Below, piece after piece: positions 1-64,000 of a stretch of 64,000 nt of DNA; positions within the stretch are counted from its first letter, which is position 1, and each line of letters starts with the position of its first letter. The DNA is from Dermabacter hominis NBRC 106157 (GTDB lineage: Bacteria; Actinomycetota; Actinomycetes; Actinomycetales; Dermabacteraceae): contig NZ_BCSI01000001.1 in assembly GCF_001570785.1 (NCBI RefSeq), positions 1-64,000 of the forward strand, given 5' to 3'. The notes beneath the pieces are model-generated. The model was not told the DNA's origin. It did no database searches and saw nothing but the letters and a program-made list of their open reading frames with translations. Made by a program: the position numbers and the translations under genes.

Positions 1-240
1 ATCAGCTGCGGCCTTAGCCTGGTCAGCGGCAGCCTGAGCCTCTTCCGCGGTGGGCTGGCCCGTGGTCGTGCCACCTTCGGTAGCGCATGCGTTCGTAGCG
101 GCGAGGGCGGAAGTGCCAACAACGCCGGAGGTGCCGAGGACGGCGCCGACGGCGAGGGCTGCAGCACCACGGCGCCACATGGGGGTAACTGAGGAATCCG
201 CGCGGTGGCTGTTCCGCTTGCGGAAAGCATCGAAGACCAT
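1..240 (-). CDS. Secreted protein, N-terminal part (cut by window edge)
   Basis: Only the first 80 codons lie in the window. The ATG at 240 is preceded by a GGAGAA ribosome-binding site. After a short basic start (about 20 residues) comes a hydrophobic, Ala/Gly/Val-rich segment ending in an ALA-type signal peptidase site near residue 50, so the product is exported. The mature part begins with a Thr/Gly-rich stretch and then an Ala/Gln/Asp-rich helix that looks like the start of a coiled coil. Actinobacterial peptidoglycan hydrolases and surface proteins often have this layout, but no catalytic domain is in view and the family cannot be named. A possible MtrA box lies about 245 bases upstream, which would suit a cell-wall gene. 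Confidence 0.7.
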   Translation of the reverse strand, partial: MVFDAFRKRNSHRADSSVTPMWRRGAAALAVGAVLGTSGVVGTSALAATNACATEGGTTTGQPTAEEAQAAADQAKAAAD

Positions 241-812
241 GAGTTCTCCAACTTTCGTCGTTTGGGGAGTAAACAGATTCGCCACACAACACCGTTGCGG
301 ACGTCCAAAGATGACGCTAGCCGGTTTTGAAACGTTTGTGAAGTGCGTAATTTTCCGCAGGTGAGGGACTGCCCTTCCGGGCGAGTTGGTCAGCGTGGCT
401 GGTTCGCGTGACGCCGTGATGCTCGGAGGGCTGTTCGGGATGCGATGGTAGCTGCCTCCACCAGAAACGGCGCTATAGCAAATGTTACGACATTGTTACG
501 GGTTAGCGGGCGGCGGCGTAGGGCTCGGCCATGACGCTGTCATGCAAAGGTGCAGATCGCAGTGTTGTAGAACGCCCATCATTAGTGTAACGAGAGGTCG
601 GCAAAAATGGTGTGCGGGCTATTGAGTGCGAGAATAGAAAAGCCGAAAACTCATAAAAGAAAGATGGGCATTTACTGTATGTTAACCATTCTAAAAGTTA
701 CTTTGGCGTACAGTTGGACTAGCCGGCGCACCGCGGCATTGCCGCCGGCCAGCTTTGGTAACAAAATCGTTACTGTGACGATGCGCGAAAACGGGACCTT
801 GGTCTGGTCCCG
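241..812. other. Long intergenic region, locally A/T-richer
   Basis: No convincing gene. The reading frame at 607-879 (plus) runs into the antisense of the following oxidoreductase and has no ribosome-binding site. The stretch has several GTTAC/GTAAC words, at 485-489, 496-500, 586-590, 698-702, 758-762 and 769-773. The first two form a direct repeat and the last two an inverted repeat. I see no riboswitch fold I can defend. Confidence 0.5.
483..499 (-). promoter_or_regulatory. MtrA-box-like direct repeat
   Basis: Read on the minus strand this is GTAACA, five bases, GTAACA: a direct repeat with an 11-base period. Actinobacterial MtrA response regulators bind direct repeats of GTNAC-type hexamers upstream of cell-wall hydrolase genes. 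The secreted-protein gene starting at 240 is the downstream gene on that strand. The assignment rests on motif resemblance only. Confidence 0.45.
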
Positions 813-813
813 T
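787..813 (-). terminator. Rho-independent terminator of the flavin oxidoreductase
   Basis: Perfect 8-bp stem (791-798 with 806-813) around a 7-base loop. On the minus strand it is followed by a short T-run. It overlaps the last base of the stop codon of the gene ending at 813. Confidence 0.6.
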
Positions 814-1814
814 CAGTCGAGCCACGCCTCGGCGAGCAGTCGCTGGCTTTCATACCTATCGGCGGGGTTATGGAAGTAGTTGGAGACGATGAACTCGTCG
901 GCATGTGTCTCGTCAGCGATGCGCGTGAGGGTGCTCGCAACGGTGCTCGGGGAGCCCACCGCTCGCACCGCGAGAGCCCCATTCACGCGCTCGAGCACGG
1001 GTGCCGGCAGCAGCGCCGAAATCTCGGCGGGTGGCTGAATAAGCTGGCGCTTACCTCTCCCAAGCGCCGCAAAAGCCTGTTGGAGCGTCGAGAACTGTCG
1101 CTCGGCTTCCTGGTCGGTGGCCGCAACGTACACGTTCACACCCACCATCACCCGCGGCTGCGTCACTTGCGCCGTGGGCGCCTCGGCGTTGAATTCGCGG
1201 CGATACAGCGCGATTGCCTCTTTGTACTGGAACGGGGCGAAGTGACTCGCGACTGCGAACGGCAATCCGAGCCGTGCCGCGAGGCCAGCGCCGGCAAGCG
1301 AACTGCCAAGCACCCACATTGGTACATTCGTCCCCTGCGCAACGTAAGCTCCGATCCGGTAGCGCGAAAGTGTGTCATCGCTCGCCCACGCCTGCATGTC
1401 AGCAACAGCCCGCGCAAAATCCTCTGGTTCGGCGCTCGTGCGGCCAAGGAGCTGCGCCGTGAGCGGGTCGGTGCCCGGTGCGCGGCCGAGGCCCAGGTCG
1501 ATGCGATCTCCGTGGAATTGGGTGAGGGTGCCAAACTGCTCGATGACCTGAAGGGGCGCGTGGTTCGGCAGCATAATCCCGCCGGAGCCCACCCGAATCC
1601 GTGACGTGCGGGACGCCGCGCGGTCAATGAGGAGTGACGTCGCGTTCGAGGCGAGATTCAGGGTGTTGTGGTGCTCGGCGAACCAATACCGTTTATACCC
1701 CTGCTCGTCGGCGAGCTCGACTGCCCTCATCGACGCTTCGATCGCTTCCGCAAAGGACTGCCCCTCGCTCACGCCCACAAGGTCAAGAATTGCCAGGTCG
1801 GGACGCTTAGACAT
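813..1814 (-). CDS. LLM class flavin-dependent oxidoreductase (luciferase-like monooxygenase)
   Basis: 333 residues. The sequence has the bacterial luciferase-like TIM-barrel pattern of the single-component family (YhbW/MsnO8 type): the N-terminal LAILDLVGVSEG, the RYWFAEHHN motif, the GSGGIMLPNHAPL strand, and DLGLGRAPGTDP. Such enzymes use FMN(H2) or F420 to oxidise small substrates; the substrate cannot be told from sequence. I chose the ATG at 1814 because AGGAGA lies seven bases upstream; an upstream in-frame extension of 17 residues has no such site. The gene is monocistronic, divergent from the RNase H gene, and ends at a hairpin terminator. Confidence 0.9.
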   Translation of the reverse strand: MSKRPDLAILDLVGVSEGQSFAEAIEASMRAVELADEQGYKRYWFAEHHNTLNLASNATSLLIDRAASRTSRIRVGSGGIMLPNHAPLQVIEQFGTLTQFHGDRIDLGLGRAPGTDPLTAQLLGRTSAEPEDFARAVADMQAWASDDTLSRYRIGAYVAQGTNVPMWVLGSSLAGAGLAARLGLPFAVASHFAPFQYKEAIALYRREFNAEAPTAQVTQPRVMVGVNVYVAATDQEAERQFSTLQQAFAALGRGKRQLIQPPAEISALLPAPVLERVNGALAVRAVGSPSTVASTLTRIADETHADEFIVSNYFHNPADRYESQRLLAEAWLD

Positions 1815-1932
1815 AAGAAATCTCCTCATACGTGCGCACGATGGGTGCGCGGATCCGTCGGACACTCACAAAACGTCACGCACACGCGTCTCTATTCCGC
1901 GCGCACCCTGCCGCCGGTGTCTGTGAAAAAAT

Positions 1933-2781
1933 ATGGCCATGACGATCACCGCAGCAGCAGACGGCTCCGCACTCGGCAATCCGGGCCCCACCGGCTGGGC
2001 CTGGTACGTGAGCGAAGACTGCTGGAGCGCCGGCGGAAGCGCCCACGGCACGAACAATATTGGCGAGCTCACCGCCGTGCGTGAGCTGCTCAGCCAGAGC
2101 CGCGAGGCCGGCCTCGCGGGCGAAGACCTCGTGGTGCTGTGTGACTCGCAGTACGTCATCAACTCCGTCACGACATGGATGCCCGGGTGGAAGAAGAAGG
2201 GCTGGAAGAAAAAAGACGGTAAGCCCGTGCTGAACGTCGAGCTGATGCAGGCGATCGACCGCGAGATGCAGGGGCGCAGCGTCCGTTTTGAATGGGTCAA
2301 GGGTCACGCGGGCAACGAGATGAACGAGGCCGCCGACGAGCGCGCCCGATCCGCCGCGACCGCCTACCAAAAGGGTACGGCGCCGAACGAGGGGCCTGGC
2401 TTCACGGGCGCCACTAGCGGGGCAGGTGCGGGGCAGGGGGCTGCCCGGCCCGGTGCAGGGGAGGAGGTTCCGACGCCTGCCAGCCTCGAGCGTTCCCTGT
2501 GGCTCGACAGTGCCTCACCGCGTGCGAGCCTCGGCGAGGATCCCCATCTCATCGATACACGCGCGCGCACAATGAACGCCGAGGAGTGGGCGAAGGGCGT
2601 CGAGGCGCTGCGCGGCCGCGGCGTGAGCGTGAGCGGCGATGTCACCGCGCGTGAGATAGGCCCCCACCTCCACCTCGTTGACACCGTCCTCGAGGCCGCC
2701 GGTAGGAAGTTCCGCATCGTGACGGTGCGGGGCGGGAACGAGCTGCGCATCCTCCATCAGCAGTGGAGCGCACTCAGCTGA
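1933..2781 (+). CDS. Ribonuclease HI with C-terminal extension
   Basis: 282 residues, much longer than a stand-alone RNase HI (about 150). Residues 1-145 are the RNase H fold with all acidic catalytic residues visible: ADGSALGNPG, the Glu in GELTAV, CDSQYV, and the Asp in the NEAADERAR segment. It cleaves the RNA strand of RNA-DNA hybrids. A Gly/Ala/Pro-rich linker (about 150-180) leads to a second domain of about 100 residues. This resembles a DUF4440/SnoaL-like fold (Leu-rich start, ending in RILHQQWSAL), but that is a guess. The last eight bases overlap the convergent histidine kinase gene. The ATG at 1939 is an alternative start; neither has a strong ribosome-binding site. Confidence 0.88.
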   Translation: MAMTITAAADGSALGNPGPTGWAWYVSEDCWSAGGSAHGTNNIGELTAVRELLSQSREAGLAGEDLVVLCDSQYVINSVTTWMPGWKKKGWKKKDGKPVLNVELMQAIDREMQGRSVRFEWVKGHAGNEMNEAADERARSAATAYQKGTAPNEGPGFTGATSGAGAGQGAARPGAGEEVPTPASLERSLWLDSASPRASLGEDPHLIDTRARTMNAEEWAKGVEALRGRGVSVSGDVTAREIGPHLHLVDTVLEAAGRKFRIVTVRGGNELRILHQQWSALS

Positions 2782-4285
2782 GCGTCGCTCCCGGCAGCTC
2801 CACGCGGAACGTCGCCCCGCCACCATCGGTCTGATGAATCGAGATCGTGCCGTTGTGATGCTGCATGATCGTCGCCGCGATCGAGAGGCCAAGGCCCGCG
2901 CCGCCGCCCTGCGTCTGCTGGCGTTGGCGCGACTCGTCGGTGCGGAAGAACCGTTCAAAAACCCTTTCGCGAATATCGGCGGGGATACCCTCTCCGTGAT
3001 CGCGCACCTCAATAATGGCCTTCCCCTGGCGGTCCGTGCCGAGCGCCACCTCGACCGGTGACCCCTTCGGCGTGTGCCTGTTCGCGTTACCCACGAGGTT
3101 CACGATGACCTGTCGAAGCGCGGCCTCGTCGCCGAGCACTCCGAGCGGCGGCACCTCCTCGGGCGCGAGCACAGCCCCCGCGAGATCCACGATCGCAACT
3201 TCGCGCGTGGGATCAAGGGCCCGCAAGTCCTGCACGACATCCTTCACGATCCCCGACGCGTCGAGCGGCACGAGGTCGAAGGAGCGCTGCTCGTCGAGCC
3301 GCGCGAGCCTCAAGAGTGATTCGACGAGGGAGCCCATTCGTTTGGCTTCGTCCTCGATGCGCCGCATCGCTTGTGCAACATCCTCTTCGTGCGGCATCGC
3401 CCCCATGCGATACAGCTCGCCGTTGCCGCGAATCGCGGCGAGTGGCGTGCGAAGTTCGTGTGAGGCATCCGCGACGAAACGGCGCATGCGCGACTGGCTC
3501 GCGAGCGCCTCAGCCTGCGACTCGGCCTGCGCCTGAAAACCCTTCTCGAGACGGATCAGCATCTCATTGAGGGCGACGCTCAGTGAATGCACCTCTTGCG
3601 AGGAGTAACTCACGGGAATGCGGGTGCCGAGCGTGCCGGCCGCGACGTTCTTCGCGGCTTTCTCGACATCGCGCAACGGCTCGAGCGCATAGTGGAGCAC
3701 GTACCCGCCGAGCCCCACTCCAACGAGCACAACCATCGTGCCCACGAGCACGATGATGAGCGCCATCTCGTTCATCGTCTTGTCGACGCTGCGAAGTGGA
3801 AGCGCCACGAAAACCGAGGGGCCATCCGGATCATTCGACGCTACCGCGCGCACGCGCCACGACTCGCGGTCGCCCGCGACAAGGGTGAAGGGCTTGCCCT
3901 GCAAGGAAATAACTTCCTCGCGGGTGAGCGGAGGAAACTCGAGAGACAGGTCGCCGTCGGAATCCTGCACCACGCGCTGCAGGACCTCACCCGACTGATC
4001 CTGCCACTCAACTACGTAGTCCACGGGCGTGTACTGCGCATTCGGCGAGCCCATCGTGATGAGCGAAATGTTGCGCCGAGGATTCGCGATGACGCTCGGG
4101 CTCACCGCTGCCGAGAGGTCAGCATCCACTCCTTCGATGAGTGTGCGCTTGAGCAGAAACAGCGAAAGCGCGCCCGTCACGATCGTTCCCGAAACGAGAA
4201 CGAGCGCGATGAGCGCGACAATTCGAGTCCACAGAGAGACTGGGCGCTGGGCCCGCGAAGCGCGGGCCTTCGGAGCTTGAGCCAA
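2774..4285 (-). CDS. Sensor histidine kinase, PhoR-like
   Basis: 503 residues. There are two membrane segments (about 20-46 and 172-200) flanking an extracytoplasmic sensor region, then a HAMP linker, a HisKA dimerisation domain with the phospho-acceptor in ASHELRTPL (His276), and a C-terminal HATPase_c domain with an N-box (NLVGNANRHT) and glycine boxes. It autophosphorylates and passes phosphate to the regulator encoded two bases upstream. The predicted start is a TTG just after that gene's stop; translation is probably coupled, as no good ribosome-binding site is seen. The organisation resembles mycobacterial PhoPR. The signal sensed is unknown. Confidence 0.9.
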   Translation of the reverse strand: MAQAPKARASRAQRPVSLWTRIVALIALVLVSGTIVTGALSLFLLKRTLIEGVDADLSAAVSPSVIANPRRNISLITMGSPNAQYTPVDYVVEWQDQSGEVLQRVVQDSDGDLSLEFPPLTREEVISLQGKPFTLVAGDRESWRVRAVASNDPDGPSVFVALPLRSVDKTMNEMALIIVLVGTMVVLVGVGLGGYVLHYALEPLRDVEKAAKNVAAGTLGTRIPVSYSSQEVHSLSVALNEMLIRLEKGFQAQAESQAEALASQSRMRRFVADASHELRTPLAAIRGNGELYRMGAMPHEEDVAQAMRRIEDEAKRMGSLVESLLRLARLDEQRSFDLVPLDASGIVKDVVQDLRALDPTREVAIVDLAGAVLAPEEVPPLGVLGDEAALRQVIVNLVGNANRHTPKGSPVEVALGTDRQGKAIIEVRDHGEGIPADIRERVFERFFRTDESRQRQQTQGGGAGLGLSIAATIMQHHNGTISIHQTDGGGATFRVELPGATLS

Positions 4286-4287
4286 TG

Positions 4288-5007
4288 TCAGCGCGGATCG
4301 GCCGGACGCAGCACGTAGCCGATGCCCCTCTTCGTGTGGATCATGGGCTCACCAACGACGTCAATCTTGCGGCGCAGATACGAAATGTAGCTCTCGACGA
4401 TGCCTACCTCGCCAGACCAGTCGTAATCCCACACGTGATCGAGGATCTGCGTTTTCGACACCACGCGGCCCGCATTGAGCATGAGGTAGCGCAGCAGCTT
4501 GAATTCGGTCGGGGAGAGGTCGATCGGCGAATCGGCACGCGTAACCTCGTGGGAGTCCTCGTCGAGGCGAAGGTCGCCCACGACGAGCGCGCTTTCGCTC
4601 GGCTCGGCCACACCGACGTGGGTGCGGCGCAGCACCGCGCGAATGCGAGCCACGACCTCCTCGAGGCTGAATGGCTTCGTCACGTAGTCATCGCCGCCAA
4701 CCGTGAGGCCGGCGACCTTGTCCTTCGTTTCGTCACGTGCTGTGAGGAAGAGGATCGGGTAGTGGTGGCCCTTGTCGCGCAGGCGGCGCGTCACCGTGAA
4801 ACCGTCGATGTCCGGAAGCATGACGTCCAGAACGATTAGATCGGGTTCGTTCTCGGTCGCCAGCTTGATGGCTTCGGCACCGTTGGAGGCCGCAAATACC
4901 TCGAAGCCCGCGAAGCGAAGGCTCGTGGCAAGAAGGTCGCGAATGTTCGGTTCATCGTCGACTACGAGAAGGCGTGCCTCGTAGTCCTGCTCCTGCTCCG
5001 TGTTCAT
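4288..5007 (-). CDS. Response regulator, OmpR/PhoP family
   Basis: 239 residues. The receiver domain has the acidic pair in VVDDEP, the phospho-acceptor Asp61 in LDVMLPD, the switch Thr in LTARD and the conserved Lys in TKPFS. The C-terminal winged helix carries LSPTEFKLLRYL and VVESYISYLRRKID, closely like mycobacterial PhoP. It is the partner of the kinase encoded directly downstream and presumably binds DNA as a dimer. It is transcribed from the 5008-5081 gap. Targets cannot be deduced from this window. Confidence 0.92.
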   Translation of the reverse strand: MNTEQEQDYEARLLVVDDEPNIRDLLATSLRFAGFEVFAASNGAEAIKLATENEPDLIVLDVMLPDIDGFTVTRRLRDKGHHYPILFLTARDETKDKVAGLTVGGDDYVTKPFSLEEVVARIRAVLRRTHVGVAEPSESALVVGDLRLDEDSHEVTRADSPIDLSPTEFKLLRYLMLNAGRVVSKTQILDHVWDYDWSGEVGIVESYISYLRRKIDVVGEPMIHTKRGIGYVLRPADPR

Positions 5008-5081
5008 GGGTCAATGGTGTAACCCGAAGGTGAATTTTTGCTGAATATTCCCTGTGACTTTGGAGCGGGTGTGGCGAACCG

Positions 5082-5639
5082 CTACTTCTGGTTGCGGCGG
5101 AGCTTGTGAAGCTCCCAGCGCATCTGAATCATCCGCACCGAACCCGCGAGCGCCATGATGAGCGCCCCCGCGATGGCCGCGAGCAACATCGCCACGCCGA
5201 GCGGAAGGTTGAAGTGCCACGTGAAGTACTCGAACTCGGTTGAGACGTTGTTCTGAATCACGAAGACCAGGAGGAGGATCAGCAAAATCGCGCCGACGAT
5301 GAGCGCGGCCCACACGACAGCCATGCGCGACTTCGGGGCGGGCTGGGTCCCGTGCGGCTCGGCCTGCTGTTCTTGGGTGGCGGTTGACATCGGCTGTTGG
5401 TGCGCCTGCTGGGTGGGGCGAGGGGCCGGTTCAGCCTTTGCGCTGCGGGTGCCCGCAGCGGTGCGAGGTTCTGACGCCTGCCCGGCTCCATCGAGGCTGG
5501 AAGTCTTGGGTGCTGCCTGCGACGAGGGTGCAGCGCCCGCGTTATTCACGCCCGCGCCAGCGGGGTTCGCGCGCGTGACGCCCTCGGCCGTGCTATCGCG
5601 AAAAGAGTCGGAGAAACCGTCGTATTCCTTGGAGTTCAT
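5082..5639 (-). CDS. LapA-domain membrane protein with disordered N-terminus
   Basis: 185 residues. Residues 1-95 are low-complexity (Ala/Gln/Pro/Thr/Gly) and probably cytoplasmic and disordered. Two membrane segments follow (about 107-128 and 148-170), joined by a short loop with the FVIQNNVSTEFEYFTWHFNLPLG pattern typical of the LapA (DUF1049) family. The end is a short basic tail. LapA proteins are small inner-membrane proteins of poorly known role, linked in E. coli to lipopolysaccharide assembly; that role cannot apply directly in a Gram-positive. It may be the first gene of a unit with the two-component pair. Confidence 0.82.
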   Translation of the reverse strand: MNSKEYDGFSDSFRDSTAEGVTRANPAGAGVNNAGAAPSSQAAPKTSSLDGAGQASEPRTAAGTRSAKAEPAPRPTQQAHQQPMSTATQEQQAEPHGTQPAPKSRMAVVWAALIVGAILLILLLVFVIQNNVSTEFEYFTWHFNLPLGVAMLLAAIAGALIMALAGSVRMIQMRWELHKLRRNQK

Positions 5640-5753
5640 ACGTGAAGCCTACCCGCCTCGAGCAAATATTCGGTGACAGGCAACTGACGGAAGGGCGCCG
5701 GATCGTGGGCGTGCAAGCGTCGGACTCTTCCCGGGCCGAAAATGGGGCAACGC

Positions 5754-7427
5754 CTAGACGCTCCCGCCTCTGAGCTCTCGCGCGTCAAGGATCGTGTAAC
5801 CGTAGCCCTGCTCCGCGAGGAACCTTTGCCGGTTCTGTGCAAAGTCCTGATCCTGCGTATCGCGCGTCACGACCGTGTAGAAATGCGCCGCGCGCCCATC
5901 GCGCTTCGGCCGCACGATCCGGCCGAGCCGCTGCGCCTCCTCTTGACGCGAGCCGAAAGCACCGCTCACCTGGATGAGCACGCTCGCCTCTGGAAGATCG
6001 AGCGAGAAGTTCGCGACCTTTGAGACGACGAGAAGGTCGATCTCGCCTTCGCGGAACTGCGTAAAAAGTGATTCGCGCTCCTTGAGAGGAGTGTCGCCCG
6101 TGACGACTGGAGTCGCGAGGCGTTCGGCAAGCTCGTCGAGCTGATCGAGATACTGACCGATCACGAGCGTGCCCTCACCTCGGTGTCGCGCAACGAGCTG
6201 CTCGACGACGGGGACTTTCTCGGGGCTCGTTGCCGCGAGTCTCTGCCGATCCCTCGGCTCCGCCGAGGCGTACACCTTGCGCTCGGAGCTCGACATCGTG
6301 ACGCGCACCTCCGTCATCTCTGCCGGGGCGATCCAGCCCTGCGCCTCGATGAGCTTCCACGGCGCGTCGTAACGCTTGGGGCCGATGAGCGAGAAGACCT
6401 CGCCCTCGCGGCCGTCCTCGCGCACGAGGGTCGCCGTGAGGCCGAGCCGTCGCCGGGCCTGGAGGTCGGCGGTCATACGAAACACGGGGGCCGGAAGGAG
6501 ATGAACCTCGTCGTAAATGATGAGGCCCCAGTCGCGGGCGCTCACGAGTTCGAGATGGGGATGAATACCGCGGCGCTTTGACGTGAGCACCTGGTACGTC
6601 GCGATCGTGACCGGTCGGATCTCCTTCTTCGCGCCGCTGTACTCGCCGATTTCGCCCTCCGTGAGCGACGTGCGCTCGAGGAGCTCGCGGCGCCACTGCC
6701 GGGCGGAAACCGTGTTCGTCACGAGCACGAGGCACGTGCGCTCGAGCGCCGCCATCGCGCCCGCCCCCACGGTCGTCTTGCCCGACCCGCACGGGAGCAC
6801 GACCACGCCGCTGCCGCCCTTCGTGAAGTGCTCAACCGCCTCGCGCTGATACGGGCGAAGCTGCCATGTGCTCGGGGAATTCGTGAGCGCAATCGGATGG
6901 CTCTCGCCGTCCACAAAACCCGCGAGATCCTCGACGGGCCAGCCCAGTTTGAGGAGCTGCTGCTTGAGCGCGCCGCGCTCACTGGGGTGAGCGATCACCG
7001 TCGTGTCATCGATGCGTTCGCCCACGAGCGGCGCGATGCGTTTTGAGCGCAGAACTTCCGTCAGGATCGCCTGATCCTTCGCGAGGAGCACAAGGCCGTG
7101 CGCGGGGGAGTTGTGGAGGCTCAGAACGCCGTAGCGATCCATCGTGTCGGCGACGTCCACGAGCAGCGCGTTGGGAACGGCAAAACGCGAATGCGTGAGG
7201 AGGGCATCGACGACCCATTCCGCATCGAAACCCGCAGCCTTCGCATTCCACAGCCCCAGGTTCGTGAGCCGGTAGGTGTGGATATGCTCGGGCGACTTCT
7301 CGAGCTCCGCGAACGGCGCAATCGCGGCGCGCGCCTGCTCGGCCGAAGGGTGAGCGACCTCGAGGAGGATCGATTTATCCGACTGAACGATGAGAGCGCC
7401 CGAGCCTGGGCCTCCTGCGCTAGACAA
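5754..7427 (-). CDS. XPB-type DNA repair helicase (SF2)
   Basis: 557 residues, the size of bacterial XPB. The N-terminal domain (about 10-180, starting ALIVQSDKSILLEV) is the XPB/Ssl2 type. Helicase domain 1 has the Walker A PCGSGKT (Lys217), the DEVH box in IIYDEVHLLP and GLTATLVRED. Helicase domain 2 ends with motif VI QRLGRIVRPKRDGR. Family members are 3'-to-5' ATP-dependent helicases thought to act in repair. The predicted start is a TTG that overlaps the stop of the preceding gene by eight bases, so translation is likely coupled. A second member of the actinobacterial XPB pair, the helicase-associated protein, is encoded at 9985-12207. Confidence 0.93.
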   Translation of the reverse strand: MSSAGGPGSGALIVQSDKSILLEVAHPSAEQARAAIAPFAELEKSPEHIHTYRLTNLGLWNAKAAGFDAEWVVDALLTHSRFAVPNALLVDVADTMDRYGVLSLHNSPAHGLVLLAKDQAILTEVLRSKRIAPLVGERIDDTTVIAHPSERGALKQQLLKLGWPVEDLAGFVDGESHPIALTNSPSTWQLRPYQREAVEHFTKGGSGVVVLPCGSGKTTVGAGAMAALERTCLVLVTNTVSARQWRRELLERTSLTEGEIGEYSGAKKEIRPVTIATYQVLTSKRRGIHPHLELVSARDWGLIIYDEVHLLPAPVFRMTADLQARRRLGLTATLVREDGREGEVFSLIGPKRYDAPWKLIEAQGWIAPAEMTEVRVTMSSSERKVYASAEPRDRQRLAATSPEKVPVVEQLVARHRGEGTLVIGQYLDQLDELAERLATPVVTGDTPLKERESLFTQFREGEIDLLVVSKVANFSLDLPEASVLIQVSGAFGSRQEEAQRLGRIVRPKRDGRAAHFYTVVTRDTQDQDFAQNRQRFLAEQGYGYTILDARELRGGSV

Positions 7428-8268
7428 CGGGTGCCGGGCGTGTGCCCTCGATACGCGCCACCATCGACATGTAAAAGAGCGCCGTAAACGGCAGTGCCAC
7501 GGGGAGTAGGAGCAGCCCGATGCCCGTGATCGCGAGCGCGAACATCACCGCGAAGGACACGATCGCGGCGAGGATCACGTGTGCGGGCTTCGCAAGCGCT
7601 TTATTCGCTGCATCCTTGAATGCAGTGATGGCCCCCGCGTCGCGCCCCGCGGAAAGATACGGCGCGAGCGAGAAGAAAAACATGCAGGCCAGCGGGCCTA
7701 TGAGGGGAATGATGATCGCGACGGTTGAGAGGACCCCGTAGAGAATGTAGGTGAGGAACGTCCTCCAGTGGAACATTCCGCTGCCGACCGTAGGCTGCTC
7801 GCCCCTCGCGGTGAGGCCGGCTGCTCTGTACGACCCGCTCATCCACGCGGCCAGCGGGAGTTGAATCAGGAACATGACGATGAAGACGACGATCACGAAA
7901 ACGAACACCGCGACAGCCGCCGCGCTATCGTTATTGCCAGTTTTAGCGCTATTGGCGAGTGCGATGATCGACGCGAAATAGCCCACAAAGAAAATGGCCA
8001 GCAAGCCCGCGTACACGACTGCCCAGATGATGCCTGGAACAACGAGCGCGACAAAGTTCTTGGAGAGCGCCTGCCACGCCCACGAGAACGATTTCGAGAT
8101 GTCGTTGCCGACGTCGGTACCGGGTGCGGGGCCATCGTACGCGCCGCCCGGGGCATATCCCACATTCGGCTGCTGCCCCTGAGGTGAGTACTGGGGTTGT
8201 TGGTACTGCTGCTGGTTCGTTGATGGGTTACTGAACGTCCCAGGAGATGGGGTGTACGGATCCGTCAT
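7420..8268 (-). CDS. Polytopic membrane protein of unknown function
   Basis: 282 residues. The N-terminus (about 1-55) is rich in Gln, Pro, Tyr and Gly. The rest holds about six membrane segments with short loops and a SFSWAWQALSKNFVALVVPG start, a pattern seen in DUF975/DUF4013-like actinobacterial membrane proteins. No catalytic motif is visible. The ATG at 8268 follows an AGGAAC ribosome-binding site. Its stop codon lies inside the start of the XPB gene, so the two form a transcriptional unit, but no functional link is evident. Confidence 0.75.
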   Translation of the reverse strand: MTDPYTPSPGTFSNPSTNQQQYQQPQYSPQGQQPNVGYAPGGAYDGPAPGTDVGNDISKSFSWAWQALSKNFVALVVPGIIWAVVYAGLLAIFFVGYFASIIALANSAKTGNNDSAAAVAVFVFVIVVFIVMFLIQLPLAAWMSGSYRAAGLTARGEQPTVGSGMFHWRTFLTYILYGVLSTVAIIIPLIGPLACMFFFSLAPYLSAGRDAGAITAFKDAANKALAKPAHVILAAIVSFAVMFALAITGIGLLLLPVALPFTALFYMSMVARIEGTRPAPVV

Positions 8269-8432
8269 GCTCTTGTTCCTCTGGTCGGCTTATGGCACCC
8301 CGATGCTAAGACCGGGACCGTCGGCCCCCATTATTGCGTATCGGGGCTGTACACAGCACAGGCTTTTAGACTGTTCGTGAACGAGCGCCACCTTGCGCCA
8401 CAGTCCCATAACACCGAAGGAGCCGCACGAGC

Positions 8433-9893
8433 ATGGCCAACTTTGATCCCGCCCCCCATTCTGTCGCCGACATCGGCGTGACCGGCATGGCGGTCATGGG
8501 CTCGAACCTCGCCCGTAACCTTGCCCGCAACGGATTCAAAGTGGCGATTCACAACCGTTCCGTGGAAAAGACCGAGCGTGTGATTGCTGAGCACGGTCAG
8601 GACGGCGAGTTCGTGCCCGCGGAAACCATGGACGAATTCGTCGCCTCGCTTCAGAGGCCCCGCGTCGCGATCATCATGGTCAAGGCTGGCAAAGCTACCG
8701 ATGCCGTGATCGAAGAACTCGCGACCCGCATGGACGAGGGCGACATCATCGTGGACTGCGGCAACGCGCTGTTCACCGACACTGTACGCCGCGAGCAGGA
8801 GCTTCGTGCGCGCGGCCTCCACTTCGTCGGCTCGGGTGTCTCCGGCGGTGAAGAGGGCGCCCTCAACGGCCCCTCGATCATGCCCGGCGGGTCGAAGGCA
8901 AGCTACGACCGCCTCGGCCCCATGTTCGAAAAGATCTCCGCCCATGTGGACGGAGTCCCGTGCTGCACCCACGTTGGTGAGAACGGCGCCGGCCACTTCG
9001 TGAAGATGGTCCACAACGGCATCGAATACGCCGACATGCAGGTCATCGCCGAAGCTTACGACCTCATGAGCAAGGCGCTCGGCATGAATGCCCCCGAGAT
9101 CGGCAAGGTTTTCGAGAAGTGGAACGAGGGCAACCTCAACTCCTTCCTCATCGAGATCACTGCGGCCGTCCTCACCCACACCGACAACGTGACCGGCAAG
9201 CCGTTCGTCGACATCATTCTCGACCAGGCCGGCCAGAAGGGCACCGGCGCATGGACGTCGAAGACGGCCCTCGACCTCGGCATCCCCGTCACCGGCATTG
9301 CCGAAGCGACCTTCGCGCGCTCGACCTCGGGCGGCACGGAGCAGCGGGAGGCCGGACGTGCCGTCCTCAAGGGCGAGACGCAGACGATCAGGATCGACGA
9401 CGCCGAGCAGTTCATCAGCGACCTCCAGCAGGCGCTGTATGCCGCGAAACTCGTGAGCTACTCCCAGGGCTTCGACGAGATCAAGGCCGGCGCCAAGGAG
9501 TACGAATGGGACATCAAGCTCGGTGACATGGCGCGCATCTGGCGCGGCGGCTGCATCATTCGCGCGGGCTTCCTCAACCGCATCACCGAGGCCTACGAGC
9601 GTAACCCCGAGCTTCCGCTGCTCCTTGCCGATGAGTACTTCACCGCCGAAATTACGAAGTGCATCCCCGCGTGGCGTCGCATCGTCGCGTTTGCGGCAGC
9701 CGTCGGAATTCCGGCGCCCGTTTTTTCCTCGACCCTTGCGTACTACGACGCGGTGCGGGCCGAGCGTCTCCCCGCGGCCCTCGTGCAGGCGCAGCGCGAC
9801 TATTTCGGCGCGCACACCTACCGGCGCGTGGATGCGGAGGGCTCGTACCACGTGGAGTGGACGGGTGACCGCACGGAGACCCGTCAGGACTGA
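8433..9893 (+). CDS. gnd: 6-phosphogluconate dehydrogenase, decarboxylating (NADP-dependent)
   Basis: 486 residues, full length. Oxidises 6-phosphogluconate to ribulose 5-phosphate and CO2 in the oxidative pentose phosphate pathway, yielding NADPH. The N-terminal Rossmann motif is GVTGMAVMGSNLARN and an Arg follows at HNRS, which favours NADP. The family signatures SGVSGGEEGALNGPSIMPGG and the catalytic GAGHFVKMVHNGIEY segment are present. The all-helical C-terminal domain ends after AHTYRRVD. GAAGGAGC lies upstream of the ATG. The gene is monocistronic and ends before a long hairpin shared with the convergent gene. Confidence 0.97.
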   Translation: MANFDPAPHSVADIGVTGMAVMGSNLARNLARNGFKVAIHNRSVEKTERVIAEHGQDGEFVPAETMDEFVASLQRPRVAIIMVKAGKATDAVIEELATRMDEGDIIVDCGNALFTDTVRREQELRARGLHFVGSGVSGGEEGALNGPSIMPGGSKASYDRLGPMFEKISAHVDGVPCCTHVGENGAGHFVKMVHNGIEYADMQVIAEAYDLMSKALGMNAPEIGKVFEKWNEGNLNSFLIEITAAVLTHTDNVTGKPFVDIILDQAGQKGTGAWTSKTALDLGIPVTGIAEATFARSTSGGTEQREAGRAVLKGETQTIRIDDAEQFISDLQQALYAAKLVSYSQGFDEIKAGAKEYEWDIKLGDMARIWRGGCIIRAGFLNRITEAYERNPELPLLLADEYFTAEITKCIPAWRRIVAFAAAVGIPAPVFSSTLAYYDAVRAERLPAALVQAQRDYFGAHTYRRVDAEGSYHVEWTGDRTETRQD

Positions 9894-9904
9894 CTCTTTC
9901 CCCT

Positions 9905-9968
9905 GAATTGCATAGGGGTTGCGGGGGTTTCGTTGCGGCGAATAACCCCCACAACCCCTATGCAATTC
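9905..9968. terminator. Long near-perfect hairpin between convergent genes
   Basis: Arms 9905-9921 and 9952-9968 are perfectly complementary (17 bp). After one mismatch the stem continues for seven more base pairs (9923-9929 with 9944-9950) around a 14-base loop. It lies between gnd and the helicase-associated gene, so it is likely to stop transcription in both directions, although neither side has a T-run. Confidence 0.6.
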
Positions 9969-9984
9969 ACGAAGTAGGGGAGGG

Positions 9985-12207
9985 TTAGGGCAGGAGCACC
10001 CGGTGGATCAGCACCGTGAACTCCTTGCCCGATTCCCCATCGCGCGCACGCAGCCTCCCGCCCTCGAGCGCGAGCGGCTCGACCCGCAGCACGCGCGTGC
10101 CGCCGCGGCCGTCAACAATGCCGATCTGCACCTCGCGCTCCTCGGCAATCGCCGCGAGTAAACGCTGAGGAACGCTCACCTCCTCCAGGCGCCCCGAATC
10201 GGCAGCGCGAATGCGCGCGACCGCCTCGGAAGGGTCGACATCGAGGACCTGCTCGCGACCGTCGGCCTCCAGCTCAAGCCCCACGGGCCCACCGCGCACC
10301 GAACCGAGTGTGCGCTCATCCACCGCCGCGCCACGACCGCCCGCGGCAAGAGGAGCGAGGCCAGCGGCGCGCGCCGCCCCCATCACGAAACCGGGATCCC
10401 CACTCGAGATCACGACGGTCGGGGCGAGCCGCTTGAGGCCGAGCCGGAGCGCCTCGCTCGAATCTATGAGTCGATCCAGGTGTTCCTCCTCGCCCGTGAT
10501 GAACGAGGTCGCGGGGCCGACGGTGACCTGGCCACGCTTGCGTGCCTCATCCCGCACGAGGTAGGCGAGCACGTCCGGAACCCCCGTGAGCGAAAGTGCC
10601 GCGAGCTCTTCCATGAGGGCATCGGCGGAGCCGCCGGCGCTCAGTGCCCGCGCGATCGACTCGCTGGTCACGCGCGCCACAACCCCGGCGCCGCGCGACG
10701 TGACCTCGGCCCATTCGAGTACCGCCGCAACCCGCGCAGAGGGCAGGCCGGTCACGGTCACGGTGAGATCCGCGTCAAGCAAGATATGGTCGACGGGTTC
10801 GGGAAGCTTCTCGTCGAGCGCAGCTTCGAGAACGTCGAGTCCCGCCACTTCCTCGAGCGAGAGCGATTCGAGGGCCGCGGGAGCGAGCACGCTTGGAACA
10901 CCGTCCACGATGAGCCCGAATGCCTCGGCCTCGCGCGTGAACGCATACGCCTCCTCGATCAGGGCTGCGCGCTGCACCGTGGGGAACGCCCACGCAAGCG
11001 ACTCCGCGAGACTCGCCGCGCTCGCTTTCCGCTCGGGGTAGTCCGCGAGGTGGCGCAGCATGTGGCGCCGGCGCACTTTCACGCCTTTTCTTCCGACGCT
11101 TGCCGAGAGCGCAGCGCGCGGAGTTTCGCCGGCGCGAGGCTCCCCTTGGGTGAGGCCGTCGAGGCTGACTTCTCCGAAGCGCGTTCCGGCGAGTGCGCCG
11201 AGGTAGTTGGAGCGCACGTACGCCGAGCAGAGGTCGGCCCAGCGGCGTGCGGGGGAAGCGTCGGAAAACTCCCCGTACTCGCGCGTGACCTGCCACGTTT
11301 CGCCGTCGTTGCCGATGAGCCCGCCGACCCATGCGGCGTGGATGACGCTCGTCCACGTCTCGTGGCTCGTGCCTGCGGCAGCGGCGAGACGGCGCGCGTC
11401 GCGTAGGGGAATACCGCCGCGTTTGAGGACCGACGGTGGATCCGCGTGCCACGTGCTGATCGTGTGCGCGATGCGGCTCGCCTCGAGTGCCGCCTCGATG
11501 GCCTGGGCGTCGCGGGCGCTCACGAAGCGCTCGGGTGCGGCTTCGGGACCCGGGGTGGGGGCGTGGGCGAAAGTGCGATGGACGATGCCGTCGCGAAGGG
11601 CGAGATGGACGGTGCGTGGGATGAGCAGGCGAGGGCCGTCGGCTCCATTGACGTTCGTGATGAGGCGTGCCGATGAGAGCTGCTTCGCGAGTGACGAGGT
11701 CGGCGAGCCCGTGAGACGCGCCGGGGCGAAGGCGAGCGAGCGGGCGACTTCGCGAAGTGAATCAGGGAGATCCTCGACGATCGTGCGGGCTTCATCCGGC
11801 GACGGGTCGCTCGAGAGGCGAGGGGCGAGGCCAGCAGGGTGGGGGAGGGCCTCGGCGAGGGCGCGCACGGGAACAAGCGAGCGCCCGCTCTCATCCGTAA
11901 ACACGAGGCCGAGCGTCGCGAGCCGGTACACGTGCGGCGCGATCTGCTCGGTCGACGTGCTGACGGCACGCGCGAGCTGTTCCGGGCTCACGGGCCCCGC
12001 GTAGGCGGCAAAGACCTCGGCGAGTTGTAGCTCGGGCAGAACGAGACTGCCCAGTGCCCTGTGGACGCTGCCGGGCTGTGTGGCGCGCGCGGCGAGCGGG
12101 GCGATGCCAAGCGGGATGGGAGAGGTGAGATCGCGGCGCGCGTTTAACAGCTCGATGAGTCGTGCGTCATCGAACTCTCTCAAGGCGTCGGCAAGAGTGC
12201 GGGCCAT
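9985..12207 (-). CDS. Helicase-associated protein (XPB/Ssl2 N-terminal-like domain)
   Basis: 740 residues. This matches the long actinobacterial protein found next to the XPB helicase (the Rv0862c type in M. tuberculosis). The N-terminus has winged-helix-like segments (ADALREFDDARLIELLNARRDL, and LARAVSTSTEQIAPHVYRLATLG). The C-terminal third (about 420-620) is the Helicase_C_3-like region with repeated Glu/Leu-rich helices and DHILLDADLTVTVTGLP. It has no Walker motifs, so it probably supports rather than performs unwinding. Here it is separated from the XPB gene by gnd and one membrane protein gene. Confidence 0.85.
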   Translation of the reverse strand: MARTLADALREFDDARLIELLNARRDLTSPIPLGIAPLAARATQPGSVHRALGSLVLPELQLAEVFAAYAGPVSPEQLARAVSTSTEQIAPHVYRLATLGLVFTDESGRSLVPVRALAEALPHPAGLAPRLSSDPSPDEARTIVEDLPDSLREVARSLAFAPARLTGSPTSSLAKQLSSARLITNVNGADGPRLLIPRTVHLALRDGIVHRTFAHAPTPGPEAAPERFVSARDAQAIEAALEASRIAHTISTWHADPPSVLKRGGIPLRDARRLAAAAGTSHETWTSVIHAAWVGGLIGNDGETWQVTREYGEFSDASPARRWADLCSAYVRSNYLGALAGTRFGEVSLDGLTQGEPRAGETPRAALSASVGRKGVKVRRRHMLRHLADYPERKASAASLAESLAWAFPTVQRAALIEEAYAFTREAEAFGLIVDGVPSVLAPAALESLSLEEVAGLDVLEAALDEKLPEPVDHILLDADLTVTVTGLPSARVAAVLEWAEVTSRGAGVVARVTSESIARALSAGGSADALMEELAALSLTGVPDVLAYLVRDEARKRGQVTVGPATSFITGEEEHLDRLIDSSEALRLGLKRLAPTVVISSGDPGFVMGAARAAGLAPLAAGGRGAAVDERTLGSVRGGPVGLELEADGREQVLDVDPSEAVARIRAADSGRLEEVSVPQRLLAAIAEEREVQIGIVDGRGGTRVLRVEPLALEGGRLRARDGESGKEFTVLIHRVLLP

Positions 12208-12250
12208 GCCTTCAGCCTATCCCCTAGGATGGAGGGGCCCTTCGGGCAAT

Positions 12251-12323
12251 GCCCCCATAGCCCAACGGCAGAGGCAGAAGACTTAAAATCTTTTCAGTGT
12301 GGGTTCGAGTCCCACTGGGGGTG
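12251..12323 (+). tRNA. tRNA with anticodon UAA (Leu codons UUA), short variable arm
   Basis: The cloverleaf can be drawn directly: acceptor 12251-12257 with 12316-12322, D stem, anticodon stem 12277-12281 with 12289-12293, loop CTTAAAA giving anticodon TAA (12284-12286), T stem GTGGG/CCCAC with loop TTCGAGT. The variable region is only five bases, although leucine tRNAs usually have a long variable arm. The first pair is G:U and the discriminator base is G; CCA is not encoded. It may be charged with leucine, as annotated for similar short tRNAs in actinobacteria, but the identity is not certain. Confidence 0.85.
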
Positions 12324-12436
12324 CGACGTATCCAGGTCCCGTCTTTCGCGCACGCCGCCGTGATATGACGGTTATATGAGGCCACCAGAGTCGATGGCCC
12401 GTGCATGGAGCGAAGGCGAAAGGGACGCGAAAAGAC

Positions 12437-13144
12437 ATGATGAGCGAAAAGATCGACGAACTTCTACCTCGGATTGAAGCGGCGCTTGCGCGCGGCGGGC
12501 GGTCGATGGATGACCTCCTGATTCTGCTCGCGACCAAGACGCGCACCGCTCAAGAGATTCGCGAGGCCGTGGAGCTCTTCGAGAAGCGAGGCGTCAAGGT
12601 GGACGTGGGCGAGAACCGCCAGCAGGAGTTCGCCAAGCATGCCGAGCTCGAGGATCTGCACGAGGCCGGCGTCATGCGCCACTACATCGGCACGATCCAG
12701 TCCAATAAGGCACGCGACATTTCGCGCTTTGCGGATCTCGTCCACTCGATCGATCGCGAAAGTGCGCTGACGAGCATTGAGAAGCGCGCGGCGAACGACG
12801 GGAAAGTACAGCGAGTCCTCATCCAGGTGAACACCTCGGGCGAGGAATCGAAGGGTGGCTACGAGCCGGATCTCGGTCTTCTCAGGGAGATCGCCGAGCG
12901 CTGCGCCGAAAGTGACTCGCTCGCCCTCGAGGGCCTCATGACAATCGGCACGAACACGGACGACGAGGTGGAGATTCGTCGCTCGCTTCGCCAGTTGAGG
13001 GAGCTTCGCGACGGTCTCGGCATCGAGGCTGTCAAGGAGCTGTCGATGGGCATGAGCAACGATCTTGAGATCGCGATCGAGGAAGGCGCCACTATTGTTC
13101 GCGTCGGCTCGGCAGTGTTCGGCCCGAGGGACTATTCTCACTAG
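12437..13144 (+). CDS. YggS-family pyridoxal phosphate homeostasis protein
   Basis: 235 residues from the ATG at 12437; the next codon (12440) is also ATG and an upstream in-frame ATG at 12401 is possible. This is the single-domain PLP-binding TIM-barrel family (PLPHP, YggS/YlmE). The PLP lysine lies in LLATKTRT. Other family marks are GENRQQEF, HYIGTIQSNKAR, LIQVNTSGEESKGG, GLMTIGTN, and the phosphate-binding SMGMSNDLEIAIEEGATIVRVGSAVFG. It buffers free PLP and has no known enzyme activity. It stands between the tRNA and an MFS gene. Confidence 0.93.
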   Translation: MMSEKIDELLPRIEAALARGGRSMDDLLILLATKTRTAQEIREAVELFEKRGVKVDVGENRQQEFAKHAELEDLHEAGVMRHYIGTIQSNKARDISRFADLVHSIDRESALTSIEKRAANDGKVQRVLIQVNTSGEESKGGYEPDLGLLREIAERCAESDSLALEGLMTIGTNTDDEVEIRRSLRQLRELRDGLGIEAVKELSMGMSNDLEIAIEEGATIVRVGSAVFGPRDYSH

Positions 13145-13207
13145 TGCATCCGGGCCCGAGGGCGCGCAGCGGATCGGCCCACCCGTCATCTCCCGCGAAG
13201 GACTCTC

Positions 13208-14587
13208 GTGCGCCCCACTTCCTACGACACCCTGACGCCATTTCAGCGTGCATTCGCCCTGTTTGCGATCGCGATCGGCGGGTTCGGCATCGGCTCGAGC
13301 GAGTTTGTGTCGATGGGCATCCTGCCTGACATCGCTCATTCGCTGCTTCCCGAGCAAATGGCGGTGAATCCCGAGCATGCCATCGCACAGGCCGGATGGG
13401 CGGTGAGCGCGTACGCCTTCGGCGTTGTCGTGGGTGCCCCCACGGTGTCGCTCCTCGGCGTGAAGATCGCGCGGCCAAAACTCATCATGCTGCTCGCGCT
13501 CGGGCTGCTTGTGGGTTCGGTGCTGTCGGCGTCGATGCCCGTCTTCGGCCTGCTCATTCCGGCGCGGTTCCTTGCGGGCCTTCCGCACGGCGCCTTCTTT
13601 GGTGTAGCGGCGCTTCTCGCTGCCGACGTCATGGGACCGGGTAACCAGGGCAAGGGCATCGCGCTTGCCCTGATGGGGCTCACGGTTGCCAACCTGCTTG
13701 GGGTCCCGCTGCTCACGGCCTTCGGCCAGCAGCTCGGGTGGCGAACCGCGTACTGGAGTGTGGCGGGCGTATTTGCCCTGTCGATCCTCTTGCTGTTCCT
13801 CGCGATCCCGCCGCAGGAGGCTCCAAAGGGGCGCAGCGTCAAAGACGAACTCGGGGCGTTTAAGCAGCCGCGCATGTGGATGGTCATCGTGATCGAATGC
13901 GTGGGATTCACGAGCTTCTTCGCGATGTACGGATACATCGCCGACGTCACGGTGAGCGTTGCCGGCATCGACAAGCTGCTCATCCCCGTGATCCTCGCGC
14001 TCGCGGGCGCCGGTATGACGCTCGGCAATTGGATCGCGGGGCACCTCACGGACTGGTCCTACCGCGCGAGCCTGTTCATCGTGTTCCCGATTTTTATTCT
14101 GATGTTCATACTGCTCATAGCGCTGCGAGAAAACCCGGTGGGCTTCGGCGCGGGTGTGTTCCTCGTGAGTGCGACGAGCTCGATCACGAGCCCGCTCATG
14201 CAAGCGTGGCTCATGACGAACGCCGGCAAATCCGTCACCCTCGCGGCCGCCTCACACCACGGCGCATTCAATGTTGCGAACTCCCTTGGCGTCATGTTCG
14301 GTGGATTCATTCTGAGCGCCGGCTTCGGGTTTTCCGCAGTGCTCTACCTCGCGGGCGGCCTCGCCCTGTTCGGCATGGTCGTGACGTTCGCGGGTCTGTG
14401 GATCGATCGCGATGGCGTGCATGACATCAACGCCCTCAACGATGAGAGCGAAGATACGACGTTCGGCGTGAGCATTCTGCGGACGCAAACGGGAGAGATG
14501 GTCGCGATTGCGGCAGGTGCGGCGGGTGAGAGCGTCGCGCTCGAGGCCGACGATGCCTATCTCGAATCGCATCACCGCGAGGAATAG
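13208..14587 (+). CDS. MFS transporter, DHA1/AraJ-like
   Basis: 459 residues with 12 predicted membrane segments and a hydrophilic C-terminal tail of about 60 residues. The first helix GIGSSEFVSMGILPDIA and the loop-2/3 region GVKIARPKLIML match the arabinose-efflux (AraJ/NepI-like) branch of drug:H+ antiporter-1 proteins. It probably exports a small molecule by proton antiport; the substrate is unknown. The start is GTG at 13208 with GAAGGA just upstream. Transcribed alone. Confidence 0.88.
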   Translation: MRPTSYDTLTPFQRAFALFAIAIGGFGIGSSEFVSMGILPDIAHSLLPEQMAVNPEHAIAQAGWAVSAYAFGVVVGAPTVSLLGVKIARPKLIMLLALGLLVGSVLSASMPVFGLLIPARFLAGLPHGAFFGVAALLAADVMGPGNQGKGIALALMGLTVANLLGVPLLTAFGQQLGWRTAYWSVAGVFALSILLLFLAIPPQEAPKGRSVKDELGAFKQPRMWMVIVIECVGFTSFFAMYGYIADVTVSVAGIDKLLIPVILALAGAGMTLGNWIAGHLTDWSYRASLFIVFPIFILMFILLIALRENPVGFGAGVFLVSATSSITSPLMQAWLMTNAGKSVTLAAASHHGAFNVANSLGVMFGGFILSAGFGFSAVLYLAGGLALFGMVVTFAGLWIDRDGVHDINALNDESEDTTFGVSILRTQTGEMVAIAAGAAGESVALEADDAYLESHHREE

Positions 14588-14664
14588 CGCGTCCCTGAAA
14601 GTCGTTGGAATAACCGTAACTAGACTGTGGGCACGTAGCGATGCCCTCGAGAAAAGGACACCCT

Positions 14665-15630
14665 GTGGCGCGAAACAACGCAATCTTGAACAATAGCCCC
14701 GCTTTCCGTAATTCCGGCGGCTATGCTCCCGCTCCGGAGTACAACCAGGCCCCGGCCACCCAGCAGCAGTGGGGTCAGCCCCAGCAGCAGTGGGGTCAGC
14801 CCCAGCAGCAGTGGGGTCAGCCCCAGCAGCAGGCGCCGGGCTACCAGGCTCCCCAACCCCAGCAGGCGGGCTACAGCCCGGCCGATCTTGAAGCCATGTA
14901 TAACCGCCCGGCCGCAACCGGCTTTGACACGGGCCGCATGACATGGCGCAACACCATGAACGCGATTACCGCGACCTTCGGCGTGATCATTGCCGTCGCG
15001 TTCGTGATCATGATGCTCCCGACCGTCACAGCGCTCGTGATGGGAACGGAAGAAGGCCGCCAGATCGGCTTCGCTTTCGCGTCGATCGCCGCGATCGTTG
15101 GCGCGATCGGAAGCTTCGTGACCGTCCTCGTGAACGCGTTCAAGAAGACGCCGAGCATGTGGGTCACCCTCGCCTACGCCGTGTTTGAGGGCCTGCTTCT
15201 CGGTGGCATCAGCCTGTTCTTCGAGACGGTCTACCCGGGCATCGTGCTCCAGGCCGTGATCGGCACTCTCGCCGTCGCCGGCTCGATCACCGTTCTTTTC
15301 CGCATGGGGAAGCTGCGTACAAGCCCGAAGCTCACGAAGATGTTCCTCATCGCCTTCGGTGCCTACTTCGTGTTCACGCTCGTGAACCTCGTGCTCGTCC
15401 TCCTCGGCGTGACGAACCTCCGCACGGGCATGCTCGGCGTCGTGATCGGCTTGGTGGCCGTGGCGCTCGCGAGCTACAGCCTCGTGATGGATCTCGAGGT
15501 GATCCGCAACGGTGTCGATAGCGGCGCCCCCAAGGCCTATGCCTGGACGGCGGCCCTTGGCCTCGCCGTGACCGTGGTGTGGATGTACACGGAGATCCTC
15601 CGCATCCTCGCGATCTTGCGCGACAGCTAA
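14665..15630 (+). CDS. Bax inhibitor-1/YccA family membrane protein
   Basis: 321 residues from the GTG at 14665, which has AAGGA six bases upstream; an ATG at 14641 would add eight residues without support. Residues 1-90 are a soluble Gln/Pro/Gly-rich region with three copies of a WGQPQQQ repeat. The remainder has about seven membrane helices with the pattern of actinobacterial BI-1 proteins (FDTGRMTWRNTMNAI, and an acidic loop). Family members may act as pH- or Ca2+-sensitive channels. The gene stands alone and is followed by a strong hairpin. Confidence 0.88.
   Translation: MARNNAILNNSPAFRNSGGYAPAPEYNQAPATQQQWGQPQQQWGQPQQQWGQPQQQAPGYQAPQPQQAGYSPADLEAMYNRPAATGFDTGRMTWRNTMNAITATFGVIIAVAFVIMMLPTVTALVMGTEEGRQIGFAFASIAAIVGAIGSFVTVLVNAFKKTPSMWVTLAYAVFEGLLLGGISLFFETVYPGIVLQAVIGTLAVAGSITVLFRMGKLRTSPKLTKMFLIAFGAYFVFTLVNLVLVLLGVTNLRTGMLGVVIGLVAVALASYSLVMDLEVIRNGVDSGAPKAYAWTAALGLAVTVVWMYTEILRILAILRDS
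14764..14832 (+). repeat. Tandem 21-bp coding repeat (WGQPQQQ)
   Basis: Three full 21-bp units start at 14764, 14785 and 14806, followed by the first six bases of a fourth. The units are identical at DNA level, so the copy number probably changes by slippage. The repeat extends the cytoplasmic N-terminus of the BI-1 family protein. Confidence 0.9.
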
Positions 15631-15647
15631 CCGCACATAGCAAGAAA

Positions 15648-15677
15648 CGGCCCGGGCCCCGCGAGGGGCTCGGGCCG
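15648..15677. terminator. Bidirectional terminator between BI-1 gene and convergent gene
   Basis: A 13-bp GC-rich stem with one G:U pair around a GCGA tetraloop. On the minus strand it is followed by TTTCTT, so it is best as the terminator of the gene ending at 15710. It can also serve the gene ending at 15630. Confidence 0.75.
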
Positions 15678-15709
15678 AACTCATTCTTGGGGAGTCGAGG
15701 ATCCGACGC

Positions 15710-16705
15710 CTACTCGGTGACCTTGAGGGTCGCGATAGCTTCCTCGAGTCCCTTCACGTGTTCGGGGTGGTCGGCGGCAACGTCGGAGACGAGGGCACTT
15801 GGTCCCTTAGGGGTCTCGACGACGATCGCGGTGACGATCGAGGCGTTTGTGGTGCGCAGCCGTATCCCCTTCGACTTCGGGTCGAAACCGTAGGTTGCCT
15901 GGACGATCCACGCGGGCCTTCCGTCGACGGTCGTCGATTTGCTCGTGTAGTTCGTGATCTTCGGGTTGTCGCCGAACTGCTCGACAACGTTGAAGTGCGT
16001 GGCGTAGCACTGGAACATGGCGATGGCCATCTGCTCGGTGCCGGGGTAGGGGCCCTCGACATCTTCTTGCCACTCGATGCGGCCCACGGTGACGACGCTG
16101 TACCAAAACGACTCGACCTGCTTCGAATAGGCGCCCGTGTCGTAGAGGTACGGCACGTTTTCGTTCTGGTACCACTCCGAGTCCCAGTTCTCGGGGATCG
16201 TGTATTCGAGCCCTCCGCCCTTGACGGTGTTCCCGCTCTGGGTGCGAGACACCGTTGGCTTTGTGGACATGAGGCACTGCGTTGTGGGGGCCTGCGTGAA
16301 GATCTCGGGTGGCGGCTCGTTCGGGGCGGCCGGCGTGGGCTGCTCTTCTTTGTTGTTGGGGTCGCCCTGGGTGTTGACGCCGACGGTCGAGCCTTCTTTG
16401 GCGATGGGTTCTTTCTCGATGCTTCGCATCGCGACTTGCGAGACGAAAAGGCCCAGGGCGGCAATGAGCGCGATACCACCGATGACGATGCCGATGACGA
16501 CTTTGCGTGAGCTGTTGTCCTCATTGCTGTCATGGAGCTGGGCGTTGAGGGCTCCGCTCGGATCATTTCCCCACCCGGAAGCGCCGCTTGCCCCGGAGCC
16601 GTCGGACCTCCCACTGCCCGTACCAGCCGAGCCCGCAGAGAAATCGGGCAGGCCAGACTCGTGCGGGCTCTCCTGGCCCGGGTCGCTCTGATCGGGTGTG
16701 CTCAC
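15710..16705 (-). CDS. Single-pass membrane protein with extracellular domain, unknown
   Basis: 331 residues from the GTG at 16705, chosen because AGGGA lies five bases upstream; an ATG at 16756 would add 17 residues. The N-terminus (about 1-62) is Gly/Ser/Asp-rich and cytoplasmic. One membrane segment follows (about 68-90), then a Pro/Glu-rich linker and an extracellular domain of about 180 residues with a Cys pair candidate (TTQCLMS, FQCYATH) and an EYTIPENWDSEW start. I do not recognise the domain; the general shape is that of actinobacterial septum or cell-envelope proteins. It diverges from the thiamine operon. Confidence 0.75.
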   Translation of the reverse strand: MSTPDQSDPGQESPHESGLPDFSAGSAGTGSGRSDGSGASGASGWGNDPSGALNAQLHDSNEDNSSRKVVIGIVIGGIALIAALGLFVSQVAMRSIEKEPIAKEGSTVGVNTQGDPNNKEEQPTPAAPNEPPPEIFTQAPTTQCLMSTKPTVSRTQSGNTVKGGGLEYTIPENWDSEWYQNENVPYLYDTGAYSKQVESFWYSVVTVGRIEWQEDVEGPYPGTEQMAIAMFQCYATHFNVVEQFGDNPKITNYTSKSTTVDGRPAWIVQATYGFDPKSKGIRLRTTNASIVTAIVVETPKGPSALVSDVAADHPEHVKGLEEAIATLKVTE

Positions 16706-16815
16706 GCGCGTCCCTTTCCCTTTCGCCAACGTCTCAGTTGTCGCCCTTATTCTCACACTCCTTGACTGCGGCGGCTTTCAGAAGGTGTCGACCCAGGTAG
16801 CGATAGGGTTATACG

Positions 16816-16916
16816 ACGTGACTCGGGGTGTCCCGGGGCTCGATTGCGGGTCCCGAGGGCTGAGATCAAACCCGTCGAACCTGCTCTGGAAACCTACCTG
16901 CGAAGGGATGTCACTC
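16816..16916 (+). promoter_or_regulatory. TPP riboswitch (THI element)
   Basis: The conserved parts are in the right order: ACTCGGGGTG (16821-16830), GGGCTGAGAT (16857-16866), ACCCGTCGAACCTG (about 16870-16883) and the GCGAAGGGA element (16900-16908). P1 is GTGAC (16818-16822) with GTCAC (16910-16914). The GAAGGGA of the aptamer core is also the best ribosome-binding site for the GTG start at 16917, eight bases away. This predicts that bound thiamine pyrophosphate blocks translation of thiM directly. Confidence 0.93.
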
Positions 16917-17786
16917 GTGACACAGTCATACACCGCCGGCATCGACAAAGCCGTGAACGCCATGCGCGAGGCCACACCGCTCGTGCATTGCTTGACGAAT
17001 ACAGTCGTTCAAAACGTCACCGCGAACGTGTTGCTCGCCGCGGGCCAGGCTCCCGCGATGGTCGATCACCCGGGTGAGGCTGCCACGTTCGCTCAGATTG
17101 CGAGCGGCGTGCTGATTAACACGGGCACGGTCGCGCCGCACCAGGTTGAGTCGATGCCGCTCGCGGCAGAGGCAGCTGTGAAGGCGGGCGTGCCGTGGGT
17201 CCTCGATCCCGTGGCGATCGGTGCGCTCGAGGTCCGAACGTCGCTCGCGCACCGTCTGCTTGAGCTCGCGCCGACGGCGATCCGCGGCAATGCGTCGGAG
17301 ATTTCCGCGCTCGCGGGCCTCGGCGCGGGTGGTCGTGGCGTGGATGCGACCGATTCGGTGGACGACGCCTTGCCTGCCGCCGCGTCCCTCGCGGAGCGTA
17401 CAGGCGCGGTCGTTGCCGTCTCCGGCAAGCGCGATCTGATCGTGTGGGACCGCGATGGCGAGATCCGCGCGCTCTGGCTCGAATCGGGCCACGACCTCAT
17501 GCCGCGCGTGATCGGTACGGGCTGCGCGCTCGGCGCGACGATGGCCGGCTACGTGAGCATCGCGCCCGCGCTCGAGTCTCTTTTTTCCGACGCCACCTTC
17601 GCCCCCGTCGATGCGAAGGCCCTCGCGGTGCTCACGGCCCACGCGCACTTCGGTGCCGCTGGCCAGCTCGCTGGTGAGCGCGCCGAGCATCCCGGTTCGT
17701 TCGCGGTTGCGTGGATCGATGCGCTCGATGAACTGAGCGGCGCCGACATTGCCGCACGCGTGCGCGTGACCGAGGCGTCGGCATGA
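16917..17786 (+). CDS. thiM: Hydroxyethylthiazole kinase
   Basis: 289 residues. Phosphorylates 4-methyl-5-(2-hydroxyethyl)thiazole for thiamine salvage. Family marks are TPLVHCLTNTVVQNVTANVLLA, GEAATFAQIASGVLINTGT, WVLDPVAIGA, RGNASEI, and the active-site GTGCALGA with its cysteine. An in-frame ATG at 16908 overlaps the riboswitch and has no room for a ribosome-binding site, so I prefer the GTG at 16917. First gene of the riboswitch-controlled operon; its end overlaps thiE by four bases. Confidence 0.95.
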   Translation: MTQSYTAGIDKAVNAMREATPLVHCLTNTVVQNVTANVLLAAGQAPAMVDHPGEAATFAQIASGVLINTGTVAPHQVESMPLAAEAAVKAGVPWVLDPVAIGALEVRTSLAHRLLELAPTAIRGNASEISALAGLGAGGRGVDATDSVDDALPAAASLAERTGAVVAVSGKRDLIVWDRDGEIRALWLESGHDLMPRVIGTGCALGATMAGYVSIAPALESLFSDATFAPVDAKALAVLTAHAHFGAAGQLAGERAEHPGSFAVAWIDALDELSGADIAARVRVTEASA

Positions 17787-18478
17787 ACACCTCCGCTTCG
17801 CGCGAGCGCGCGGCGAAAGCCGATTGGGCGCTCTACTTCGTGACCGATTCCGCGATGGCGGGAGGTGCCGATAAGGTTCCCGCCCAGGTTGCCGAGGCAA
17901 TCGAGGGCGGCGCCCACGTAATCCAGGTGCGAGATAAGGACCTTGATGACGACGCCTTTGTCGAGCTTGCGCGCCAGGTGCGCGACGTGGCCCGCGAGGT
18001 GGGGGAGCAGCACGGCCGGGAGATTACGGTCATCGTCAATGACCGAGTGGAGGCCGCTCGCGAGCTGGGCCTCGACGTCCACGTGGGTCAGGGCGACATG
18101 CCGGCATCCCAGGTGCGTGAACTCCTCGGCGCCGAGGCGATCATCGGCGTGAGCGTGTCGAATGCCGAACAGCTCGAGGGTGTGATCGCCGAGGGCTCCG
18201 CCGACGTCGTTGGCATCGGCCCGATCTGGAACACCGCGACGAAGACGGACACGGACCCCGCCGTGGGTCTTGAGCAGCTCGCCTCTCTCACTACGCGTGC
18301 ACACGAGGCCGGTATCGTGGCGGTGGCGATCGGAGGTATTTCGATTCGCAACGCGAGCGAGGTTGCAGCCACGGGCTGTGACGGTATCTGCGTGGTTTCG
18401 GCGATCGCCGGATCCGAGGACCCCGCGACCTCCGCGACGTTTTTGCGCCGGGAGTTCGTGATGAACCAGCCGCTCTAA
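17783..18478 (+). CDS. thiE: Thiamine-phosphate synthase
   Basis: 231 residues. Joins HMP pyrophosphate and thiazole phosphate to make thiamine phosphate. TIM-barrel marks: YFVTDS at the start, VIQVRDKD, VIVNDRVEAA, DVHVGQGDMP, GVSVSN, the phosphate loop GIGPIWNTATKTD, and AIGGI. It overlaps thiM by ATGA, so the two are translationally coupled. With thiM and thiD it completes salvage of both halves of thiamine. Confidence 0.95.
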   Translation: MNTSASRERAAKADWALYFVTDSAMAGGADKVPAQVAEAIEGGAHVIQVRDKDLDDDAFVELARQVRDVAREVGEQHGREITVIVNDRVEAARELGLDVHVGQGDMPASQVRELLGAEAIIGVSVSNAEQLEGVIAEGSADVVGIGPIWNTATKTDTDPAVGLEQLASLTTRAHEAGIVAVAIGGISIRNASEVAATGCDGICVVSAIAGSEDPATSATFLRREFVMNQPL

Positions 18479-18527
18479 ATTCTTCAGCTCGATTCATACG
18501 CGAGCTGTTTTCAAGGAGGACAACACC

Positions 18528-19370
18528 ATGCGCCCACCCATTGCACTGACGATCGCCGGAAGCGACCCGAGCGGCGGCGCCGGCATCCAGGCGGACCTTA
18601 AAACGTTCACGGCGCTCGGCACATACGGCTGCGCCGTTCTCACCTCTCTCACCGCCCAGAACACGCAGGGCGTGGATGCCGTGTTTACGCCCCCCGCCTC
18701 CTTCGTGCGCGAGCAACTCACGACTTTGCTCGACGACGTTTACGTCGATGCCACGAAGATCGGCATGATTCCTAACGCCGAAGTTGCCGAGGTCATCGCC
18801 GACGTCATCGAGGAGCGCCGCAGCGATTTCGGCAAGATCGTGCTGGACCCCGTGATGGTGGCGACCTCGGGCGACATGCTGATGGAGGAGGACGCCATGG
18901 AGATTCTCCGCGATCGCCTCCTCCCGCTCGCCGACGTTCTCACGCCCAACATCCCCGAGGCCGCGCTCTTGCTCGGCGAAGACCCGGCGACCGACGAAGA
19001 AGAAATGAAAGAGCAGGGCCTCAAACTCATCAATCGCGGCCCGAAGTCAGTTCTCGTCAAGGGCGGTCATCTTCGCGGATCCGCGCTCGTCGACGTGTTC
19101 GTGCAGCTCGGCAACGTCGTGGACGTTCTCACGGGCGAGATGATCAATACGCGCAATACGCACGGCACCGGCTGTACCCTCTCGTCGGCCATCGCCGCGC
19201 AGTACGCGCGTGTGGCGGGCGGTGCCGACGCGACCGACATCGGCGTCGTGGCAAGCGCACGCGAATTCCTCCAGAGCGCGATCCTTCACGCGAAGGAGTG
19301 GGAGATCTCGAAGTCGCCCGAAAGTGGCCACGGCCCCACCAACCACCTCATTACTGTTCAGGGGGTGTGA
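18528..19370 (+). CDS. thiD: Bifunctional hydroxymethylpyrimidine (phosphate) kinase
   Basis: 280 residues. Phosphorylates HMP to HMP-P and HMP-PP. Ribokinase-fold marks: [68 protein letters not shown] and the anion-hole [13 protein letters not shown] strong AAGGAGG lies upstream of the ATG, so it can be translated well on its own. It is 49 bases from thiE and five bases from tenA, in one operon. Confidence 0.96.
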
Positions 19371-19374
19371 GAGC

Positions 19375-20073
19375 GTGACACTCATTGAGCCCGCGGGCCC
19401 GCACACGGCCCGGATGTGGGAGGAAACCAAAGACATCCGTGCGCGCATCGACGCCCTGCCGTTTCTCGCCGAACTCGGCGCCGGCACGCTCGATCCGGAA
19501 AAATTTACGTTCTACATCCAGCAGGATGCCCAGTACCTCGTCGCGTACCAAAAGACGATGACCGCTATCGCTCGCCAGGCGCCAGGGGCAGATGAGCTTC
19601 GCTTCTGGGCGAAGTCAGCCGTCGGCGCCATCGCCGAAGAAAAGGCGATGCAGGAAGAGCTCTTCTCGAACGACATCCTCGCCGCCCACCGCGTCCAAGG
19701 ACTCGGGATGAGCCTGCACACCGCGGCCTACAGCAACTTCCTGCTTGCGAGCGCCACCTACGACACGTACGCGGTTGCCGCCGCGGCCGTGCTCCCGTGC
19801 TACTGGATCTATGCCGAATCGGGCGTTGCCGTTCTTGACGCAAGCAAGGGCACGCTCGAGGGGCACCCCTACGGCACGTGGGTAGAGGCATACGCCGACG
19901 AAACGTTTACACGGATTTCTCGAGAGGCCGTGCAACTCGTCGAAGAAGCGTGCGATGCCGCAGGAGAAGCCGAACGCGAACGCGCGATCGAAGCGTTCCG
20001 ACAGGCCACTCGTTTCGAGGAACTGTTCTGGACTCAGCCCATGGACGAACCTGAGGCGCGCATCCTTATTTGA
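19375..20073 (+). CDS. tenA: Aminopyrimidine aminohydrolase (TenA/thiaminase II family)
   Basis: 232 residues from the GTG at 19375, which has AGGGGGTG seven bases upstream. TenA hydrolyses amino-HMP, a breakdown product of thiamine, to HMP for salvage. The all-helical family is recognised by FTFYIQQDAQYLVAYQKTM, the active cysteine in LPCYWIYAE and the late glutamate in RFEELFWTQPM. Last gene of the thiM-thiE-thiD-tenA operon, where its product feeds ThiD. Confidence 0.93.
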   Translation: MTLIEPAGPHTARMWEETKDIRARIDALPFLAELGAGTLDPEKFTFYIQQDAQYLVAYQKTMTAIARQAPGADELRFWAKSAVGAIAEEKAMQEELFSNDILAAHRVQGLGMSLHTAAYSNFLLASATYDTYAVAAAAVLPCYWIYAESGVAVLDASKGTLEGHPYGTWVEAYADETFTRISREAVQLVEEACDAAGEAERERAIEAFRQATRFEELFWTQPMDEPEARILI

Positions 20074-20131
20074 GCTGGCGCGGCTAGGCTTGCTCCAGAA
20101 CACATCACCGCAGTGGGAAAGAGGAGACACC

Positions 20132-22201
20132 ATGAGCGATCCGCATCTGTGGCTCGAGGACATCACCGGTGAGAAGCAGCTTGCCTGGGTGCGCGAGCGC
20201 AACGCCCGCACTGAAAAAGACCTCGACGGCGATCCGCTCACCGCTGAACTCGAAGCGGAAATCCTCGAGATCCTCAACGCGAGTGATCGGATTCCCGGCG
20301 TCACTAAGCGGGGCGACTTCCTCTACAATTTCTGGACCGACGCCGAGCATGAGCGCGGTGTGTGGCGCCGCACGACCCTCGACTCCTACCGCACCGAGAA
20401 CCCCGAGTGGGAAACCCTCATCGATGTCGACGCCCTCAACGTCGCCGAAGGCGAGGACTGGGTGTGGCACGGCGCCCACGCACTGCGTCCCGCCGAAGGC
20501 GCGCCCTATCGCCGCTTCCTCGTGAGCCTCTCGCACGGGGGAAGCGATGCCGACGTCACGCGCGAATGGGACCTCGAAACCCGCAGCTTCGTGCCGGAAA
20601 GCGAAGGCGGCTTCGTGCGGCCCGAAGCGCGCGGCTTCGTCGCGTGGATCGACGAAGACACCGTGTGGGTCGGCACCGACTTCGGCGAGGGGACGCGAAG
20701 CAATTCTGGGTACCCGCTCCAGGCGCGCGTGTGGAAACGCGGCACGGCTCTTTCCGACGCCACCCTTGTTTTCGAGGGCGACGCGCAGGACATGCTCGTC
20801 TACCCAAGCCACGACCAGACCCCCGGCTTCGAGCGCGACTGGGTCACGGTCATGCACACCTTCTACACCTCGACCACGTATGCCGTGGCTCGCGAAGGCG
20901 ACGAGTTTCAGCTCCTCAAGGTTGACGTCCCAAGCGACATCGACGTGAGCTTTCACCGCGACCTCGCGATTCTGAGGCCCCGCTCCGAATGGTCGACGGG
21001 AGACCGTACGTACGCCGCTGGCAGCCTGCTCGCGTGCGACTTCGACGCCTTCATGGCGGGAAACCGCGACTTTGACGTCCTGTTCGACCCCACCCCCACG
21101 ACTTCGCTCGACGGTCTTACGATCACGAGGGACTACCTGGTCGTGACCGTCCTCGACGACGTCAAGCATCGCTTGGTCGCCCACTATCAAAACGGCGATG
21201 GCAGCTGGGAGCGCGAGGACCTCTACCCCGGACTCACGGGATCGCTCTACGTGGCCGCCGTCGATTCCGACGAGAACAACGACGTGTGGATCACCCGCAA
21301 CGACTTCCACGTGCCCGCAACCCTCTGCCTCGCAAACCTCGACGGGATCCGCGAGGGCAGCGGCGCGGGCGAAATCGAGACGATCAAGACGACGCCCGAA
21401 CGCTTCGACGCGAGCGACGTCACCGTTACCCAGCATTTCGTTGACAGTGCAGACGGCACGCGCATCCCATACTTCGAGATCGCGAAGGCCCAGTCCACCG
21501 TCGGACCCCGCCCCACCCTGCTGTATGGCTACGGGGGTTTCGAAGTGTCGCTCACCCCGGTCTACCTCGGCGCGACCGGTAAGGCGTGGATCGAACGCGG
21601 CGGCGTGTACGTGCTCGCGAACATTCGAGGTGGCGGCGAATACGGGCCTGCATGGCACCAAGCGGGACTCAAAGAAAACCGCCACAGGGTCTACGAAGAC
21701 TTTTCGAGCGTGGCGCGCGACCTCATCGATCGCGGTGTGACCGATGCGAAGCACCTCGCCGTGCGCGGCGGCTCCAACGGCGGCCTGCTCACCGGCAACA
21801 TGCTCACGCAGTACCCCGAGCTGTTCGGCGCCGTCGTGATCCAGGTGCCGCTTTTGGACATGAAGCGCTACTCGCACCTTCTCGCTGGAGCGAGCTGGAT
21901 GGCCGAATACGGCGACCCCGACACCGACGACTGGGACTTCATCAAGACCTTCAGCCCGTACCACCTGCTGCGCGATGACGTCGAGTACCCGCCTACCTTC
22001 GTGCTCACCTCGACCCGCGACGACCGCGTTCACCCCGGCCACGCCCGCAAATTCACGGCCGCGCTCGAGGAGCTTGGCGCCCCCGTCAAGTATTGGGAAA
22101 ACGTCGAAGGCGGGCATGGCGGCGCCGCGTCCAATGCGCAAGCGGCACGCATGAACGCACTGGTCCACGCCTTTTTGTGGGCAACCGTCGGAAAGAAATA
22201 A
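20132..22201 (+). CDS. Prolyl oligopeptidase family serine peptidase (S9)
   Basis: 689 residues, the usual size. The N-terminal two-thirds form the beta-propeller; the C-terminal alpha/beta hydrolase domain has the nucleophile Ser548 in RGGSNGGL, the acid in DDRVHPGH (residues 630-631) and His662 in GGHGG. It cleaves short peptides after proline or related residues, and has no signal peptide, so it is cytoplasmic. The ATG at 20132 follows AGGAG; a longer upstream frame overlaps tenA and is not real. It lies 58 bases after tenA and 9 bases before the next hydrolase gene. Confidence 0.94.
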   Translation: MSDPHLWLEDITGEKQLAWVRERNARTEKDLDGDPLTAELEAEILEILNASDRIPGVTKRGDFLYNFWTDAEHERGVWRRTTLDSYRTENPEWETLIDVDALNVAEGEDWVWHGAHALRPAEGAPYRRFLVSLSHGGSDADVTREWDLETRSFVPESEGGFVRPEARGFVAWIDEDTVWVGTDFGEGTRSNSGYPLQARVWKRGTALSDATLVFEGDAQDMLVYPSHDQTPGFERDWVTVMHTFYTSTTYAVAREGDEFQLLKVDVPSDIDVSFHRDLAILRPRSEWSTGDRTYAAGSLLACDFDAFMAGNRDFDVLFDPTPTTSLDGLTITRDYLVVTVLDDVKHRLVAHYQNGDGSWEREDLYPGLTGSLYVAAVDSDENNDVWITRNDFHVPATLCLANLDGIREGSGAGEIETIKTTPERFDASDVTVTQHFVDSADGTRIPYFEIAKAQSTVGPRPTLLYGYGGFEVSLTPVYLGATGKAWIERGGVYVLANIRGGGEYGPAWHQAGLKENRHRVYEDFSSVARDLIDRGVTDAKHLAVRGGSNGGLLTGNMLTQYPELFGAVVIQVPLLDMKRYSHLLAGASWMAEYGDPDTDDWDFIKTFSPYHLLRDDVEYPPTFVLTSTRDDRVHPGHARKFTAALEELGAPVKYWENVEGGHGGAASNAQAARMNALVHAFLWATVGKK

Positions 22202-22210
22202 ACCGAGCGC

Positions 22211-23548
22211 ATGGACCTATACGACCGCCCTGCCGCGAACGAGCTTCTCGCCTCCCGCAATGACGTGATGACCGTCTACCGGGAGTTCGAGAACTCCGAA
22301 GGGCGCCTCTTCCCGCTCAGGTATGTGCGGGCCGGCTATCAGTCCGAGCTTCCCACGATCATGGTCCTTCCCGACGGGCCGGGCGTTGCGAGCGTGTTCC
22401 CGTACGAGATTCTGCGGCGGGACATGGTTAAAAAGGGACTCGACGTCATCATGATGGAGCATCGAGGCGTAGGCATGAGCCGCGCGGATGCCCAGGGTAA
22501 TGACCTTCCGGTCAACGTCATGCGGGTCGAAAACGTGCTCGACGACGTCCGTGCAGTGCTCGACCATGCCCAAGTGCCAAAGGTCGTGCTCTACGGGACG
22601 GGCTACGGCGCCTACATCGCGCAACGGTTCGCCCTGCGCCACCCGGAGCGCGTGTTCTCGATGGTTCTTGACTCGCCCTTCACGGGCGTGCGCGACGGGC
22701 GCGCCCTGCGCGAGCTTATGCGAGATTTGTATTGGCGCGGCACATTCGACGCTACCGAATCGATCGCCCGCGCCGTGCGGATGCTCGTCGAGCAGCGAAT
22801 CGTGCCCGCCGAAGAAACCGGTGCGGTACTGGCCGCCGTCCACGAATACGGCGGCGTGAACTCCGTGCGGGACCTCGTGGATCTTCTCGTTCAGGGGCGC
22901 GGGCAGCTCGCGTGGGCGTCGATCCACCAAATCATCGCGGGCCGCGAGTGGTTCAACACCACGCCCTACGTATATGAGAACGATCTGGCTGGCCGCATTT
23001 CCGCGACCGAACTCGGATTTGCCGAGGCCAGCGACGGCAAGCCGCTCGACCCGCTCACCGTATACGCGCGTCGCGCTGCACAGTTCCCGCCGTTCACGGG
23101 GGAGAGCTTTGACCTGGAAACGGCGAGGCGCTCAATCACGACTCCCACGCTCGTCGTGGGCGGGGCGCGCGATGTGATCGTGCCGCTGTGGCGCTCGCGC
23201 CTCGCAGCCGACGAAATTCCCGGCGCCCACGTCGGATCCGATCCGTCGAATCCAAGGCTGCGATTCATCTCCGCACACAACGTCGGCCACGCCCTCATCG
23301 ACTCGCATATCGAGCTTTCTGTCGTCGCGATGCGCTGGGCCGCCGCGGGTGCGATTGATGCCCTCCTCGATCGCGACATCAGTTCGCTCAATCGCAGCGT
23401 GCGTAACGAGGCCTACGGCCGGGGAATCCGCACGGCGCTTCTCGCCGAGCAGTATTCACCGCTCAAACTCTGGTCGGTTCGCTCGCTCGCCGCGGGGCCG
23501 CTCGCCTCCGCCGATGCCCGCGGACCTCGAGGGCTCACTCGCCGCTAG
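22211..23548 (+). CDS. Alpha/beta hydrolase of the proline-iminopeptidase type, nucleophile missing
   Basis: 445 residues. The fold and the oxyanion-hole motif (LPDGPG, compare HGGPG) follow the S33 prolyl aminopeptidase family, and the acid (Asp321 in GGARDVIVP) and base (His360 in HNVGHALID) are in place. The nucleophile elbow reads G-T-G-Y-G: the expected serine is Gly131, codon GGC, one base from AGC. The protein is therefore probably not a hydrolase, or uses another residue. It begins nine bases after the prolyl oligopeptidase gene and is convergent with the DUF2079 gene (three-base gap). Confidence 0.85.
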   Translation: MDLYDRPAANELLASRNDVMTVYREFENSEGRLFPLRYVRAGYQSELPTIMVLPDGPGVASVFPYEILRRDMVKKGLDVIMMEHRGVGMSRADAQGNDLPVNVMRVENVLDDVRAVLDHAQVPKVVLYGTGYGAYIAQRFALRHPERVFSMVLDSPFTGVRDGRALRELMRDLYWRGTFDATESIARAVRMLVEQRIVPAEETGAVLAAVHEYGGVNSVRDLVDLLVQGRGQLAWASIHQIIAGREWFNTTPYVYENDLAGRISATELGFAEASDGKPLDPLTVYARRAAQFPPFTGESFDLETARRSITTPTLVVGGARDVIVPLWRSRLAADEIPGAHVGSDPSNPRLRFISAHNVGHALIDSHIELSVVAMRWAAAGAIDALLDRDISSLNRSVRNEAYGRGIRTALLAEQYSPLKLWSVRSLAAGPLASADARGPRGLTRR

Positions 23549-23551
23549 GAA

Positions 23552-25366
23552 TCACTCGCTTTTGGGGCCGCCTTGGCATGCGACCTGCACGTAAGCATTC
23601 GCAAACACGAGTTCGTACGGCTTGCGCGCGCTCGTGATGACGGATGCGCCGTTGAGGTGTTCAGGTTTTGCGCTCGCATTCGCAGGCCACTTCGCATTTG
23701 CCCACGCGGCCCAACCGCCGGGGAACTGCTCCTGCTCGCGCGCTCCGTACACGCCCGCAACGCATTCGGGTGCCCGCTTCGTCTCGCCGTGCATCCACTG
23801 CACGTCGTTCGTCGCCACGAGCGGGGCCATCAAGCGAATGTCGCTCGCGACCGTCACGCCCTTGGGCACATGCGCCTGCCCCTCTCGAGCGGCATTGGCG
23901 AACGCCGAATTCGGGTTGAGCGCCCCGGTTGCGATCCACGTGAGGGGAAGCGAGGTTGCGAGATACGCGGTCGACAGGATCGAGAGGGCAACGCCGAGGC
24001 GTTTCGTCCACAGCTGTGCTTTTTGCGGCGCGAGCGGGCGTTCGCGCAGCTCAGCCAGATGCGTGAGCGCAGCTCCCCGCACGTGCGGGAGGGTCGCAAG
24101 GAGCGCCGCGAACGCGATCGGCATGAGGAACGAGTTGTAGTGCCACTGCCAGGTCCAATAGTGCTCGACGGAACCGAGGAACCGCCAGGCAAGCGTCGGA
24201 AGAAGACCGAGCGCAAGTGGACTCGTGACCCCCACGACGCCCATGAACGCCACGAACATGAGCACCGTTTGCCACTTCACGAGCGGCGTGAAGGCCTGCG
24301 TGAGCGGCGCAAAATTCTCCGTGTACACGTACGCGCTCGCGGGGCTCAGCGCCGGCAAAATCACCCAGGTGGCGAGGACAAACCACACGAGGCCCCACGC
24401 GGCAAGCAGCAGCGCGTAGCGGGGTTTCTTTTCCGACGTTAGCCTCGCAACCGTCGCGCGGCGCCTCTGCGAGGGGCTTCCCGCTTCGAGCCCCGGAGTA
24501 CGCCACATCCACGCCATCGCGAAGCCGAGCATCATCACGGTGAGACCCAGATCTTCCTTGACGAACACAAGCGCGCCGATCCACAGGAGCGCTGCCTTCG
24601 ATCGGTTCTCGAGGAAGGCGGCGAGACCGAATGCCACGAAGAGAACGGCGAACGCATACTCGTGAAATTGGACGTTCTGGCTACCTTGGAGCCCGAAGGA
24701 GAACGCGTAGCCGGCGCCGGCAAGCATGCCGAGTCGCGGACCGAGTTTCGCCATTGCGACGCGTGTGAGTGGGTACACGCTTGCCCCAAACAGCGCGGCC
24801 TGCGCCCACAGCAGCACGGCTGGTGACGGCCACAACCACCACAGGGGCGCGAGCAGTACGAGGACTGGGTGGAAGTGGTCGCCGAGTAGGTTGAAGTTGT
24901 CGCCCTTGATCGGAACGATCGGGGCATTGACGTGCGCATACTCCTTGACGGCTTCGGCGAAGATACCCAGATCCCAGCTCGGGAAGAAGTACGAATCCCA
25001 CTGGAGCATCGAGAGCCACCCGTAGAGCGTGGTCGCAGCGAGCGCCAGGCCGAGCGGGGCGAGGCGCATGGGGTCCAGGACCGCGTCGAGGAAGGAGTCG
25101 GTGCGAGACCGCGGGTGACTGTCGCGGCCACCGTGTTCGGGTGCTGCGCTGGGAATGCTGCCTTCGCGTGCGCCTGCACTTGCACTAGAAGACTCGTTCT
25201 CGCTCGTGCATGAGCTGACGATGGCTGCGCGTGCGCGTCGGCGTGTGGTGCCTGTCGTGGTGCTGTTCGCGCTCGAGTTTGCGTCTGTATGCTCAGGGTG
25301 CGAAGTTGTCACGCGCCCCATTGTGCCAGGCATGCGCTTCGACGGGACCGTTTTCACGATGCGCAT
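23552..25366 (-). CDS. DUF2079 family polytopic membrane protein
   Basis: About 604 residues from the ATG at 25366; the start is uncertain, with in-frame ATG at 25333 and 25321 and GTG at 25312 also possible, and none has a clear ribosome-binding site. The first 100 residues are hydrophilic and Ser/Thr/Arg-rich. About ten membrane segments follow. The motifs SWDLGIFAEAVKEYAH, GDHFHPVLVLLAPLWWLWPSP and FHEYAFAVLF match DUF2079, a family related to GT-C-fold glycosyltransferases and of unknown substrate. Last native gene before the copper island. Confidence 0.85.
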   Translation of the reverse strand: MRIVKTVPSKRMPGTMGRVTTSHPEHTDANSSANSTTTGTTRRRARAAIVSSCTSENESSSASAGAREGSIPSAAPEHGGRDSHPRSRTDSFLDAVLDPMRLAPLGLALAATTLYGWLSMLQWDSYFFPSWDLGIFAEAVKEYAHVNAPIVPIKGDNFNLLGDHFHPVLVLLAPLWWLWPSPAVLLWAQAALFGASVYPLTRVAMAKLGPRLGMLAGAGYAFSFGLQGSQNVQFHEYAFAVLFVAFGLAAFLENRSKAALLWIGALVFVKEDLGLTVMMLGFAMAWMWRTPGLEAGSPSQRRRATVARLTSEKKPRYALLLAAWGLVWFVLATWVILPALSPASAYVYTENFAPLTQAFTPLVKWQTVLMFVAFMGVVGVTSPLALGLLPTLAWRFLGSVEHYWTWQWHYNSFLMPIAFAALLATLPHVRGAALTHLAELRERPLAPQKAQLWTKRLGVALSILSTAYLATSLPLTWIATGALNPNSAFANAAREGQAHVPKGVTVASDIRLMAPLVATNDVQWMHGETKRAPECVAGVYGAREQEQFPGGWAAWANAKWPANASAKPEHLNGASVITSARKPYELVFANAYVQVACQGGPKSE

Positions 25367-25755
25367 GCAACTAGACCCGGCTCGTGGTGGTCGGTTCTTA
25401 GCGTTGGGAGCGCCCTCGTTTCTTTTCCGCCCCCCTTGCCCCGCTTCTTGCGCTAGTTCAAGCGGCGATTTTCGCTCTAAGGTGGGGACAGCCCCGCAAC
25501 CCCCCAATCAAAGCTGCCCTGCCGGCAGACCAGGGCGGCTGTGTGAGTATCGGACAATAGTGCGTAGTCCTCCAAGGGTCTGGACACAGGAGTTTTCCCC
25601 TTTCCTCAGTGGTGCGACCAGAGGGAGAAGAAACATCCACCCCGGTGCACCCGCTGCGGTGACAACGACCCATCGCCCGCAGCAGATGGCAATCGTTACG
25701 GTTATCCCTCTTTTTCAGATTCCTGTCCTCGGGATCAGAAAAAGACGGGGGCCTG
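25367..25755. other. Left junction of the copper island; no gene recognised
   Basis: Native upstream sequence of the DUF2079 gene gives way to sequence of different style between about 25450 and 25700. On the plus strand a frame from about 25640 contains a CTRCG zinc-ribbon-like pattern followed by disrupted sequence, which may be a decayed transposase start, but I cannot assign it. No inverted repeat shared with the right junction was found by eye. Confidence 0.4.
25709..25745 (-). terminator. Possible terminator at the end of the copper gene unit
   Basis: A 12-bp inverted repeat with one mismatch (25709-25720 with 25734-25745), including a run of five A/T pairs at its base. It is 11 bases beyond the stop codon of the broken lipoprotein gene and would end the copZ-copB transcript. 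Confidence 0.45.
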
Positions 25756-26039
25756 TCATAGGTCAGTGAGCATGGCGTTCATCCGGTCAATCTCCGGTCC
25801 CTGGGCGTGAATAACCTCCTGGGCAAACATGAGGTCCGCGTCGTTGTGATCGGCGGAGATCTCCCCGTCCGCCTCAGTCGTCGCCGTGGTGGTCTCGGTC
25901 GTCTCAGCGGTAGTCGTCGCAGTGCTGGTGGCCGAGGTGGTGGCGTCGGTGTTGCCTGATTCGGTGGCCTCAGCGCAGGCGGCCAGCGCCAGGGTGAAGG
26001 CCGCGGCGAGAGCGGAAAGAACAAGGGGGGGCGCTTCAT
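25756..26039 (-). pseudogene. DUF305-like lipoprotein, frameshifted and internally shortened
   Basis: The ATG at 26039 leads into a run of seven C on the coding strand (26028-26034 region). The reading frame after the run does not match the frame of the ATG. One base more would give a clean lipoprotein signal with the lipobox LAAC, a Thr/Ala/Glu-rich linker and the C-terminus HNDADLMFAQ...AQGPEIDRMNAML. The two ends match DUF305 proteins, which are often found with copper genes, but the middle with its IPHH motif is absent. So it carries a frameshift and a deletion. The frameshift could also be phase variation or a sequencing error. Confidence 0.6.
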
Positions 26040-26087
26040 GGTGGAGCCTTTCAGGGTCATATGAGGGCAGTGGAGAGAAGCGGTGGA

Positions 26088-28310
26088 TCAGTGGACGGCG
26101 GTGGATGCCGGAGTAGGCGTGGTGTGTTCCTCCTTCGACTCGGTCGGAGCCAGGTGAGCCGGATCCAGATCAATGCGGCGCAACAGCTGGGCGTTCAGGG
26201 CCACCACGATGGTCGAGGCAGACATCAAGATCGCGCCCACGGCCGGGGACAGCACGAACCCGATCGAGGCGAGCACTCCGGCGGCCAGCGGCACGGCGAG
26301 GATGTTGTAGCCAGAGGCCCAGATCAGGTTCTGGATCATCTTGCGGTAGCTGGCCCGGGACAGCTCAATCATCGACAGCACTGCCCGCGGATCATCACTA
26401 GCGAGGACCACCCCGGCAGATTCCATGGCCACATCCGTGCCGGCACCGATGGCGATACCGACCTCCGCTCGGGTCAGAGCGGGGGCGTCATTGACACCGT
26501 CACCGACCATGGCCACGCTCAAACCCCGGTCCTGCAGCTGCGTGACCTTGGCGTCTTTGTCCTGGGGCAGGACCTCGGCGAAGACCTCATCAATGCCTAA
26601 GTCCTGACCGACAGCGTGGGCCACCTGCTGGGCGTCGCCGGTGATCATCGCGACCTTCACCCCGCGGTCCTGCAGGGCTTTCACGGCGGCGCGGGATTCG
26701 GGGCGGATCTTGTCCTCGACGGCCACCGCACCGATGATCTGACCGTCGCGGACAATATGGAGCACACCGGCCCCACGCCCGGTCCAGGCGCTGGTGGTGT
26801 TGGTGAGCTCGGCCGGGGTGGTGAGGTTGAACTCGCGCAGCATGTTCGGCCCGCCTACGAGGATCTCAGCACCATCGACAGTGGCCCGGACCCCCCGGCC
26901 GGAGGCAGCGCTGAAACCAGTTGCACGGATGTGCCGACGGGAGGCCTCGGGATGGGCGGCCGCGGCCGCCACGATGGCGCGGGCCACGGGGTGCTCGCTG
27001 TCGGCCTCCGCGGCGGCGGCCAGGGCCAGCAGCTCGCCCTCGGTGACGCCGACAGCTGCCACGACACCGGTGACCGCGTGCGCCCCCTCGGTCAGGGTGC
27101 CGGTTTTGTCGAAGAGCACCACGTCGATGGTGCGCATCCGCTCGAGCGCCATCCGGTCCTTGATGAGCACCCCGGATTTCGCGGCGCGCTCGCTGGAGAT
27201 CGCAATGACCAGCGGAATCGCCAGGCCCAGGGCGTGCGGGCAGGCGATGACCAGCACCGTGACCGTGCGCACCACGGCATCGTCCGGGCTGCCGATGATG
27301 GTCCACACCACCGCGGTGATTAGAGCGGAGATTAGCGCGAACCAGAACAACAACGCCGCCGCCCGATCCGCCAGGGCCTGGGCCCGGGAGGAGGACTCCT
27401 GAGCGTCGGCAACCATGCGTTGGATCCCGGCCAGGGCGGTGTCCCCGCCGGTAGCCTCCACCCGGATGCGGACGGTGTTGTCGGTGGCCACGGTACCGGC
27501 GACCACCTTGTCACCGGTGTCGCGGAAGACGGGACGGGATTCGCCGGTGATCATCGCCTCATCGAATTCGGCGGCTCCGTCGAGGATGGTTCCGTCGGCC
27601 GGCACCCGGGCACCGGCCCTCACCAGCACGACGTCGTCGACGACCAGCTCGGAGATGGCCACGGTGCGGGTGGTCCCGTCGATGACTTTCTCGGCCTCAT
27701 CCGGCAGCAGGGCAGCCAGCGCGTCAAGCGCGGAGGACGCGGCCCCGAGAGCGCGCATCTCCAGCCAGTGGCCCAGCAGCATGATGGTCACCAGCAGGGC
27801 CAGCTCCCACCAGAAGTCCAGGTCAAAACCGCCCAGCCCCAGAGTGGTGCCCCAGGAGGCGACAAACGCCACGGTGATGGCCATGGCGATCAGGAGCATC
27901 ATCCCGGGTTGGCGGGATTTCAGTTCTTTCCATCCGCCCTTGAGGAAAGGCGTTCCGCCGTAGACGAAGATGATCGTGCCCAACACCGGGGGGATCCAGG
28001 TGGATCCGGGGAATGCCGGGAGGTGGTAGCCGAGCAGGTGGGCGACCATGGGGCTGAAAATAACGACGGGAATGGACAGAATCAGCGACCACCAGAAGCG
28101 GTCCCGAAACATTGCGGTGCTGTGTCCGGCATGTTCACCGTGGCCATGAACGTGGTGGTCTTCGTCCGGGGCGGAGTGCCGGTGATCGTGGGGCATCGCC
28201 TGGCCGTGGGTGTCGGCATCTGCGTGGTGTTCGTGGCTGGCATGATCCGGGTGGTAGGTGTGGTCTGTTTCCGGAGCGGGGTGATCGCCGGAATGGTGGG
28301 GAGTGCTCAT
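26088..28310 (-). CDS. copB: Copper-translocating P1B-type ATPase (CopB-like, CPH motif)
   Basis: 740 residues from the ATG at 28310, with AGAAGGAAC upstream. The cytoplasmic N-terminus (about 1-65) is very His/Asp-rich instead of carrying CxxC domains. Eight membrane segments are expected. The transmembrane metal motif is Cys357-Pro-His359 (P1B-3 subgroup, Cu(II)/Cu(I) export), the phosphorylation site Asp401 is in DKTGTLTEG, and ITGES, the HP motif (SEHPVARA) and GDGVNDAPAL are present. It pumps copper out of the cytoplasm. It lies 51 bases after the chaperone gene and 48 before the broken lipoprotein, all under the palindromic operator at 28738. Confidence 0.94.
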   Translation of the reverse strand: MSTPHHSGDHPAPETDHTYHPDHASHEHHADADTHGQAMPHDHRHSAPDEDHHVHGHGEHAGHSTAMFRDRFWWSLILSIPVVIFSPMVAHLLGYHLPAFPGSTWIPPVLGTIIFVYGGTPFLKGGWKELKSRQPGMMLLIAMAITVAFVASWGTTLGLGGFDLDFWWELALLVTIMLLGHWLEMRALGAASSALDALAALLPDEAEKVIDGTTRTVAISELVVDDVVLVRAGARVPADGTILDGAAEFDEAMITGESRPVFRDTGDKVVAGTVATDNTVRIRVEATGGDTALAGIQRMVADAQESSSRAQALADRAAALLFWFALISALITAVVWTIIGSPDDAVVRTVTVLVIACPHALGLAIPLVIAISSERAAKSGVLIKDRMALERMRTIDVVLFDKTGTLTEGAHAVTGVVAAVGVTEGELLALAAAAEADSEHPVARAIVAAAAAHPEASRRHIRATGFSAASGRGVRATVDGAEILVGGPNMLREFNLTTPAELTNTTSAWTGRGAGVLHIVRDGQIIGAVAVEDKIRPESRAAVKALQDRGVKVAMITGDAQQVAHAVGQDLGIDEVFAEVLPQDKDAKVTQLQDRGLSVAMVGDGVNDAPALTRAEVGIAIGAGTDVAMESAGVVLASDDPRAVLSMIELSRASYRKMIQNLIWASGYNILAVPLAAGVLASIGFVLSPAVGAILMSASTIVVALNAQLLRRIDLDPAHLAPTESKEEHTTPTPASTAVH

Positions 28311-28361
28311 GACGTTCCTTCTGCTCAACCCGGTCGGGGTCGAGGTGATGGGTAAAACTGA

Positions 28362-28688
28362 TCAGGATAAGACGGTGTAGCCGGCCTCCTCGATGGCCCG
28401 GCGAACCATCTCCGGAGGTACGACACCGGTGACCGTGACGGTGGAAACACCACCAGCAGCGAGATTAATCTGGACGTCGTCGACCTGGGGGAGGGCCTGA
28501 AGGGCCTGGGTCACGCTTTTCGCGCAGTGCCCGCAGGTCAGGCCGGTGACCTGGTAGCTAGGGGAGGACCCTCCTGCTGACGAGTCGCTGGCGGCAGGGA
28601 TGGAGGCGGTGTCGGCACGTGAGGCAGGTCCGCAACAGCTGCAGCCGTGGGAGGCCATCGGCAAGAGGCGGGGCGGGGAGGTGATCAT
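28362..28688 (-). CDS. CopZ-like heavy-metal-binding protein
   Basis: 108 residues from the ATG at 28688; an in-frame ATG at 28658 is an alternative. The C-terminal 65 residues are an HMA domain (SYQVTGLTCGHCAKSVTQAL ...) with the GLTCGHC copper-binding motif. The N-terminus has a further Cys-rich GCSCCGP motif that may also bind copper. It probably hands Cu(I) to the ATPase encoded downstream or buffers it. First gene of the copZ-copB unit, with a CsoR-like palindrome 50 bases upstream. Confidence 0.87.
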   Translation of the reverse strand: MITSPPRLLPMASHGCSCCGPASRADTASIPAASDSSAGGSSPSYQVTGLTCGHCAKSVTQALQALPQVDDVQINLAAGGVSTVTVTGVVPPEMVRRAIEEAGYTVLS

Positions 28689-28737
28689 GGGAAAGCTCTT
28701 TCGGGTCGGTGGGATGCGGCGATGCTGCTCTCGAGCG

Positions 28738-28756
28738 TATACCCCCCGGGGGTATA
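28738..28756. promoter_or_regulatory. CsoR-like operator, perfect 19-bp palindrome
   Basis: TATACCCCC, one C, GGGGGTATA: nine-base arms centred on 28747. This is the form of Cu(I)-sensing CsoR operators (TA-ACCC...GGGT-TA). It lies between the end of copS and the start of the copZ-like gene, where it would control copZ-copB. No csoR gene is in this window, so the repressor would have to come from elsewhere. Confidence 0.75.
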
Positions 28757-28802
28757 TTTTCAAGAGGTGGAGGGCACGGCCCTCACGCGGGGCAGGGTGT
28801 GG

Positions 28803-29930
28803 TCACCGCGCAGCCTCCTCGCTGTCGGGAGGGGACAGCGGGAGGCGGAGGGCAAACACCGCTCCGCGACCCGGTCCGGGGGAGGTGGCGGTGAGAGTGC
28901 CGCCGTGGGCCTCGATCAATGCCTTGGAGATAGTCAGACCGATGCCGGCCCCGCCGTCGTCCCGGCTACGGGCGGCATCCCCCCGGTAGAAGCGTTCGAA
29001 GATGTGTCCGAGCTGGTCAGGTGGGATGCCCTCGCCGTCATCGGCGACGTGGATGAGCGCGGTGGACGCCCCCTGTCGGTGGACGCTGATCCGGACCTGC
29101 CCGCCGGCCGGGGTGTGCCGTAGCGCATTCGACAGTAGATTGCTCATCACCTGGCCGAAGCGTTGCCGGTCCACGAGCACCCGGGCGGTGTCCGTAATGG
29201 TCTCGACCTGTAAATCGACACCTTTGTCAGCGTAAGCTTCCCCCGCGGCAGCAGCGGCGGTATGGAGCAGATCCCCGAGCCCTTCCTCCGCCAGGTCCAA
29301 ATCGATCCGGTGTTCCTGGGCCCGGGAGACATCGTCGATGTCTTCCATCAACCGGGTCAGGCGGGTGAGTTGGTCAGCCATGATCGTGTGGGTGGCATTA
29401 TTCCAGTCCACGACCCCGTCCTGGAGACCATCGAGGTAGACCGTGAGCACCGATAAGGGGGTGCCCATTTCGTGGGCCAGATCAGAGAGCATCTGGCGGC
29501 GGACCTGTTCGGTGTGTTCCAGCCGGTCGGCCATGGTGTTGAAGGCATGCGCCAGGGTGGTGACCTCGGGGCCTGCTTCTCCGGCGGGCACGTGGATACG
29601 GGAGTTGCCGGCCGTCAGGCTGGTAGCGGCGCGGGTGAGATCCTGCAGGGAGGTGCGCAGGCGACGCGATAACCACTGGCTAGCCAGCAGGGCGCTGATA
29701 AAGGCGGTGGGCAGGGCGACGGCCAGGGTGATCAAGTTGGCGTCCCGGTAGGCCTGCTCGGCATGGAACAGCTCCAGCGAGGGGTCCTCCGGGCCGGTCA
29801 TCAACATATGATCATGGAACAGGGTCGGGCCCACCATCGTGGCCACGACCGCGGCCACCAGCAGGCCAATCACCATGACCAACACCTGGGCGGCCAGGAA
29901 GCGGAAGGTCAGGCCGGGTCCGTGATTCAT
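28803..29930 (-). CDS. copS: Copper-sensing histidine kinase
   Basis: 375 residues. Two membrane segments (about 8-32 and 65-87) enclose a short extracytoplasmic loop that contains FHDHMLM and other His/Met/acidic residues suited to binding copper. HAMP (about 88-140), HisKA with His153 in DLAHEMGTPLS, and HATPase with NLLSNALRHT and GAGIGLTISK follow. Gene order and partners match CopS of Corynebacterium glutamicum; the function is inferred from that. It overlaps copR by four bases. Confidence 0.88.
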   Translation of the reverse strand: MNHGPGLTFRFLAAQVLVMVIGLLVAAVVATMVGPTLFHDHMLMTGPEDPSLELFHAEQAYRDANLITLAVALPTAFISALLASQWLSRRLRTSLQDLTRAATSLTAGNSRIHVPAGEAGPEVTTLAHAFNTMADRLEHTEQVRRQMLSDLAHEMGTPLSVLTVYLDGLQDGVVDWNNATHTIMADQLTRLTRLMEDIDDVSRAQEHRIDLDLAEEGLGDLLHTAAAAAGEAYADKGVDLQVETITDTARVLVDRQRFGQVMSNLLSNALRHTPAGGQVRISVHRQGASTALIHVADDGEGIPPDQLGHIFERFYRGDAARSRDDGGAGIGLTISKALIEAHGGTLTATSPGPGRGAVFALRLPLSPPDSEEAAR

Positions 29931-30661
29931 GGCTGCCCCACCCGGTAGCCCACGCCACGCACGGTGTCGATAAACCCCCGGCCCCGGGCGTCGGTGCCGA
30001 GCTTGCGACGCAAGTTGCCGATATGGACATCGACGATGCGTTCATCACCGACCCACGTGGTGTCCCAGACCTCGGTGACCAGGTCGCGGCGGGTCAGCAC
30101 CTGGCCGGGGCGCAGGGCCAGGGCAACCAGCAGCTCGAACTCCGTGCGGGTGAGCTCCACGGTCGTCTCCCCCACCTGCACCCGATGGGCGACGGGGTCA
30201 AGGAAGAGGTCACCAACGATCAAGGGGGTGGTCACCTGCGGTGGGGTGGTGCTGGTGCGCGGGCGGCGCAGCACCGCATGCACCCGGGTCACCAGTTCCC
30301 GGATGCTAAAAGGTTTGGTGATGTAGTCATCCGCCCCCAGGGTCAAACCGCTGATCTTGTCGTCCTCGCTGCCACGCGCGGTGAGCATGAGGATGTAGCA
30401 GTCCGAGAAGGTGCGGATCCGTCGACACACCTCCAGACCGTCGAGTTCGGGCAGCCCCAGATCCAGCACCACAACATCGGGGGAAAAGCGACGGGCCTCG
30501 TCCACCGCCTGGGTGCCGGTGTGTGCCTGGCGGGTATCGAAACCGGCCCGGATGAGGTAGGAGGCCACCATCTGAGCCAGGGGTTGTTCATCATCGACGA
30601 CCAGCACCCGCCTCGAGGGCGTGGCGGTGGTCGGTGTGCGGTCAGCCATAGACCCCAGCAT
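29927..30661 (-). CDS. copR: Copper-responsive response regulator, OmpR family
   Basis: 244 residues from the ATG at 30661; the ATG at 30649 has a GGGG ribosome-binding-like site and may be the true start. The receiver has VVDDEQP, phospho-acceptor Asp67 in LDLGLPE, LTARG and TKPFS. The C-terminal winged helix has LTRTEFELLVAL and DVHIGNLRRKLG. It is predicted to activate the divergent cueP-copO genes through the direct repeat at 30708-30727, as its Corynebacterium counterpart does. Confidence 0.88.
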   Translation of the reverse strand: MLGSMADRTPTTATPSRRVLVVDDEQPLAQMVASYLIRAGFDTRQAHTGTQAVDEARRFSPDVVVLDLGLPELDGLEVCRRIRTFSDCYILMLTARGSEDDKISGLTLGADDYITKPFSIRELVTRVHAVLRRPRTSTTPPQVTTPLIVGDLFLDPVAHRVQVGETTVELTRTEFELLVALALRPGQVLTRRDLVTEVWDTTWVGDERIVDVHIGNLRRKLGTDARGRGFIDTVRGVGYRVGQP

Positions 30662-30707
30662 CGCTCCGGCCAGGAGGGAATGCCACCCTCGCTCAGTGCC
30701 CGGCGGG

Positions 30708-30727
30708 GAATCTTCATCGAATCTTCA
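30708..30727. promoter_or_regulatory. CopR-box-like direct repeat
   Basis: GAATCTTCA occurs twice with two bases between (30708-30716 and 30719-30727), an 11-base period. On the minus strand it reads TGAAGATTC-GA-TGAAGATTC. This is nearly the direct repeat that I recall for the C. glutamicum CopR binding site. It lies about 45 bases upstream of copR and 325 bases upstream of cueP. Confidence 0.75.
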
Positions 30728-30924
30728 AACATCACCCTTCGACCGCCGTCACCCCTGTGCCCCACCCCGGGCCGGCGGCATCGCCTCCCCTGGTCGGTTC
30801 AGCAGGCGCCACCAGGGATTTCACTGCCTGCATCGCATACCCGGGGTGGGTAGAAGGACATCGCTCACGGCTGTGGGGTGGTGTCTCGGTGGTGACCCAG
30901 CCCACCGAATTCACCCCCTTTTCG

Positions 30925-30957
30925 CCCTGTTATAAGGCTGTGAACAGGGTTTTTGAT
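30925..30957 (+). terminator. Hairpin with T-run in the cueP leader
   Basis: A 7-bp stem (CCCTGTT 30925-30931 with AACAGGG 30943-30949) followed by five T and more A/T. It has the form of an intrinsic terminator, yet no gene precedes it on the plus strand. The loop also contains TATAAG (30931-30936), which could be a -10 element instead. Either an attenuator or a promoter is possible. Confidence 0.4.
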
Positions 30958-31052
30958 TTCTAGTTCGTCAGGCATCCGTGCAAGATGAAGGTATGGCATC
31001 GGCCTTGAGGCGGTGTCTTATCACGGTCTTACCACGATCCAAGGAGATTGAC

Positions 31053-31631
31053 GTGAAAAAACGAGCAGCGGTCGCAACCGTCGCCCTTGCCCTCGTCCTC
31101 GCGGGGTGTTCGGCCGCCGACCCGGAACCCACCGCCAACGAGACGGTGTCCCAGGATACATTCCTGACTACCCATGGCCTGGCCGACATGGACGCGGTGG
31201 AGATCATTGATCACCTCGACCGGCAGAAGGTCAATGAGCGTCCCACGGATCTGATCGCCTCGGTGCGTGCCGATGAACTGCTGCTCTCGAGCGATGACCA
31301 GGAGGTCGTGGTCGATCTTCCCGACAATCAGACGTATGTCTCGATCGCGCCCTATCTCACCTCCACCCACGACTGCTTCTACCACAGCCTCACGACCTGC
31401 CAGGGGGAACTCGCCAATGAGGATATCCAGGTCACGATCACCGATGAGGCGACCGGTGAGGTGCTGGTGGACGAGACGACAACCACCTTCGACAACGGGT
31501 TTATTGGCTTCTGGCTTCCCGATGATGTCACCGGCCTGATTGAGGTCAACTACCAGGGGCGTACCGGCACCGCGGAGTTTTCCACCACCGACGACGGTGC
31601 CACCTGTGTCACAGACCTGCGCCTGACGTGA
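31053..31631 (+). CDS. cueP: CueP-family copper-binding lipoprotein
   Basis: 192 residues from the GTG at 31053, which has AAGGAGA eight bases upstream. A lipoprotein signal peptide ends in the lipobox LAGC. The mature part has the CueP hallmark HDCFYHSLTTCQGEL and the later NGFIGFWLPDDVTG stretch. CueP proteins store or reduce copper outside the cytoplasm. The position between copR and the oxidase matches a secreted protein of the Corynebacterium cop locus. It is 71 bases upstream of copO and probably co-transcribed. Confidence 0.88.
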   Translation: MKKRAAVATVALALVLAGCSAADPEPTANETVSQDTFLTTHGLADMDAVEIIDHLDRQKVNERPTDLIASVRADELLLSSDDQEVVVDLPDNQTYVSIAPYLTSTHDCFYHSLTTCQGELANEDIQVTITDEATGEVLVDETTTTFDNGFIGFWLPDDVTGLIEVNYQGRTGTAEFSTTDDGATCVTDLRLT

Positions 31632-31702
31632 TGGCTCAGCAGGGTCCTCACCTGCGCTTGTCTCCGATGTCACTGAAATCTTGTACCAAGGACGGTTAAA
31701 TT

Positions 31703-33184
31703 ATGACGAACGCGTTTTCCCGACGACAGGTTCTGCTCGGCGGGCTCGTCCTCGCCGGCACCGGGACCGTGACCGCCTGCACCAGCGACCCTGGACCCGC
31801 CGCCTCGGCACCAGGTCCCTCCCTTCGCCCCACTCCCACCCCCACTGCGCTCGGTGAGCCGACGGTGCGCCGGACACTGACCGCCCGGCCCCTCTCCCTG
31901 GATATCGGCGGCATCGAAGCCAAGACGTGGGGATACGTCTCTGACACTGGGGATGCGGCCATTGAGGCCACCACCGGCGACGTCCTCCAGGTCGATATCA
32001 CCAATGAGCTGCCTGAGAGCACCTCCATCCACTGGCATGGCATCGCGCTCCACAACGCAGCCGACGGTGTGCCCGGCATGACCCAGGACCCCATTGAACC
32101 TGGCGAGTCTTTCTCCTATGTTTTTGAAGTCCCTCACGGTGGCACCTACTTCTACCATTCCCACACAGGCCTGCAGCTTGATCGCGGCCTCCACGCCCCG
32201 CTGATCATCCGTGACCCGCAAGACGCTGAGGACCAGGACGTCGAGTGGACCATCGTGCTCGATGACTGGGTCGATGGCATTCAGGGCACTCCCGACGATG
32301 AACTCGACAAGCTCACCGGAATGGGTTCGGGCGACCATAACGGGAGGATGGGAATGGGAGGTCACGGCCAGATGATGCACGGTACCCCGGACCGGGTACT
32401 GGGCGGGGATGTCGGCGATGTGATGTATCCGCACTACCTCATCAACGGACGTATCCCCCGTGCTCACCGGACCTTCGAGGCTCGCCCGGGCGACAAGGCC
32501 CGCCTGCGGTTTATCAACTCCGGCGGTGACACCATCTTCAAGGTGGCCCTCGGTGGTCACCGCATGACCGTCACCCACACCGACGGCTTCCCTGTCCAGC
32601 CCTGGGAGACCGAATCGATCTACCTGTCGATGGGCGAGCGTGTCGACGTCGAGGTCATCCTCGGCGACGGCATCTTCCCGCTCACGGCTTTGGCGGTGGG
32701 TAAGGACGACCGCGCCTTCGCCGTCATCCGCACCGCCGGCGGCCAGGCCCCCCGCCCGGATGTCGATTTCCCCGAGTTGTCGTCCACCGGACTGCTTCTG
32801 TCCTCCCTGAAGCCAGCAGACCGTGCACTCCTGCCCGAGGGCACACCAGACCGAGAAGTCAGTATCGACCTGGGCGGGCAGATGATGCCGTATGAATGGA
32901 GTATTCTCACCGACGGCCAATCCTCCCCCGCGACCGTGCAGGAGGGCCAGCGCCTGCGGATGGTCATGCGCAACAGGACCATGATGCCCCATCCCATGCA
33001 CATCCACGGCCACACGTGGGCGCTGCCCGGCAACGGCGGGCTACGGAAGGACACCGTCCTTCTTCGCCACGGTGAAACCATGATCGCCGACCTGATCGCT
33101 GACAACTCCGGTGAGTGGGCATTTCACTGCCATAACGCCTATCACATGGAAACCGGGATGTTCAGCTCGCTTCGCTACGAGTAA
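31703..33184 (+). CDS. copO: Multicopper oxidase, exported by Tat
   Basis: 493 residues. The N-terminus has a twin-arginine motif (FSRRQVLLGG) and a lipobox-like TACT, so it is exported folded and may be lipid-anchored. Three cupredoxin domains carry all copper ligands: HWHG (110-113), HSH (152-154), HPMHIHGH (430-437) and HCHNAYHMETGM (from 475). It oxidises toxic Cu(I) to Cu(II) outside the cell membrane. A Met/Gly/His-rich insert near residues 210-225 resembles the methionine-rich segment of CueO. AAGGA precedes the ATG. Confidence 0.93.
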   Translation: MTNAFSRRQVLLGGLVLAGTGTVTACTSDPGPAASAPGPSLRPTPTPTALGEPTVRRTLTARPLSLDIGGIEAKTWGYVSDTGDAAIEATTGDVLQVDITNELPESTSIHWHGIALHNAADGVPGMTQDPIEPGESFSYVFEVPHGGTYFYHSHTGLQLDRGLHAPLIIRDPQDAEDQDVEWTIVLDDWVDGIQGTPDDELDKLTGMGSGDHNGRMGMGGHGQMMHGTPDRVLGGDVGDVMYPHYLINGRIPRAHRTFEARPGDKARLRFINSGGDTIFKVALGGHRMTVTHTDGFPVQPWETESIYLSMGERVDVEVILGDGIFPLTALAVGKDDRAFAVIRTAGGQAPRPDVDFPELSSTGLLLSSLKPADRALLPEGTPDREVSIDLGGQMMPYEWSILTDGQSSPATVQEGQRLRMVMRNRTMMPHPMHIHGHTWALPGNGGLRKDTVLLRHGETMIADLIADNSGEWAFHCHNAYHMETGMFSSLRYE

Positions 33185-33368
33185 CCCCCACAGCAGGGTT
33201 GAATGCCGAGGTGGGCAGAGTCGCTACAGACCACCCGCCTGGTAGCACGATGACTTTCCTCGGTGTTGTGGTCTTCCGGGACGACCAGAACACCGTCTTC
33301 TTCCCCACCGCCCCGGAATAAGGAGATCTAATCCATACCGAGCACCCCCCCGCAGAGCCGCCATCGCG

Positions 33369-33563
33369 GTGACCTATCCCTCGATCTACGATCCGCCGTT
33401 TCGTATCGCTGCGGCCCTGGGTGGGGTGTCGACCTCGGTCATCCCGACCACCATTGTCCTGGACCGAAGCCACCGCCCGGCTGCGGTGTTCCTGAGGGAG
33501 GTCGCCGTCGATGACATCCTTGATGTCGCCCTGCCGCTGGCCGAGGAGGCACCAGCATCATGA
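33369..33563 (+). pseudogene. TlpA/ResA-like thioredoxin, C-terminal fragment
   Basis: 65 codons in frame ending at 33563. The sequence VTYPSIYDPPFRIAAALGG followed by IPTTIVLDRSHRPAAVF is the C-terminal half of a TlpA-type thiol-disulfide oxidoreductase, including the cis-proline (IPTT). The N-terminal half with the CxxC active site is gone, and no start codon with a ribosome-binding site is present. In Corynebacterium a thioredoxin-like gene follows the copper oxidase, so this looks like a remnant of the source locus. Confidence 0.7.
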
Positions 33564-33637
33564 CCGTTGATGTGATGGTGCAGTTAGCGATCGGCCAGCA
33601 GTTCGCCGACGCCGCGGCCACCCCTGGCGCGTCATGA
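33560..33637 (+). pseudogene. CcdA-like protein, first 25 codons only
   Basis: The ATG overlaps the stop of the tlpA fragment (ATGA), as in a real tlpA-ccdA operon. The peptide begins MTVDVMVQLAIGQQFADAAA, which resembles the start of cytochrome c biogenesis protein CcdA, then stops at 33637 before any membrane helix. The rest of ccdA is missing, which places a recombination point near 33620. Confidence 0.5.
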
Positions 33638-33749
33638 GCGCATCCGGCTCCGACGCTACCCAGGCAACCGTCGGACCGTGCACGTGTACGCATGTGCGCA
33701 ACCGAAGGTGAAGAAAACCGCAAAGACGCCACCGAATCAGGCTGGATAA
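33621..33749 (+). pseudogene. Unidentified C-terminal fragment
   Basis: An open frame without a start ends at TAA 33747-33749. It encodes a very basic peptide (HERIRLRRYPGNRRTVHVYA and a Lys/Pro-rich tail). It reads like the end of a coding gene, possibly a transposase, but I cannot identify it. Confidence 0.3.
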
Positions 33750-33828
33750 CGTGGTTGTCTACACCTTGAGGGTGGGGGAGAAGGGCAAGAGCGGGCGCAC
33801 ACGGCCACCAGTGCCTATTGTGGGAAAT

Positions 33829-35415
33829 ATGATCGACCTGCTCGTGAGCTCCCCGCTGCTGACCCTCATCGTGACGATGGCACTCGGCACCCTGGTCGGC
33901 GCAATCCCTTTCGGCCCCCTTAAATTTGGGCCGGCTGGCGCACTGTTTGTCGGGCTCGCGATCGGTGCCCTCGACCCGCGTCTCGGTAGCGACCTCGACC
34001 TCGTGGAGTCGCTCGGCTTGGCTCTCTTCGTGTACACGATCGGTATCGCCTCAGGCGCATCGTTCTTCAGGCAGCTCAGGGCACAAGGGTCACTGCTCGT
34101 GGGTGGGGTGCTGCTCCTCGGGGTTCAAGCGGCACTGTCGATTGCGGCGGGTTACCTTTTCGGTTTTGGCGGCCCGATGGCAGCCGGTATGTTCGCCGGC
34201 TCAGGAGCGGCGACGCCGGCGCTCAGTAGCGCGAGTGCGATCGTGCCCGGGGAGACTGCCCCTGCGGTGGGCTTTGCGATCGCGTATCCGCTAGCCGTCG
34301 TTCTCGGCATGCTCATCATTCCGCCGATCACGCGCTCGAAAATGAGCGGGAAAAACGATCCGTCGTCAGTGTCCGCAACGGACCTTCTCGACATCACCGT
34401 CGAGGTCGAGCGCACGATGAAGATCAGCAAGATCCCCGGAATTGCCTCATTGCCGGGCAAGGCCGGCGGCGACCTCCGGATTTCTTACCTGCAACGCGGC
34501 GACGAGATTCGCGTTGCTCACCCTTCGGAATCTCTGCACGCGGGGGACAGGGTCCTCATGGTCGGCGTGCCCGCCGCGGTCCACGAGGCCGCAAAGCTCC
34601 TCGGGCGCGAAAGCGATACCCACCTCGCGAACGACCGTACGAAGGTCAACTTCCGCCGGTTCATCGTCTCGAACCCGCAGCTCGCTGGCCGCACGGTTGC
34701 CGATCTTCACGTGCCCACGCGTTTCGACTCGATCATCACGCGCGTGCGCCGCGGTGATACGGATATGCTCGCCCACGCCGAAATGACCCTTCAGCTGGGC
34801 GACCGCGTGCGCGTTGTCATGCCCCACGATCGGCGCAAAGAACTCACGGAGTTTTTCGGTGACTCCGAAACTCGCATCACCGAGGTTGATTTCTTGAGCC
34901 TCGGGCTCGGAGTCGCCCTCGGCATCATCGTGGGCTTCGTGTCGCTCTCCATCGGCGGGGCAAAGCTTGCGCTTGGGAGTGCGGCGGGCCCGCTCGTCGT
35001 AGGGCTCGTTCTCGGATATATGGGGCGCACAGGCCCGATCGTGTGGACTCTGCCCACGAGTGCAAACCTCACCATTAGGCAATTTGGTCTCTTTATGTTC
35101 CTGGCATCCGTCGGACTCAAAAGCGGCCATGCCTTCGCCGGGACTGCGTTCTCCGTGACGGGTGTCCTCGTGGGGATCGCGACCTTGCTGACCCTCGGCA
35201 TCGCACTGCTCGCCCTGTGGGGAGTGGGGGCCGCACTCGGCCTCAGCGCGGCACGAACCGCGGGTGCCGTCGCCGGTTACGTGGGCCAACCGGTGTTGCT
35301 CAATCACGTGAAATCGTTCGTGAACGACGAGCGAACCGACCCTGGCTATTCGGCAATGTTCGCCGCCGGGATGATCGCCAAAATTCTGTTCGCTCAAGTG
35401 ATCGTGCTCCTCTAA
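33829..35415 (+). CDS. Aspartate:alanine exchanger (AAE) family permease with TrkA-C domains
   Basis: 528 residues from the ATG at 33829; the frame is open upstream but the extension lies in the junction. Two blocks of about five membrane helices (1-185 and 370-528) flank a cytoplasmic region with two RCK/TrkA-C domains (about 190-355; GDEIRVAHPSESLHAGDRVLMVG). The repeats FGPLKFGPAGALFVGL and LGSAAGPLVVGLVLG are family marks. Members exchange amino or carboxylic acids; the substrate here is unknown. First native gene after the copper island. Confidence 0.87.
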   Translation: MIDLLVSSPLLTLIVTMALGTLVGAIPFGPLKFGPAGALFVGLAIGALDPRLGSDLDLVESLGLALFVYTIGIASGASFFRQLRAQGSLLVGGVLLLGVQAALSIAAGYLFGFGGPMAAGMFAGSGAATPALSSASAIVPGETAPAVGFAIAYPLAVVLGMLIIPPITRSKMSGKNDPSSVSATDLLDITVEVERTMKISKIPGIASLPGKAGGDLRISYLQRGDEIRVAHPSESLHAGDRVLMVGVPAAVHEAAKLLGRESDTHLANDRTKVNFRRFIVSNPQLAGRTVADLHVPTRFDSIITRVRRGDTDMLAHAEMTLQLGDRVRVVMPHDRRKELTEFFGDSETRITEVDFLSLGLGVALGIIVGFVSLSIGGAKLALGSAAGPLVVGLVLGYMGRTGPIVWTLPTSANLTIRQFGLFMFLASVGLKSGHAFAGTAFSVTGVLVGIATLLTLGIALLALWGVGAALGLSAARTAGAVAGYVGQPVLLNHVKSFVNDERTDPGYSAMFAAGMIAKILFAQVIVLL

Positions 35416-35471
35416 GGCATTTTTGCGCCTTCGCACACCGCCCCTCCAGCCCCGGCGCGTAGGTTCATCCC

Positions 35472-36152
35472 ATGATTCCATTTCTCGAGATCATGAACTC
35501 GCACAAAAAGATCATGGTGAAGCCCGAGGACGCGCTCGCAGGTCGCGACGACTATCCCTATCCGCTCTCGCGCGATCACCTCGTACTTGGCACCGACATG
35601 CTTGGTGAGGGAGCGCCGGAAGGATCTGGCGAATTGTTCCTCGCCGGCGGCTGCTTCTGGGGTATCGAACGCATCATGTGGCAGATCCCGGGCGTATGGA
35701 CGACCGCGGCCGTGTATGCCGGTGGATACACGCCCCACCCCACCTACGAAGAGGTGTGTTCGGCAAAGACCGGTCACGCCGAAGCCGTGAAGGTGATCTA
35801 CGAGGATGAGCATGCGCTCCTGCGTGTGCTCACCGAGTTCTGGCAACAACACGACCCGACGACCGAAAACCGCCAGGGCAACGACATCGGAACGCAATCC
35901 CGAAGCGCGATCTTCTGGACTGATCCGGCGCAAGAGCGCATCGTTCGCTCCTCCCTCGATGCGTACCAGGAAGCACTCACCGCCGCCGATCGCGGCACCA
36001 TCTCCACCGTGGTAGCGCCGCTGAGCGAGGCGGGTGCCGGCACCTACTACTACGCCGAGCCTGAGCACCAGCAGTACCTCGCGAAAAACCCAGCCGGCTA
36101 CTGCAATCACGGCTTTAACGGCGTCGCGTGTTCCCTCGAGGGCGCCGTTTAA
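35472..36152 (+). CDS. msrA: Peptide-methionine (S)-S-oxide reductase
   Basis: 226 residues. Reduces the S-epimer of methionine sulfoxide in proteins and free methionine. The catalytic cysteine is in LAGGCFWGIER, followed by the family motifs GYTPHPTYEEVCSAKTGHAEAV and NDIGTQSRSAIF. A C-terminal resolving cysteine is in GYCNHGFNGVAC. The N-terminal extension of about 50 residues is common in actinobacterial and E. coli MsrA. The ATG at 35493 is an alternative start. Convergent with larC. Confidence 0.95.
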   Translation: MIPFLEIMNSHKKIMVKPEDALAGRDDYPYPLSRDHLVLGTDMLGEGAPEGSGELFLAGGCFWGIERIMWQIPGVWTTAAVYAGGYTPHPTYEEVCSAKTGHAEAVKVIYEDEHALLRVLTEFWQQHDPTTENRQGNDIGTQSRSAIFWTDPAQERIVRSSLDAYQEALTAADRGTISTVVAPLSEAGAGTYYYAEPEHQQYLAKNPAGYCNHGFNGVACSLEGAV

Positions 36153-36607
36153 GAGTCGATGGCCTCCCGGGCGCGCCGCAACGCTTCACGCTCGGTGACG
36201 CCAAGTTGGCGGGCGAGGGCCTGCACATCACGAAATTCAGGTCCGACGGTGGCCACGGAACCGTCGGACCGCACCGACACTTTGACGGCCACTTCCACGC
36301 CCTCAATTTCGACTTTCTCAAATCTGCGCGTAAGAATGCGCCGCTCGAGCGGGGCGTATCGCACGCCGAGTGAGCCGGTGAGGTCGAGGAGGAGGTCGGC
36401 GAGGCGAATCTCCTCTCCCTCGCGGGAAAGCGCGTGAACGGTTACGGCGGGGCGGCCGTGCTTCATGATGATGGGCGTGAGCCAGCAGTCGAGCGCGCCG
36501 GCCTCGAGCATCGAGTCGATGATGCCGGGCCACAGGCGAGGATCGGCGTCGTCGACGTTGGCGTCGAGCTGGATGACTCGCGCGGGCGTCTCGTGGGCGT
36601 CACGCAT
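36149..36607 (-). CDS. larC: LarC C-terminal part (LarC2), separate frame
   Basis: 152 residues. This is the C-terminal half of LarC, the CTP-dependent enzyme that inserts nickel into the pyridinium pincer cofactor. It begins RDAHETPARVIQLDANVDD and includes the basic ERRILTRRFEKVEIEGV region. Its ATG (36607) overlaps the end of the first part by eight bases in a different frame. In Lactiplantibacillus plantarum larC is likewise two frames joined by programmed frameshifting. Here a +1 shift near the TGA at 36600-36602 would fuse the two. Confidence 0.85.
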   Translation of the reverse strand: MRDAHETPARVIQLDANVDDADPRLWPGIIDSMLEAGALDCWLTPIIMKHGRPAVTVHALSREGEEIRLADLLLDLTGSLGVRYAPLERRILTRRFEKVEIEGVEVAVKVSVRSDGSVATVGPEFRDVQALARQLGVTEREALRRAREAIDS

Positions 36608-37547
36608 GTGGATAGCTTTCCCCGATGAACACGCGCACGACGTTGGGGCGTCCCGGCGTGTCTTTTGTTCCGGCGCCGATGCCGACGGCGCGCGTCACCA
36701 TGCCCGGCATGGGGCCGTAGCTCGTCGCGAGGCCGCGGATGAGGGCAACGCCCGTGGGGGTTGCGAGTTCGCCGATGCCTGGGGCGACGCCCGACGGGGG
36801 CGCGGCCGCCACGTGCGGGCCGCCCGCGGCGTGCTCGGGCAGCGGGTGTTCGTGATCGTGCTGGTGACCGTGCTCGTGATCGTGTACATGAGCGTGCGAG
36901 TGGGCATGGTCGTGGTCGTGGGAGTGACCGTGCGGGCGGGGAGGCAAAAGGTCGCCGGCGACCGTCGGCCAGCCCTCGGTGAGGTAAGCCGTTGCGGGAA
37001 CCGGCACCGGAATATCACCGTGAGCGGCGCGGATGCGGCCCGAGCCGACGGCGATAGTGCTGCCCGTTGCCTCACCGATCCCGAGTTGGCGCCACGCCTC
37101 GCATGCGCCGATGACGTCGGCGATCGAATCGAGTGCGCCGACCTCGTGGAAGTGGACATCCTCGGGATCGATGCCGTGCGCGCGGCCCTCCGCCTTGGCG
37201 AGCATGCCAAAGACGCGCAGACCGAGGTCGATCGTGCGTTCGGGGACTGCCCCTCGCGCACTCTCGAGCATGTCGCGGATCGAGGTCCACGTGCGGTGCG
37301 GCGGGTTCTCGACGAGCAGTTCGACGTCAACCTTGAGGCTTCGCTGCCCGCAGCGGTCAACGGTGCGTTTCGTGAGCTTTACGGAGCCGGGGATGACGGT
37401 ATCGAGCACGGATTGGACGCGCTCGAGGTCCGCTCCCGCGTCGATGAGGGCTCCAAGCAGCATGTCGCCCGCGATCCCTGCGGTTGCGTCGATCCATGCG
37501 ATCGAGCCGGAGGGGGAATCAATGTGGAGGTCGTCGCTATGTCCCAT
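36600..37547 (-). CDS. larC: LarC N-terminal part (LarC1), nickel insertion
   Basis: 315 residues from the ATG at 37547. Family marks: IAWIDATAGIAGDMLLGALIDAGA, EDVHFHEVGALDSIADVIGAC, the start of the metal-binding region PVPATAYLTEGWP, and ATPTGVALIRGLA. Between about 205 and 235 is a long His/Asp-rich insert with over ten histidines that probably stores nickel. It ends with VRVFIGESYPHA and a stop that overlaps larC2. Divergent from larA with only 35 bases between starts. Confidence 0.9.
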   Translation of the reverse strand: MGHSDDLHIDSPSGSIAWIDATAGIAGDMLLGALIDAGADLERVQSVLDTVIPGSVKLTKRTVDRCGQRSLKVDVELLVENPPHRTWTSIRDMLESARGAVPERTIDLGLRVFGMLAKAEGRAHGIDPEDVHFHEVGALDSIADVIGACEAWRQLGIGEATGSTIAVGSGRIRAAHGDIPVPVPATAYLTEGWPTVAGDLLPPRPHGHSHDHDHAHSHAHVHDHEHGHQHDHEHPLPEHAAGGPHVAAAPPSGVAPGIGELATPTGVALIRGLATSYGPMPGMVTRAVGIGAGTKDTPGRPNVVRVFIGESYPHA

Positions 37548-37582
37548 GGCAACCGATTGTAATCCGCGCGATAATGGGCAAT

Positions 37583-38908
37583 ATGAGCGAACGAGTTGAT
37601 CACGTGAAGCCCATTCCCGCATCTTTGGTGAGCGCCGCCGCTCGCATCGGCGGCCCCGACGAGACGCTCACCGACGAGCAGATTTCGAGATTTGTCGCCG
37701 AGCAACTCGCGACAGCGGATCTCGACGGCAAGCGCGTGTGCGTGATCATTCCCGACGGCACCCGCTCCGTGCCGCTTCCTCGCGTGATGCCCGCCGTTCA
37801 CGACGCACTCAAAAACCGCGCTTCGCACATCACGGTGCTCATTGCGCTCGGCACGCACGCCGCGATGAGCGAAGAGAGCATCGAGCGGATGCTCGGCGCC
37901 GAGCCCGGAAAGCTCAAAGACGCGTACCCCGCGTTCGAGATCCGCAACCACGAATGGGACAACGACGAGGAGATCGCCGACCTCGGCGAGATCGGTGCCG
38001 ACACGATCGCCGAGCTCACGGGCGGGTTGCTCACGGATGTTCCCATGCGCGTGAACATCAATCGCCACGTCGTCGAAGCGGACGTCAACCTTATCGTCGG
38101 CCCCGTGTTCCCCCACGAAGTCGTGGGATTCTCAGGCGGCAATAAATACTTCTTCCCCGGCTGCTCCGTGCACGACGTCATCGACATCTCGCACTGGGTG
38201 GGGGCGCTCATCACGGCGAGCCGCATCATCGGTGCGCTTGGCATCACGCCCGTGCGCGAGCTCATCGACGCGGCAAGTGCACGCATCGAGACGACCAAAT
38301 ACTGCCTCGCGATGGTCGTGCGCTCCGCGAGCAGCGACCTCCACGCGATGAGCTTCGGCAGCCCCGAGAGCGCCTGGGCCGCGTGCGCGCAGATCTCGGC
38401 TCACACGCACATCCGCTACGTTGAGGCGCCCTACAAGCGGATCGTCGCGATCATGCCGGAGATGTACGAGGACATCTGGACGGGGGCAAAGGGCTTTTAC
38501 AAGCTCGAGCCGGTATGTGCCGACGGTGGCCAGGTCATCATCTATGCCCCGCACATCACCGAGGTTGCCGCCATGCATCCGGGCCTTCGCGACATCGGCT
38601 ACCACAACATCGAGTACTTCACGAAGCAATGGGATCGCTTCAAGAACCACCCGTGGGGCGAACTCGCCCACTCGACGCACGTCACGGGCCTTGGCACGTA
38701 CGACCCCGAGACCGGCGAAGAACACAACCGCGTGCGCCGCGCGTTTGCGACGCAGATCCCGCCCGAGGTGTGCGAGGAGTACAACGTTGAGTACGTGGAT
38801 CCCGCCTCTCTCGACCTCGAGGCACTCCGAGACGATCCCGACACTCTCGTGGTTGACCACGCGGGCGAGGTTCTGCATCGCCTCGCGAGCGAGCGGCAGC
38901 CGCTGTGA
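37583..38908 (+). CDS. larA: LarA-family nickel-dependent racemase/epimerase
   Basis: 441 residues (444 from the in-frame ATG at 37574). The key residues of lactate racemase align exactly by spacing: His178 in FPHEVVGFSGG, Lys188 in GGNKYFFPG (the lysine that binds the pincer cofactor, ten residues on) and His204, 16 further on. An upstream His lies in ALGTH. LarA interconverts D- and L-lactate, but many LarA homologues act on other 2-hydroxyacids. No ribosome-binding site is visible; GATAAT at 37570-37575 could produce a leaderless mRNA. Overlaps larE by four bases. Confidence 0.9.
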   Translation: MSERVDHVKPIPASLVSAAARIGGPDETLTDEQISRFVAEQLATADLDGKRVCVIIPDGTRSVPLPRVMPAVHDALKNRASHITVLIALGTHAAMSEESIERMLGAEPGKLKDAYPAFEIRNHEWDNDEEIADLGEIGADTIAELTGGLLTDVPMRVNINRHVVEADVNLIVGPVFPHEVVGFSGGNKYFFPGCSVHDVIDISHWVGALITASRIIGALGITPVRELIDAASARIETTKYCLAMVVRSASSDLHAMSFGSPESAWAACAQISAHTHIRYVEAPYKRIVAIMPEMYEDIWTGAKGFYKLEPVCADGGQVIIYAPHITEVAAMHPGLRDIGYHNIEYFTKQWDRFKNHPWGELAHSTHVTGLGTYDPETGEEHNRVRRAFATQIPPEVCEEYNVEYVDPASLDLEALRDDPDTLVVDHAGEVLHRLASERQPL

Positions 38909-39774
38909 GCGCACCGCTCACGACGGTTCCTGGGCTCACCGGAGGTCTTGCTGCTCGAGCCGAGGCCGCGATGCGCGAGCTCGCAGGCCACGAGCGCGTG
39001 GGAATTGCCTATTCGGGTGGGGTGGATTCGGCGACCCTCGCCGCCCTCGCGCTGCGGGCGCTCGGCGCCGATCGCGTTGTCGCCCTCCTCGGTGTGTCAC
39101 CCTCGCTTGCCCGGCGCGAACGAAGAACCGCCCACGAGGTTGCAAAGACGATCGGTGTGCGTGTTCAGGAAGTCGAGACCCACGAGGGCGAGCGTCCCGA
39201 ATACATCGCGAACGATGTGGACCGCTGTTTCTTCTGCAAGGACGAGCTTTTTACGCGCATCGAGGATGAGGTGCTCGATGAGCTTGGCCTCGATGCCGTC
39301 GCTTACGGCGAAAATGCCGACGATGCGAAGCGCCCCGACCGTCCCGGCGCGGGCGCCGCGACGAACCACGCGGTGCTCCGCCCCCTCGCGAGCGCTGGCC
39401 TCACAAAGAATGACGTGCGCGAGGTCGCGCGTGCCCTCGGCGTTCCCGTAGCGAACAAACCCGCCGCGCCATGCCTCGCCTCGCGTATTCCCCACGGCGA
39501 GGACGTCACGCCCGAAAAGCTCCGCCAGGTCGAAGATCTCGAGGATGCCGTGTTTGAGCTGGGCTTTAGTGACTGCCGCGTGCGCCATCACGGCCGCATC
39601 GCGCGCATCGAAGTACCTCAGGGCGAACTTCCGCGCGCCGTCGAACCCGAGACCCGCGCGGCCCTCGTGAGCGCGGGCACGAAGGCGGGGTTCCGCAACG
39701 TCACTCTCGACCTTGCCGGCCTGCAATCGGGTGCGTTTACGCTCAGCATCATGAACGCGAAGGGAACATTGTGA
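38905..39774 (+). CDS. larE: ATP-dependent sacrificial sulfur transferase
   Basis: 289 residues, GTG start overlapping the larA stop. LarE adenylylates the pincer precursor and donates its own cysteine sulfur. The PP-loop is YSGGVDSATLA. CFFCKDELF and the donor-cysteine candidate in APCLASRIPHG are both visible. Two turnovers, or two LarE molecules, supply the two sulfurs of the cofactor. Middle gene of larA-larE-larB; its end overlaps larB by GTGA. Confidence 0.93.
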   Translation: MSAPLTTVPGLTGGLAARAEAAMRELAGHERVGIAYSGGVDSATLAALALRALGADRVVALLGVSPSLARRERRTAHEVAKTIGVRVQEVETHEGERPEYIANDVDRCFFCKDELFTRIEDEVLDELGLDAVAYGENADDAKRPDRPGAGAATNHAVLRPLASAGLTKNDVREVARALGVPVANKPAAPCLASRIPHGEDVTPEKLRQVEDLEDAVFELGFSDCRVRHHGRIARIEVPQGELPRAVEPETRAALVSAGTKAGFRNVTLDLAGLQSGAFTLSIMNAKGTL

Positions 39775-40538
39775 ACGCCGGGCGCACTGTGGGCACGGGT
39801 CACGGCGCGGGCGCCTGTTCCGGGAACGGTTCCGACGCTTCCCTCGCCGACATCGCAAACCTTGACTTCGACCGTGCCGCAAGGCGCGGAGCCCCCGAGG
39901 CGATTCTGTGCGACGCGAAGAGCACGGAACAAGTCGTGAGGATTGCCCGCGCGATCCGGCAGCGTTCACGCGACACCGGTTCGGCGCCCGCGCTTGCCAC
40001 CCTGTTCACCCGCCTCGACACCGACAAAGCCGCTGCACTTGGCGAAGAATTGCCAGGTTTCTTCTTTGACGAAGAAGCGTCGATAGGGGCGTGGCCGGCG
40101 TCGGAACCGACCCCCACCGGCGGGCTTGTGACCATCGCATGTGCCGGCACGAGTGACCTTCCCGTCGCGCGCGAGGCGGAGCTCACCGCGCGCTACCTGG
40201 GCCGGCCCACGCGGCTTATTCCCGATATTGGGATCGCGGGCCTACACCGGCTGCTTGAACGCTTGCCTGAGCTGCGTGAATCGGCGTGCATCATCGCCGT
40301 TGCAGGCATGGACGGAGCACTTCCCACCGTGATCGCCGGCCAGGTCGCGTGCCCCGTCGTCGCGCTCCCCACGTCCGTGGGCTACGGCGTTGCCGCCGGA
40401 GGCATCAGTGCAGCCCTCACGATGCTCTCGGCGTGTGCGCCCGGCATCGGGGTCGTCAACATCGACAACGGATACGGCGCGGGGCACCTCGCCGCGCAAA
40501 TTGCACGGTGGGCGCCCCGCGATACCGAGTCGGGCTAG
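39771..40538 (+). CDS. larB: Pyridinium-3,5-biscarboxylic acid mononucleotide synthase
   Basis: 255 residues, GTG start. LarB carboxylates and hydrolyses nicotinic acid adenine dinucleotide, the first step of pincer cofactor synthesis. The N-terminus has DFDRAARRGAPEAILCDAKS. The C-terminal half is a PurE-like carboxylase domain with CAGTSDLPVAREAELTARYLG, IAVAGMDGALPTVIAG and ALPTSVGYG, which separate LarB from true PurE. Last gene of the lar operon, eight bases from the convergent dctM. Confidence 0.93.
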   Translation: MNAGRTVGTGHGAGACSGNGSDASLADIANLDFDRAARRGAPEAILCDAKSTEQVVRIARAIRQRSRDTGSAPALATLFTRLDTDKAAALGEELPGFFFDEEASIGAWPASEPTPTGGLVTIACAGTSDLPVAREAELTARYLGRPTRLIPDIGIAGLHRLLERLPELRESACIIAVAGMDGALPTVIAGQVACPVVALPTSVGYGVAAGGISAALTMLSACAPGIGVVNIDNGYGAGHLAAQIARWAPRDTESG

Positions 40539-40546
40539 CTAGCAGC

Positions 40547-41848
40547 CTATAGAAGCCCCATCGCGCCCGGCAGCCACAGGGACAGCGTGGGCACGAAGGT
40601 GACGACGAGCAGCATGAGGAACAGTGCCGCGAGGTACGGCAGGAGCCTCGGGATGACCTTCTCGATCGTCGTGCCCGCAAGGCTCGTGCCGATGAAGAGC
40701 ACCGAGCCGACGGGCGGCGTCATCGTGCCGATGCACATGTTGAACACGAGCACCACGCCGAAGTGGACCGGATCCATGCCGATGCCCTCCGCGATGGGCA
40801 GGAAGATCGGCGTGAAAATAAGGATCGCGGGCGTGATGTCCATGAACGTGCCAACGACGATGAGGACGATGTTGATCAGCAGGAGGATCACGATCGGGTT
40901 ATCGGAAACGCCGAGCAGAAGCTCGCTGATCGCTTGCGGCATGCCCGTGTAGGCCATGACCCAACTCATTGCGGAGCTCGCGGCGATTAGCAGGAGGATC
41001 ACGCCGGTCGTGCCGATCGTGCGGGCCATGATCGCCTTGATGTCGCTCCACGTGAGGCTGCGGTACAGGAGCGAGAGGACGAGGCAGTACGCGACGGCGA
41101 TGCCCGCCCCTTCGGTCGCGGTGAAGATACCAGCGACGATGCCACCGACGACGATGACGATGAGCAGCAGCGCCGGAATTGCTTCGAGGATGGTCTTACC
41201 GGCCTGGGCGGCGCTCACGTGTCCCGAGGTCGGGTACTTCTTGCGGACCGCATACACGAGCGCAACCGCGATCACGGTCAGGCCCATGAGGATGCCCGGC
41301 ACCGCGCCGGCCATGAACAGCGCCGCGATGGAGGTGCCGCCCGCGATCATCGAGTACACGATGAAGGCCGTGGTCGGGGGAATGAGAAGGCCCGAGGGGG
41401 CCGACGCGATGTTCGCTGCTGCGGTGAACGCGGGGTCGTAGCCGCGCTCGCGCTGCTGCTTGCTCATGGTGCCGCCGATTGCGGCTGCCGCGGCGACCGC
41501 CGAACCGGAAAGGGCGCCGAACAGCATGTTGCCCACGATGTTCGTGTGCACGAGCGAGCCGGGAACACGGCCCGTGACGAGTTCTGCGAGCGCGATGAGG
41601 CGCTTGGCGATACCGCCGTTGTTCATGATGTTGCCCGCAAGAATGAACAGTGGGATTGCGAGCAGCGTGAACGACTCGAGGCCCGTGTTCATCTTCTGCA
41701 TGACGACGAAGATGGCCTGGTCGGGCGGCAGAATCATGAGGATGCTCGCGAACGCGGCAACGGATATGCCAATGGCGATGGGCACGCCAACCGCGAGCAG
41801 GAGGAAGAAGGTGCCAAACAGGAGCAGGGTTACCGTCATGGTGCTCAT
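40547..41848 (-). CDS. TRAP transporter large permease (DctM)
   Basis: 433 residues, 11-12 membrane segments. This is the ion-driven transport subunit of a tripartite ATP-independent periplasmic-type transporter. Family marks: VGVPIAIGISVAA, FTLLAIPLFILAGNIMN, GALSGSAVAAAAAIGG, and GLLIPPTTAFIVYS. It overlaps the DctQ gene by ATGA. With the uronate genes next door it probably carries a hexuronate or an oligosaccharide containing one. Confidence 0.93.
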   Translation of the reverse strand: MSTMTVTLLLFGTFFLLLAVGVPIAIGISVAAFASILMILPPDQAIFVVMQKMNTGLESFTLLAIPLFILAGNIMNNGGIAKRLIALAELVTGRVPGSLVHTNIVGNMLFGALSGSAVAAAAAIGGTMSKQQRERGYDPAFTAAANIASAPSGLLIPPTTAFIVYSMIAGGTSIAALFMAGAVPGILMGLTVIAVALVYAVRKKYPTSGHVSAAQAGKTILEAIPALLLIVIVVGGIVAGIFTATEGAGIAVAYCLVLSLLYRSLTWSDIKAIMARTIGTTGVILLLIAASSAMSWVMAYTGMPQAISELLLGVSDNPIVILLLINIVLIVVGTFMDITPAILIFTPIFLPIAEGIGMDPVHFGVVLVFNMCIGTMTPPVGSVLFIGTSLAGTTIEKVIPRLLPYLAALFLMLLVVTFVPTLSLWLPGAMGLL

Positions 41849-42417
41849 GCGCGGGCCTCCTTAGTCTCGGTGGGGATATCTGCGGCGGCTTCGGCCACGA
41901 GCGTCTCGTCGTCGGCGCCAAGGTCGGTGTCGGGCAGGGTTTCACCCGTGACGTCCTCCCAGAGGTTGATGATCTGGGCAAGCACCATGAAGACGCCGCC
42001 GACGGGGGCCGCGCCATAGGAGAGGCCGCGGGGGATCTGGAGGATCGCGGATGGCGCATCGAGGGAGATGAGCGTGAGCTGCGTACCGCCCCACACGATC
42101 ACGATCGCCGCAAAGGCCAGCGCGAGTGCGTCGACGAGGATCATGACGATGCGCTTTCCAGCCTCGGGAAGGCGGTCGCGGAAGAACACGAGAGCCATGT
42201 GCTTGCGGTTGACGAACGCGTATGCGCCGCACAGGAAGCACGCCCACATGAGCGAAACGGTGACGAGTTCCTCGGTCCAATCGGCAGGATCCGAGAGAAC
42301 GTAGCGCGTGAACACCTGGATGATCACGAGGAGTGCCATGGCGGCGAGTAGAACGCCGGCGATCACGAACAGGGCGAGAGTGATGCCCTTCTTGAGCTTG
42401 AGCATGGTGTCGTACAT
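41845..42417 (-). CDS. TRAP transporter small permease (DctQ)
   Basis: 190 residues, four membrane segments and a hydrophilic C-terminal tail of about 35 residues. Family marks: TRYVLSDPADWTEELVTVSLMWACFLCGAYAF and NRKHMALVF. It pairs with DctM in the membrane. Five bases separate it from dctP upstream. Confidence 0.9.
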   Translation of the reverse strand: MYDTMLKLKKGITLALFVIAGVLLAAMALLVIIQVFTRYVLSDPADWTEELVTVSLMWACFLCGAYAFVNRKHMALVFFRDRLPEAGKRIVMILVDALALAFAAIVIVWGGTQLTLISLDAPSAILQIPRGLSYGAAPVGGVFMVLAQIINLWEDVTGETLPDTDLGADDETLVAEAAADIPTETKEARA

Positions 42418-42422
42418 GGCCT

Positions 42423-43448
42423 TTACGCCCCCTTGCGTGCGTGCTCAATGGCGTCGAGCACGGTGCTCACGCCGTCGTACTTGTCAACAAATTCGGGAAC
42501 GATGCCCGAGGTAAGCTCGCGGAACGGCTCGCGGTCCACGTCCTTCACGAATGTGACTCCCATGGCCTCAGCGTCCGTGATGGCCTTGGTGATCGCCTCA
42601 CTCCAAATGGTCTTGTGCTGCTCGGTGGAGGCAACCGCGGCTTCGCTAAGGACTTTTTGGTGGTCCGCATCGAGGAGCTTCCACGTTGCCTCACTGAACG
42701 AGAGGACGTCGGGAATCATGGTGTGTTCGGTGTAGGTAAAGACCTTCGCGACCTCGCCGTGCGCGGAGTCGGTAAGGGCGGTCTCATTCGATTCGGCGCC
42801 GTCCACGAGGCCCGTTTGGAGGCCCGTGTAGATTTCGCCGAACGGCAGGATGAGCGGTGTGCCACCGAGCTTGCTGATGAGTTCGGTTTGGGAACGGAAG
42901 TTCTGCACGCGGATCTTGAAGCCGCGCAGGTCGTCTGGCGTTTCGATCGCCTTGTCGACCGTGTAGAAGGACCGCGCCCCCGATGTGTAATAGGTGAGCG
43001 TGCGAAAGCCGTCCTCCGTGCTCGAATCGAAGAAGGTACGCATATCGCCCGAGTCCATCGCGCGGTAGTAGTGCTCTTCGTCATCAAAGAGGAACGGCAA
43101 GCCAAAGGCGTTGTATCCGGAGGAGTACGGGGCGATCGACGGCGCCGCGCAGCGCACAATGTCAACAACACCGCGGCTGAGCTGCTCGATCGACTCGGTC
43201 TCGCTTCCGAGTACGCCGTTACCGAACACCTCGATGCGGATGTCTCCGTTCGAGCGCTGATTGACCTCGTCGACGAAGATTTCGAGGGCCTTCGAGGTGG
43301 GGTGTTTGTCGCCCAACGTGTGGGCCATGCGCAGTTTGACCTTGCCGTCCTTCGTGAACTTTCCGGATGAGCATCCGGCGAGCGCAGCGGCGGACAGCGC
43401 GGCGGCCCCGAGGCCGAGCGCCGATCGTCGTGTCATGCGACGAGTCAT
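42423..43448 (-). CDS. TRAP transporter substrate-binding lipoprotein (DctP)
   Basis: 341 residues from the ATG at 43448, with GGAGG six bases upstream. The signal peptide has a twin-arginine (TRRSALGLG) and the lipobox LAGC, so it is a membrane-anchored receptor. Family marks: MAHTLGDKHPTSKALEIF, GVLGSETESIEQLSRGVVDI, the FKIRVQNF strand whose Arg normally binds the substrate carboxylate, and LPFGEIYTGLQTGLVDGAESN. A carboxylate-containing ligand such as glucuronate or galacturonate suits the neighbours. Confidence 0.92.
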   Translation of the reverse strand: MTRRMTRRSALGLGAAALSAAALAGCSSGKFTKDGKVKLRMAHTLGDKHPTSKALEIFVDEVNQRSNGDIRIEVFGNGVLGSETESIEQLSRGVVDIVRCAAPSIAPYSSGYNAFGLPFLFDDEEHYYRAMDSGDMRTFFDSSTEDGFRTLTYYTSGARSFYTVDKAIETPDDLRGFKIRVQNFRSQTELISKLGGTPLILPFGEIYTGLQTGLVDGAESNETALTDSAHGEVAKVFTYTEHTMIPDVLSFSEATWKLLDADHQKVLSEAAVASTEQHKTIWSEAITKAITDAEAMGVTFVKDVDREPFRELTSGIVPEFVDKYDGVSTVLDAIEHARKGA

Positions 43449-43481
43449 GTTGCCTCCTTGCAACGGTCGAGGGGAGGGGAT

Positions 43482-45995
43482 TTACATGCCGATCATGTCG
43501 AATTGTTCGAACGAGACCACGATCGTGTGTTCGCTCGAATCCCATGGGGTTTTAATGCGGACGGTGGACGTTTCGAGATCGTAGAGCCACACGGTGGCCT
43601 GCGAGTCGAAGTCGCTCGGGTGCAGGGCGTGCGGGATCTGCTCGCCGTCGATGCTTACCCAGAAGGGTGCCTGGCCGTGGGAAATGGCCTGGAGTTCGAG
43701 CGTCGTGATGCGGGTGTCGAGGTCTCCTTCGTGGGTGAAGGTATAGACGGCTCGGTCACCGGCGGTCATGGTCACTGTTGTCGAAGAATAACGTCCGCGC
43801 GTGTAATCCATGCTCACGCCGTCGTCTTCGTAGAGCGTGAACTGGCCGTCGCGTCCCGGCGCGGTGACGAGTGTGAGGGCGTCGACCGTTTCGGTCGACA
43901 CGCTCATGTGGTCCTCGCTTGCGAGCGGGACGATGCCGCCTTCGCGCACGAACGTGGGGATCGAGGCGAGCGTGACGGGGATGTCGTAGCTGCGCCCACC
44001 TTCGTAGCGTTCGCGGGTGGCAAGGTCGTAGAACGTTTCGTTCGCAGGGAACGTGACGGTTTTCGTGTCGGCGCCCTTGTCGACGACGTTCGCGATGAAC
44101 AGCGAGTCGCCGAGCATGTAGTTCACGCTCTCGTCCCACACAGCGGGATCGTGCTGGAAGGCGCTCATGAGCGGTTCCGCGATTGGAAGTCCCGTGCGGT
44201 GCGCGCGCTCCATGAGCGAGTACAGGTACGGGAACAGGCGGTAGCGCAGTTGGATTGCCTCTCGCACGAGAGGCGTGAGACTCGGGTACATCCACGGCTC
44301 AGTCACCGTGTTGTCGCTGTTGACGGAGTGGATCGAGAAGCGTGGCTGGAAGATGCCGTTTTGGACCCACCGCACGAACAGTTCCCCTTCGGGCGCGGGG
44401 CCGTGGAAGCCACCGATGTCGCCGCCCTGGTTCGCAACGCCCGACAGGCTCATGCCGAGCATTGTCGCGATGTTGCCCTTGAGAGTTTCCCAGCACGTGT
44501 GGTTATCGCCCGACCACGTTTGCGCGAATCGCTGGATTCCCGCGTAGCCCGCGCGACACACGATGAAAGGACGCGCGTTCGGGTGGGCTTTTCCGATCGC
44601 GTCGGCGGTCAGCGAGCACATAATGTTTGCCATTACCGAGCGTGCCTCGGCGAGGGGAGCACCGTAGCCGTCGAAATCGCAGCGGGCATCCTCGTCAACG
44701 ATTGAGTCGTACTCGCAGTTATCGTTCCAAATCGACGCCGTGCCGAAGTCGAGCATGTTTTCGGTGAGGTCTTTTTCCCAGCGCTCGCGGGCCTTGGGGT
44801 TCGTGAAGTCAACGAGGTGGCCGGGGCCGCCCCACCAGCGAGCGGGTGCCGGCTCATCCGACTCGGAGGCGCGTACGAACACGCCATCCTCGATCAACTC
44901 GGGCATGCGCGGGTGGACGTTGAGTACGCCGGGCTTGACATTCGGGGATACGACAATGCCGCGCCGCTTCGACTCGGCGAAAAACGCGGCAGGGTCCTTG
45001 AAGCGTTCCGTGTTCCACGTGAGTACGCAGCGCTTGAGGCCCTCCTCGGTCTCCTGCTGGCAATAGCCCGAGGAGAGCTGGAAGCCGTCCATCGGGATGT
45101 TTTCACGCCGCGCGTGATCGTAGAAGTTGAGGATCGCGTCGTCTGCATCCTTGGGCAGCTCGGGGTAGTACATCGAGCTGCCGAGGTAGCCGAGGGCGGC
45201 GGCGGGAAGCATCGCCGAGGTTCCCGTGAGGAGCGTGTAGCGAGTCACGACCTCGCGGACGCTCGGGCCGGCAATGAGGAAAAGATCAATATCTCCGCCG
45301 TCGGTCCGGTAGGTCGAATGGGCGGGCCAGTAGTTGGAGTGGGAGCGGCCCATGTCAAAATCGCACGCGAACGTGTTGTGGTAAAAGTATCCGACGGCTG
45401 CCCCGCTCACCTCGTTCGCCTTGATGTAGAACGGGATGTGCTTATAGAGGGAATCGGCCCTCTCAGCGTCGTAGCCGAGGCAGTCCTGGGCGCGCATCGT
45501 CATGAACGATTTCGCCTTGTTGAACTCGCCGGTTTTTTCGCCGAATCCGTAGAAGTGGTCGCCCGCGGCAATTTCGCTCGTGTGGATGCGCCGCTGATTG
45601 CGATCGAGCCGGTACCCGCGATCGATGAGATCGGCGTGGAGGAGGGAACCGTCGGAATCGTAAACCCGGAGGCGGAAGGGCTCCCGGTCTATCTCGATCC
45701 TCAAGCGCTCCCCTCGCACGGTCACGGTGGGGGAGTCGGGGTCGTTCTCGAGGGAGAGGGGGGAGGGTTCGAGTCGGGTGCGTTTGGCGCCCATGTAGTC
45801 GTCGAGTTCATCGCGCCAGGCCGTGGTGACGAGGCTGTAGGACGCCTCGCGGAATGCGCCGTCATCGGTAAAGCCCGCGCGGATGCGAAGAATCTCGGGT
45901 GTGACGGCAAGCAGACGGATGGGGGTGGCATCCGTATGGAGGGTGACGGTGGCTCCTTCCTGTGTGCTGGAAAGGAGAGTGGTGGCGTATCGCAT
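43482..45995 (-). CDS. Glycoside hydrolase family 31 (alpha-xylosidase/alpha-glucosidase type)
   Basis: 837 residues from the ATG at 45995 (GAGGAA upstream). The N-terminal beta-sandwich has FYGFGEKTGEFNK. The catalytic barrel has the nucleophile Asp in ASIWNDNCEYDS and the acid/base Asp in QTWSGDNHTCW. C-terminal beta domains follow. There is no signal peptide, so it works on imported sugars. It is the first gene of an operon with the TRAP genes (33-base gap), which suggests that a short alpha-linked uronate-containing saccharide is taken up and split inside. Confidence 0.93.
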   Translation of the reverse strand: MRYATTLLSSTQEGATVTLHTDATPIRLLAVTPEILRIRAGFTDDGAFREASYSLVTTAWRDELDDYMGAKRTRLEPSPLSLENDPDSPTVTVRGERLRIEIDREPFRLRVYDSDGSLLHADLIDRGYRLDRNQRRIHTSEIAAGDHFYGFGEKTGEFNKAKSFMTMRAQDCLGYDAERADSLYKHIPFYIKANEVSGAAVGYFYHNTFACDFDMGRSHSNYWPAHSTYRTDGGDIDLFLIAGPSVREVVTRYTLLTGTSAMLPAAALGYLGSSMYYPELPKDADDAILNFYDHARRENIPMDGFQLSSGYCQQETEEGLKRCVLTWNTERFKDPAAFFAESKRRGIVVSPNVKPGVLNVHPRMPELIEDGVFVRASESDEPAPARWWGGPGHLVDFTNPKARERWEKDLTENMLDFGTASIWNDNCEYDSIVDEDARCDFDGYGAPLAEARSVMANIMCSLTADAIGKAHPNARPFIVCRAGYAGIQRFAQTWSGDNHTCWETLKGNIATMLGMSLSGVANQGGDIGGFHGPAPEGELFVRWVQNGIFQPRFSIHSVNSDNTVTEPWMYPSLTPLVREAIQLRYRLFPYLYSLMERAHRTGLPIAEPLMSAFQHDPAVWDESVNYMLGDSLFIANVVDKGADTKTVTFPANETFYDLATRERYEGGRSYDIPVTLASIPTFVREGGIVPLASEDHMSVSTETVDALTLVTAPGRDGQFTLYEDDGVSMDYTRGRYSSTTVTMTAGDRAVYTFTHEGDLDTRITTLELQAISHGQAPFWVSIDGEQIPHALHPSDFDSQATVWLYDLETSTVRIKTPWDSSEHTIVVSFEQFDMIGM

Positions 45996-46030
45996 CTTTG
46001 AGATTCCTCGTCGCGGCAGCATCGTTGATT

Positions 46031-46045
46031 CCTGACTCGATCAGG
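46031..46045. promoter_or_regulatory. Inverted repeat CCTGA-N5-TCAGG
   Basis: Perfect five-base arms 36 bases upstream of the GH31 start. It could be an operator for a regulator of the GH31-TRAP operon. Short, so chance is possible. Confidence 0.35.
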
Positions 46046-46046
46046 T

Positions 46047-46079
46047 TTGCACATATCGCGGCCTTGTGCAACCGGTTGC
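46047..46079. promoter_or_regulatory. LacI-type operator region
   Basis: The 12-bp perfect palindrome GCAACCGGTTGC (46068-46079) has the central CG step typical of LacI-family operators. It overlaps the right arm of a second inverted repeat, TTGCACA (46047-46053) with TGTGCAA (46065-46071). Both lie between the divergent GH31 and lacI-family genes, the expected place for autoregulation and repression of both operons. Confidence 0.7.
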
Positions 46080-46147
46080 CGTCGCGCTGGCCTCGGGGGT
46101 AGTCTCGACGTGACTGCACAGGACAACGACGTCGCCGAGAGCTCAAA

Positions 46148-47185
46148 ATGCCCAACGAACACCCCGTACCACCGCCCCGCACATTCGCGCGTCGCGTCAC
46201 GATCTACGACATCGCGAAGCACGTGGGAGTGAGCGCCTCTACCGCTTCGCGGGCCCTTCACAAACCCGGCCGCGTCAGCAAAGCCACCGAAGAGCGCGTC
46301 AAGAAGGCAGCGGCAACGCTCGGCTACCGCGCAAACCCCGCCGCTCGTGCTCTTCCCACGGGCCGCACCGGAACCATCGCACTGCTCGTTGCCGACATCA
46401 CGAATTCCGTGTCATTCGAGATCGTTCGCGGCGCCGAGCGCGAGGCAGAAAAGCACGGCTACGTACTCGTCACGTCCGAGTTCCGCGAGGACCACGTGAA
46501 GGAAGCCTCGCGCGCCCGCTACCTCGCGCCTTCGGTTGACGGTTTCGTTCTCGCCAGCTCCCGTCTGGACGACGAGGCGATTGCGACCATCGCGGCTCTC
46601 AATCCCGTGGTCACCATCAATCGCGAGTCACCGTCGGCCTTTTCGGTGCTTGCCGATCACGAGCCGGCCCTGCGACAACTCGTGCGAATCCTCGCCGCAG
46701 AGGGGCACGACCGCCTCTGCTACCTTGGGGGCCCCGCGAGCTCGTGGACAAACGCGAAGCGGTGGGAGGTCATCGAAGCCGTTGCCCGCGACGAGCATGT
46801 CGACGCCCTCACGATCGGCCCGAACCATCCCACCCGCGAAGCGGGGCAGCGCGCTCTCGACGCGGTGCGGGATACGGGTGCGAGCGCCGTGATCGCCTAC
46901 AACGACGTCATGGCGATAGGCCTGCTCACCGCCGCACGAGACGCTGATCTTCGCATTCCCGAGGACTTCTCGATCGCCGGCATCGACGACATTTTCGGCT
47001 CCGACTTCACCTGCCCACCGCTCACCACAATCGCCGCGCCGCTCGAAGAGATGGGCGCCGCCGCCATCCGCCACGTTCACGCCGCGCTCAGCGGCGAACG
47101 CGAGAGTGGAACCGATAGGTACCCCACGCAGCTACTCATGCGAGGCTCCGTCGGCCCCGCACCCCAACCGAAAGGGAGAAAGTGA
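46148..47185 (+). CDS. LacI family transcriptional regulator
   Basis: 345 residues. The N-terminal helix-turn-helix is VTIYDIAKHVGVSASTASRAL with the hinge helix NPAARALPTGRTGTIALL. A periplasmic-binding-protein-like effector domain follows, with the C-terminal GIDDIFGSDFTCPPLTTI signature. It is predicted to sense a hexuronate or related sugar and to repress both the uxaC-uxuB unit that it starts and the divergent GH31-TRAP operon through the palindrome at 46068. Overlaps uxaC by four bases. Confidence 0.92.
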   Translation: MPNEHPVPPPRTFARRVTIYDIAKHVGVSASTASRALHKPGRVSKATEERVKKAAATLGYRANPAARALPTGRTGTIALLVADITNSVSFEIVRGAEREAEKHGYVLVTSEFREDHVKEASRARYLAPSVDGFVLASSRLDDEAIATIAALNPVVTINRESPSAFSVLADHEPALRQLVRILAAEGHDRLCYLGGPASSWTNAKRWEVIEAVARDEHVDALTIGPNHPTREAGQRALDAVRDTGASAVIAYNDVMAIGLLTAARDADLRIPEDFSIAGIDDIFGSDFTCPPLTTIAAPLEEMGAAAIRHVHAALSGERESGTDRYPTQLLMRGSVGPAPQPKGRK

Positions 47186-48624
47186 CAGTGACGCTCGACC
47201 TCAACCCTGACCGGCTCTTTCCCGCAGACCCCGAAACGCGCGCCCTCGCACGCGAAATCTATGCCGAGGTGAAGGACCTTCCTATCCTTTCCCCGCACGG
47301 ACACGTGGACCCGCGTCTCCTTCTCGACAACGAGCCATTCGCGGACCCTACCAATCTTTTCCTCACCTTCGACCACTACGTATTCCGCATGCTCCACGCG
47401 AACGGCGTCAACCTCCGCGACGTAGGCGTGGGCACCGCCGATCCCGTCGATCCGCGCGAGGCCTGGCGGATTCTCTGCGCCAACTGGCACGTCCTCGAGG
47501 GAACCGCGAGCGGCTACTGGCTCACAGACGAATTCGTGTCGCTCTTCGGCATTGACGAGGAACCGAGCGAGGAAAGCGCCGATAGGCTCTACGACCAGAT
47601 CGCCGAGAAACTGGCGACCGAAGAGTTCCGCCCGCGTGCCCTTTTCGCGCGCTTCAAGATCGCCTTCCTCGCGACGACCGACGACCCGCTCGACGACCTC
47701 GAGGCCCACGCAGAACTCGCACGCCTTCACGAAGCGGGCGAGCTTTACGGGCGAGTGGTGCCGACCTGGCGCCCCGACCGCTTCCTCGACCCGAACAAGC
47801 CGGGCTTTACCGAGGCCGCAACAGCGCTCGCGGACAGCGTGGGAGGCGATCCGCGCTCGCTCGCGGACTACTTGCGCGCCCTCAAGGCCTCGCGCGAACG
47901 CTTCATCAAGGCCGGTGCGATTTCGGCCGACCACGGAGTGCCGACCCCGTACACGATCGACCTCGGCGACGACGCGCTGGAAGCGCTCCTCGTGAAAGCG
48001 GTCGATGGGACGGCGAGCGAGGCCGAGAAGCGCGACTTTACGGGCGCGATGCTCGTGCGCTGCGCCCAGATGAGTGTCGAGGACGGCCTCGTCATGACGC
48101 TGCACCCAAGCGTGTTCCGCAACCATTCGACGGCGACGTTCGAGCGGTTCGGTCCCGACACGGGCCACGACATTCCCGAGCAGGTCGAATACACGCGCAA
48201 CATTCGCCCGCTTCTCGAAAAGGTGGGGCTTGAGGAGGGCTTCCACCTCGTGCTTTTCGGCATCGACGAAACGATGTATTCACGCGAAGTTGCCCCGCTC
48301 GCAGGCTTCTATCCGAGCGTGTTCATCGGTGCCCCCTGGTGGTTCATCGATGCGCCCGACGCGATTCTCCGCTTCCGTTCCGCGATCACCGAAACCGCGG
48401 GATTCACGCGCGGCTCGGGCTTCATTGACGATACGCGCGCGTTCCTCTCCATTCCTACCCGCCACGACATGGCGCGCCGCTGCGACGCGGCGTTCCTCGC
48501 GCGCTACGTCATGGAGGGGCGCCTTCCGAAGTCGAGCGCGTTGCGGATCATCCGCGAGCTCACGGTTGACCAGCCCGCGCGAGTCTTCAAACTTGAGTCG
48601 ATGCTTTCGAAGGGAGAGAAGTGA
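47182..48624 (+). CDS. uxaC: Glucuronate (uronate) isomerase
   Basis: 480 residues. Converts D-glucuronate to D-fructuronate and D-galacturonate to D-tagaturonate. The amidohydrolase-fold enzyme has the metal-binding HGHVDP motif near the start and conserved NWHVLEGT, TWRPDRFLDP, LHPSVFRNH, and GFIDDTRAFLSIPTRHD. The GTG at 47182 lies just after AGGGAG; a second GTG at 47188 is possible. Between lacI and uxuB, overlapping both. Confidence 0.95.
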   Translation: MTVTLDLNPDRLFPADPETRALAREIYAEVKDLPILSPHGHVDPRLLLDNEPFADPTNLFLTFDHYVFRMLHANGVNLRDVGVGTADPVDPREAWRILCANWHVLEGTASGYWLTDEFVSLFGIDEEPSEESADRLYDQIAEKLATEEFRPRALFARFKIAFLATTDDPLDDLEAHAELARLHEAGELYGRVVPTWRPDRFLDPNKPGFTEAATALADSVGGDPRSLADYLRALKASRERFIKAGAISADHGVPTPYTIDLGDDALEALLVKAVDGTASEAEKRDFTGAMLVRCAQMSVEDGLVMTLHPSVFRNHSTATFERFGPDTGHDIPEQVEYTRNIRPLLEKVGLEEGFHLVLFGIDETMYSREVAPLAGFYPSVFIGAPWWFIDAPDAILRFRSAITETAGFTRGSGFIDDTRAFLSIPTRHDMARRCDAAFLARYVMEGRLPKSSALRIIRELTVDQPARVFKLESMLSKGEK

Positions 48625-50024
48625 TGACTGTTCTCAGCCGCGACGCCGATCTCACCGCCAAGGGCGGCCTCGAGCCGCGCCCCGTGCGCATTGTTCACTT
48701 GGGCCTCGGCGCGTTCTTCCGCGCCCATCAGGCGTGGTACACGAGCGAGGTAGATGACGGCGGCGAATGGGGATTCTCCGCCTACACGGGCCGTAGCCCC
48801 CGCGCCGCAGAGGAACTCTCGGCCCAGGACTGCCTGTACACGCTCATCGTGCGCGGGGCTGAAGGCGATGATGCGCGGGTCATGTCGGTCATTTCCGAGG
48901 CGCACCCGGCGAGCGACCTCGAAGCTCTGTGCGCAGACCTACGCTCGCCTGACGTCTCGCTCGTGACCCTCACCGTGACCGAAGCCGGGTACGGCACCGA
49001 CGCGAAGGGAGCGCTCGACCGCGCCAACGACGCGGTCAAGGCGGATCTGAAAGCGCTTGAGGAGTATGCCGCGGGCACGGCCGGCGAAGGGGAGTCCGAC
49101 GCCCGCCTGCCCCAGCTCGAGACGGCCCTCGCGCGTCTCGTGCTTGGGCTCGACGAGCGTCGCCGCTCGGGAGCCGGCGCGATCACAATCGTGCCGTGCG
49201 ACAACCTCCCGGGCAACGGTCCGCTCACTCGCGGCGTGATCGATGAATACGCGGCGTGCCTCGGCACTGAAGCTGCGACGTGGATCAAGGACAACGTCTC
49301 GGTGACCTCGACATCGATCGACCGGATCACCCCGAAGGCGACGGACGCCGATCGGGCAACGGCGAAGGAGCTCACGGGCTTCGAGGACGCCTCGCCGGTC
49401 GTCACCGAGCCTTTTGCCTCGTGGATTATCGAAGGCGAGTTCGTGGGTGACCGGCCCGCCTGGGAAAAGGCCGGTGCGATTTTCACGGATGACCTTGAGC
49501 CATACGAAAACCGCAAGCTGTGGCTCCTCAACGGTGCGCACACGCTGCTCGCGAATGCCGCCGTGAATCGCGGCTACGAGACCGTCGCCGAGGCTATCGG
49601 CGATCGCGAGGTCCGCGCCGAGGTTGAGACGCTGTGGGACGAGGCCTCGCGGTATCTCCCGGGCGAGGTCGAGGCCCCCGCCTACCGAGAGGCGCTCCTC
49701 GAGCGGTTCGAGAACCCCAACATCAAGCATCTGCTGTCGCAGATCGGCAACGACTCGCTCGCGAAGCTGCGCATCCGCATCCTCCCCATCACTCTCAAGG
49801 AGCTCGCGGCGGGGCGTGAAGCCGCAGGGGCCGTGCCCGCAATCGCCGGGTGGATTCGCCGCCAGCGCGATGGCGTAGCCTCGCCCGATGCGCAGCAAAG
49901 CGCGATCGATCAGGCCGTGGCGAATGCGGGGGAGGGCGGCATCGAGCGTGCTCTCATCGCACTGCTCGAGCCGGAGCTACTCGAGTACCCGAACTTTGTG
50001 GAGCGCGTGCTGGCGGCAGTCTAG
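48621..50024 (+). CDS. uxuB: Fructuronate reductase/mannitol dehydrogenase family
   Basis: 467 residues. NAD-dependent polyol/uronate dehydrogenase: VHLGLGAFFRAHQAWYTSE, VTLTVTEAGYG, IVPCDNLPGNG, and the catalytic Lys/His in KLWLLNGAHTLLA. After uxaC the natural reaction is reduction of fructuronate to mannonate (UxuB); tagaturonate reductase is the alternative. GTG at 48621 and ATG at 48624 are both possible starts. The next enzyme of the pathway, mannonate dehydratase (uxuA), is not in the window. Confidence 0.92.
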   Translation: MMTVLSRDADLTAKGGLEPRPVRIVHLGLGAFFRAHQAWYTSEVDDGGEWGFSAYTGRSPRAAEELSAQDCLYTLIVRGAEGDDARVMSVISEAHPASDLEALCADLRSPDVSLVTLTVTEAGYGTDAKGALDRANDAVKADLKALEEYAAGTAGEGESDARLPQLETALARLVLGLDERRRSGAGAITIVPCDNLPGNGPLTRGVIDEYAACLGTEAATWIKDNVSVTSTSIDRITPKATDADRATAKELTGFEDASPVVTEPFASWIIEGEFVGDRPAWEKAGAIFTDDLEPYENRKLWLLNGAHTLLANAAVNRGYETVAEAIGDREVRAEVETLWDEASRYLPGEVEAPAYREALLERFENPNIKHLLSQIGNDSLAKLRIRILPITLKELAAGREAAGAVPAIAGWIRRQRDGVASPDAQQSAIDQAVANAGEGGIERALIALLEPELLEYPNFVERVLAAV

Positions 50025-50034
50025 GCTCTGCGCA

Positions 50035-51327
50035 CTAGCAGGCCTCGGCGATGATCGCGACGCGGCTGCCACCGGCCCGCGTGGCGATGAGCGTCGCCGC
50101 GCGCGGTGCGCGACGATCAAGCTTGAGTTCGCTCCTGAACTTAGCCGGATCGATATCCATGCCGCGCTTTTTCACCTCGAGCGTGCCCACCTCGAGTTCG
50201 CGCAGCCTCGCCGCGATTTTCTTGGTCGTGAACGGCATGACCTCGCGCACGCGAAACGCCCGCGCGAGAGGCGAATCGAGAGCCGCTTGCGAGGCATCAT
50301 CGCTGCTCAGGTAGGCAATCGAGTCGTCAATCGTGTGTGCGCCAAGCTTTCGCGCGAGCGTCCCCAGAAGGCCCGCGCGAATCACCGCGCCATCGGGCTC
50401 CCATAGGTACGCGCCAATCGAGCCCACGGGAGGGTTGCGCAGCTCGGCGTCATCGTTCGAATCGGGCACGAGTTGGGCCGAGCGAGCGTCGGAACCGAGC
50501 ACGAGGGCTGAGCGCGCGATTACGGCGCCCTCGGCGAGGGCGCCGACGGGTCCGACGGTTGCCTCGCTCGGCACCGCGAGCCCACCCTCGCCGACGCGCC
50601 TCGCGAGCGGGCCGAAATACATGCACGCCTCGAGAACTTGGCCGCGCCAACTGACCCACTGCGTCTCCGTGCCCGGCACGAGGTGCTCGTGATCGATCGC
50701 GGGGGCAAGCTTTGCACCCACCGCGCCAACCTCATCGGCGACCGCGCGAACGAAGGAGAGCGGCGGCGTGGCCTCCTCGGGGTCGTGAATGCGCGCCGTG
50801 CGGCCGCGGCGGCTCTCGCGGCGTGCGGGGTCGAACCACGCGCCGCCGAGGTGTGAAAAATCGACGTCCTCGGCCCGACCAAGCGTGATGCGCGCATTCG
50901 GGAAGGGACGCACGTTCACCGTTGCGAGTGCCGCCGTTTCCTCATCGCAGTCCACGCCCAGAACCTCGAGGCCGAGGGCCGCCTTTGCGATCGTGTCGCC
51001 TCCGAGTCCGCAGCCAAGATCGGCAACGCGCCGAACCTGGGCGTCGCGAAACCGCGCGGCGTGATGAGCCGCCACCTCGAGCCGCGTGGCCTGCTCGAGC
51101 CCGTGCACAGTGAACAGCATGCTCGAGGCGAAATCGCCAAACTTGTCGCGCGCCTTGCTGCGCAGACGTGACTGGGTGAGGGCCGCCGCGATGAGTTCGG
51201 GGGAGTGGCCTTCGCCGCGCAATCGCTGCGAGAGCGCAAGAGAGCCCTCCTCGGAATACTCGGGAAGCGAGTCGAGGAGGGCCATGCCCTCGGGCGTGAG
51301 GAGCTGCGAAAGACCGGAAGAACTCAT
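50035..51327 (-). CDS. Class I SAM-dependent methyltransferase with THUMP-like domain
   Basis: 430 residues. The N-terminus is helical (LSQRLRGEGHSPELIAAALTQS). The Rossmann methyltransferase core (about 95-220) has RRVADLGCGLGGDTIAKA for SAM binding, GVDCDEETAALA and AWFDPARRESRRGRT. The C-terminal domain (about 330-430) is THUMP-like (EVMPFTTKKIAARLRELEVGTLEVKKRG). The substrate is unknown, probably RNA. Convergent with uxuB (ten-base gap) and 22 bases from the sugar permease genes. Confidence 0.88.
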   Translation of the reverse strand: MSSSGLSQLLTPEGMALLDSLPEYSEEGSLALSQRLRGEGHSPELIAAALTQSRLRSKARDKFGDFASSMLFTVHGLEQATRLEVAAHHAARFRDAQVRRVADLGCGLGGDTIAKAALGLEVLGVDCDEETAALATVNVRPFPNARITLGRAEDVDFSHLGGAWFDPARRESRRGRTARIHDPEEATPPLSFVRAVADEVGAVGAKLAPAIDHEHLVPGTETQWVSWRGQVLEACMYFGPLARRVGEGGLAVPSEATVGPVGALAEGAVIARSALVLGSDARSAQLVPDSNDDAELRNPPVGSIGAYLWEPDGAVIRAGLLGTLARKLGAHTIDDSIAYLSSDDASQAALDSPLARAFRVREVMPFTTKKIAARLRELEVGTLEVKKRGMDIDPAKFRSELKLDRRAPRAATLIATRAGGSRVAIIAEAC

Positions 51328-51349
51328 GCCCTCAAGGCTACGCGACGGG

Positions 51350-52267
51350 CTACTTGAGCGAGCCCGCGCTCAAACCACCAACGATGCGGCGCTGGAACAC
51401 GAGCACCATGATGATGAGAGGAACCGTCACGATCACGCCCGCCGCCATCTTCGTGCCGTAGGGAGTGTCGAACTGCGAAATCCCCGTGAACTTCGAGATT
51501 GCGACGTTCGCGGTCTGCATCGCGGGGTCGTTGACCATCGTGAGAGCGATGAGGAACTCGTTCCACGCGGCGATGAAGGTGATGATCGCCGTCGTGAAGA
51601 TGCCCGGTGTCGCGAGCGGGAGGATAACCCTCACGAACGCGCCGATGCGGGTGGTGCCATCGACCATCGCCGCCTGTTCGAGCTCCACGGGAAGCTGCCG
51701 GAAGAATGCATTGAGGTTCCACACGGCAAGGGGGAGCGCGAAACTGATCGTTGGCAGGATCATTGCCTGGTAGGTGTTGATCCAGTTGATCGGCGCCCAA
51801 TCGTAACCGCCGCTGAACAGCTTCAAGAGGGGAACAACGAGCGTGATCACGGGGAACATCGACGTCGCGACGATCGCGAACATCACGAGGACCTTCCCCC
51901 AGAAGTTGAGGCGCGCAAGCGCGTACGCGCCCGCGGTCCCGAGCAACAGCACGAGGAGGGTGGTACCGCCCGCGACAACAAGCGAGTTGAGAAGTGCCCG
52001 TGCGAAGTTGTTGGAGGGATCGAATACGGCCTTGTAGTTCTCGATCGAGATCGGATTCGGGATCAGATCGGTCGAGCGGCCCATGCTCGGCGGTCGCAGG
52101 GAGCTCACGAGCATCCAGTAGAACGGCGCGAGGCAGTACACGAGGATGAACGCGACGCCGAGACCGACGATGATCTTCGCACCAGTGTTGCCCTTGTGCT
52201 TCTTGGGCGTTACGGGCGTGCGCGGCGACTCGTTTTCGGATGCTGTGTGGGTGGCGGCAGTGCTCAC
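51350..52267 (-). CDS. Carbohydrate ABC transporter permease (MalG/SugB-like)
   Basis: 305 residues, six membrane segments with a 35-residue cytoplasmic N-terminus. The EAA loop is EAAMVDGTTRIGAFVRVILPLATPGI in form (here EQAAMVDGTTRIGAF). It is one of two CUT1-family permeases. It overlaps the upstream permease gene by four bases. Confidence 0.93.
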   Translation of the reverse strand: MSTAATHTASENESPRTPVTPKKHKGNTGAKIIVGLGVAFILVYCLAPFYWMLVSSLRPPSMGRSTDLIPNPISIENYKAVFDPSNNFARALLNSLVVAGGTTLLVLLLGTAGAYALARLNFWGKVLVMFAIVATSMFPVITLVVPLLKLFSGGYDWAPINWINTYQAMILPTISFALPLAVWNLNAFFRQLPVELEQAAMVDGTTRIGAFVRVILPLATPGIFTTAIITFIAAWNEFLIALTMVNDPAMQTANVAISKFTGISQFDTPYGTKMAAGVIVTVPLIIMVLVFQRRIVGGLSAGSLK

Positions 52268-53250
52268 GGCATGCTCCCCTCGGTCACGGTGGTGTTTTTA
52301 CTGGCAAGCAGGCTCGGCCGCTTCGTGTTCTTCTTCGGCTTTTTCTTGGCGCTATCGCCAAGCACATCGGCCCCAAGCAGCTTGATGAAGACGAAGGCTA
52401 CGAGGCAGATGTAGCAGAACAGCACAATCGAATACGACGACGCCATGCCGTAGTTGGTCTTGGTTGCGGCATCTTGCGCAAGCATCGAGAGGGTCTGGCC
52501 AGACTTAAGCCGGCCGAGGAGCACATACGGCAGATCGAACATGCGCATCGCGTCGAGCATGCGGAACAAAACGGCCACGACGAGCACGGGGCGGATCATG
52601 GGAAGCGTAATGCGCCAGAAGGTTTGCCAGCGATTCGCGCCATCGACCTTCGCCGCCTCGTAAATCTGCTCGTCGATCGTCTGGAGCCCCGCGAGGGTCA
52701 ACAGGCCAATGTACGGGGCTGTCTTCCAAATATCGGCGATGAGCACCGCGGCCTTCGCTTGCCACCCCTCGGTGGTCCACAGCACCTGGTGCTGGATCAG
52801 CTTGTTCGCGATGCCGTTCGCGTCAAAAATGAGCTGCCACATGAGGGCCGAGACAACCGTCGGAATGGCCCACGGGACGAGAATCGACGCGCGGATGAGG
52901 CCCGTGGCACGCATCGCACGGGCCATGATGAGCGCCATGGCAACGCCGAGAACGGTCTCGATACTGACGCCAATAATCGTGAAGAGCGTGGTGTTCCAAA
53001 AGGCATTCCAGAACCCGGCGCCCGCGCCAACTGACGTGAAGGCGTCCATGTAGTTCTTGAAGCCCACGAAGGTATCGCCCTGCTGGATGAAGCCTGTCTC
53101 GGGGTCGATCCCACCGTTGGCGACGAAGAAGGACTGCCACACGGAGAGCACGAGAGGGAAGCCCACGACGATCGCCAAAAGGATAAGCGTGGGCAAGAGG
53201 AGTAGATAGGCGAGGCGACCTTCGCCTTTCGAGATGTCGGAGCGAGACAT
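52264..53250 (-). CDS. Carbohydrate ABC transporter permease (MalF/SugA-like)
   Basis: 328 residues, six membrane segments. The EAA loop is EAAKVDGANRWQTFWRITLP. It forms the membrane channel with the product of the next gene. The long space upstream holds a strong hairpin that separates it from the binding-protein gene. A C-terminal basic tail (KKKPKKNTKRP) follows the last helix. Confidence 0.93.
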   Translation of the reverse strand: MSRSDISKGEGRLAYLLLLPTLILLAIVVGFPLVLSVWQSFFVANGGIDPETGFIQQGDTFVGFKNYMDAFTSVGAGAGFWNAFWNTTLFTIIGVSIETVLGVAMALIMARAMRATGLIRASILVPWAIPTVVSALMWQLIFDANGIANKLIQHQVLWTTEGWQAKAAVLIADIWKTAPYIGLLTLAGLQTIDEQIYEAAKVDGANRWQTFWRITLPMIRPVLVVAVLFRMLDAMRMFDLPYVLLGRLKSGQTLSMLAQDAATKTNYGMASSYSIVLFCYICLVAFVFIKLLGADVLGDSAKKKPKKNTKRPSLLASKNTTVTEGSMP

Positions 53251-53280
53251 GCAGCGTTCCCTTCAAAGGGTTGAAAGCGG

Positions 53281-53320
53281 ATCGGGCCCGCGGCACTGTG
53301 ATGAGCGCCGCGGGCCCGAT
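53281..53320 (-). repeat. Strong intercistronic hairpin between binding protein and permease genes
   Basis: Perfect 14-bp stem (53281-53294 with 53307-53320) around a 12-base loop, with no T-run. In sugar ABC operons such hairpins protect the 3' end of the binding-protein mRNA or partly stop transcription, giving more binding protein than permease. Confidence 0.75.
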
Positions 53321-53329
53321 TCATAGCGT

Positions 53330-54640
53330 TTAGGCCTGAAGTTCCTCGAGGGTCTTCTGGAGTTCGTCGAGCGAAGCGTCGACTTCCTTTTCGCCCGAGA
53401 GGGCGCTGTAGGTGGCCTCTTGGATCGCCTGCGTTACATCGCCGTACTTGACGGCTTGCGGACGCGACGTGCCCTTGTCAATCGCTTCCTTAAGCGTCGT
53501 GAAGAACGGGTACTTCTTGAGAACGTCGGCATCCTCGTACACCGCGGCGTTGGCGGGAGCCTGCGCGGTCGCGAGAGTCCACTCCTTTTGCTGAGCTTCC
53601 TCGACCATGAACGCGATGAAGTCGACTGCGGTGCCCATATTCTTGCCGAACGCCGAAATCGCGTAGTTCAAACCACCGAGTGCCGGTGAGCCCTCTGCGC
53701 TGCCGATCCCCGGGATCGGGCAAACGTCGAACTTGCCGTTAACCTTCGACGAGCCATCTTCAGCATTCGCGAGATCCCACACGTACGGCCAGTTCTGGAG
53801 GAAGGCGAGGCGACCGTCCTGGAAGGCCTGTCGGCTTTCCTCTTCCTTGTAGGTGAGGGCCTCTTCGGGGATGAACTTCTTGTCGAAGCCGTCCTTGACC
53901 GCCTTGAGGCCAGCCTTTACCTCATCGGAGTTTGCCTGGGGCTTGCCTTCCTTGTCGAACAGGTCTTTGCCCGCGGACTTCGCGAGGCCCGTGAGCTGCA
54001 CCGTGATGCCTTCGTACTTCGAGTACTGCGAGCCGAAACCGAGGGTGTCTTTGCCTTCTTCGGTTCCGCGAATTACTTCGATCATCTGGTACATCTCCTC
54101 GAAACTCTTGGGCGGCTCGTTCGAGCCAGCCGCCTGGAGGAGGTCCTTGCGGTAGAAGAGAAGCTCGGCGTTCGTCGTGTAGGGCACGGCGTAGAGCTTG
54201 TCGAAATACTTAGCCGTGTCCACGGTCGAGGGAATGAGCTTATCGAGCTTGAACTTATCTTCGGGAAGCTCGACCACCCACTGCTGGGCAGCGAACTCGG
54301 CCGTCCACACGACGTCGAGGCCGAGCACGGTGTAGGCATCTGACTTCGCCTGCGCGTTATTGATGAACTGCGAGCGCTGCTCATCAGCCGATTCGGGAAG
54401 CTCGACGAGCGTCACCTTTTCATCGGCGTGGTCCTTGTTCCACTTCTCGAGGAATTCCTTGAGCTTGCCGGAGGTGTCTTTACCGGTCGCGAAGGTGATC
54501 GGACCGCGCTCGTCAAAGTTGCCCTTGGCGCCGCCCGCGCCGCCGGCTTTCGAATTGTCATTGGAACACGCAGCGAGGCCAGCAACAGCAGCGCCGGCTG
54601 CGGTGGCCGCGAGGACTGAACGACGGGTGGGGTTAAACAT
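53330..54640 (-). CDS. Sugar-binding lipoprotein of a CUT1 ABC transporter
   Basis: 436 residues from the ATG at 54640 (GGAAGGA upstream). Twin-arginine/lipobox signal (TRRSVLAATAAGAAVAGLAACS). The mature protein has the SBP_bac_1 fold (ITFATGKDTSGKLKEFLEKWN, DVVWTAEFAAQQWVVELP, YAVPYTTNAELLFYRKDLL, RLAFLQNWPYVWDLA) and is most like LpqY-type trehalose/maltose binding proteins. The operon has two permeases but no ATPase, so a shared MsmK/SugC-type ATPase must be encoded elsewhere. Confidence 0.92.
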   Translation of the reverse strand: MFNPTRRSVLAATAAGAAVAGLAACSNDNSKAGGAGGAKGNFDERGPITFATGKDTSGKLKEFLEKWNKDHADEKVTLVELPESADEQRSQFINNAQAKSDAYTVLGLDVVWTAEFAAQQWVVELPEDKFKLDKLIPSTVDTAKYFDKLYAVPYTTNAELLFYRKDLLQAAGSNEPPKSFEEMYQMIEVIRGTEEGKDTLGFGSQYSKYEGITVQLTGLAKSAGKDLFDKEGKPQANSDEVKAGLKAVKDGFDKKFIPEEALTYKEEESRQAFQDGRLAFLQNWPYVWDLANAEDGSSKVNGKFDVCPIPGIGSAEGSPALGGLNYAISAFGKNMGTAVDFIAFMVEEAQQKEWTLATAQAPANAAVYEDADVLKKYPFFTTLKEAIDKGTSRPQAVKYGDVTQAIQEATYSALSGEKEVDASLDELQKTLEELQA

Positions 54641-54822
54641 TGGGGATCCTTCCACTCATATCCGAAAGCAGCGTTGCGTTCGGGCCCGGGCAACGTCACT
54701 CCGGGGTCGGTCTCATTGTAGGGCACGTGAGGCTTGCGTCACGCATCGGTCCACCACCACCGGCGCGTTCGCGAGCGTGTACGTTGGTGAGCAATGATTC
54801 CGCTGCCACGAAAGATGTCGAT

Positions 54823-56109
54823 ATGCACGTGAGCCTCGACGAATGGCGCGCGCGAGTGATCGCACTCGCCGCACTCGCCCCCGACCACACCGAAGACGCC
54901 CCGCTCGCGGGGGCGCTTGGCAGGAGGCTCGCCGAACCCCTAACCGCCCGCATCCCCGCCCCGCAGTTTCGCATGAGCGCGATGGATGGGTTCGCCGTGA
55001 GTACGCGTGAACTCGGGCTGGGAGAGGGAGCGTCCGACGTTTGCCCCGCTCAACTCGAGGTCACGTGTGATATCTCTGCTGGCAGGGCAGCCGTCGGAAA
55101 ACGCCGCCCGGGAACTGCCGCGCGCATCATGACGGGAGGCCTGCTGCCCGATGACCTCGATGTCGTGATCCCGGTCGAGTTCACGGATGCCGACCCCACG
55201 GCGGATCACGCCCCCGCGCGCATCGCCCTCGCGATTGAAGAGGCCGAACGCGCCAAGGCGCTCGCGCCGGGTCGCCACGTGCGCGAGGTCGGCGAGGAGA
55301 TTCCCGAGGGCGATATGCTCGCGCGCTCCGGCGACATCGTGACCCCTGAGCTGATCGGGATCGCGCTCTCGGTGGGGGTGACGTATGCGCGACTGACGCG
55401 GCCGCGCCGAGTCGCGATCGTCATGACGGGCGACGAGCTCGTGACCGATCTGCACCCGGATGCGGGAGCGCGATGCGGCGCCGTGCTCGAATCAAACGGG
55501 CCGATGCTCGAGGCGGCATGCGCGCGCTTCGGCGCTGACGCAAGCATCCATCACGTCGGTGATGATCCCGCAGAGCTCATAGGACTCGCGCGTTCCATCG
55601 CACCGCGGCACGACCTCATCGTGACGACGGGTGGTGTTGGCTCTGGCGCGCGCGACGTCGTGAAAGCGGCGTTCGGCGAGGGCTTCGGCGCCACGCCAGG
55701 CCTCAACTGTTCCATCTTCGAACACCTCGCGATGCGCCCCGGGGGACCGCAAGGCGTGGGGCGACTGCCCATCGACCATGCCGAAGGCGGCGCCACGATC
55801 CCCATGGTGCACCTTCCCGGAACCCCCGTCGGCGCCTTCACGGCGTTCCACGTCTTCGTCGCGCCACTGCTTGGCGCGCCCTCGCGGCCCATCACCCTCC
55901 CGCTCGAGAACGTGCGCCGCAACGATCGTCCCCTCAAGGCCGGCGCAACCGTGAAACCCGCCCACCTTTCCGTCGAGCACGGGCGCCTGATCGCAACCCA
56001 GTGCGAGGGGCCGCGCCTTCGCCCGTTCGCTGAAGCGAACGCCCTTCTCATTCTCGAACGCGACCGCGCGCGCGTCCTCTCGCTCGGCGGAAGCCTCGGT
56101 GCTCGATAG
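54823..56109 (+). CDS. moeA: Molybdopterin molybdenumtransferase
   Basis: 428 residues from the ATG at 54823 (a longer frame to 54640 overlaps the divergent gene's start). MoeA inserts molybdate into adenylylated molybdopterin. Family marks: FRMSAMDGFAV, IMTGGLLPDDLDVVIPVE, GDMLARSGDIVTP, the MoCF domain with IVMTGDEL, ESNGPML, VTTGGVGSGARDVVK and LPGTPVGAF, and a C-terminal beta domain. It heads a unit with a DUF6457 gene, a frequent pairing in actinobacteria. Confidence 0.93.
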   Translation: MHVSLDEWRARVIALAALAPDHTEDAPLAGALGRRLAEPLTARIPAPQFRMSAMDGFAVSTRELGLGEGASDVCPAQLEVTCDISAGRAAVGKRRPGTAARIMTGGLLPDDLDVVIPVEFTDADPTADHAPARIALAIEEAERAKALAPGRHVREVGEEIPEGDMLARSGDIVTPELIGIALSVGVTYARLTRPRRVAIVMTGDELVTDLHPDAGARCGAVLESNGPMLEAACARFGADASIHHVGDDPAELIGLARSIAPRHDLIVTTGGVGSGARDVVKAAFGEGFGATPGLNCSIFEHLAMRPGGPQGVGRLPIDHAEGGATIPMVHLPGTPVGAFTAFHVFVAPLLGAPSRPITLPLENVRRNDRPLKAGATVKPAHLSVEHGRLIATQCEGPRLRPFAEANALLILERDRARVLSLGGSLGAR

Positions 56110-56148
56110 GCGATAATGGGCACGACCCCAAGTGAAGGAGACACACTC

Positions 56149-56442
56149 ATGAGCCCCAAGGCTGACGACCCGGCAATGATCGAAGCCCTTCAGCGTTTTA
56201 TCGACGCCTCCGCAGAGGATGCCGGCTTCACCCCGACCTTCACCGAGGACGACCGCGACCTCATCCTCTCGCTTACGGGCGTTGCCGCCCACACCGTCGT
56301 GCGCCCCGCGGGGCCCTTCGCCGCGATGGCGGTCGGCTACCTCGTGGGCAGCGGCCGCGCGAAAACGTGGGCCGACGCTCACGAACAGGTGAAACGCTTC
56401 GTACGCACCTACATCGGCGATCCCGTCGAAGGCGACCAGTGA
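56149..56442 (+). CDS. DUF6457 small protein
   Basis: 97 residues from the ATG at 56149 (AAGGAG upstream). It is helical, with LILSLTGVAAHTVVRPAGPFAAMAVGYLVG, the mark of the DUF6457 family encoded next to moeA or mobA in actinobacteria. A role in molybdenum cofactor synthesis is inferred only from this context. Its end overlaps the next gene by GTGA. Confidence 0.85.
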   Translation: MSPKADDPAMIEALQRFIDASAEDAGFTPTFTEDDRDLILSLTGVAAHTVVRPAGPFAAMAVGYLVGSGRAKTWADAHEQVKRFVRTYIGDPVEGDQ

Positions 56443-57086
56443 CGCCCAACTTCGATACCGAAGGCGAAAAACCCATCTCCTTGCGCCCCGCGAGCGCACT
56501 GTGGATTCCCGCTCTCACGTGGGCGATCATCGCGTTCCTCCTCGCCGATGCCATCCTCAAAAACCGCTGGGACACCGTCCTCCAGTTCGGCCCGTGGCTC
56601 GCGCTCGCCGCCTCTCTCGTGTGGCTCGTCCTGTTCTCACCCGCGACCCTCGTCTACCAACGTGGCGTGGTCATCCGCAACGTTTTTCACGAGTACAGCG
56701 CCCCCTACGGCGCAATCGACCACATCGGCCTTGGCGCCATGGTCTCGATCCGTGCCCGTACAGAGAGCGGCACGACCCGTACCATTACCGCCTGGAACGC
56801 TCCGGGAATTGGGCGCGATAAACCTGCCGACGCCCACGTGCGAATCTCCGGCCGCGACCGGCGCGGGGGCCGCCAGCATATCGGCCCCGCCGAACGCCTG
56901 CGCAACGATCAGGAACGCTCACCCTCGCGTGTTCTCGTGAGTGCGTGGGAGGCATGGCAGATCGCACACCACAAGGATTCCGACGCCACTTCGGCAACCG
57001 CGACTGTCCAGTCCCACGTGAGGATCATCCCCCTCGCGATCCCGGTTGCGTTCCTCATCCTCGGGGTGCTGACCTGGGCCCTCTAG
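56439..57086 (+). CDS. PH-domain-like membrane protein
   Basis: 215 residues, GTG start overlapping the previous stop. Two membrane segments (about 19-38 and 45-65) are followed by a PH-like beta domain (TLVYQRGVVIRNVFHEYSAPYGAIDHI) and a last hydrophobic segment at the C-terminus. This resembles the actinobacterial PH-domain membrane proteins of unknown function (bPH2/PF10756 type). Third gene of the moeA unit. Confidence 0.75.
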   Translation: MTPNFDTEGEKPISLRPASALWIPALTWAIIAFLLADAILKNRWDTVLQFGPWLALAASLVWLVLFSPATLVYQRGVVIRNVFHEYSAPYGAIDHIGLGAMVSIRARTESGTTRTITAWNAPGIGRDKPADAHVRISGRDRRGGRQHIGPAERLRNDQERSPSRVLVSAWEAWQIAHHKDSDATSATATVQSHVRIIPLAIPVAFLILGVLTWAL

Positions 57087-57115
57087 CGTCGGTCCCTCGA
57101 CTGCGCGCATACGAA

Positions 57116-57169
57116 ACGGGCCGGGCCTCACCCTCCTCGAAAACCCGTGGAGAGCGAAACCCGGCCCGT
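57116..57169. terminator. Inverted repeat between convergent genes
   Basis: Perfect 10-bp arms (57116-57125 with 57160-57169) around a 34-base stretch that can fold further. It lies between the PH-like gene and the convergent peptide-binding protein gene and is likely to end transcription from both sides. Confidence 0.55.
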
Positions 57170-57183
57170 AGCCGGAAAACCGA

Positions 57184-58890
57184 TCAGGCCTTCTTGCCCA
57201 CGGCCGTCCAGTCCGTCGTCTCGAACTGCGCAGCGCCAACGTTCACGAAGCCCTCGGTGAGGCCGATGATCGTCGGGGTCGCGTAGAACGGAAGCACCGT
57301 AAAGGCGCCAAACTGCTCCTTCGAGAACTTGTTGGCGATCTCTACGCGCTTGCTCGGGTCAAGCTCCGAGTGAAGCTCCTTGTTGAGCCCCTCGAGGCTC
57401 TCCGGCGCGAAGCCCGTGAAGTTCTGCCCCGAATCCTTGAGGAACTGGTTCGTGCCCGACTGCTCCGCAAAGAGCGTGCCGCGCCACCCGAACGAGACCG
57501 CAGCGAAGCTGCCCGGGACCACGTAATCATCAAAGTACTTGTCGGCCGGAACGGTCTTAAGGTCAACCTTGAAGCCTACGGCGTTGAGGTTCGTCATGAT
57601 CTGGCGTGCACGATCCTCGCTCGACTTCGTCTCCGCCGGAATGATGAGCGAGAACGCGAGCGGCTTGCCGTCCTTCTCGTACACATCGCCGTTCTTCTTG
57701 TAGCCGGCTTCCTCGAGGAGCTTCGCGGACGCCTCCGGATCAAACTTCAGATCGCCGAAGGAATCTTCGTAACCCTCCTGGCCAGGCATGTAAATGTAGT
57801 TGTTCACGAGGATCACGGGCGACTCAAGCGGCTCCATGACCGCACGAGCCACGGCGTTGCGGTCGATGCCGCGGAAAATCGCCTCACGAACCTTCGCGTC
57901 ACCGAATGCGCCTTCAGCGCCACCCACGTTGAGCGTGAGGTGCGACCACGAAAGGCCGTTCGACTTCTGAATCACGGCATCCTTACGGCCCTTCGCCTGA
58001 CCGTAGGTATCGCCATCGGAAATATCGATGTAGTCGAGCTCGCCGTTCACGAACGCCTGCGCCTGGTTCTGCTGGGTCGTCACCTTGAAGATGATCGACT
58101 CGAGCTTCGGGGCGCGGCCCCACCACTTGTCATTGCGCTTGACGGTGATCACGCCGCCGGTCGCGTCGATGTTGTCGATCGCGAACGGACCGCGCGTGAG
58201 AGTCGGTTCGGTCGAAAGGCCGTTAAACGCCTCGGGCGTTGCCGTGATTGCCTTCGGCAGGCTCGGGTAGAGGTAGATGTTCCAGAACGGGAACGTCTCC
58301 GCGTACTCGATCTCCGCCTCGAAGTCGTTGATCTTGCGGATCTCTTTGATCGAGCTCCAGCCGGTCGTCGAAGCGGTCTGGTACTTGTCGTTTTCCCCGT
58401 TCTGGGCCTTCTGCTGAGAAATCAGGTCATCGACCGTCACGGGCGTACCGTCGCTCCACACGGCCTTCTCATTGAACTTCACGGTGACGATCTGCGGATC
58501 CTCGCTCGTCAGCTCAGCCGACTTGATGTAGTCGGGATCAGGCTTGGCTTCGCCATTTTCCGAAGCCTTGAGCGGGGTCTCCGGGCAGACGGTCTCCATG
58601 ATCGCGGAGAGAGAAACCTCGTTGCCGTCGATGTGGCTTTGGTTCCAGTTTGCGGGAACCTGGGCAATGGCGATCGTGAAGGTGCCGCCGTCGGCGACCT
58701 GATCGTAGTCAACGCGCTCCCACGCGGTCGACGGCAGCTTCATCTGCTCCTCGACAGCCTTGTCGTTAGCGGCGTTTGCCTGCTGTGCCTGCTCCTCCGC
58801 GCTCTTTTGCGAGCACGCCGTGAGGGCTGCGGCAGCGCCGGTGAGCGCGGCGCCCTGGAGGAAGAGACGACGGGTGCTAGTGAAAGCCAT
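57184..58890 (-). CDS. Peptide ABC transporter substrate-binding lipoprotein (family 5), copy 1
   Basis: 568 residues from the ATG at 58890 (AAAGG upstream). Signal peptide with a twin-arginine-like TRRLFLQGA and lipobox LTAC. The mature part is an SBP_bac_5 oligopeptide/dipeptide-binding protein (GGTFTIAIAQVPANWNQSHIDGNE, VKFNEKAVWSDGTPVTVDDL, NDKWWGRAPKLESIIFKV). It is a close paralogue of the protein encoded directly upstream. The second gene of the tandem pair, beyond a terminator, so it may have its own promoter in 58891-59008. Confidence 0.93.
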   Translation of the reverse strand: MAFTSTRRLFLQGAALTGAAAALTACSQKSAEEQAQQANAANDKAVEEQMKLPSTAWERVDYDQVADGGTFTIAIAQVPANWNQSHIDGNEVSLSAIMETVCPETPLKASENGEAKPDPDYIKSAELTSEDPQIVTVKFNEKAVWSDGTPVTVDDLISQQKAQNGENDKYQTASTTGWSSIKEIRKINDFEAEIEYAETFPFWNIYLYPSLPKAITATPEAFNGLSTEPTLTRGPFAIDNIDATGGVITVKRNDKWWGRAPKLESIIFKVTTQQNQAQAFVNGELDYIDISDGDTYGQAKGRKDAVIQKSNGLSWSHLTLNVGGAEGAFGDAKVREAIFRGIDRNAVARAVMEPLESPVILVNNYIYMPGQEGYEDSFGDLKFDPEASAKLLEEAGYKKNGDVYEKDGKPLAFSLIIPAETKSSEDRARQIMTNLNAVGFKVDLKTVPADKYFDDYVVPGSFAAVSFGWRGTLFAEQSGTNQFLKDSGQNFTGFAPESLEGLNKELHSELDPSKRVEIANKFSKEQFGAFTVLPFYATPTIIGLTEGFVNVGAAQFETTDWTAVGKKA

Positions 58891-59008
58891 GATGGCCTTT
58901 CTCGAGAGGGGATAATTCCACGTTAATGTTATCCACGTTTCATCGGTATCTCGGACATAAGGCCTGCTGAGAGGGCTAGTTGTGGGGCAACGAACACTGG
59001 AAATGAAC

Positions 59009-59051
59009 AAAAATGACCCCGCTTTTGCGCGTAGGCACAAAAGCGGGGTCA
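59009..59051 (-). terminator. Rho-independent terminator after peptide-binding protein copy 2
   Basis: Perfect 14-bp stem (59014-59027 with 59038-59051) with a 10-base loop. On the minus strand it is followed directly by five T. It separates the two tandem binding-protein genes. Confidence 0.88.
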
Positions 59052-59082
59052 GCTCGTGGTGGCGCGCTAGCGCAATGAAGGC

Positions 59083-60816
59083 TTAGCCCTCCATGCCCTT
59101 CTTGTAGCCCACCGCCGTGTAGTCCACGGTCTCAAACTGCTGAGAGCCAATATTCACGAGGCCTTCCTTCAGGCCGGTGATGTTCGGCGTCGCATAGAAC
59201 GGGAGAACCGTGTAGCTCGAAGCGACCTGCTTCGAGTACTCGTTCGCGATTTCGCGGCGCTTGTCCTTATCCAGCTCGGTCTGGAGGCGCTTGTTGATCT
59301 CGTTGAGCTTCTCATCCTTGAAGCCGGTGTAGTTCTGGTTCGAATCCGGCAGGTACATGTTCGAGCCCGACAGCTCCGCGAGGAGGGTGCCTACCCAGCT
59401 GAACGTCACGAAGTCGAAGCCCTGCTTGAGAACGTAGTCAGTGAAGTACTTGTCGCTCGGAACCGTCTTGAGATCGACCTTGAAACCGGCCTGGTTGAGG
59501 TTCGTCATCACCTGACGTGCGCGATCCTCGTTCGACTTCGTCTCTGCGGGAATGATGATCGAGAACTTGAGCGGCTTGCCGTCCTTCTCGTACACGTCGC
59601 CCTTGAGTTCGTAGCCGGCATCCTCGAGAATCTTCTTGGCCTTGTCGATCTCAGCATCGCCCGAAAGATCGCCGTCGAACGAATCCTCGTAGCCCTCCTG
59701 GCCAGGCATGTAGACGTAGTTGTCGTTGAGAACGACGGGCGCCTCAAGCGGCTCAACGACCGAACGGCCCACGGCGTTGCGGTCCACGGCGGCGAAGATC
59801 GCCTTGCGCACCTCGACGTCTTGGAGCACTCCGCCACCGCCGTTGACGTTCATCGTGAGGTGGGTCCAGGTGAGACCGTTCGAGCGCTGGATCTGTGCGC
59901 CCTGACGGCCCTTCGCCTGGCCAAGCGTGTCGCCGTCGCCGATGTCAATGATGTCGATCTCACCGTTCGCGAACGACTGCGGCATGTTCTGCTGAGTCGT
60001 GACCTTGAAAATCACCTTCTCAAGCTTCGGGGCGCGGCCCCACCACTTGTCATTGCGTTCCAACGTGACGACGCCGCCGTTGCGGTCGATGTTCGTGATC
60101 GTGAACGGGCCGCAGCCCGGAACCGGGTCATTTACGTAGCCGGTGTTGAAGGCTTGCGGCGTCTCGAATAGCGCCTTCGGACCCGAGGGATAGGTGAAGC
60201 TCAACCAGTCGGGGAACGCAGTCTTGTACTCGATCTCTGCCGTGAAGTCGTCCTTCGCGCGGATCTCCTTGATCGAATCCCAGCCCTGCGTGGTGACGGC
60301 TGAAAATTCCTCGTTTTCGCCGTTGCAGGCCTTCCACTCGGCGATGAGATCGTTCACCGTCACGGGAGAGCCGTCGTTGTCCCACACGGCCTTCTTGTTG
60401 AACTTCACGGTGACGATCTGGGGATCCTCGCTCGTGATTTCAGCCGACTCGACGTAGTCGGGATTCGGGCTCATCTCGCCCTTCTCGTTCGCCTTGATAT
60501 TGGCGCCAAAGCCCTTCCAGTTCGAGACTTCCCTCGTCGACACTTCGTTGCCGTCGATGTGGCTGGGGTTCCAGTTCGCGGGAATCTGAGCAATCGCGAT
60601 CATGAGCGTGCCACCGTCGGCAACCTGCTCATAATCGAGTCGCTCCCACGCGGTCGAGGGAAGCTTCTCTGCTTCCTTCGCAGCGGCGTCATTCTTTTTC
60701 TTGTTGGCTTCCTTCTGCTCCTCGGCGCTCTTCTGCGAGCAGCCTGCGACGGCCGCGGCCACACCGGTGATAGCCGTGCCTTGGAGGAAAAGTCGGCGAG
60801 TACTCGTGATCTTCAT
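59083..60816 (-). CDS. Peptide ABC transporter substrate-binding lipoprotein (family 5), copy 2
   Basis: 577 residues, ATG at 60816 with an AGGAAGTGAG site upstream. Signal TRRLFLQGTAITGV and lipobox VAGC. Motifs parallel copy 1 nearly residue for residue (GGTLMIAIAQIPANWNPSHIDGNE, NDKWWGRAPKLEKVIFKV, PGQEGYEDSF). It binds peptides outside the membrane and delivers them to the permeases encoded upstream. Last gene of the dpp-type operon before the terminator. Confidence 0.93.
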   Translation of the reverse strand: MKITSTRRLFLQGTAITGVAAAVAGCSQKSAEEQKEANKKKNDAAAKEAEKLPSTAWERLDYEQVADGGTLMIAIAQIPANWNPSHIDGNEVSTREVSNWKGFGANIKANEKGEMSPNPDYVESAEITSEDPQIVTVKFNKKAVWDNDGSPVTVNDLIAEWKACNGENEEFSAVTTQGWDSIKEIRAKDDFTAEIEYKTAFPDWLSFTYPSGPKALFETPQAFNTGYVNDPVPGCGPFTITNIDRNGGVVTLERNDKWWGRAPKLEKVIFKVTTQQNMPQSFANGEIDIIDIGDGDTLGQAKGRQGAQIQRSNGLTWTHLTMNVNGGGGVLQDVEVRKAIFAAVDRNAVGRSVVEPLEAPVVLNDNYVYMPGQEGYEDSFDGDLSGDAEIDKAKKILEDAGYELKGDVYEKDGKPLKFSIIIPAETKSNEDRARQVMTNLNQAGFKVDLKTVPSDKYFTDYVLKQGFDFVTFSWVGTLLAELSGSNMYLPDSNQNYTGFKDEKLNEINKRLQTELDKDKRREIANEYSKQVASSYTVLPFYATPNITGLKEGLVNIGSQQFETVDYTAVGYKKGMEG

Positions 60817-60839
60817 GGTTATCTCACTTCCTGTGGGAA

Positions 60840-60881
60840 GCCGCGGCCCGTTTAAGGGAAAAGGGGGTTGTGGCCCGCGGC
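60840..60881 (-). repeat. Intercistronic inverted repeat before the binding-protein gene
   Basis: GCCGCGG (60840-60846) pairs with CCGCGGC (60875-60881), with more GC pairs possible inside. It lies between the ATPase stop and the binding-protein start and may adjust transcript stability. Confidence 0.4.
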
Positions 60882-60889
60882 AAAGGTTT

Positions 60890-62965
60890 TTACTGGTCGT
60901 CCACTAGACGCCAGGTCTCCTCGGCATGATGGCATTCCACGCGGGAGGCTCCGACCTGCGTGCCCTCGGGGTCCGCAGTTCGGCACAGGTTCTGCTGCTC
61001 TTCGCTCAGCATCCCGATCAGGGGGCAGCGCGAAGCAAAATTGCAGCCGATGATCTCTTCAGTGGGGCTTGGTTGATCCCCTTCAAGAAGAACTCGCGTA
61101 CGGGCGCGCTCAAGCTTCGGATCCGGGACGGGAACCGCGGACATGAGAGCACGCGTGTAGGGATGCTTCGGGTTCTCAAAGACATCCTGGACGGGGCCGT
61201 ATTCAACGATGCGACCCAGATACATGACCGCGATGTGATCGGCGATCTCGCGCACAATGGCGAGGTCGTGAGCCACAAATAGATAGCTCAAACCGAGTTC
61301 GTCACGGAGATCCTCGAGCAGGTTGATCACGCCAGCCTGGACGGATACGTCCAGGGCAGAGACGGGTTCATCGAGCACGAGAAGCTTGGGTTCGGTGATG
61401 AGCGCACGCGCAATGCCGATGCGCTGGCGCTGACCGCCCGAAAACTCGTGGGGATAGCGGTCTGCCATCTCCGGGTCGAGCCCAACGCGCTCAAGGAGCT
61501 CGTAGACGCGCTTGTAGCGTTCGTCCTTCGGCACCTTGTGCACGGTAAGGGGCTCGGCAATGATGTCGCCCACGGGCATGCGCGGGTCGACCGCAGCCAT
61601 CGGATCCTGGAAGACGATCTGGACGTCCTTGCGCAGGGCGAGGCGTTCCTTCTTGTTCTTGAGGGTCGAGACGTCAACGCCGCTCACCTCGAGGGTTCCG
61701 TGCTGCGGCGCGACGAGTTCGAGAATTTCGAGGCTCGTCGTCGACTTACCTGAACCGGACTCACCCACGAGGCCGAGCGTCTGGCCCGGCTTGATCTCGA
61801 AGGACACGTTGTCCACAGCCTTGACGACGCCAACCTGGCGGCGGAACACAGCGCCCTTGTAGAGCGGGAAATGGCGCTGGATCTCGGTCGCCTTGACGAT
61901 GGGCTTGTCGTTCTCGTGGCTCTTGACCGCGCGCTCCACGTGCGGGGGTCGGGGGAAGATGTCCGACGGCTTCAGCGTCCCCGCCGCAATTTCCTTCGCA
62001 CGGTGACACGCGACCTGTCGATCGCCGTCGCCGACGTGGGTCATGAGTTCGGGTTCTTCGGTGCGGCACAGATCGATCGCGGCCGGGCAACGGTCAGCGA
62101 ACGGGCATCCGGGCTTGAGGTTGGCAAGGCTCGGTGGGCGACCTTCGAGCGGAACCAGGCGGTCCTTGCCAGCCGTCAGCATGTTCGGGACGGAGCGAAG
62201 AAGGCCCATGGTGTACGGCATGTGCGGCTCGGCGAAAATTTCGTCAACGCCGCCTTTTTCCACGAGCTTGCCCGCGTACATCACGGCAACGCGATCCACG
62301 TTACCGGCGACGACGCCGAGGTCGTGGGTAATGAGCACGACGGCGGCCCCCGTCACCTCCTTGGCCTTTTGAAGGACCTCGAGGATCTGCGCCTGAATCG
62401 TCACGTCGAGAGCGGTCGTCGGCTCGTCAGCGATGATGAGCTTCGGGTCGTTCGCCATCGCGATGGCGATCATGGCGCGCTGCCGCATGCCGCCCGAGAA
62501 CTCATGCGGGAACGCCTTCACACGGCGCTCGGCGGCTGGGATGCCGACGATCTTCAGAAGCTCGATCGAGCGTGCGCGCAGCGCCTGCGAACTCATATTC
62601 GAGTTGTGCAGCGTGAGGGCCTCTTCGATCTGCTGGCCGATCGTATAGACCGGCGTGAGGGCACTCAGGGGATCCTGGAAGATCATCGAGATCTCGCGAC
62701 CGCGGAGGTCGGAAAGCTGGCGGTCACTCTTGCGCAGGAGCGACTCTCCGCGGTAGGTGATTTCGCCCGTGATCTTCGCGGAAGAGGGAAGAAGGCCCAT
62801 GACGGCCATCGAGCTGACAGACTTACCCGAGCCCGATTCACCGACGATACCGAGGAACTCGCCCTCGTTGACGTGGTAGTTCACGCCGCGTACGGCGCGA
62901 ACATCGCCATTGGCGTTCGGGAAGGTGACCGTGAGGTCTTGGACGTTAAGAAGTGGTTCAGGCAC
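60890..62965 (-). CDS. Fused double ATP-binding protein of a peptide ABC transporter (DppD-DppF type)
   Basis: 691 residues from the GTG at 62965 (GAGG seven bases upstream). Two complete nucleotide-binding domains in one chain: each has the Walker A GESGSGKS, a signature (FSGGMRQR; FSGGQRQR) and a Walker B region (DEPTTALD; DEPVSALD). Each ends in the Cys-rich oligopeptide-transporter motif (GCPFADRCP; GCNFASRCP), which may hold an iron-sulfur cluster. It powers the permeases encoded upstream. Its start overlaps the permease stop by eight bases. Confidence 0.95.
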   Translation of the reverse strand: MPEPLLNVQDLTVTFPNANGDVRAVRGVNYHVNEGEFLGIVGESGSGKSVSSMAVMGLLPSSAKITGEITYRGESLLRKSDRQLSDLRGREISMIFQDPLSALTPVYTIGQQIEEALTLHNSNMSSQALRARSIELLKIVGIPAAERRVKAFPHEFSGGMRQRAMIAIAMANDPKLIIADEPTTALDVTIQAQILEVLQKAKEVTGAAVVLITHDLGVVAGNVDRVAVMYAGKLVEKGGVDEIFAEPHMPYTMGLLRSVPNMLTAGKDRLVPLEGRPPSLANLKPGCPFADRCPAAIDLCRTEEPELMTHVGDGDRQVACHRAKEIAAGTLKPSDIFPRPPHVERAVKSHENDKPIVKATEIQRHFPLYKGAVFRRQVGVVKAVDNVSFEIKPGQTLGLVGESGSGKSTTSLEILELVAPQHGTLEVSGVDVSTLKNKKERLALRKDVQIVFQDPMAAVDPRMPVGDIIAEPLTVHKVPKDERYKRVYELLERVGLDPEMADRYPHEFSGGQRQRIGIARALITEPKLLVLDEPVSALDVSVQAGVINLLEDLRDELGLSYLFVAHDLAIVREIADHIAVMYLGRIVEYGPVQDVFENPKHPYTRALMSAVPVPDPKLERARTRVLLEGDQPSPTEEIIGCNFASRCPLIGMLSEEQQNLCRTADPEGTQVGASRVECHHAEETWRLVDDQ

Positions 62966-63956
62966 GGTTGACCTCGCTCGTGGGATCGATTGCGTCGCGG
63001 AGTGCGTCACCGAGCAGGTTCACCGAGGTGAGCAGGGCGACGAGGAAGGCTGCGGGAATCACGAATAGCCACCAGCGGGTAAGAACCGCGTTCTGGCCGT
63101 TCGCAATGAGCGTTCCTAGTGAGACGTCCGGGGGCTGAATGCCGAGGCCGAAGAAGCTCAGCGACGTTTCGGACAGGATTGCGCCGCTCACGCCGAGCGC
63201 CGCGTCGATGATGAGCAGGGAGGCGACGTTCGGGATGATGTGGCGCGCGAGGATCGTGGTCGTGCCAACGCCCATGTAGCGCGCAGCCTTCACGTATTCG
63301 CGATCTTTGAGGGACTTGGTCTGGTTCTTCACGATCTGCGCCATCACCATCCAGCCGAAGCCCGCGATGGCGACGACGATGACGATCCAGCTCACGTTCG
63401 ACAGGAGCGGCGAAATGATCATGAGCACGTAGAACACGGGGAGCACGAGCAGGAGGTTAATGATCCAGTTGACGACGGTCTCAAGCTTGCCGCCGATGTA
63501 ACCGGCGAGCGAGCCCACGAACGCCGCAATGAGCGTCGCGGCGGGCGCCGCAAGGAGACCGATCAAGAGCGACTTGCGAAGCGCTTCAACCATCGAGGCG
63601 TAGAGATCCACGCCAATCGAGTCTGTACCGAACCAGTGCTGCCCGCTAGGCGGGGAGTTGTAGCTGTAGGCGTCTGTCTCGCCGAGCTGATACACGTTCG
63701 GGATATTGCCGAAGAGTGCGAACAGGACGATCGCGCCAAGGACGATCGCGCCAATCCAGAAGTTTGGCTTGCGCTTGAGGCGACGCCACACGAGCGCCCA
63801 GCGCGACAGAGGCTTCTTTTGCGCTTTTTCGGCCTTGCGGCGACGCTTGCCCTTGGGATCAGTCGCCGTGCTGTCCGCGAGTTCCTCAGTAGCGGGAACG
63901 GCTTCGGGAAGCTCGGCAGCTTCGTTGACGGGGGGAATCGGGTTGCTGGAGCTCAT
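62958..63956 (-). CDS. Peptide ABC transporter permease (DppC/OppC-like)
   Basis: 332 residues. A hydrophilic, basic N-terminus of about 65 residues precedes six membrane segments. Family marks: HWFGTDSIGVDLYASMVEALRKSLLIG and the EAA-type loop KDREYVKAARYMGVGTTTILARHIIPN. It forms the channel with a DppB-like partner whose gene ends four bases upstream. Confidence 0.94.
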   Translation of the reverse strand: MSSSNPIPPVNEAAELPEAVPATEELADSTATDPKGKRRRKAEKAQKKPLSRWALVWRRLKRKPNFWIGAIVLGAIVLFALFGNIPNVYQLGETDAYSYNSPPSGQHWFGTDSIGVDLYASMVEALRKSLLIGLLAAPAATLIAAFVGSLAGYIGGKLETVVNWIINLLLVLPVFYVLMIISPLLSNVSWIVIVVAIAGFGWMVMAQIVKNQTKSLKDREYVKAARYMGVGTTTILARHIIPNVASLLIIDAALGVSGAILSETSLSFFGLGIQPPDVSLGTLIANGQNAVLTRWWLFVIPAAFLVALLTSVNLLGDALRDAIDPTSEVNRA

Positions 63957-63960
63957 GGCG

Positions 63961-64000
63961 TCACACCCTCACTCGCGGATCAAGCGCCGCGTAAAGAACT
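63961..64000 (-). CDS. Peptide ABC transporter permease (DppB-like), last 12 residues
   Basis: Only the C-terminus is in the window. In frame it reads VLYAALDPRVRV and stops at 63961. A YA-LDPRVR ending is typical of DppB/OppB permeases, and the gene order fits dppB-dppC-dppDF. Confidence 0.7.
   Translation of the reverse strand, partial: VLYAALDPRVRV

Follow-up and report, generated by a model that had tools for sequence, protein, structure and literature searches.

The window, by which we mean the whole stretch of 64,000 nucleotides analysed here (positions 1 to 64,000 of contig NZ_BCSI01000001.1 of Dermabacter hominis NBRC 106157), contains a gene for a protein of the alpha/beta-hydrolase fold in which the nucleophile serine is replaced, lying directly behind the gene for a prolyl oligopeptidase. 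The features of this locus are as follows.

20129..22201, plus strand: prolyl oligopeptidase of family S9, its triad motifs intact, located upstream of the hydrolase gene with 9 nt between them (Peptidase_S9, 4.2e-45)
22211..23548, plus strand: Ser-less alpha/beta-hydrolase-fold protein of the Asp55/Gly131 type, 445 aa (ORF and translation, Pfam, structure model, fold search)
22370..22384, plus strand: oxyanion loop P54-D55-G56-P57-G58 (aligned with Ser-type rows; matches the HGGPG of proline iminopeptidases)
22601..22603, plus strand: Gly131 (GGC), at the nucleophile position (codon read, alignment)
23171..23173, plus strand: Asp321 (GAT), the triad acid, kept (alignment; Asn in L011 and L026)
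23288..23290, plus strand: His360 (CAC), the triad histidine, kept (alignment; Phe in L062 and L063)
23552..25507, minus strand: DUF2079 membrane protein, convergent (Pfam; near the hydrolase gene in most family loci examined)

The frame at 22211-23548 opens with ATG and runs uninterrupted through 445 translated codons. Its nucleophile elbow reads G-T-G131-Y-G, and Gly131, Asp321 and His360 align with the nucleophile Ser, the acid and the His of Ser-type homologues. The ORF, the codon and the alignment therefore agree with a preliminary description of this DNA, in which Gly (GGC) was said to replace the nucleophile Ser with the Asp, the His and the frame intact. A second substitution lies in the oxyanion loop, where Asp55 (GAC, 22373-22375) stands at a position that is Gly in all 53 Ser-type rows of the alignment. 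The protein matches the Pfam families Hydrolase_4 (4.9e-15) and Abhydrolase_1 (4.1e-14) and, more weakly, Ndr (4.5e-9; 35.9 bits against a gathering score of 23.3), the best stretch of the latter match covering residues 102-155 only. A Ser-type orthologue also scores above the Ndr cut-off (27.8 bits) and this match is therefore not specific. An AlphaFold model built from 19 sequences (mean pLDDT 75.4, pTM 0.81) places residue 131 between a strand (125-130) and a helix (132-143), as in a normal nucleophile elbow, and residues 54-58 directly after strand 49-53, as in a normal oxyanion loop, with moderate confidence in the block around this loop (mean pLDDT 67 for residues 51-60). The top structures in a fold search with the model were esterases and proline iminopeptidases, with Z scores of 21.6-21.9 to the tricorn-interacting factor F1 (1mtz) and the Mycobacterium smegmatis iminopeptidase PIP (3nwo), level with the esterases. 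In the cap, Glu256 is present in 91/91 and Asp258 in 90/91 rows (L061, L069, L116 and L123 being left out of this count), and R6, R37, H211, W376 and P417 are family-specific residues common to Ser and Ser-less members. A role in anti-phage defence was rejected, there being just a weak TAP-like match (1.2e-4).

The distribution of residue 131 was followed in a sample with one genome per species, in which the gene was counted as present at E <= 1e-30. It was found in 44 of the 47 genomes of the window's family, the Dermabacteraceae. Residue 131 is Gly in 40 of these orthologues, Asp in two (L035 and L057) and Ser in two, one of them from the window genus (L004) and the other from a neighbouring genus (L005), a Ser nucleophile thus being absent from 42 of the 44. 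All 51 of the paralogues and outside homologues have Ser131 and Gly55. These comprise 17 actinobacterial loci (L038-L054) found by a pattern scan whose output is confined to close relatives, six paralogues from the family, L071 from another family and 27 order-level hits; the outside homologues were best hits in a sample of 396 genomes of the order, and all 28 places outside the family with E <= 1e-40 were read. Second copies of the same protein were left out before counting, and two sequences were removed before alignment, L055, which has a Ser motif in a broken frame, and L056, which is very distant and has an unlike motif. The elbow of L035 and L057 reads GSDYG, as in epoxide hydrolases, and is accompanied by Gly in the oxyanion loop; Asn replaces Asp321 in L011 and L026, which are sister orthologues. 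The case of a mutation in a single strain whose orthologues all have Ser, which the preliminary description had itself raised, is excluded by this alignment. A pseudogene was likewise rejected, since Gly131 is found family-wide and the gene is under purifying selection, and these two findings together place Gly131 beyond chance.

The loss of Ser comes paired with a second change. Ser types carry GGPG as their oxyanion-loop motif and most Ser-less members carry DGP. The first Gly of GGPG, residue 55, is replaced by Asp in 38 of the 40 proteins with Gly131; every member with Ser131 or Asp131 has Gly there. Over 95 rows the pair 55/131 is thus D/G in 38 (36 full rows and two fragments that end before His360), G/D in two, G/S in 53 and G/G in two, and neither D/S nor D/D was seen among them. 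Exactly one Asp is therefore present in 40 of the 42 Ser-less orthologues, 38 times within the oxyanion loop and twice at the elbow, and every Asp-bearing row long enough to include position 360 (36 D/G and two G/D, 38 in all) retains the His. Both G/G rows (L062 and L063, of genus g3) have Phe360, the sole replacement of this His among rows that reach the position; in these two proteins Ser and His have been lost and no Asp gained, yet selection still acts on the gene (dN/dS 0.076) and the oligopeptidase still precedes it. When the whole protein was scanned for positions with one residue in the three Gly types of the window genus and the majority of genus g5 (probably Brachybacterium), and another in L004, L005 and the majority of outside homologues, only 2 of 445 positions showed this pattern, namely 55 and 131. 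Positions 25 and 200 come nearest, with the window genus sharing the g5 majority residue against one shared by L004 and L005, the outside majority having a third. Among polar residues present in all 36 full D/G rows, D55 alone is absent from both L004 and L005. A replacement Ser, Thr or Cys nucleophile nearby was rejected: across the 36 full D/G rows no such residue was found in at least 90% of them that was also absent from both L004 and L005, and the residue at 130 varies (T12, V11, S6, C5, A2). Dependent evolution of sites 55 and 131 was favoured (LR 23.5 with the root fixed, p 1e-4; LR 24.8 with a flat root) in a test that rests on few events and in which some fitted rates reached their limits.

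A tree of the hydrolases (67 rows, with columns 55, 131 and 360 removed and the fragment L069 left out) gathers the 43 family orthologues that it includes into a single clade (100/100). L004 and L005 join the window genus there (100/100) and stand outside the g5 clade, and the two Gly/Asp rows, L035 and L057, sit on separate branches. A single origin of the switch was rejected, both when the 37 D/G rows were forced together (p-AU 8.5e-7) and when the 41 Ser-less rows were (0.0038), in a test that presumes groups named beforehand and was here applied to groups read off the data. With both groupings rejected and the G/D rows on separate branches, the switch must have occurred repeatedly, through either convergent loss or reversal. 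Whether Ser was kept or regained in L004 and L005 makes little difference to the likelihood (lnL -22.46 with regain, -23.13 without). The Ser codon is TCN in 51 of 53 cases and AGC in L005 and L098; AGC in L005 is the codon expected after a one-step reversal from Gly to Ser, and TCC in L004 fits retention. In a tree of the oligopeptidases the L004 genome again groups with the window genus (0.99). The L005 genome is placed differently there than in the hydrolase tree, an observation that bears on horizontal transfer of the hydrolase gene.

A counting method gave dN/dS ratios of 0.022, 0.026 and 0.030 when the three window-genus genomes of the Gly type were compared with one another, of 0.10-0.20 for seven g5 pairs and of 0.076 for the pair from g3. 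Two Ser-type pairs, presumably of Microbacterium, gave 0.075 and 0.094, which are below the seven g5 pairs and show that constraint is not generally tighter in Ser-less members; more distant pairs gave 0.20 (L001-L004) and 0.40 (L004-L005). Two pairs from the window genus give ratios of about 0.10 and 0.12 for the oligopeptidase. The contrast with the hydrolase comes partly from dS, since the window and G001 differ by a dN of 0.012 in the hydrolase and 0.030 in the oligopeptidase, with a dS of 0.53 and 0.30 respectively.

The oligopeptidase itself was described beforehand as active-looking, and its Peptidase_S9 match together with GGSNGG, DDRVHPGH and GGHG in the translation confirms this. By coordinates, each genome with the hydrolase gene (44/44) has an oligopeptidase gene directly upstream of it, at most about 1 kb away and on the same strand of the same contig. 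A detailed reading of 34 loci from 33 genomes (L037 and L075 being the same) found the motifs GGSNGG, DDRVHPGH and GGH intact in all 34 and a candidate hydrolase start that overlaps the oligopeptidase stop or lies <=10 nt from it in 18. A gap of about 670-740 nt separates the genes in eight of these loci, and all seven gaps that were read contain a same-strand frame of 219-227 codons. The loci with this frame of some 220 codons (L057, L058, L060, L076, L078, L080 and L090) are from g5, and in L058, the one scanned, its product is a mycothiol-S-transferase (PF04978). Across the family the oligopeptidase is present in 46 and the hydrolase in 44 of the 47 genomes; the hydrolase never occurs without the oligopeptidase, and two genomes of different genera (G006 and G008) have the oligopeptidase and lack the hydrolase gene. 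No oligopeptidase was found near paralogous or outside, non-orthologous, loci (0/26, in loci of 9-17 kb, several with a short flank on one side). Both genes are in pieces in L069 (genome G063), possibly through assembly errors. Directly upstream of the oligopeptidase gene, positions 17783-20073 of the window hold what we take to be ThiE-, ThiD- and TenA-like thiamine genes, and the gene order there is the same in L072-L075. The DUF2079 gene is at most a candidate for a further member of the hydrolase-oligopeptidase group.

The paired swap in many species and the intact-looking oligopeptidase that adjoins it make this protein look like a kept, re-purposed relative of the hydrolases rather than a broken gene. 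A decaying gene or an artefact of annotation is very improbable: the catalytic Ser has been lost, and His360 as well in L062 and L063, but dN/dS is 0.02-0.03 among the window-genus Gly types (for g5, 0.10-0.20 over seven pairs; for g3, 0.076), frames are intact in nearly all genomes and the oligopeptidase is a constant neighbour. Our preferred explanation, to which we give a probability of a little under one half (about 0.47), is that the protein, a Ser-less relative of hydrolases of the proline-iminopeptidase type, is not a serine hydrolase and acts as a conserved partner of the oligopeptidase, keeping a predicted peptide-binding pocket. In its favour are the loss of Ser with a coupled acid, the retained cap acids Glu256 and Asp258, purifying selection, the constant oligopeptidase neighbour, the like pair of residues in NDRG1 and NDRG3 and the effect of an oxyanion-hole Asp on ester hydrolysis in blowfly E3. 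The Asp55 carboxylate may fill the space of the lost Ser side chain beside His360 and would at the same time spoil the oxyanion hole, so that acyl-enzyme chemistry would be lost in the Asp55/Gly131 protein. The pocket could then bind peptide ends, for example the free N-termini of oligopeptidase products, and these might be sensed, held or handed over, or the oligopeptidase tuned. Against this stand the conservation of His360 and, mostly, of Asp321, residues for which a pure binder would have no use, the dN/dS of the seven g5 pairs, above that of the Ser-type pairs, the presence of the oligopeptidase alone in G006 and G008, and the gap between the genes in 8 of 34 loci. The suggestion in the preliminary description that the protein may be a pseudoenzyme fares well in so far as it is a conserved protein without a Ser nucleophile whose link to the oligopeptidase is family-wide, and less well in that it took account of only the Ser-to-Gly half of the change. 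Another nucleophile, named there as a finding that would overturn that suggestion, is partly in play, through Asp55 with His360. Since the change is coupled to that of Gly55 to Asp, and an acid is found at 131 itself in two orthologues, a dead enzyme is not the sole reading.

The near-constant single acid at 55/131 argues for a chemical role, and an explanation nearly as good as the partner is that of a re-tooled enzyme in which the carboxylate of Asp55 or Asp131 would act with His360 as nucleophile or general base, the catalytic group having moved. Tentative as this is, it would account for one Asp at either position in nearly all Ser-less orthologues, the Gly55/Asp131 form on two separate branches, the retention of His360 wherever that Asp is present and its loss in the two G/G rows, which lack Asp and Ser alike, and the standing of D55 as the only polar residue of all full D/G rows that L004 and L005 both lack. 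An oxyanion-hole Asp is moreover able to orient a water in blowfly esterase E3, according to passages of PMC3812244. Set against it are the Asn at 321 in L011 and L026 and the inactivity reported in PMC7022630 for NDRG3, whose sequence has the same Asp and Gly pair. The more specific and rather doubtful idea that a catalytic carboxylate migrates between loops would make the reactive residue, within a single orthologous gene pair, a Ser at the elbow, an Asp at the elbow or an Asp offered from the oxyanion loop, always alongside the same His; if true, the last of these forms would represent a catalytic layout new to the alpha/beta-hydrolase fold. Surface protein-protein contact, as proposed for neuroligins and NDRG, would be the function of a purely structural pseudoenzyme in which a salt bridge of Asp55 or Asp131 with His360 stabilises the fold. 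The NDRG precedent, the side chain at 55 or 131 and never at both, the dependence of these sites and the family-specific residues common to Ser and Ser-less members are consistent with such a protein, but the cap acids Glu256 and Asp258 are kept, and we consider it improbable. The protein draws attention to a companion of bacterial prolyl oligopeptidases that has gone unstudied. It also offers natural orthologues in one conserved setting with active sites that differ by a coupled two-residue switch, which makes the loss or change of hydrolase chemistry testable with natural proteins.

A search of titles and abstract beginnings in open-licence papers found no literature on this protein. Comparison was made with other members of the fold. 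The S33 proline iminopeptidases (F1, 1mtz; the cold-active PIP, 5yhp) resemble it in fold, in the position of the GGPG loop and in the triad Asp and His; in contrast to them it has Gly for the nucleophile Ser, lacks GxSxG and has P-D-G-P-G in place of HGGPG, with Asp55 for the first Gly. It falls short of the NCBIfam prolyl aminopeptidase models TIGR01249 (24.6 of 259.75 bits) and TIGR01250 (35.6 of 167.65 bits). Position 55 aligns with Gly36 of H35-G36-G37-P38-G39 in F1, an alignment that is weak alone (E 0.33), but the alignment of a Ser-type relative with PIP 5yhp matches this loop motif too (5.6e-13). An Ala mutant of the next residue in F1, Gly37, is inactive according to the title of entry 1xqv.

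In epoxide hydrolases and haloalkane dehalogenases an elbow Asp works with His. Their GxDxG elbow, with His and Asp, is like that of L035 and L057, whereas the window protein has Gly131 at the elbow and its Asp in the oxyanion loop. Neuroligins have Gly at the nucleophile position, and to our knowledge no linked Asp; like the window protein they have replaced catalytic residues, but they belong to another subfamily. Passages of PMC7022630 describe replacement of the catalytic residues of the fold in neuroligins and other non-enzymatic cholinesterase-like proteins. In blowfly esterase E3 a Gly-to-Asp change in the oxyanion hole is described, in passages of PMC3812244, as disrupting carboxylester hydrolysis and orienting a water, although this site need not equal the loop Gly55. 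Both substitutions of the window protein are present in the NDRG proteins (PF03096): NDRG1 (6zmm) and NDRG3 (9kcl, 6l4b) have H-D-I-G in the loop where iminopeptidases have H-G-G-P, and an elbow of G-T-G-A-G or G-V-G-A-G. Should this pair prove to mark NDRG proteins, it might serve as a signature of non-serine members of the large fold family and help to correct automatic annotation as 'hydrolase'. The entire triad of NDRG3 is replaced and it is reported to be without hydrolase activity, according to PMC7022630, whereas the window protein keeps Asp321 and His360; as its nearest relatives are moreover of the Ser type, its likeness to NDRG is probably convergent.
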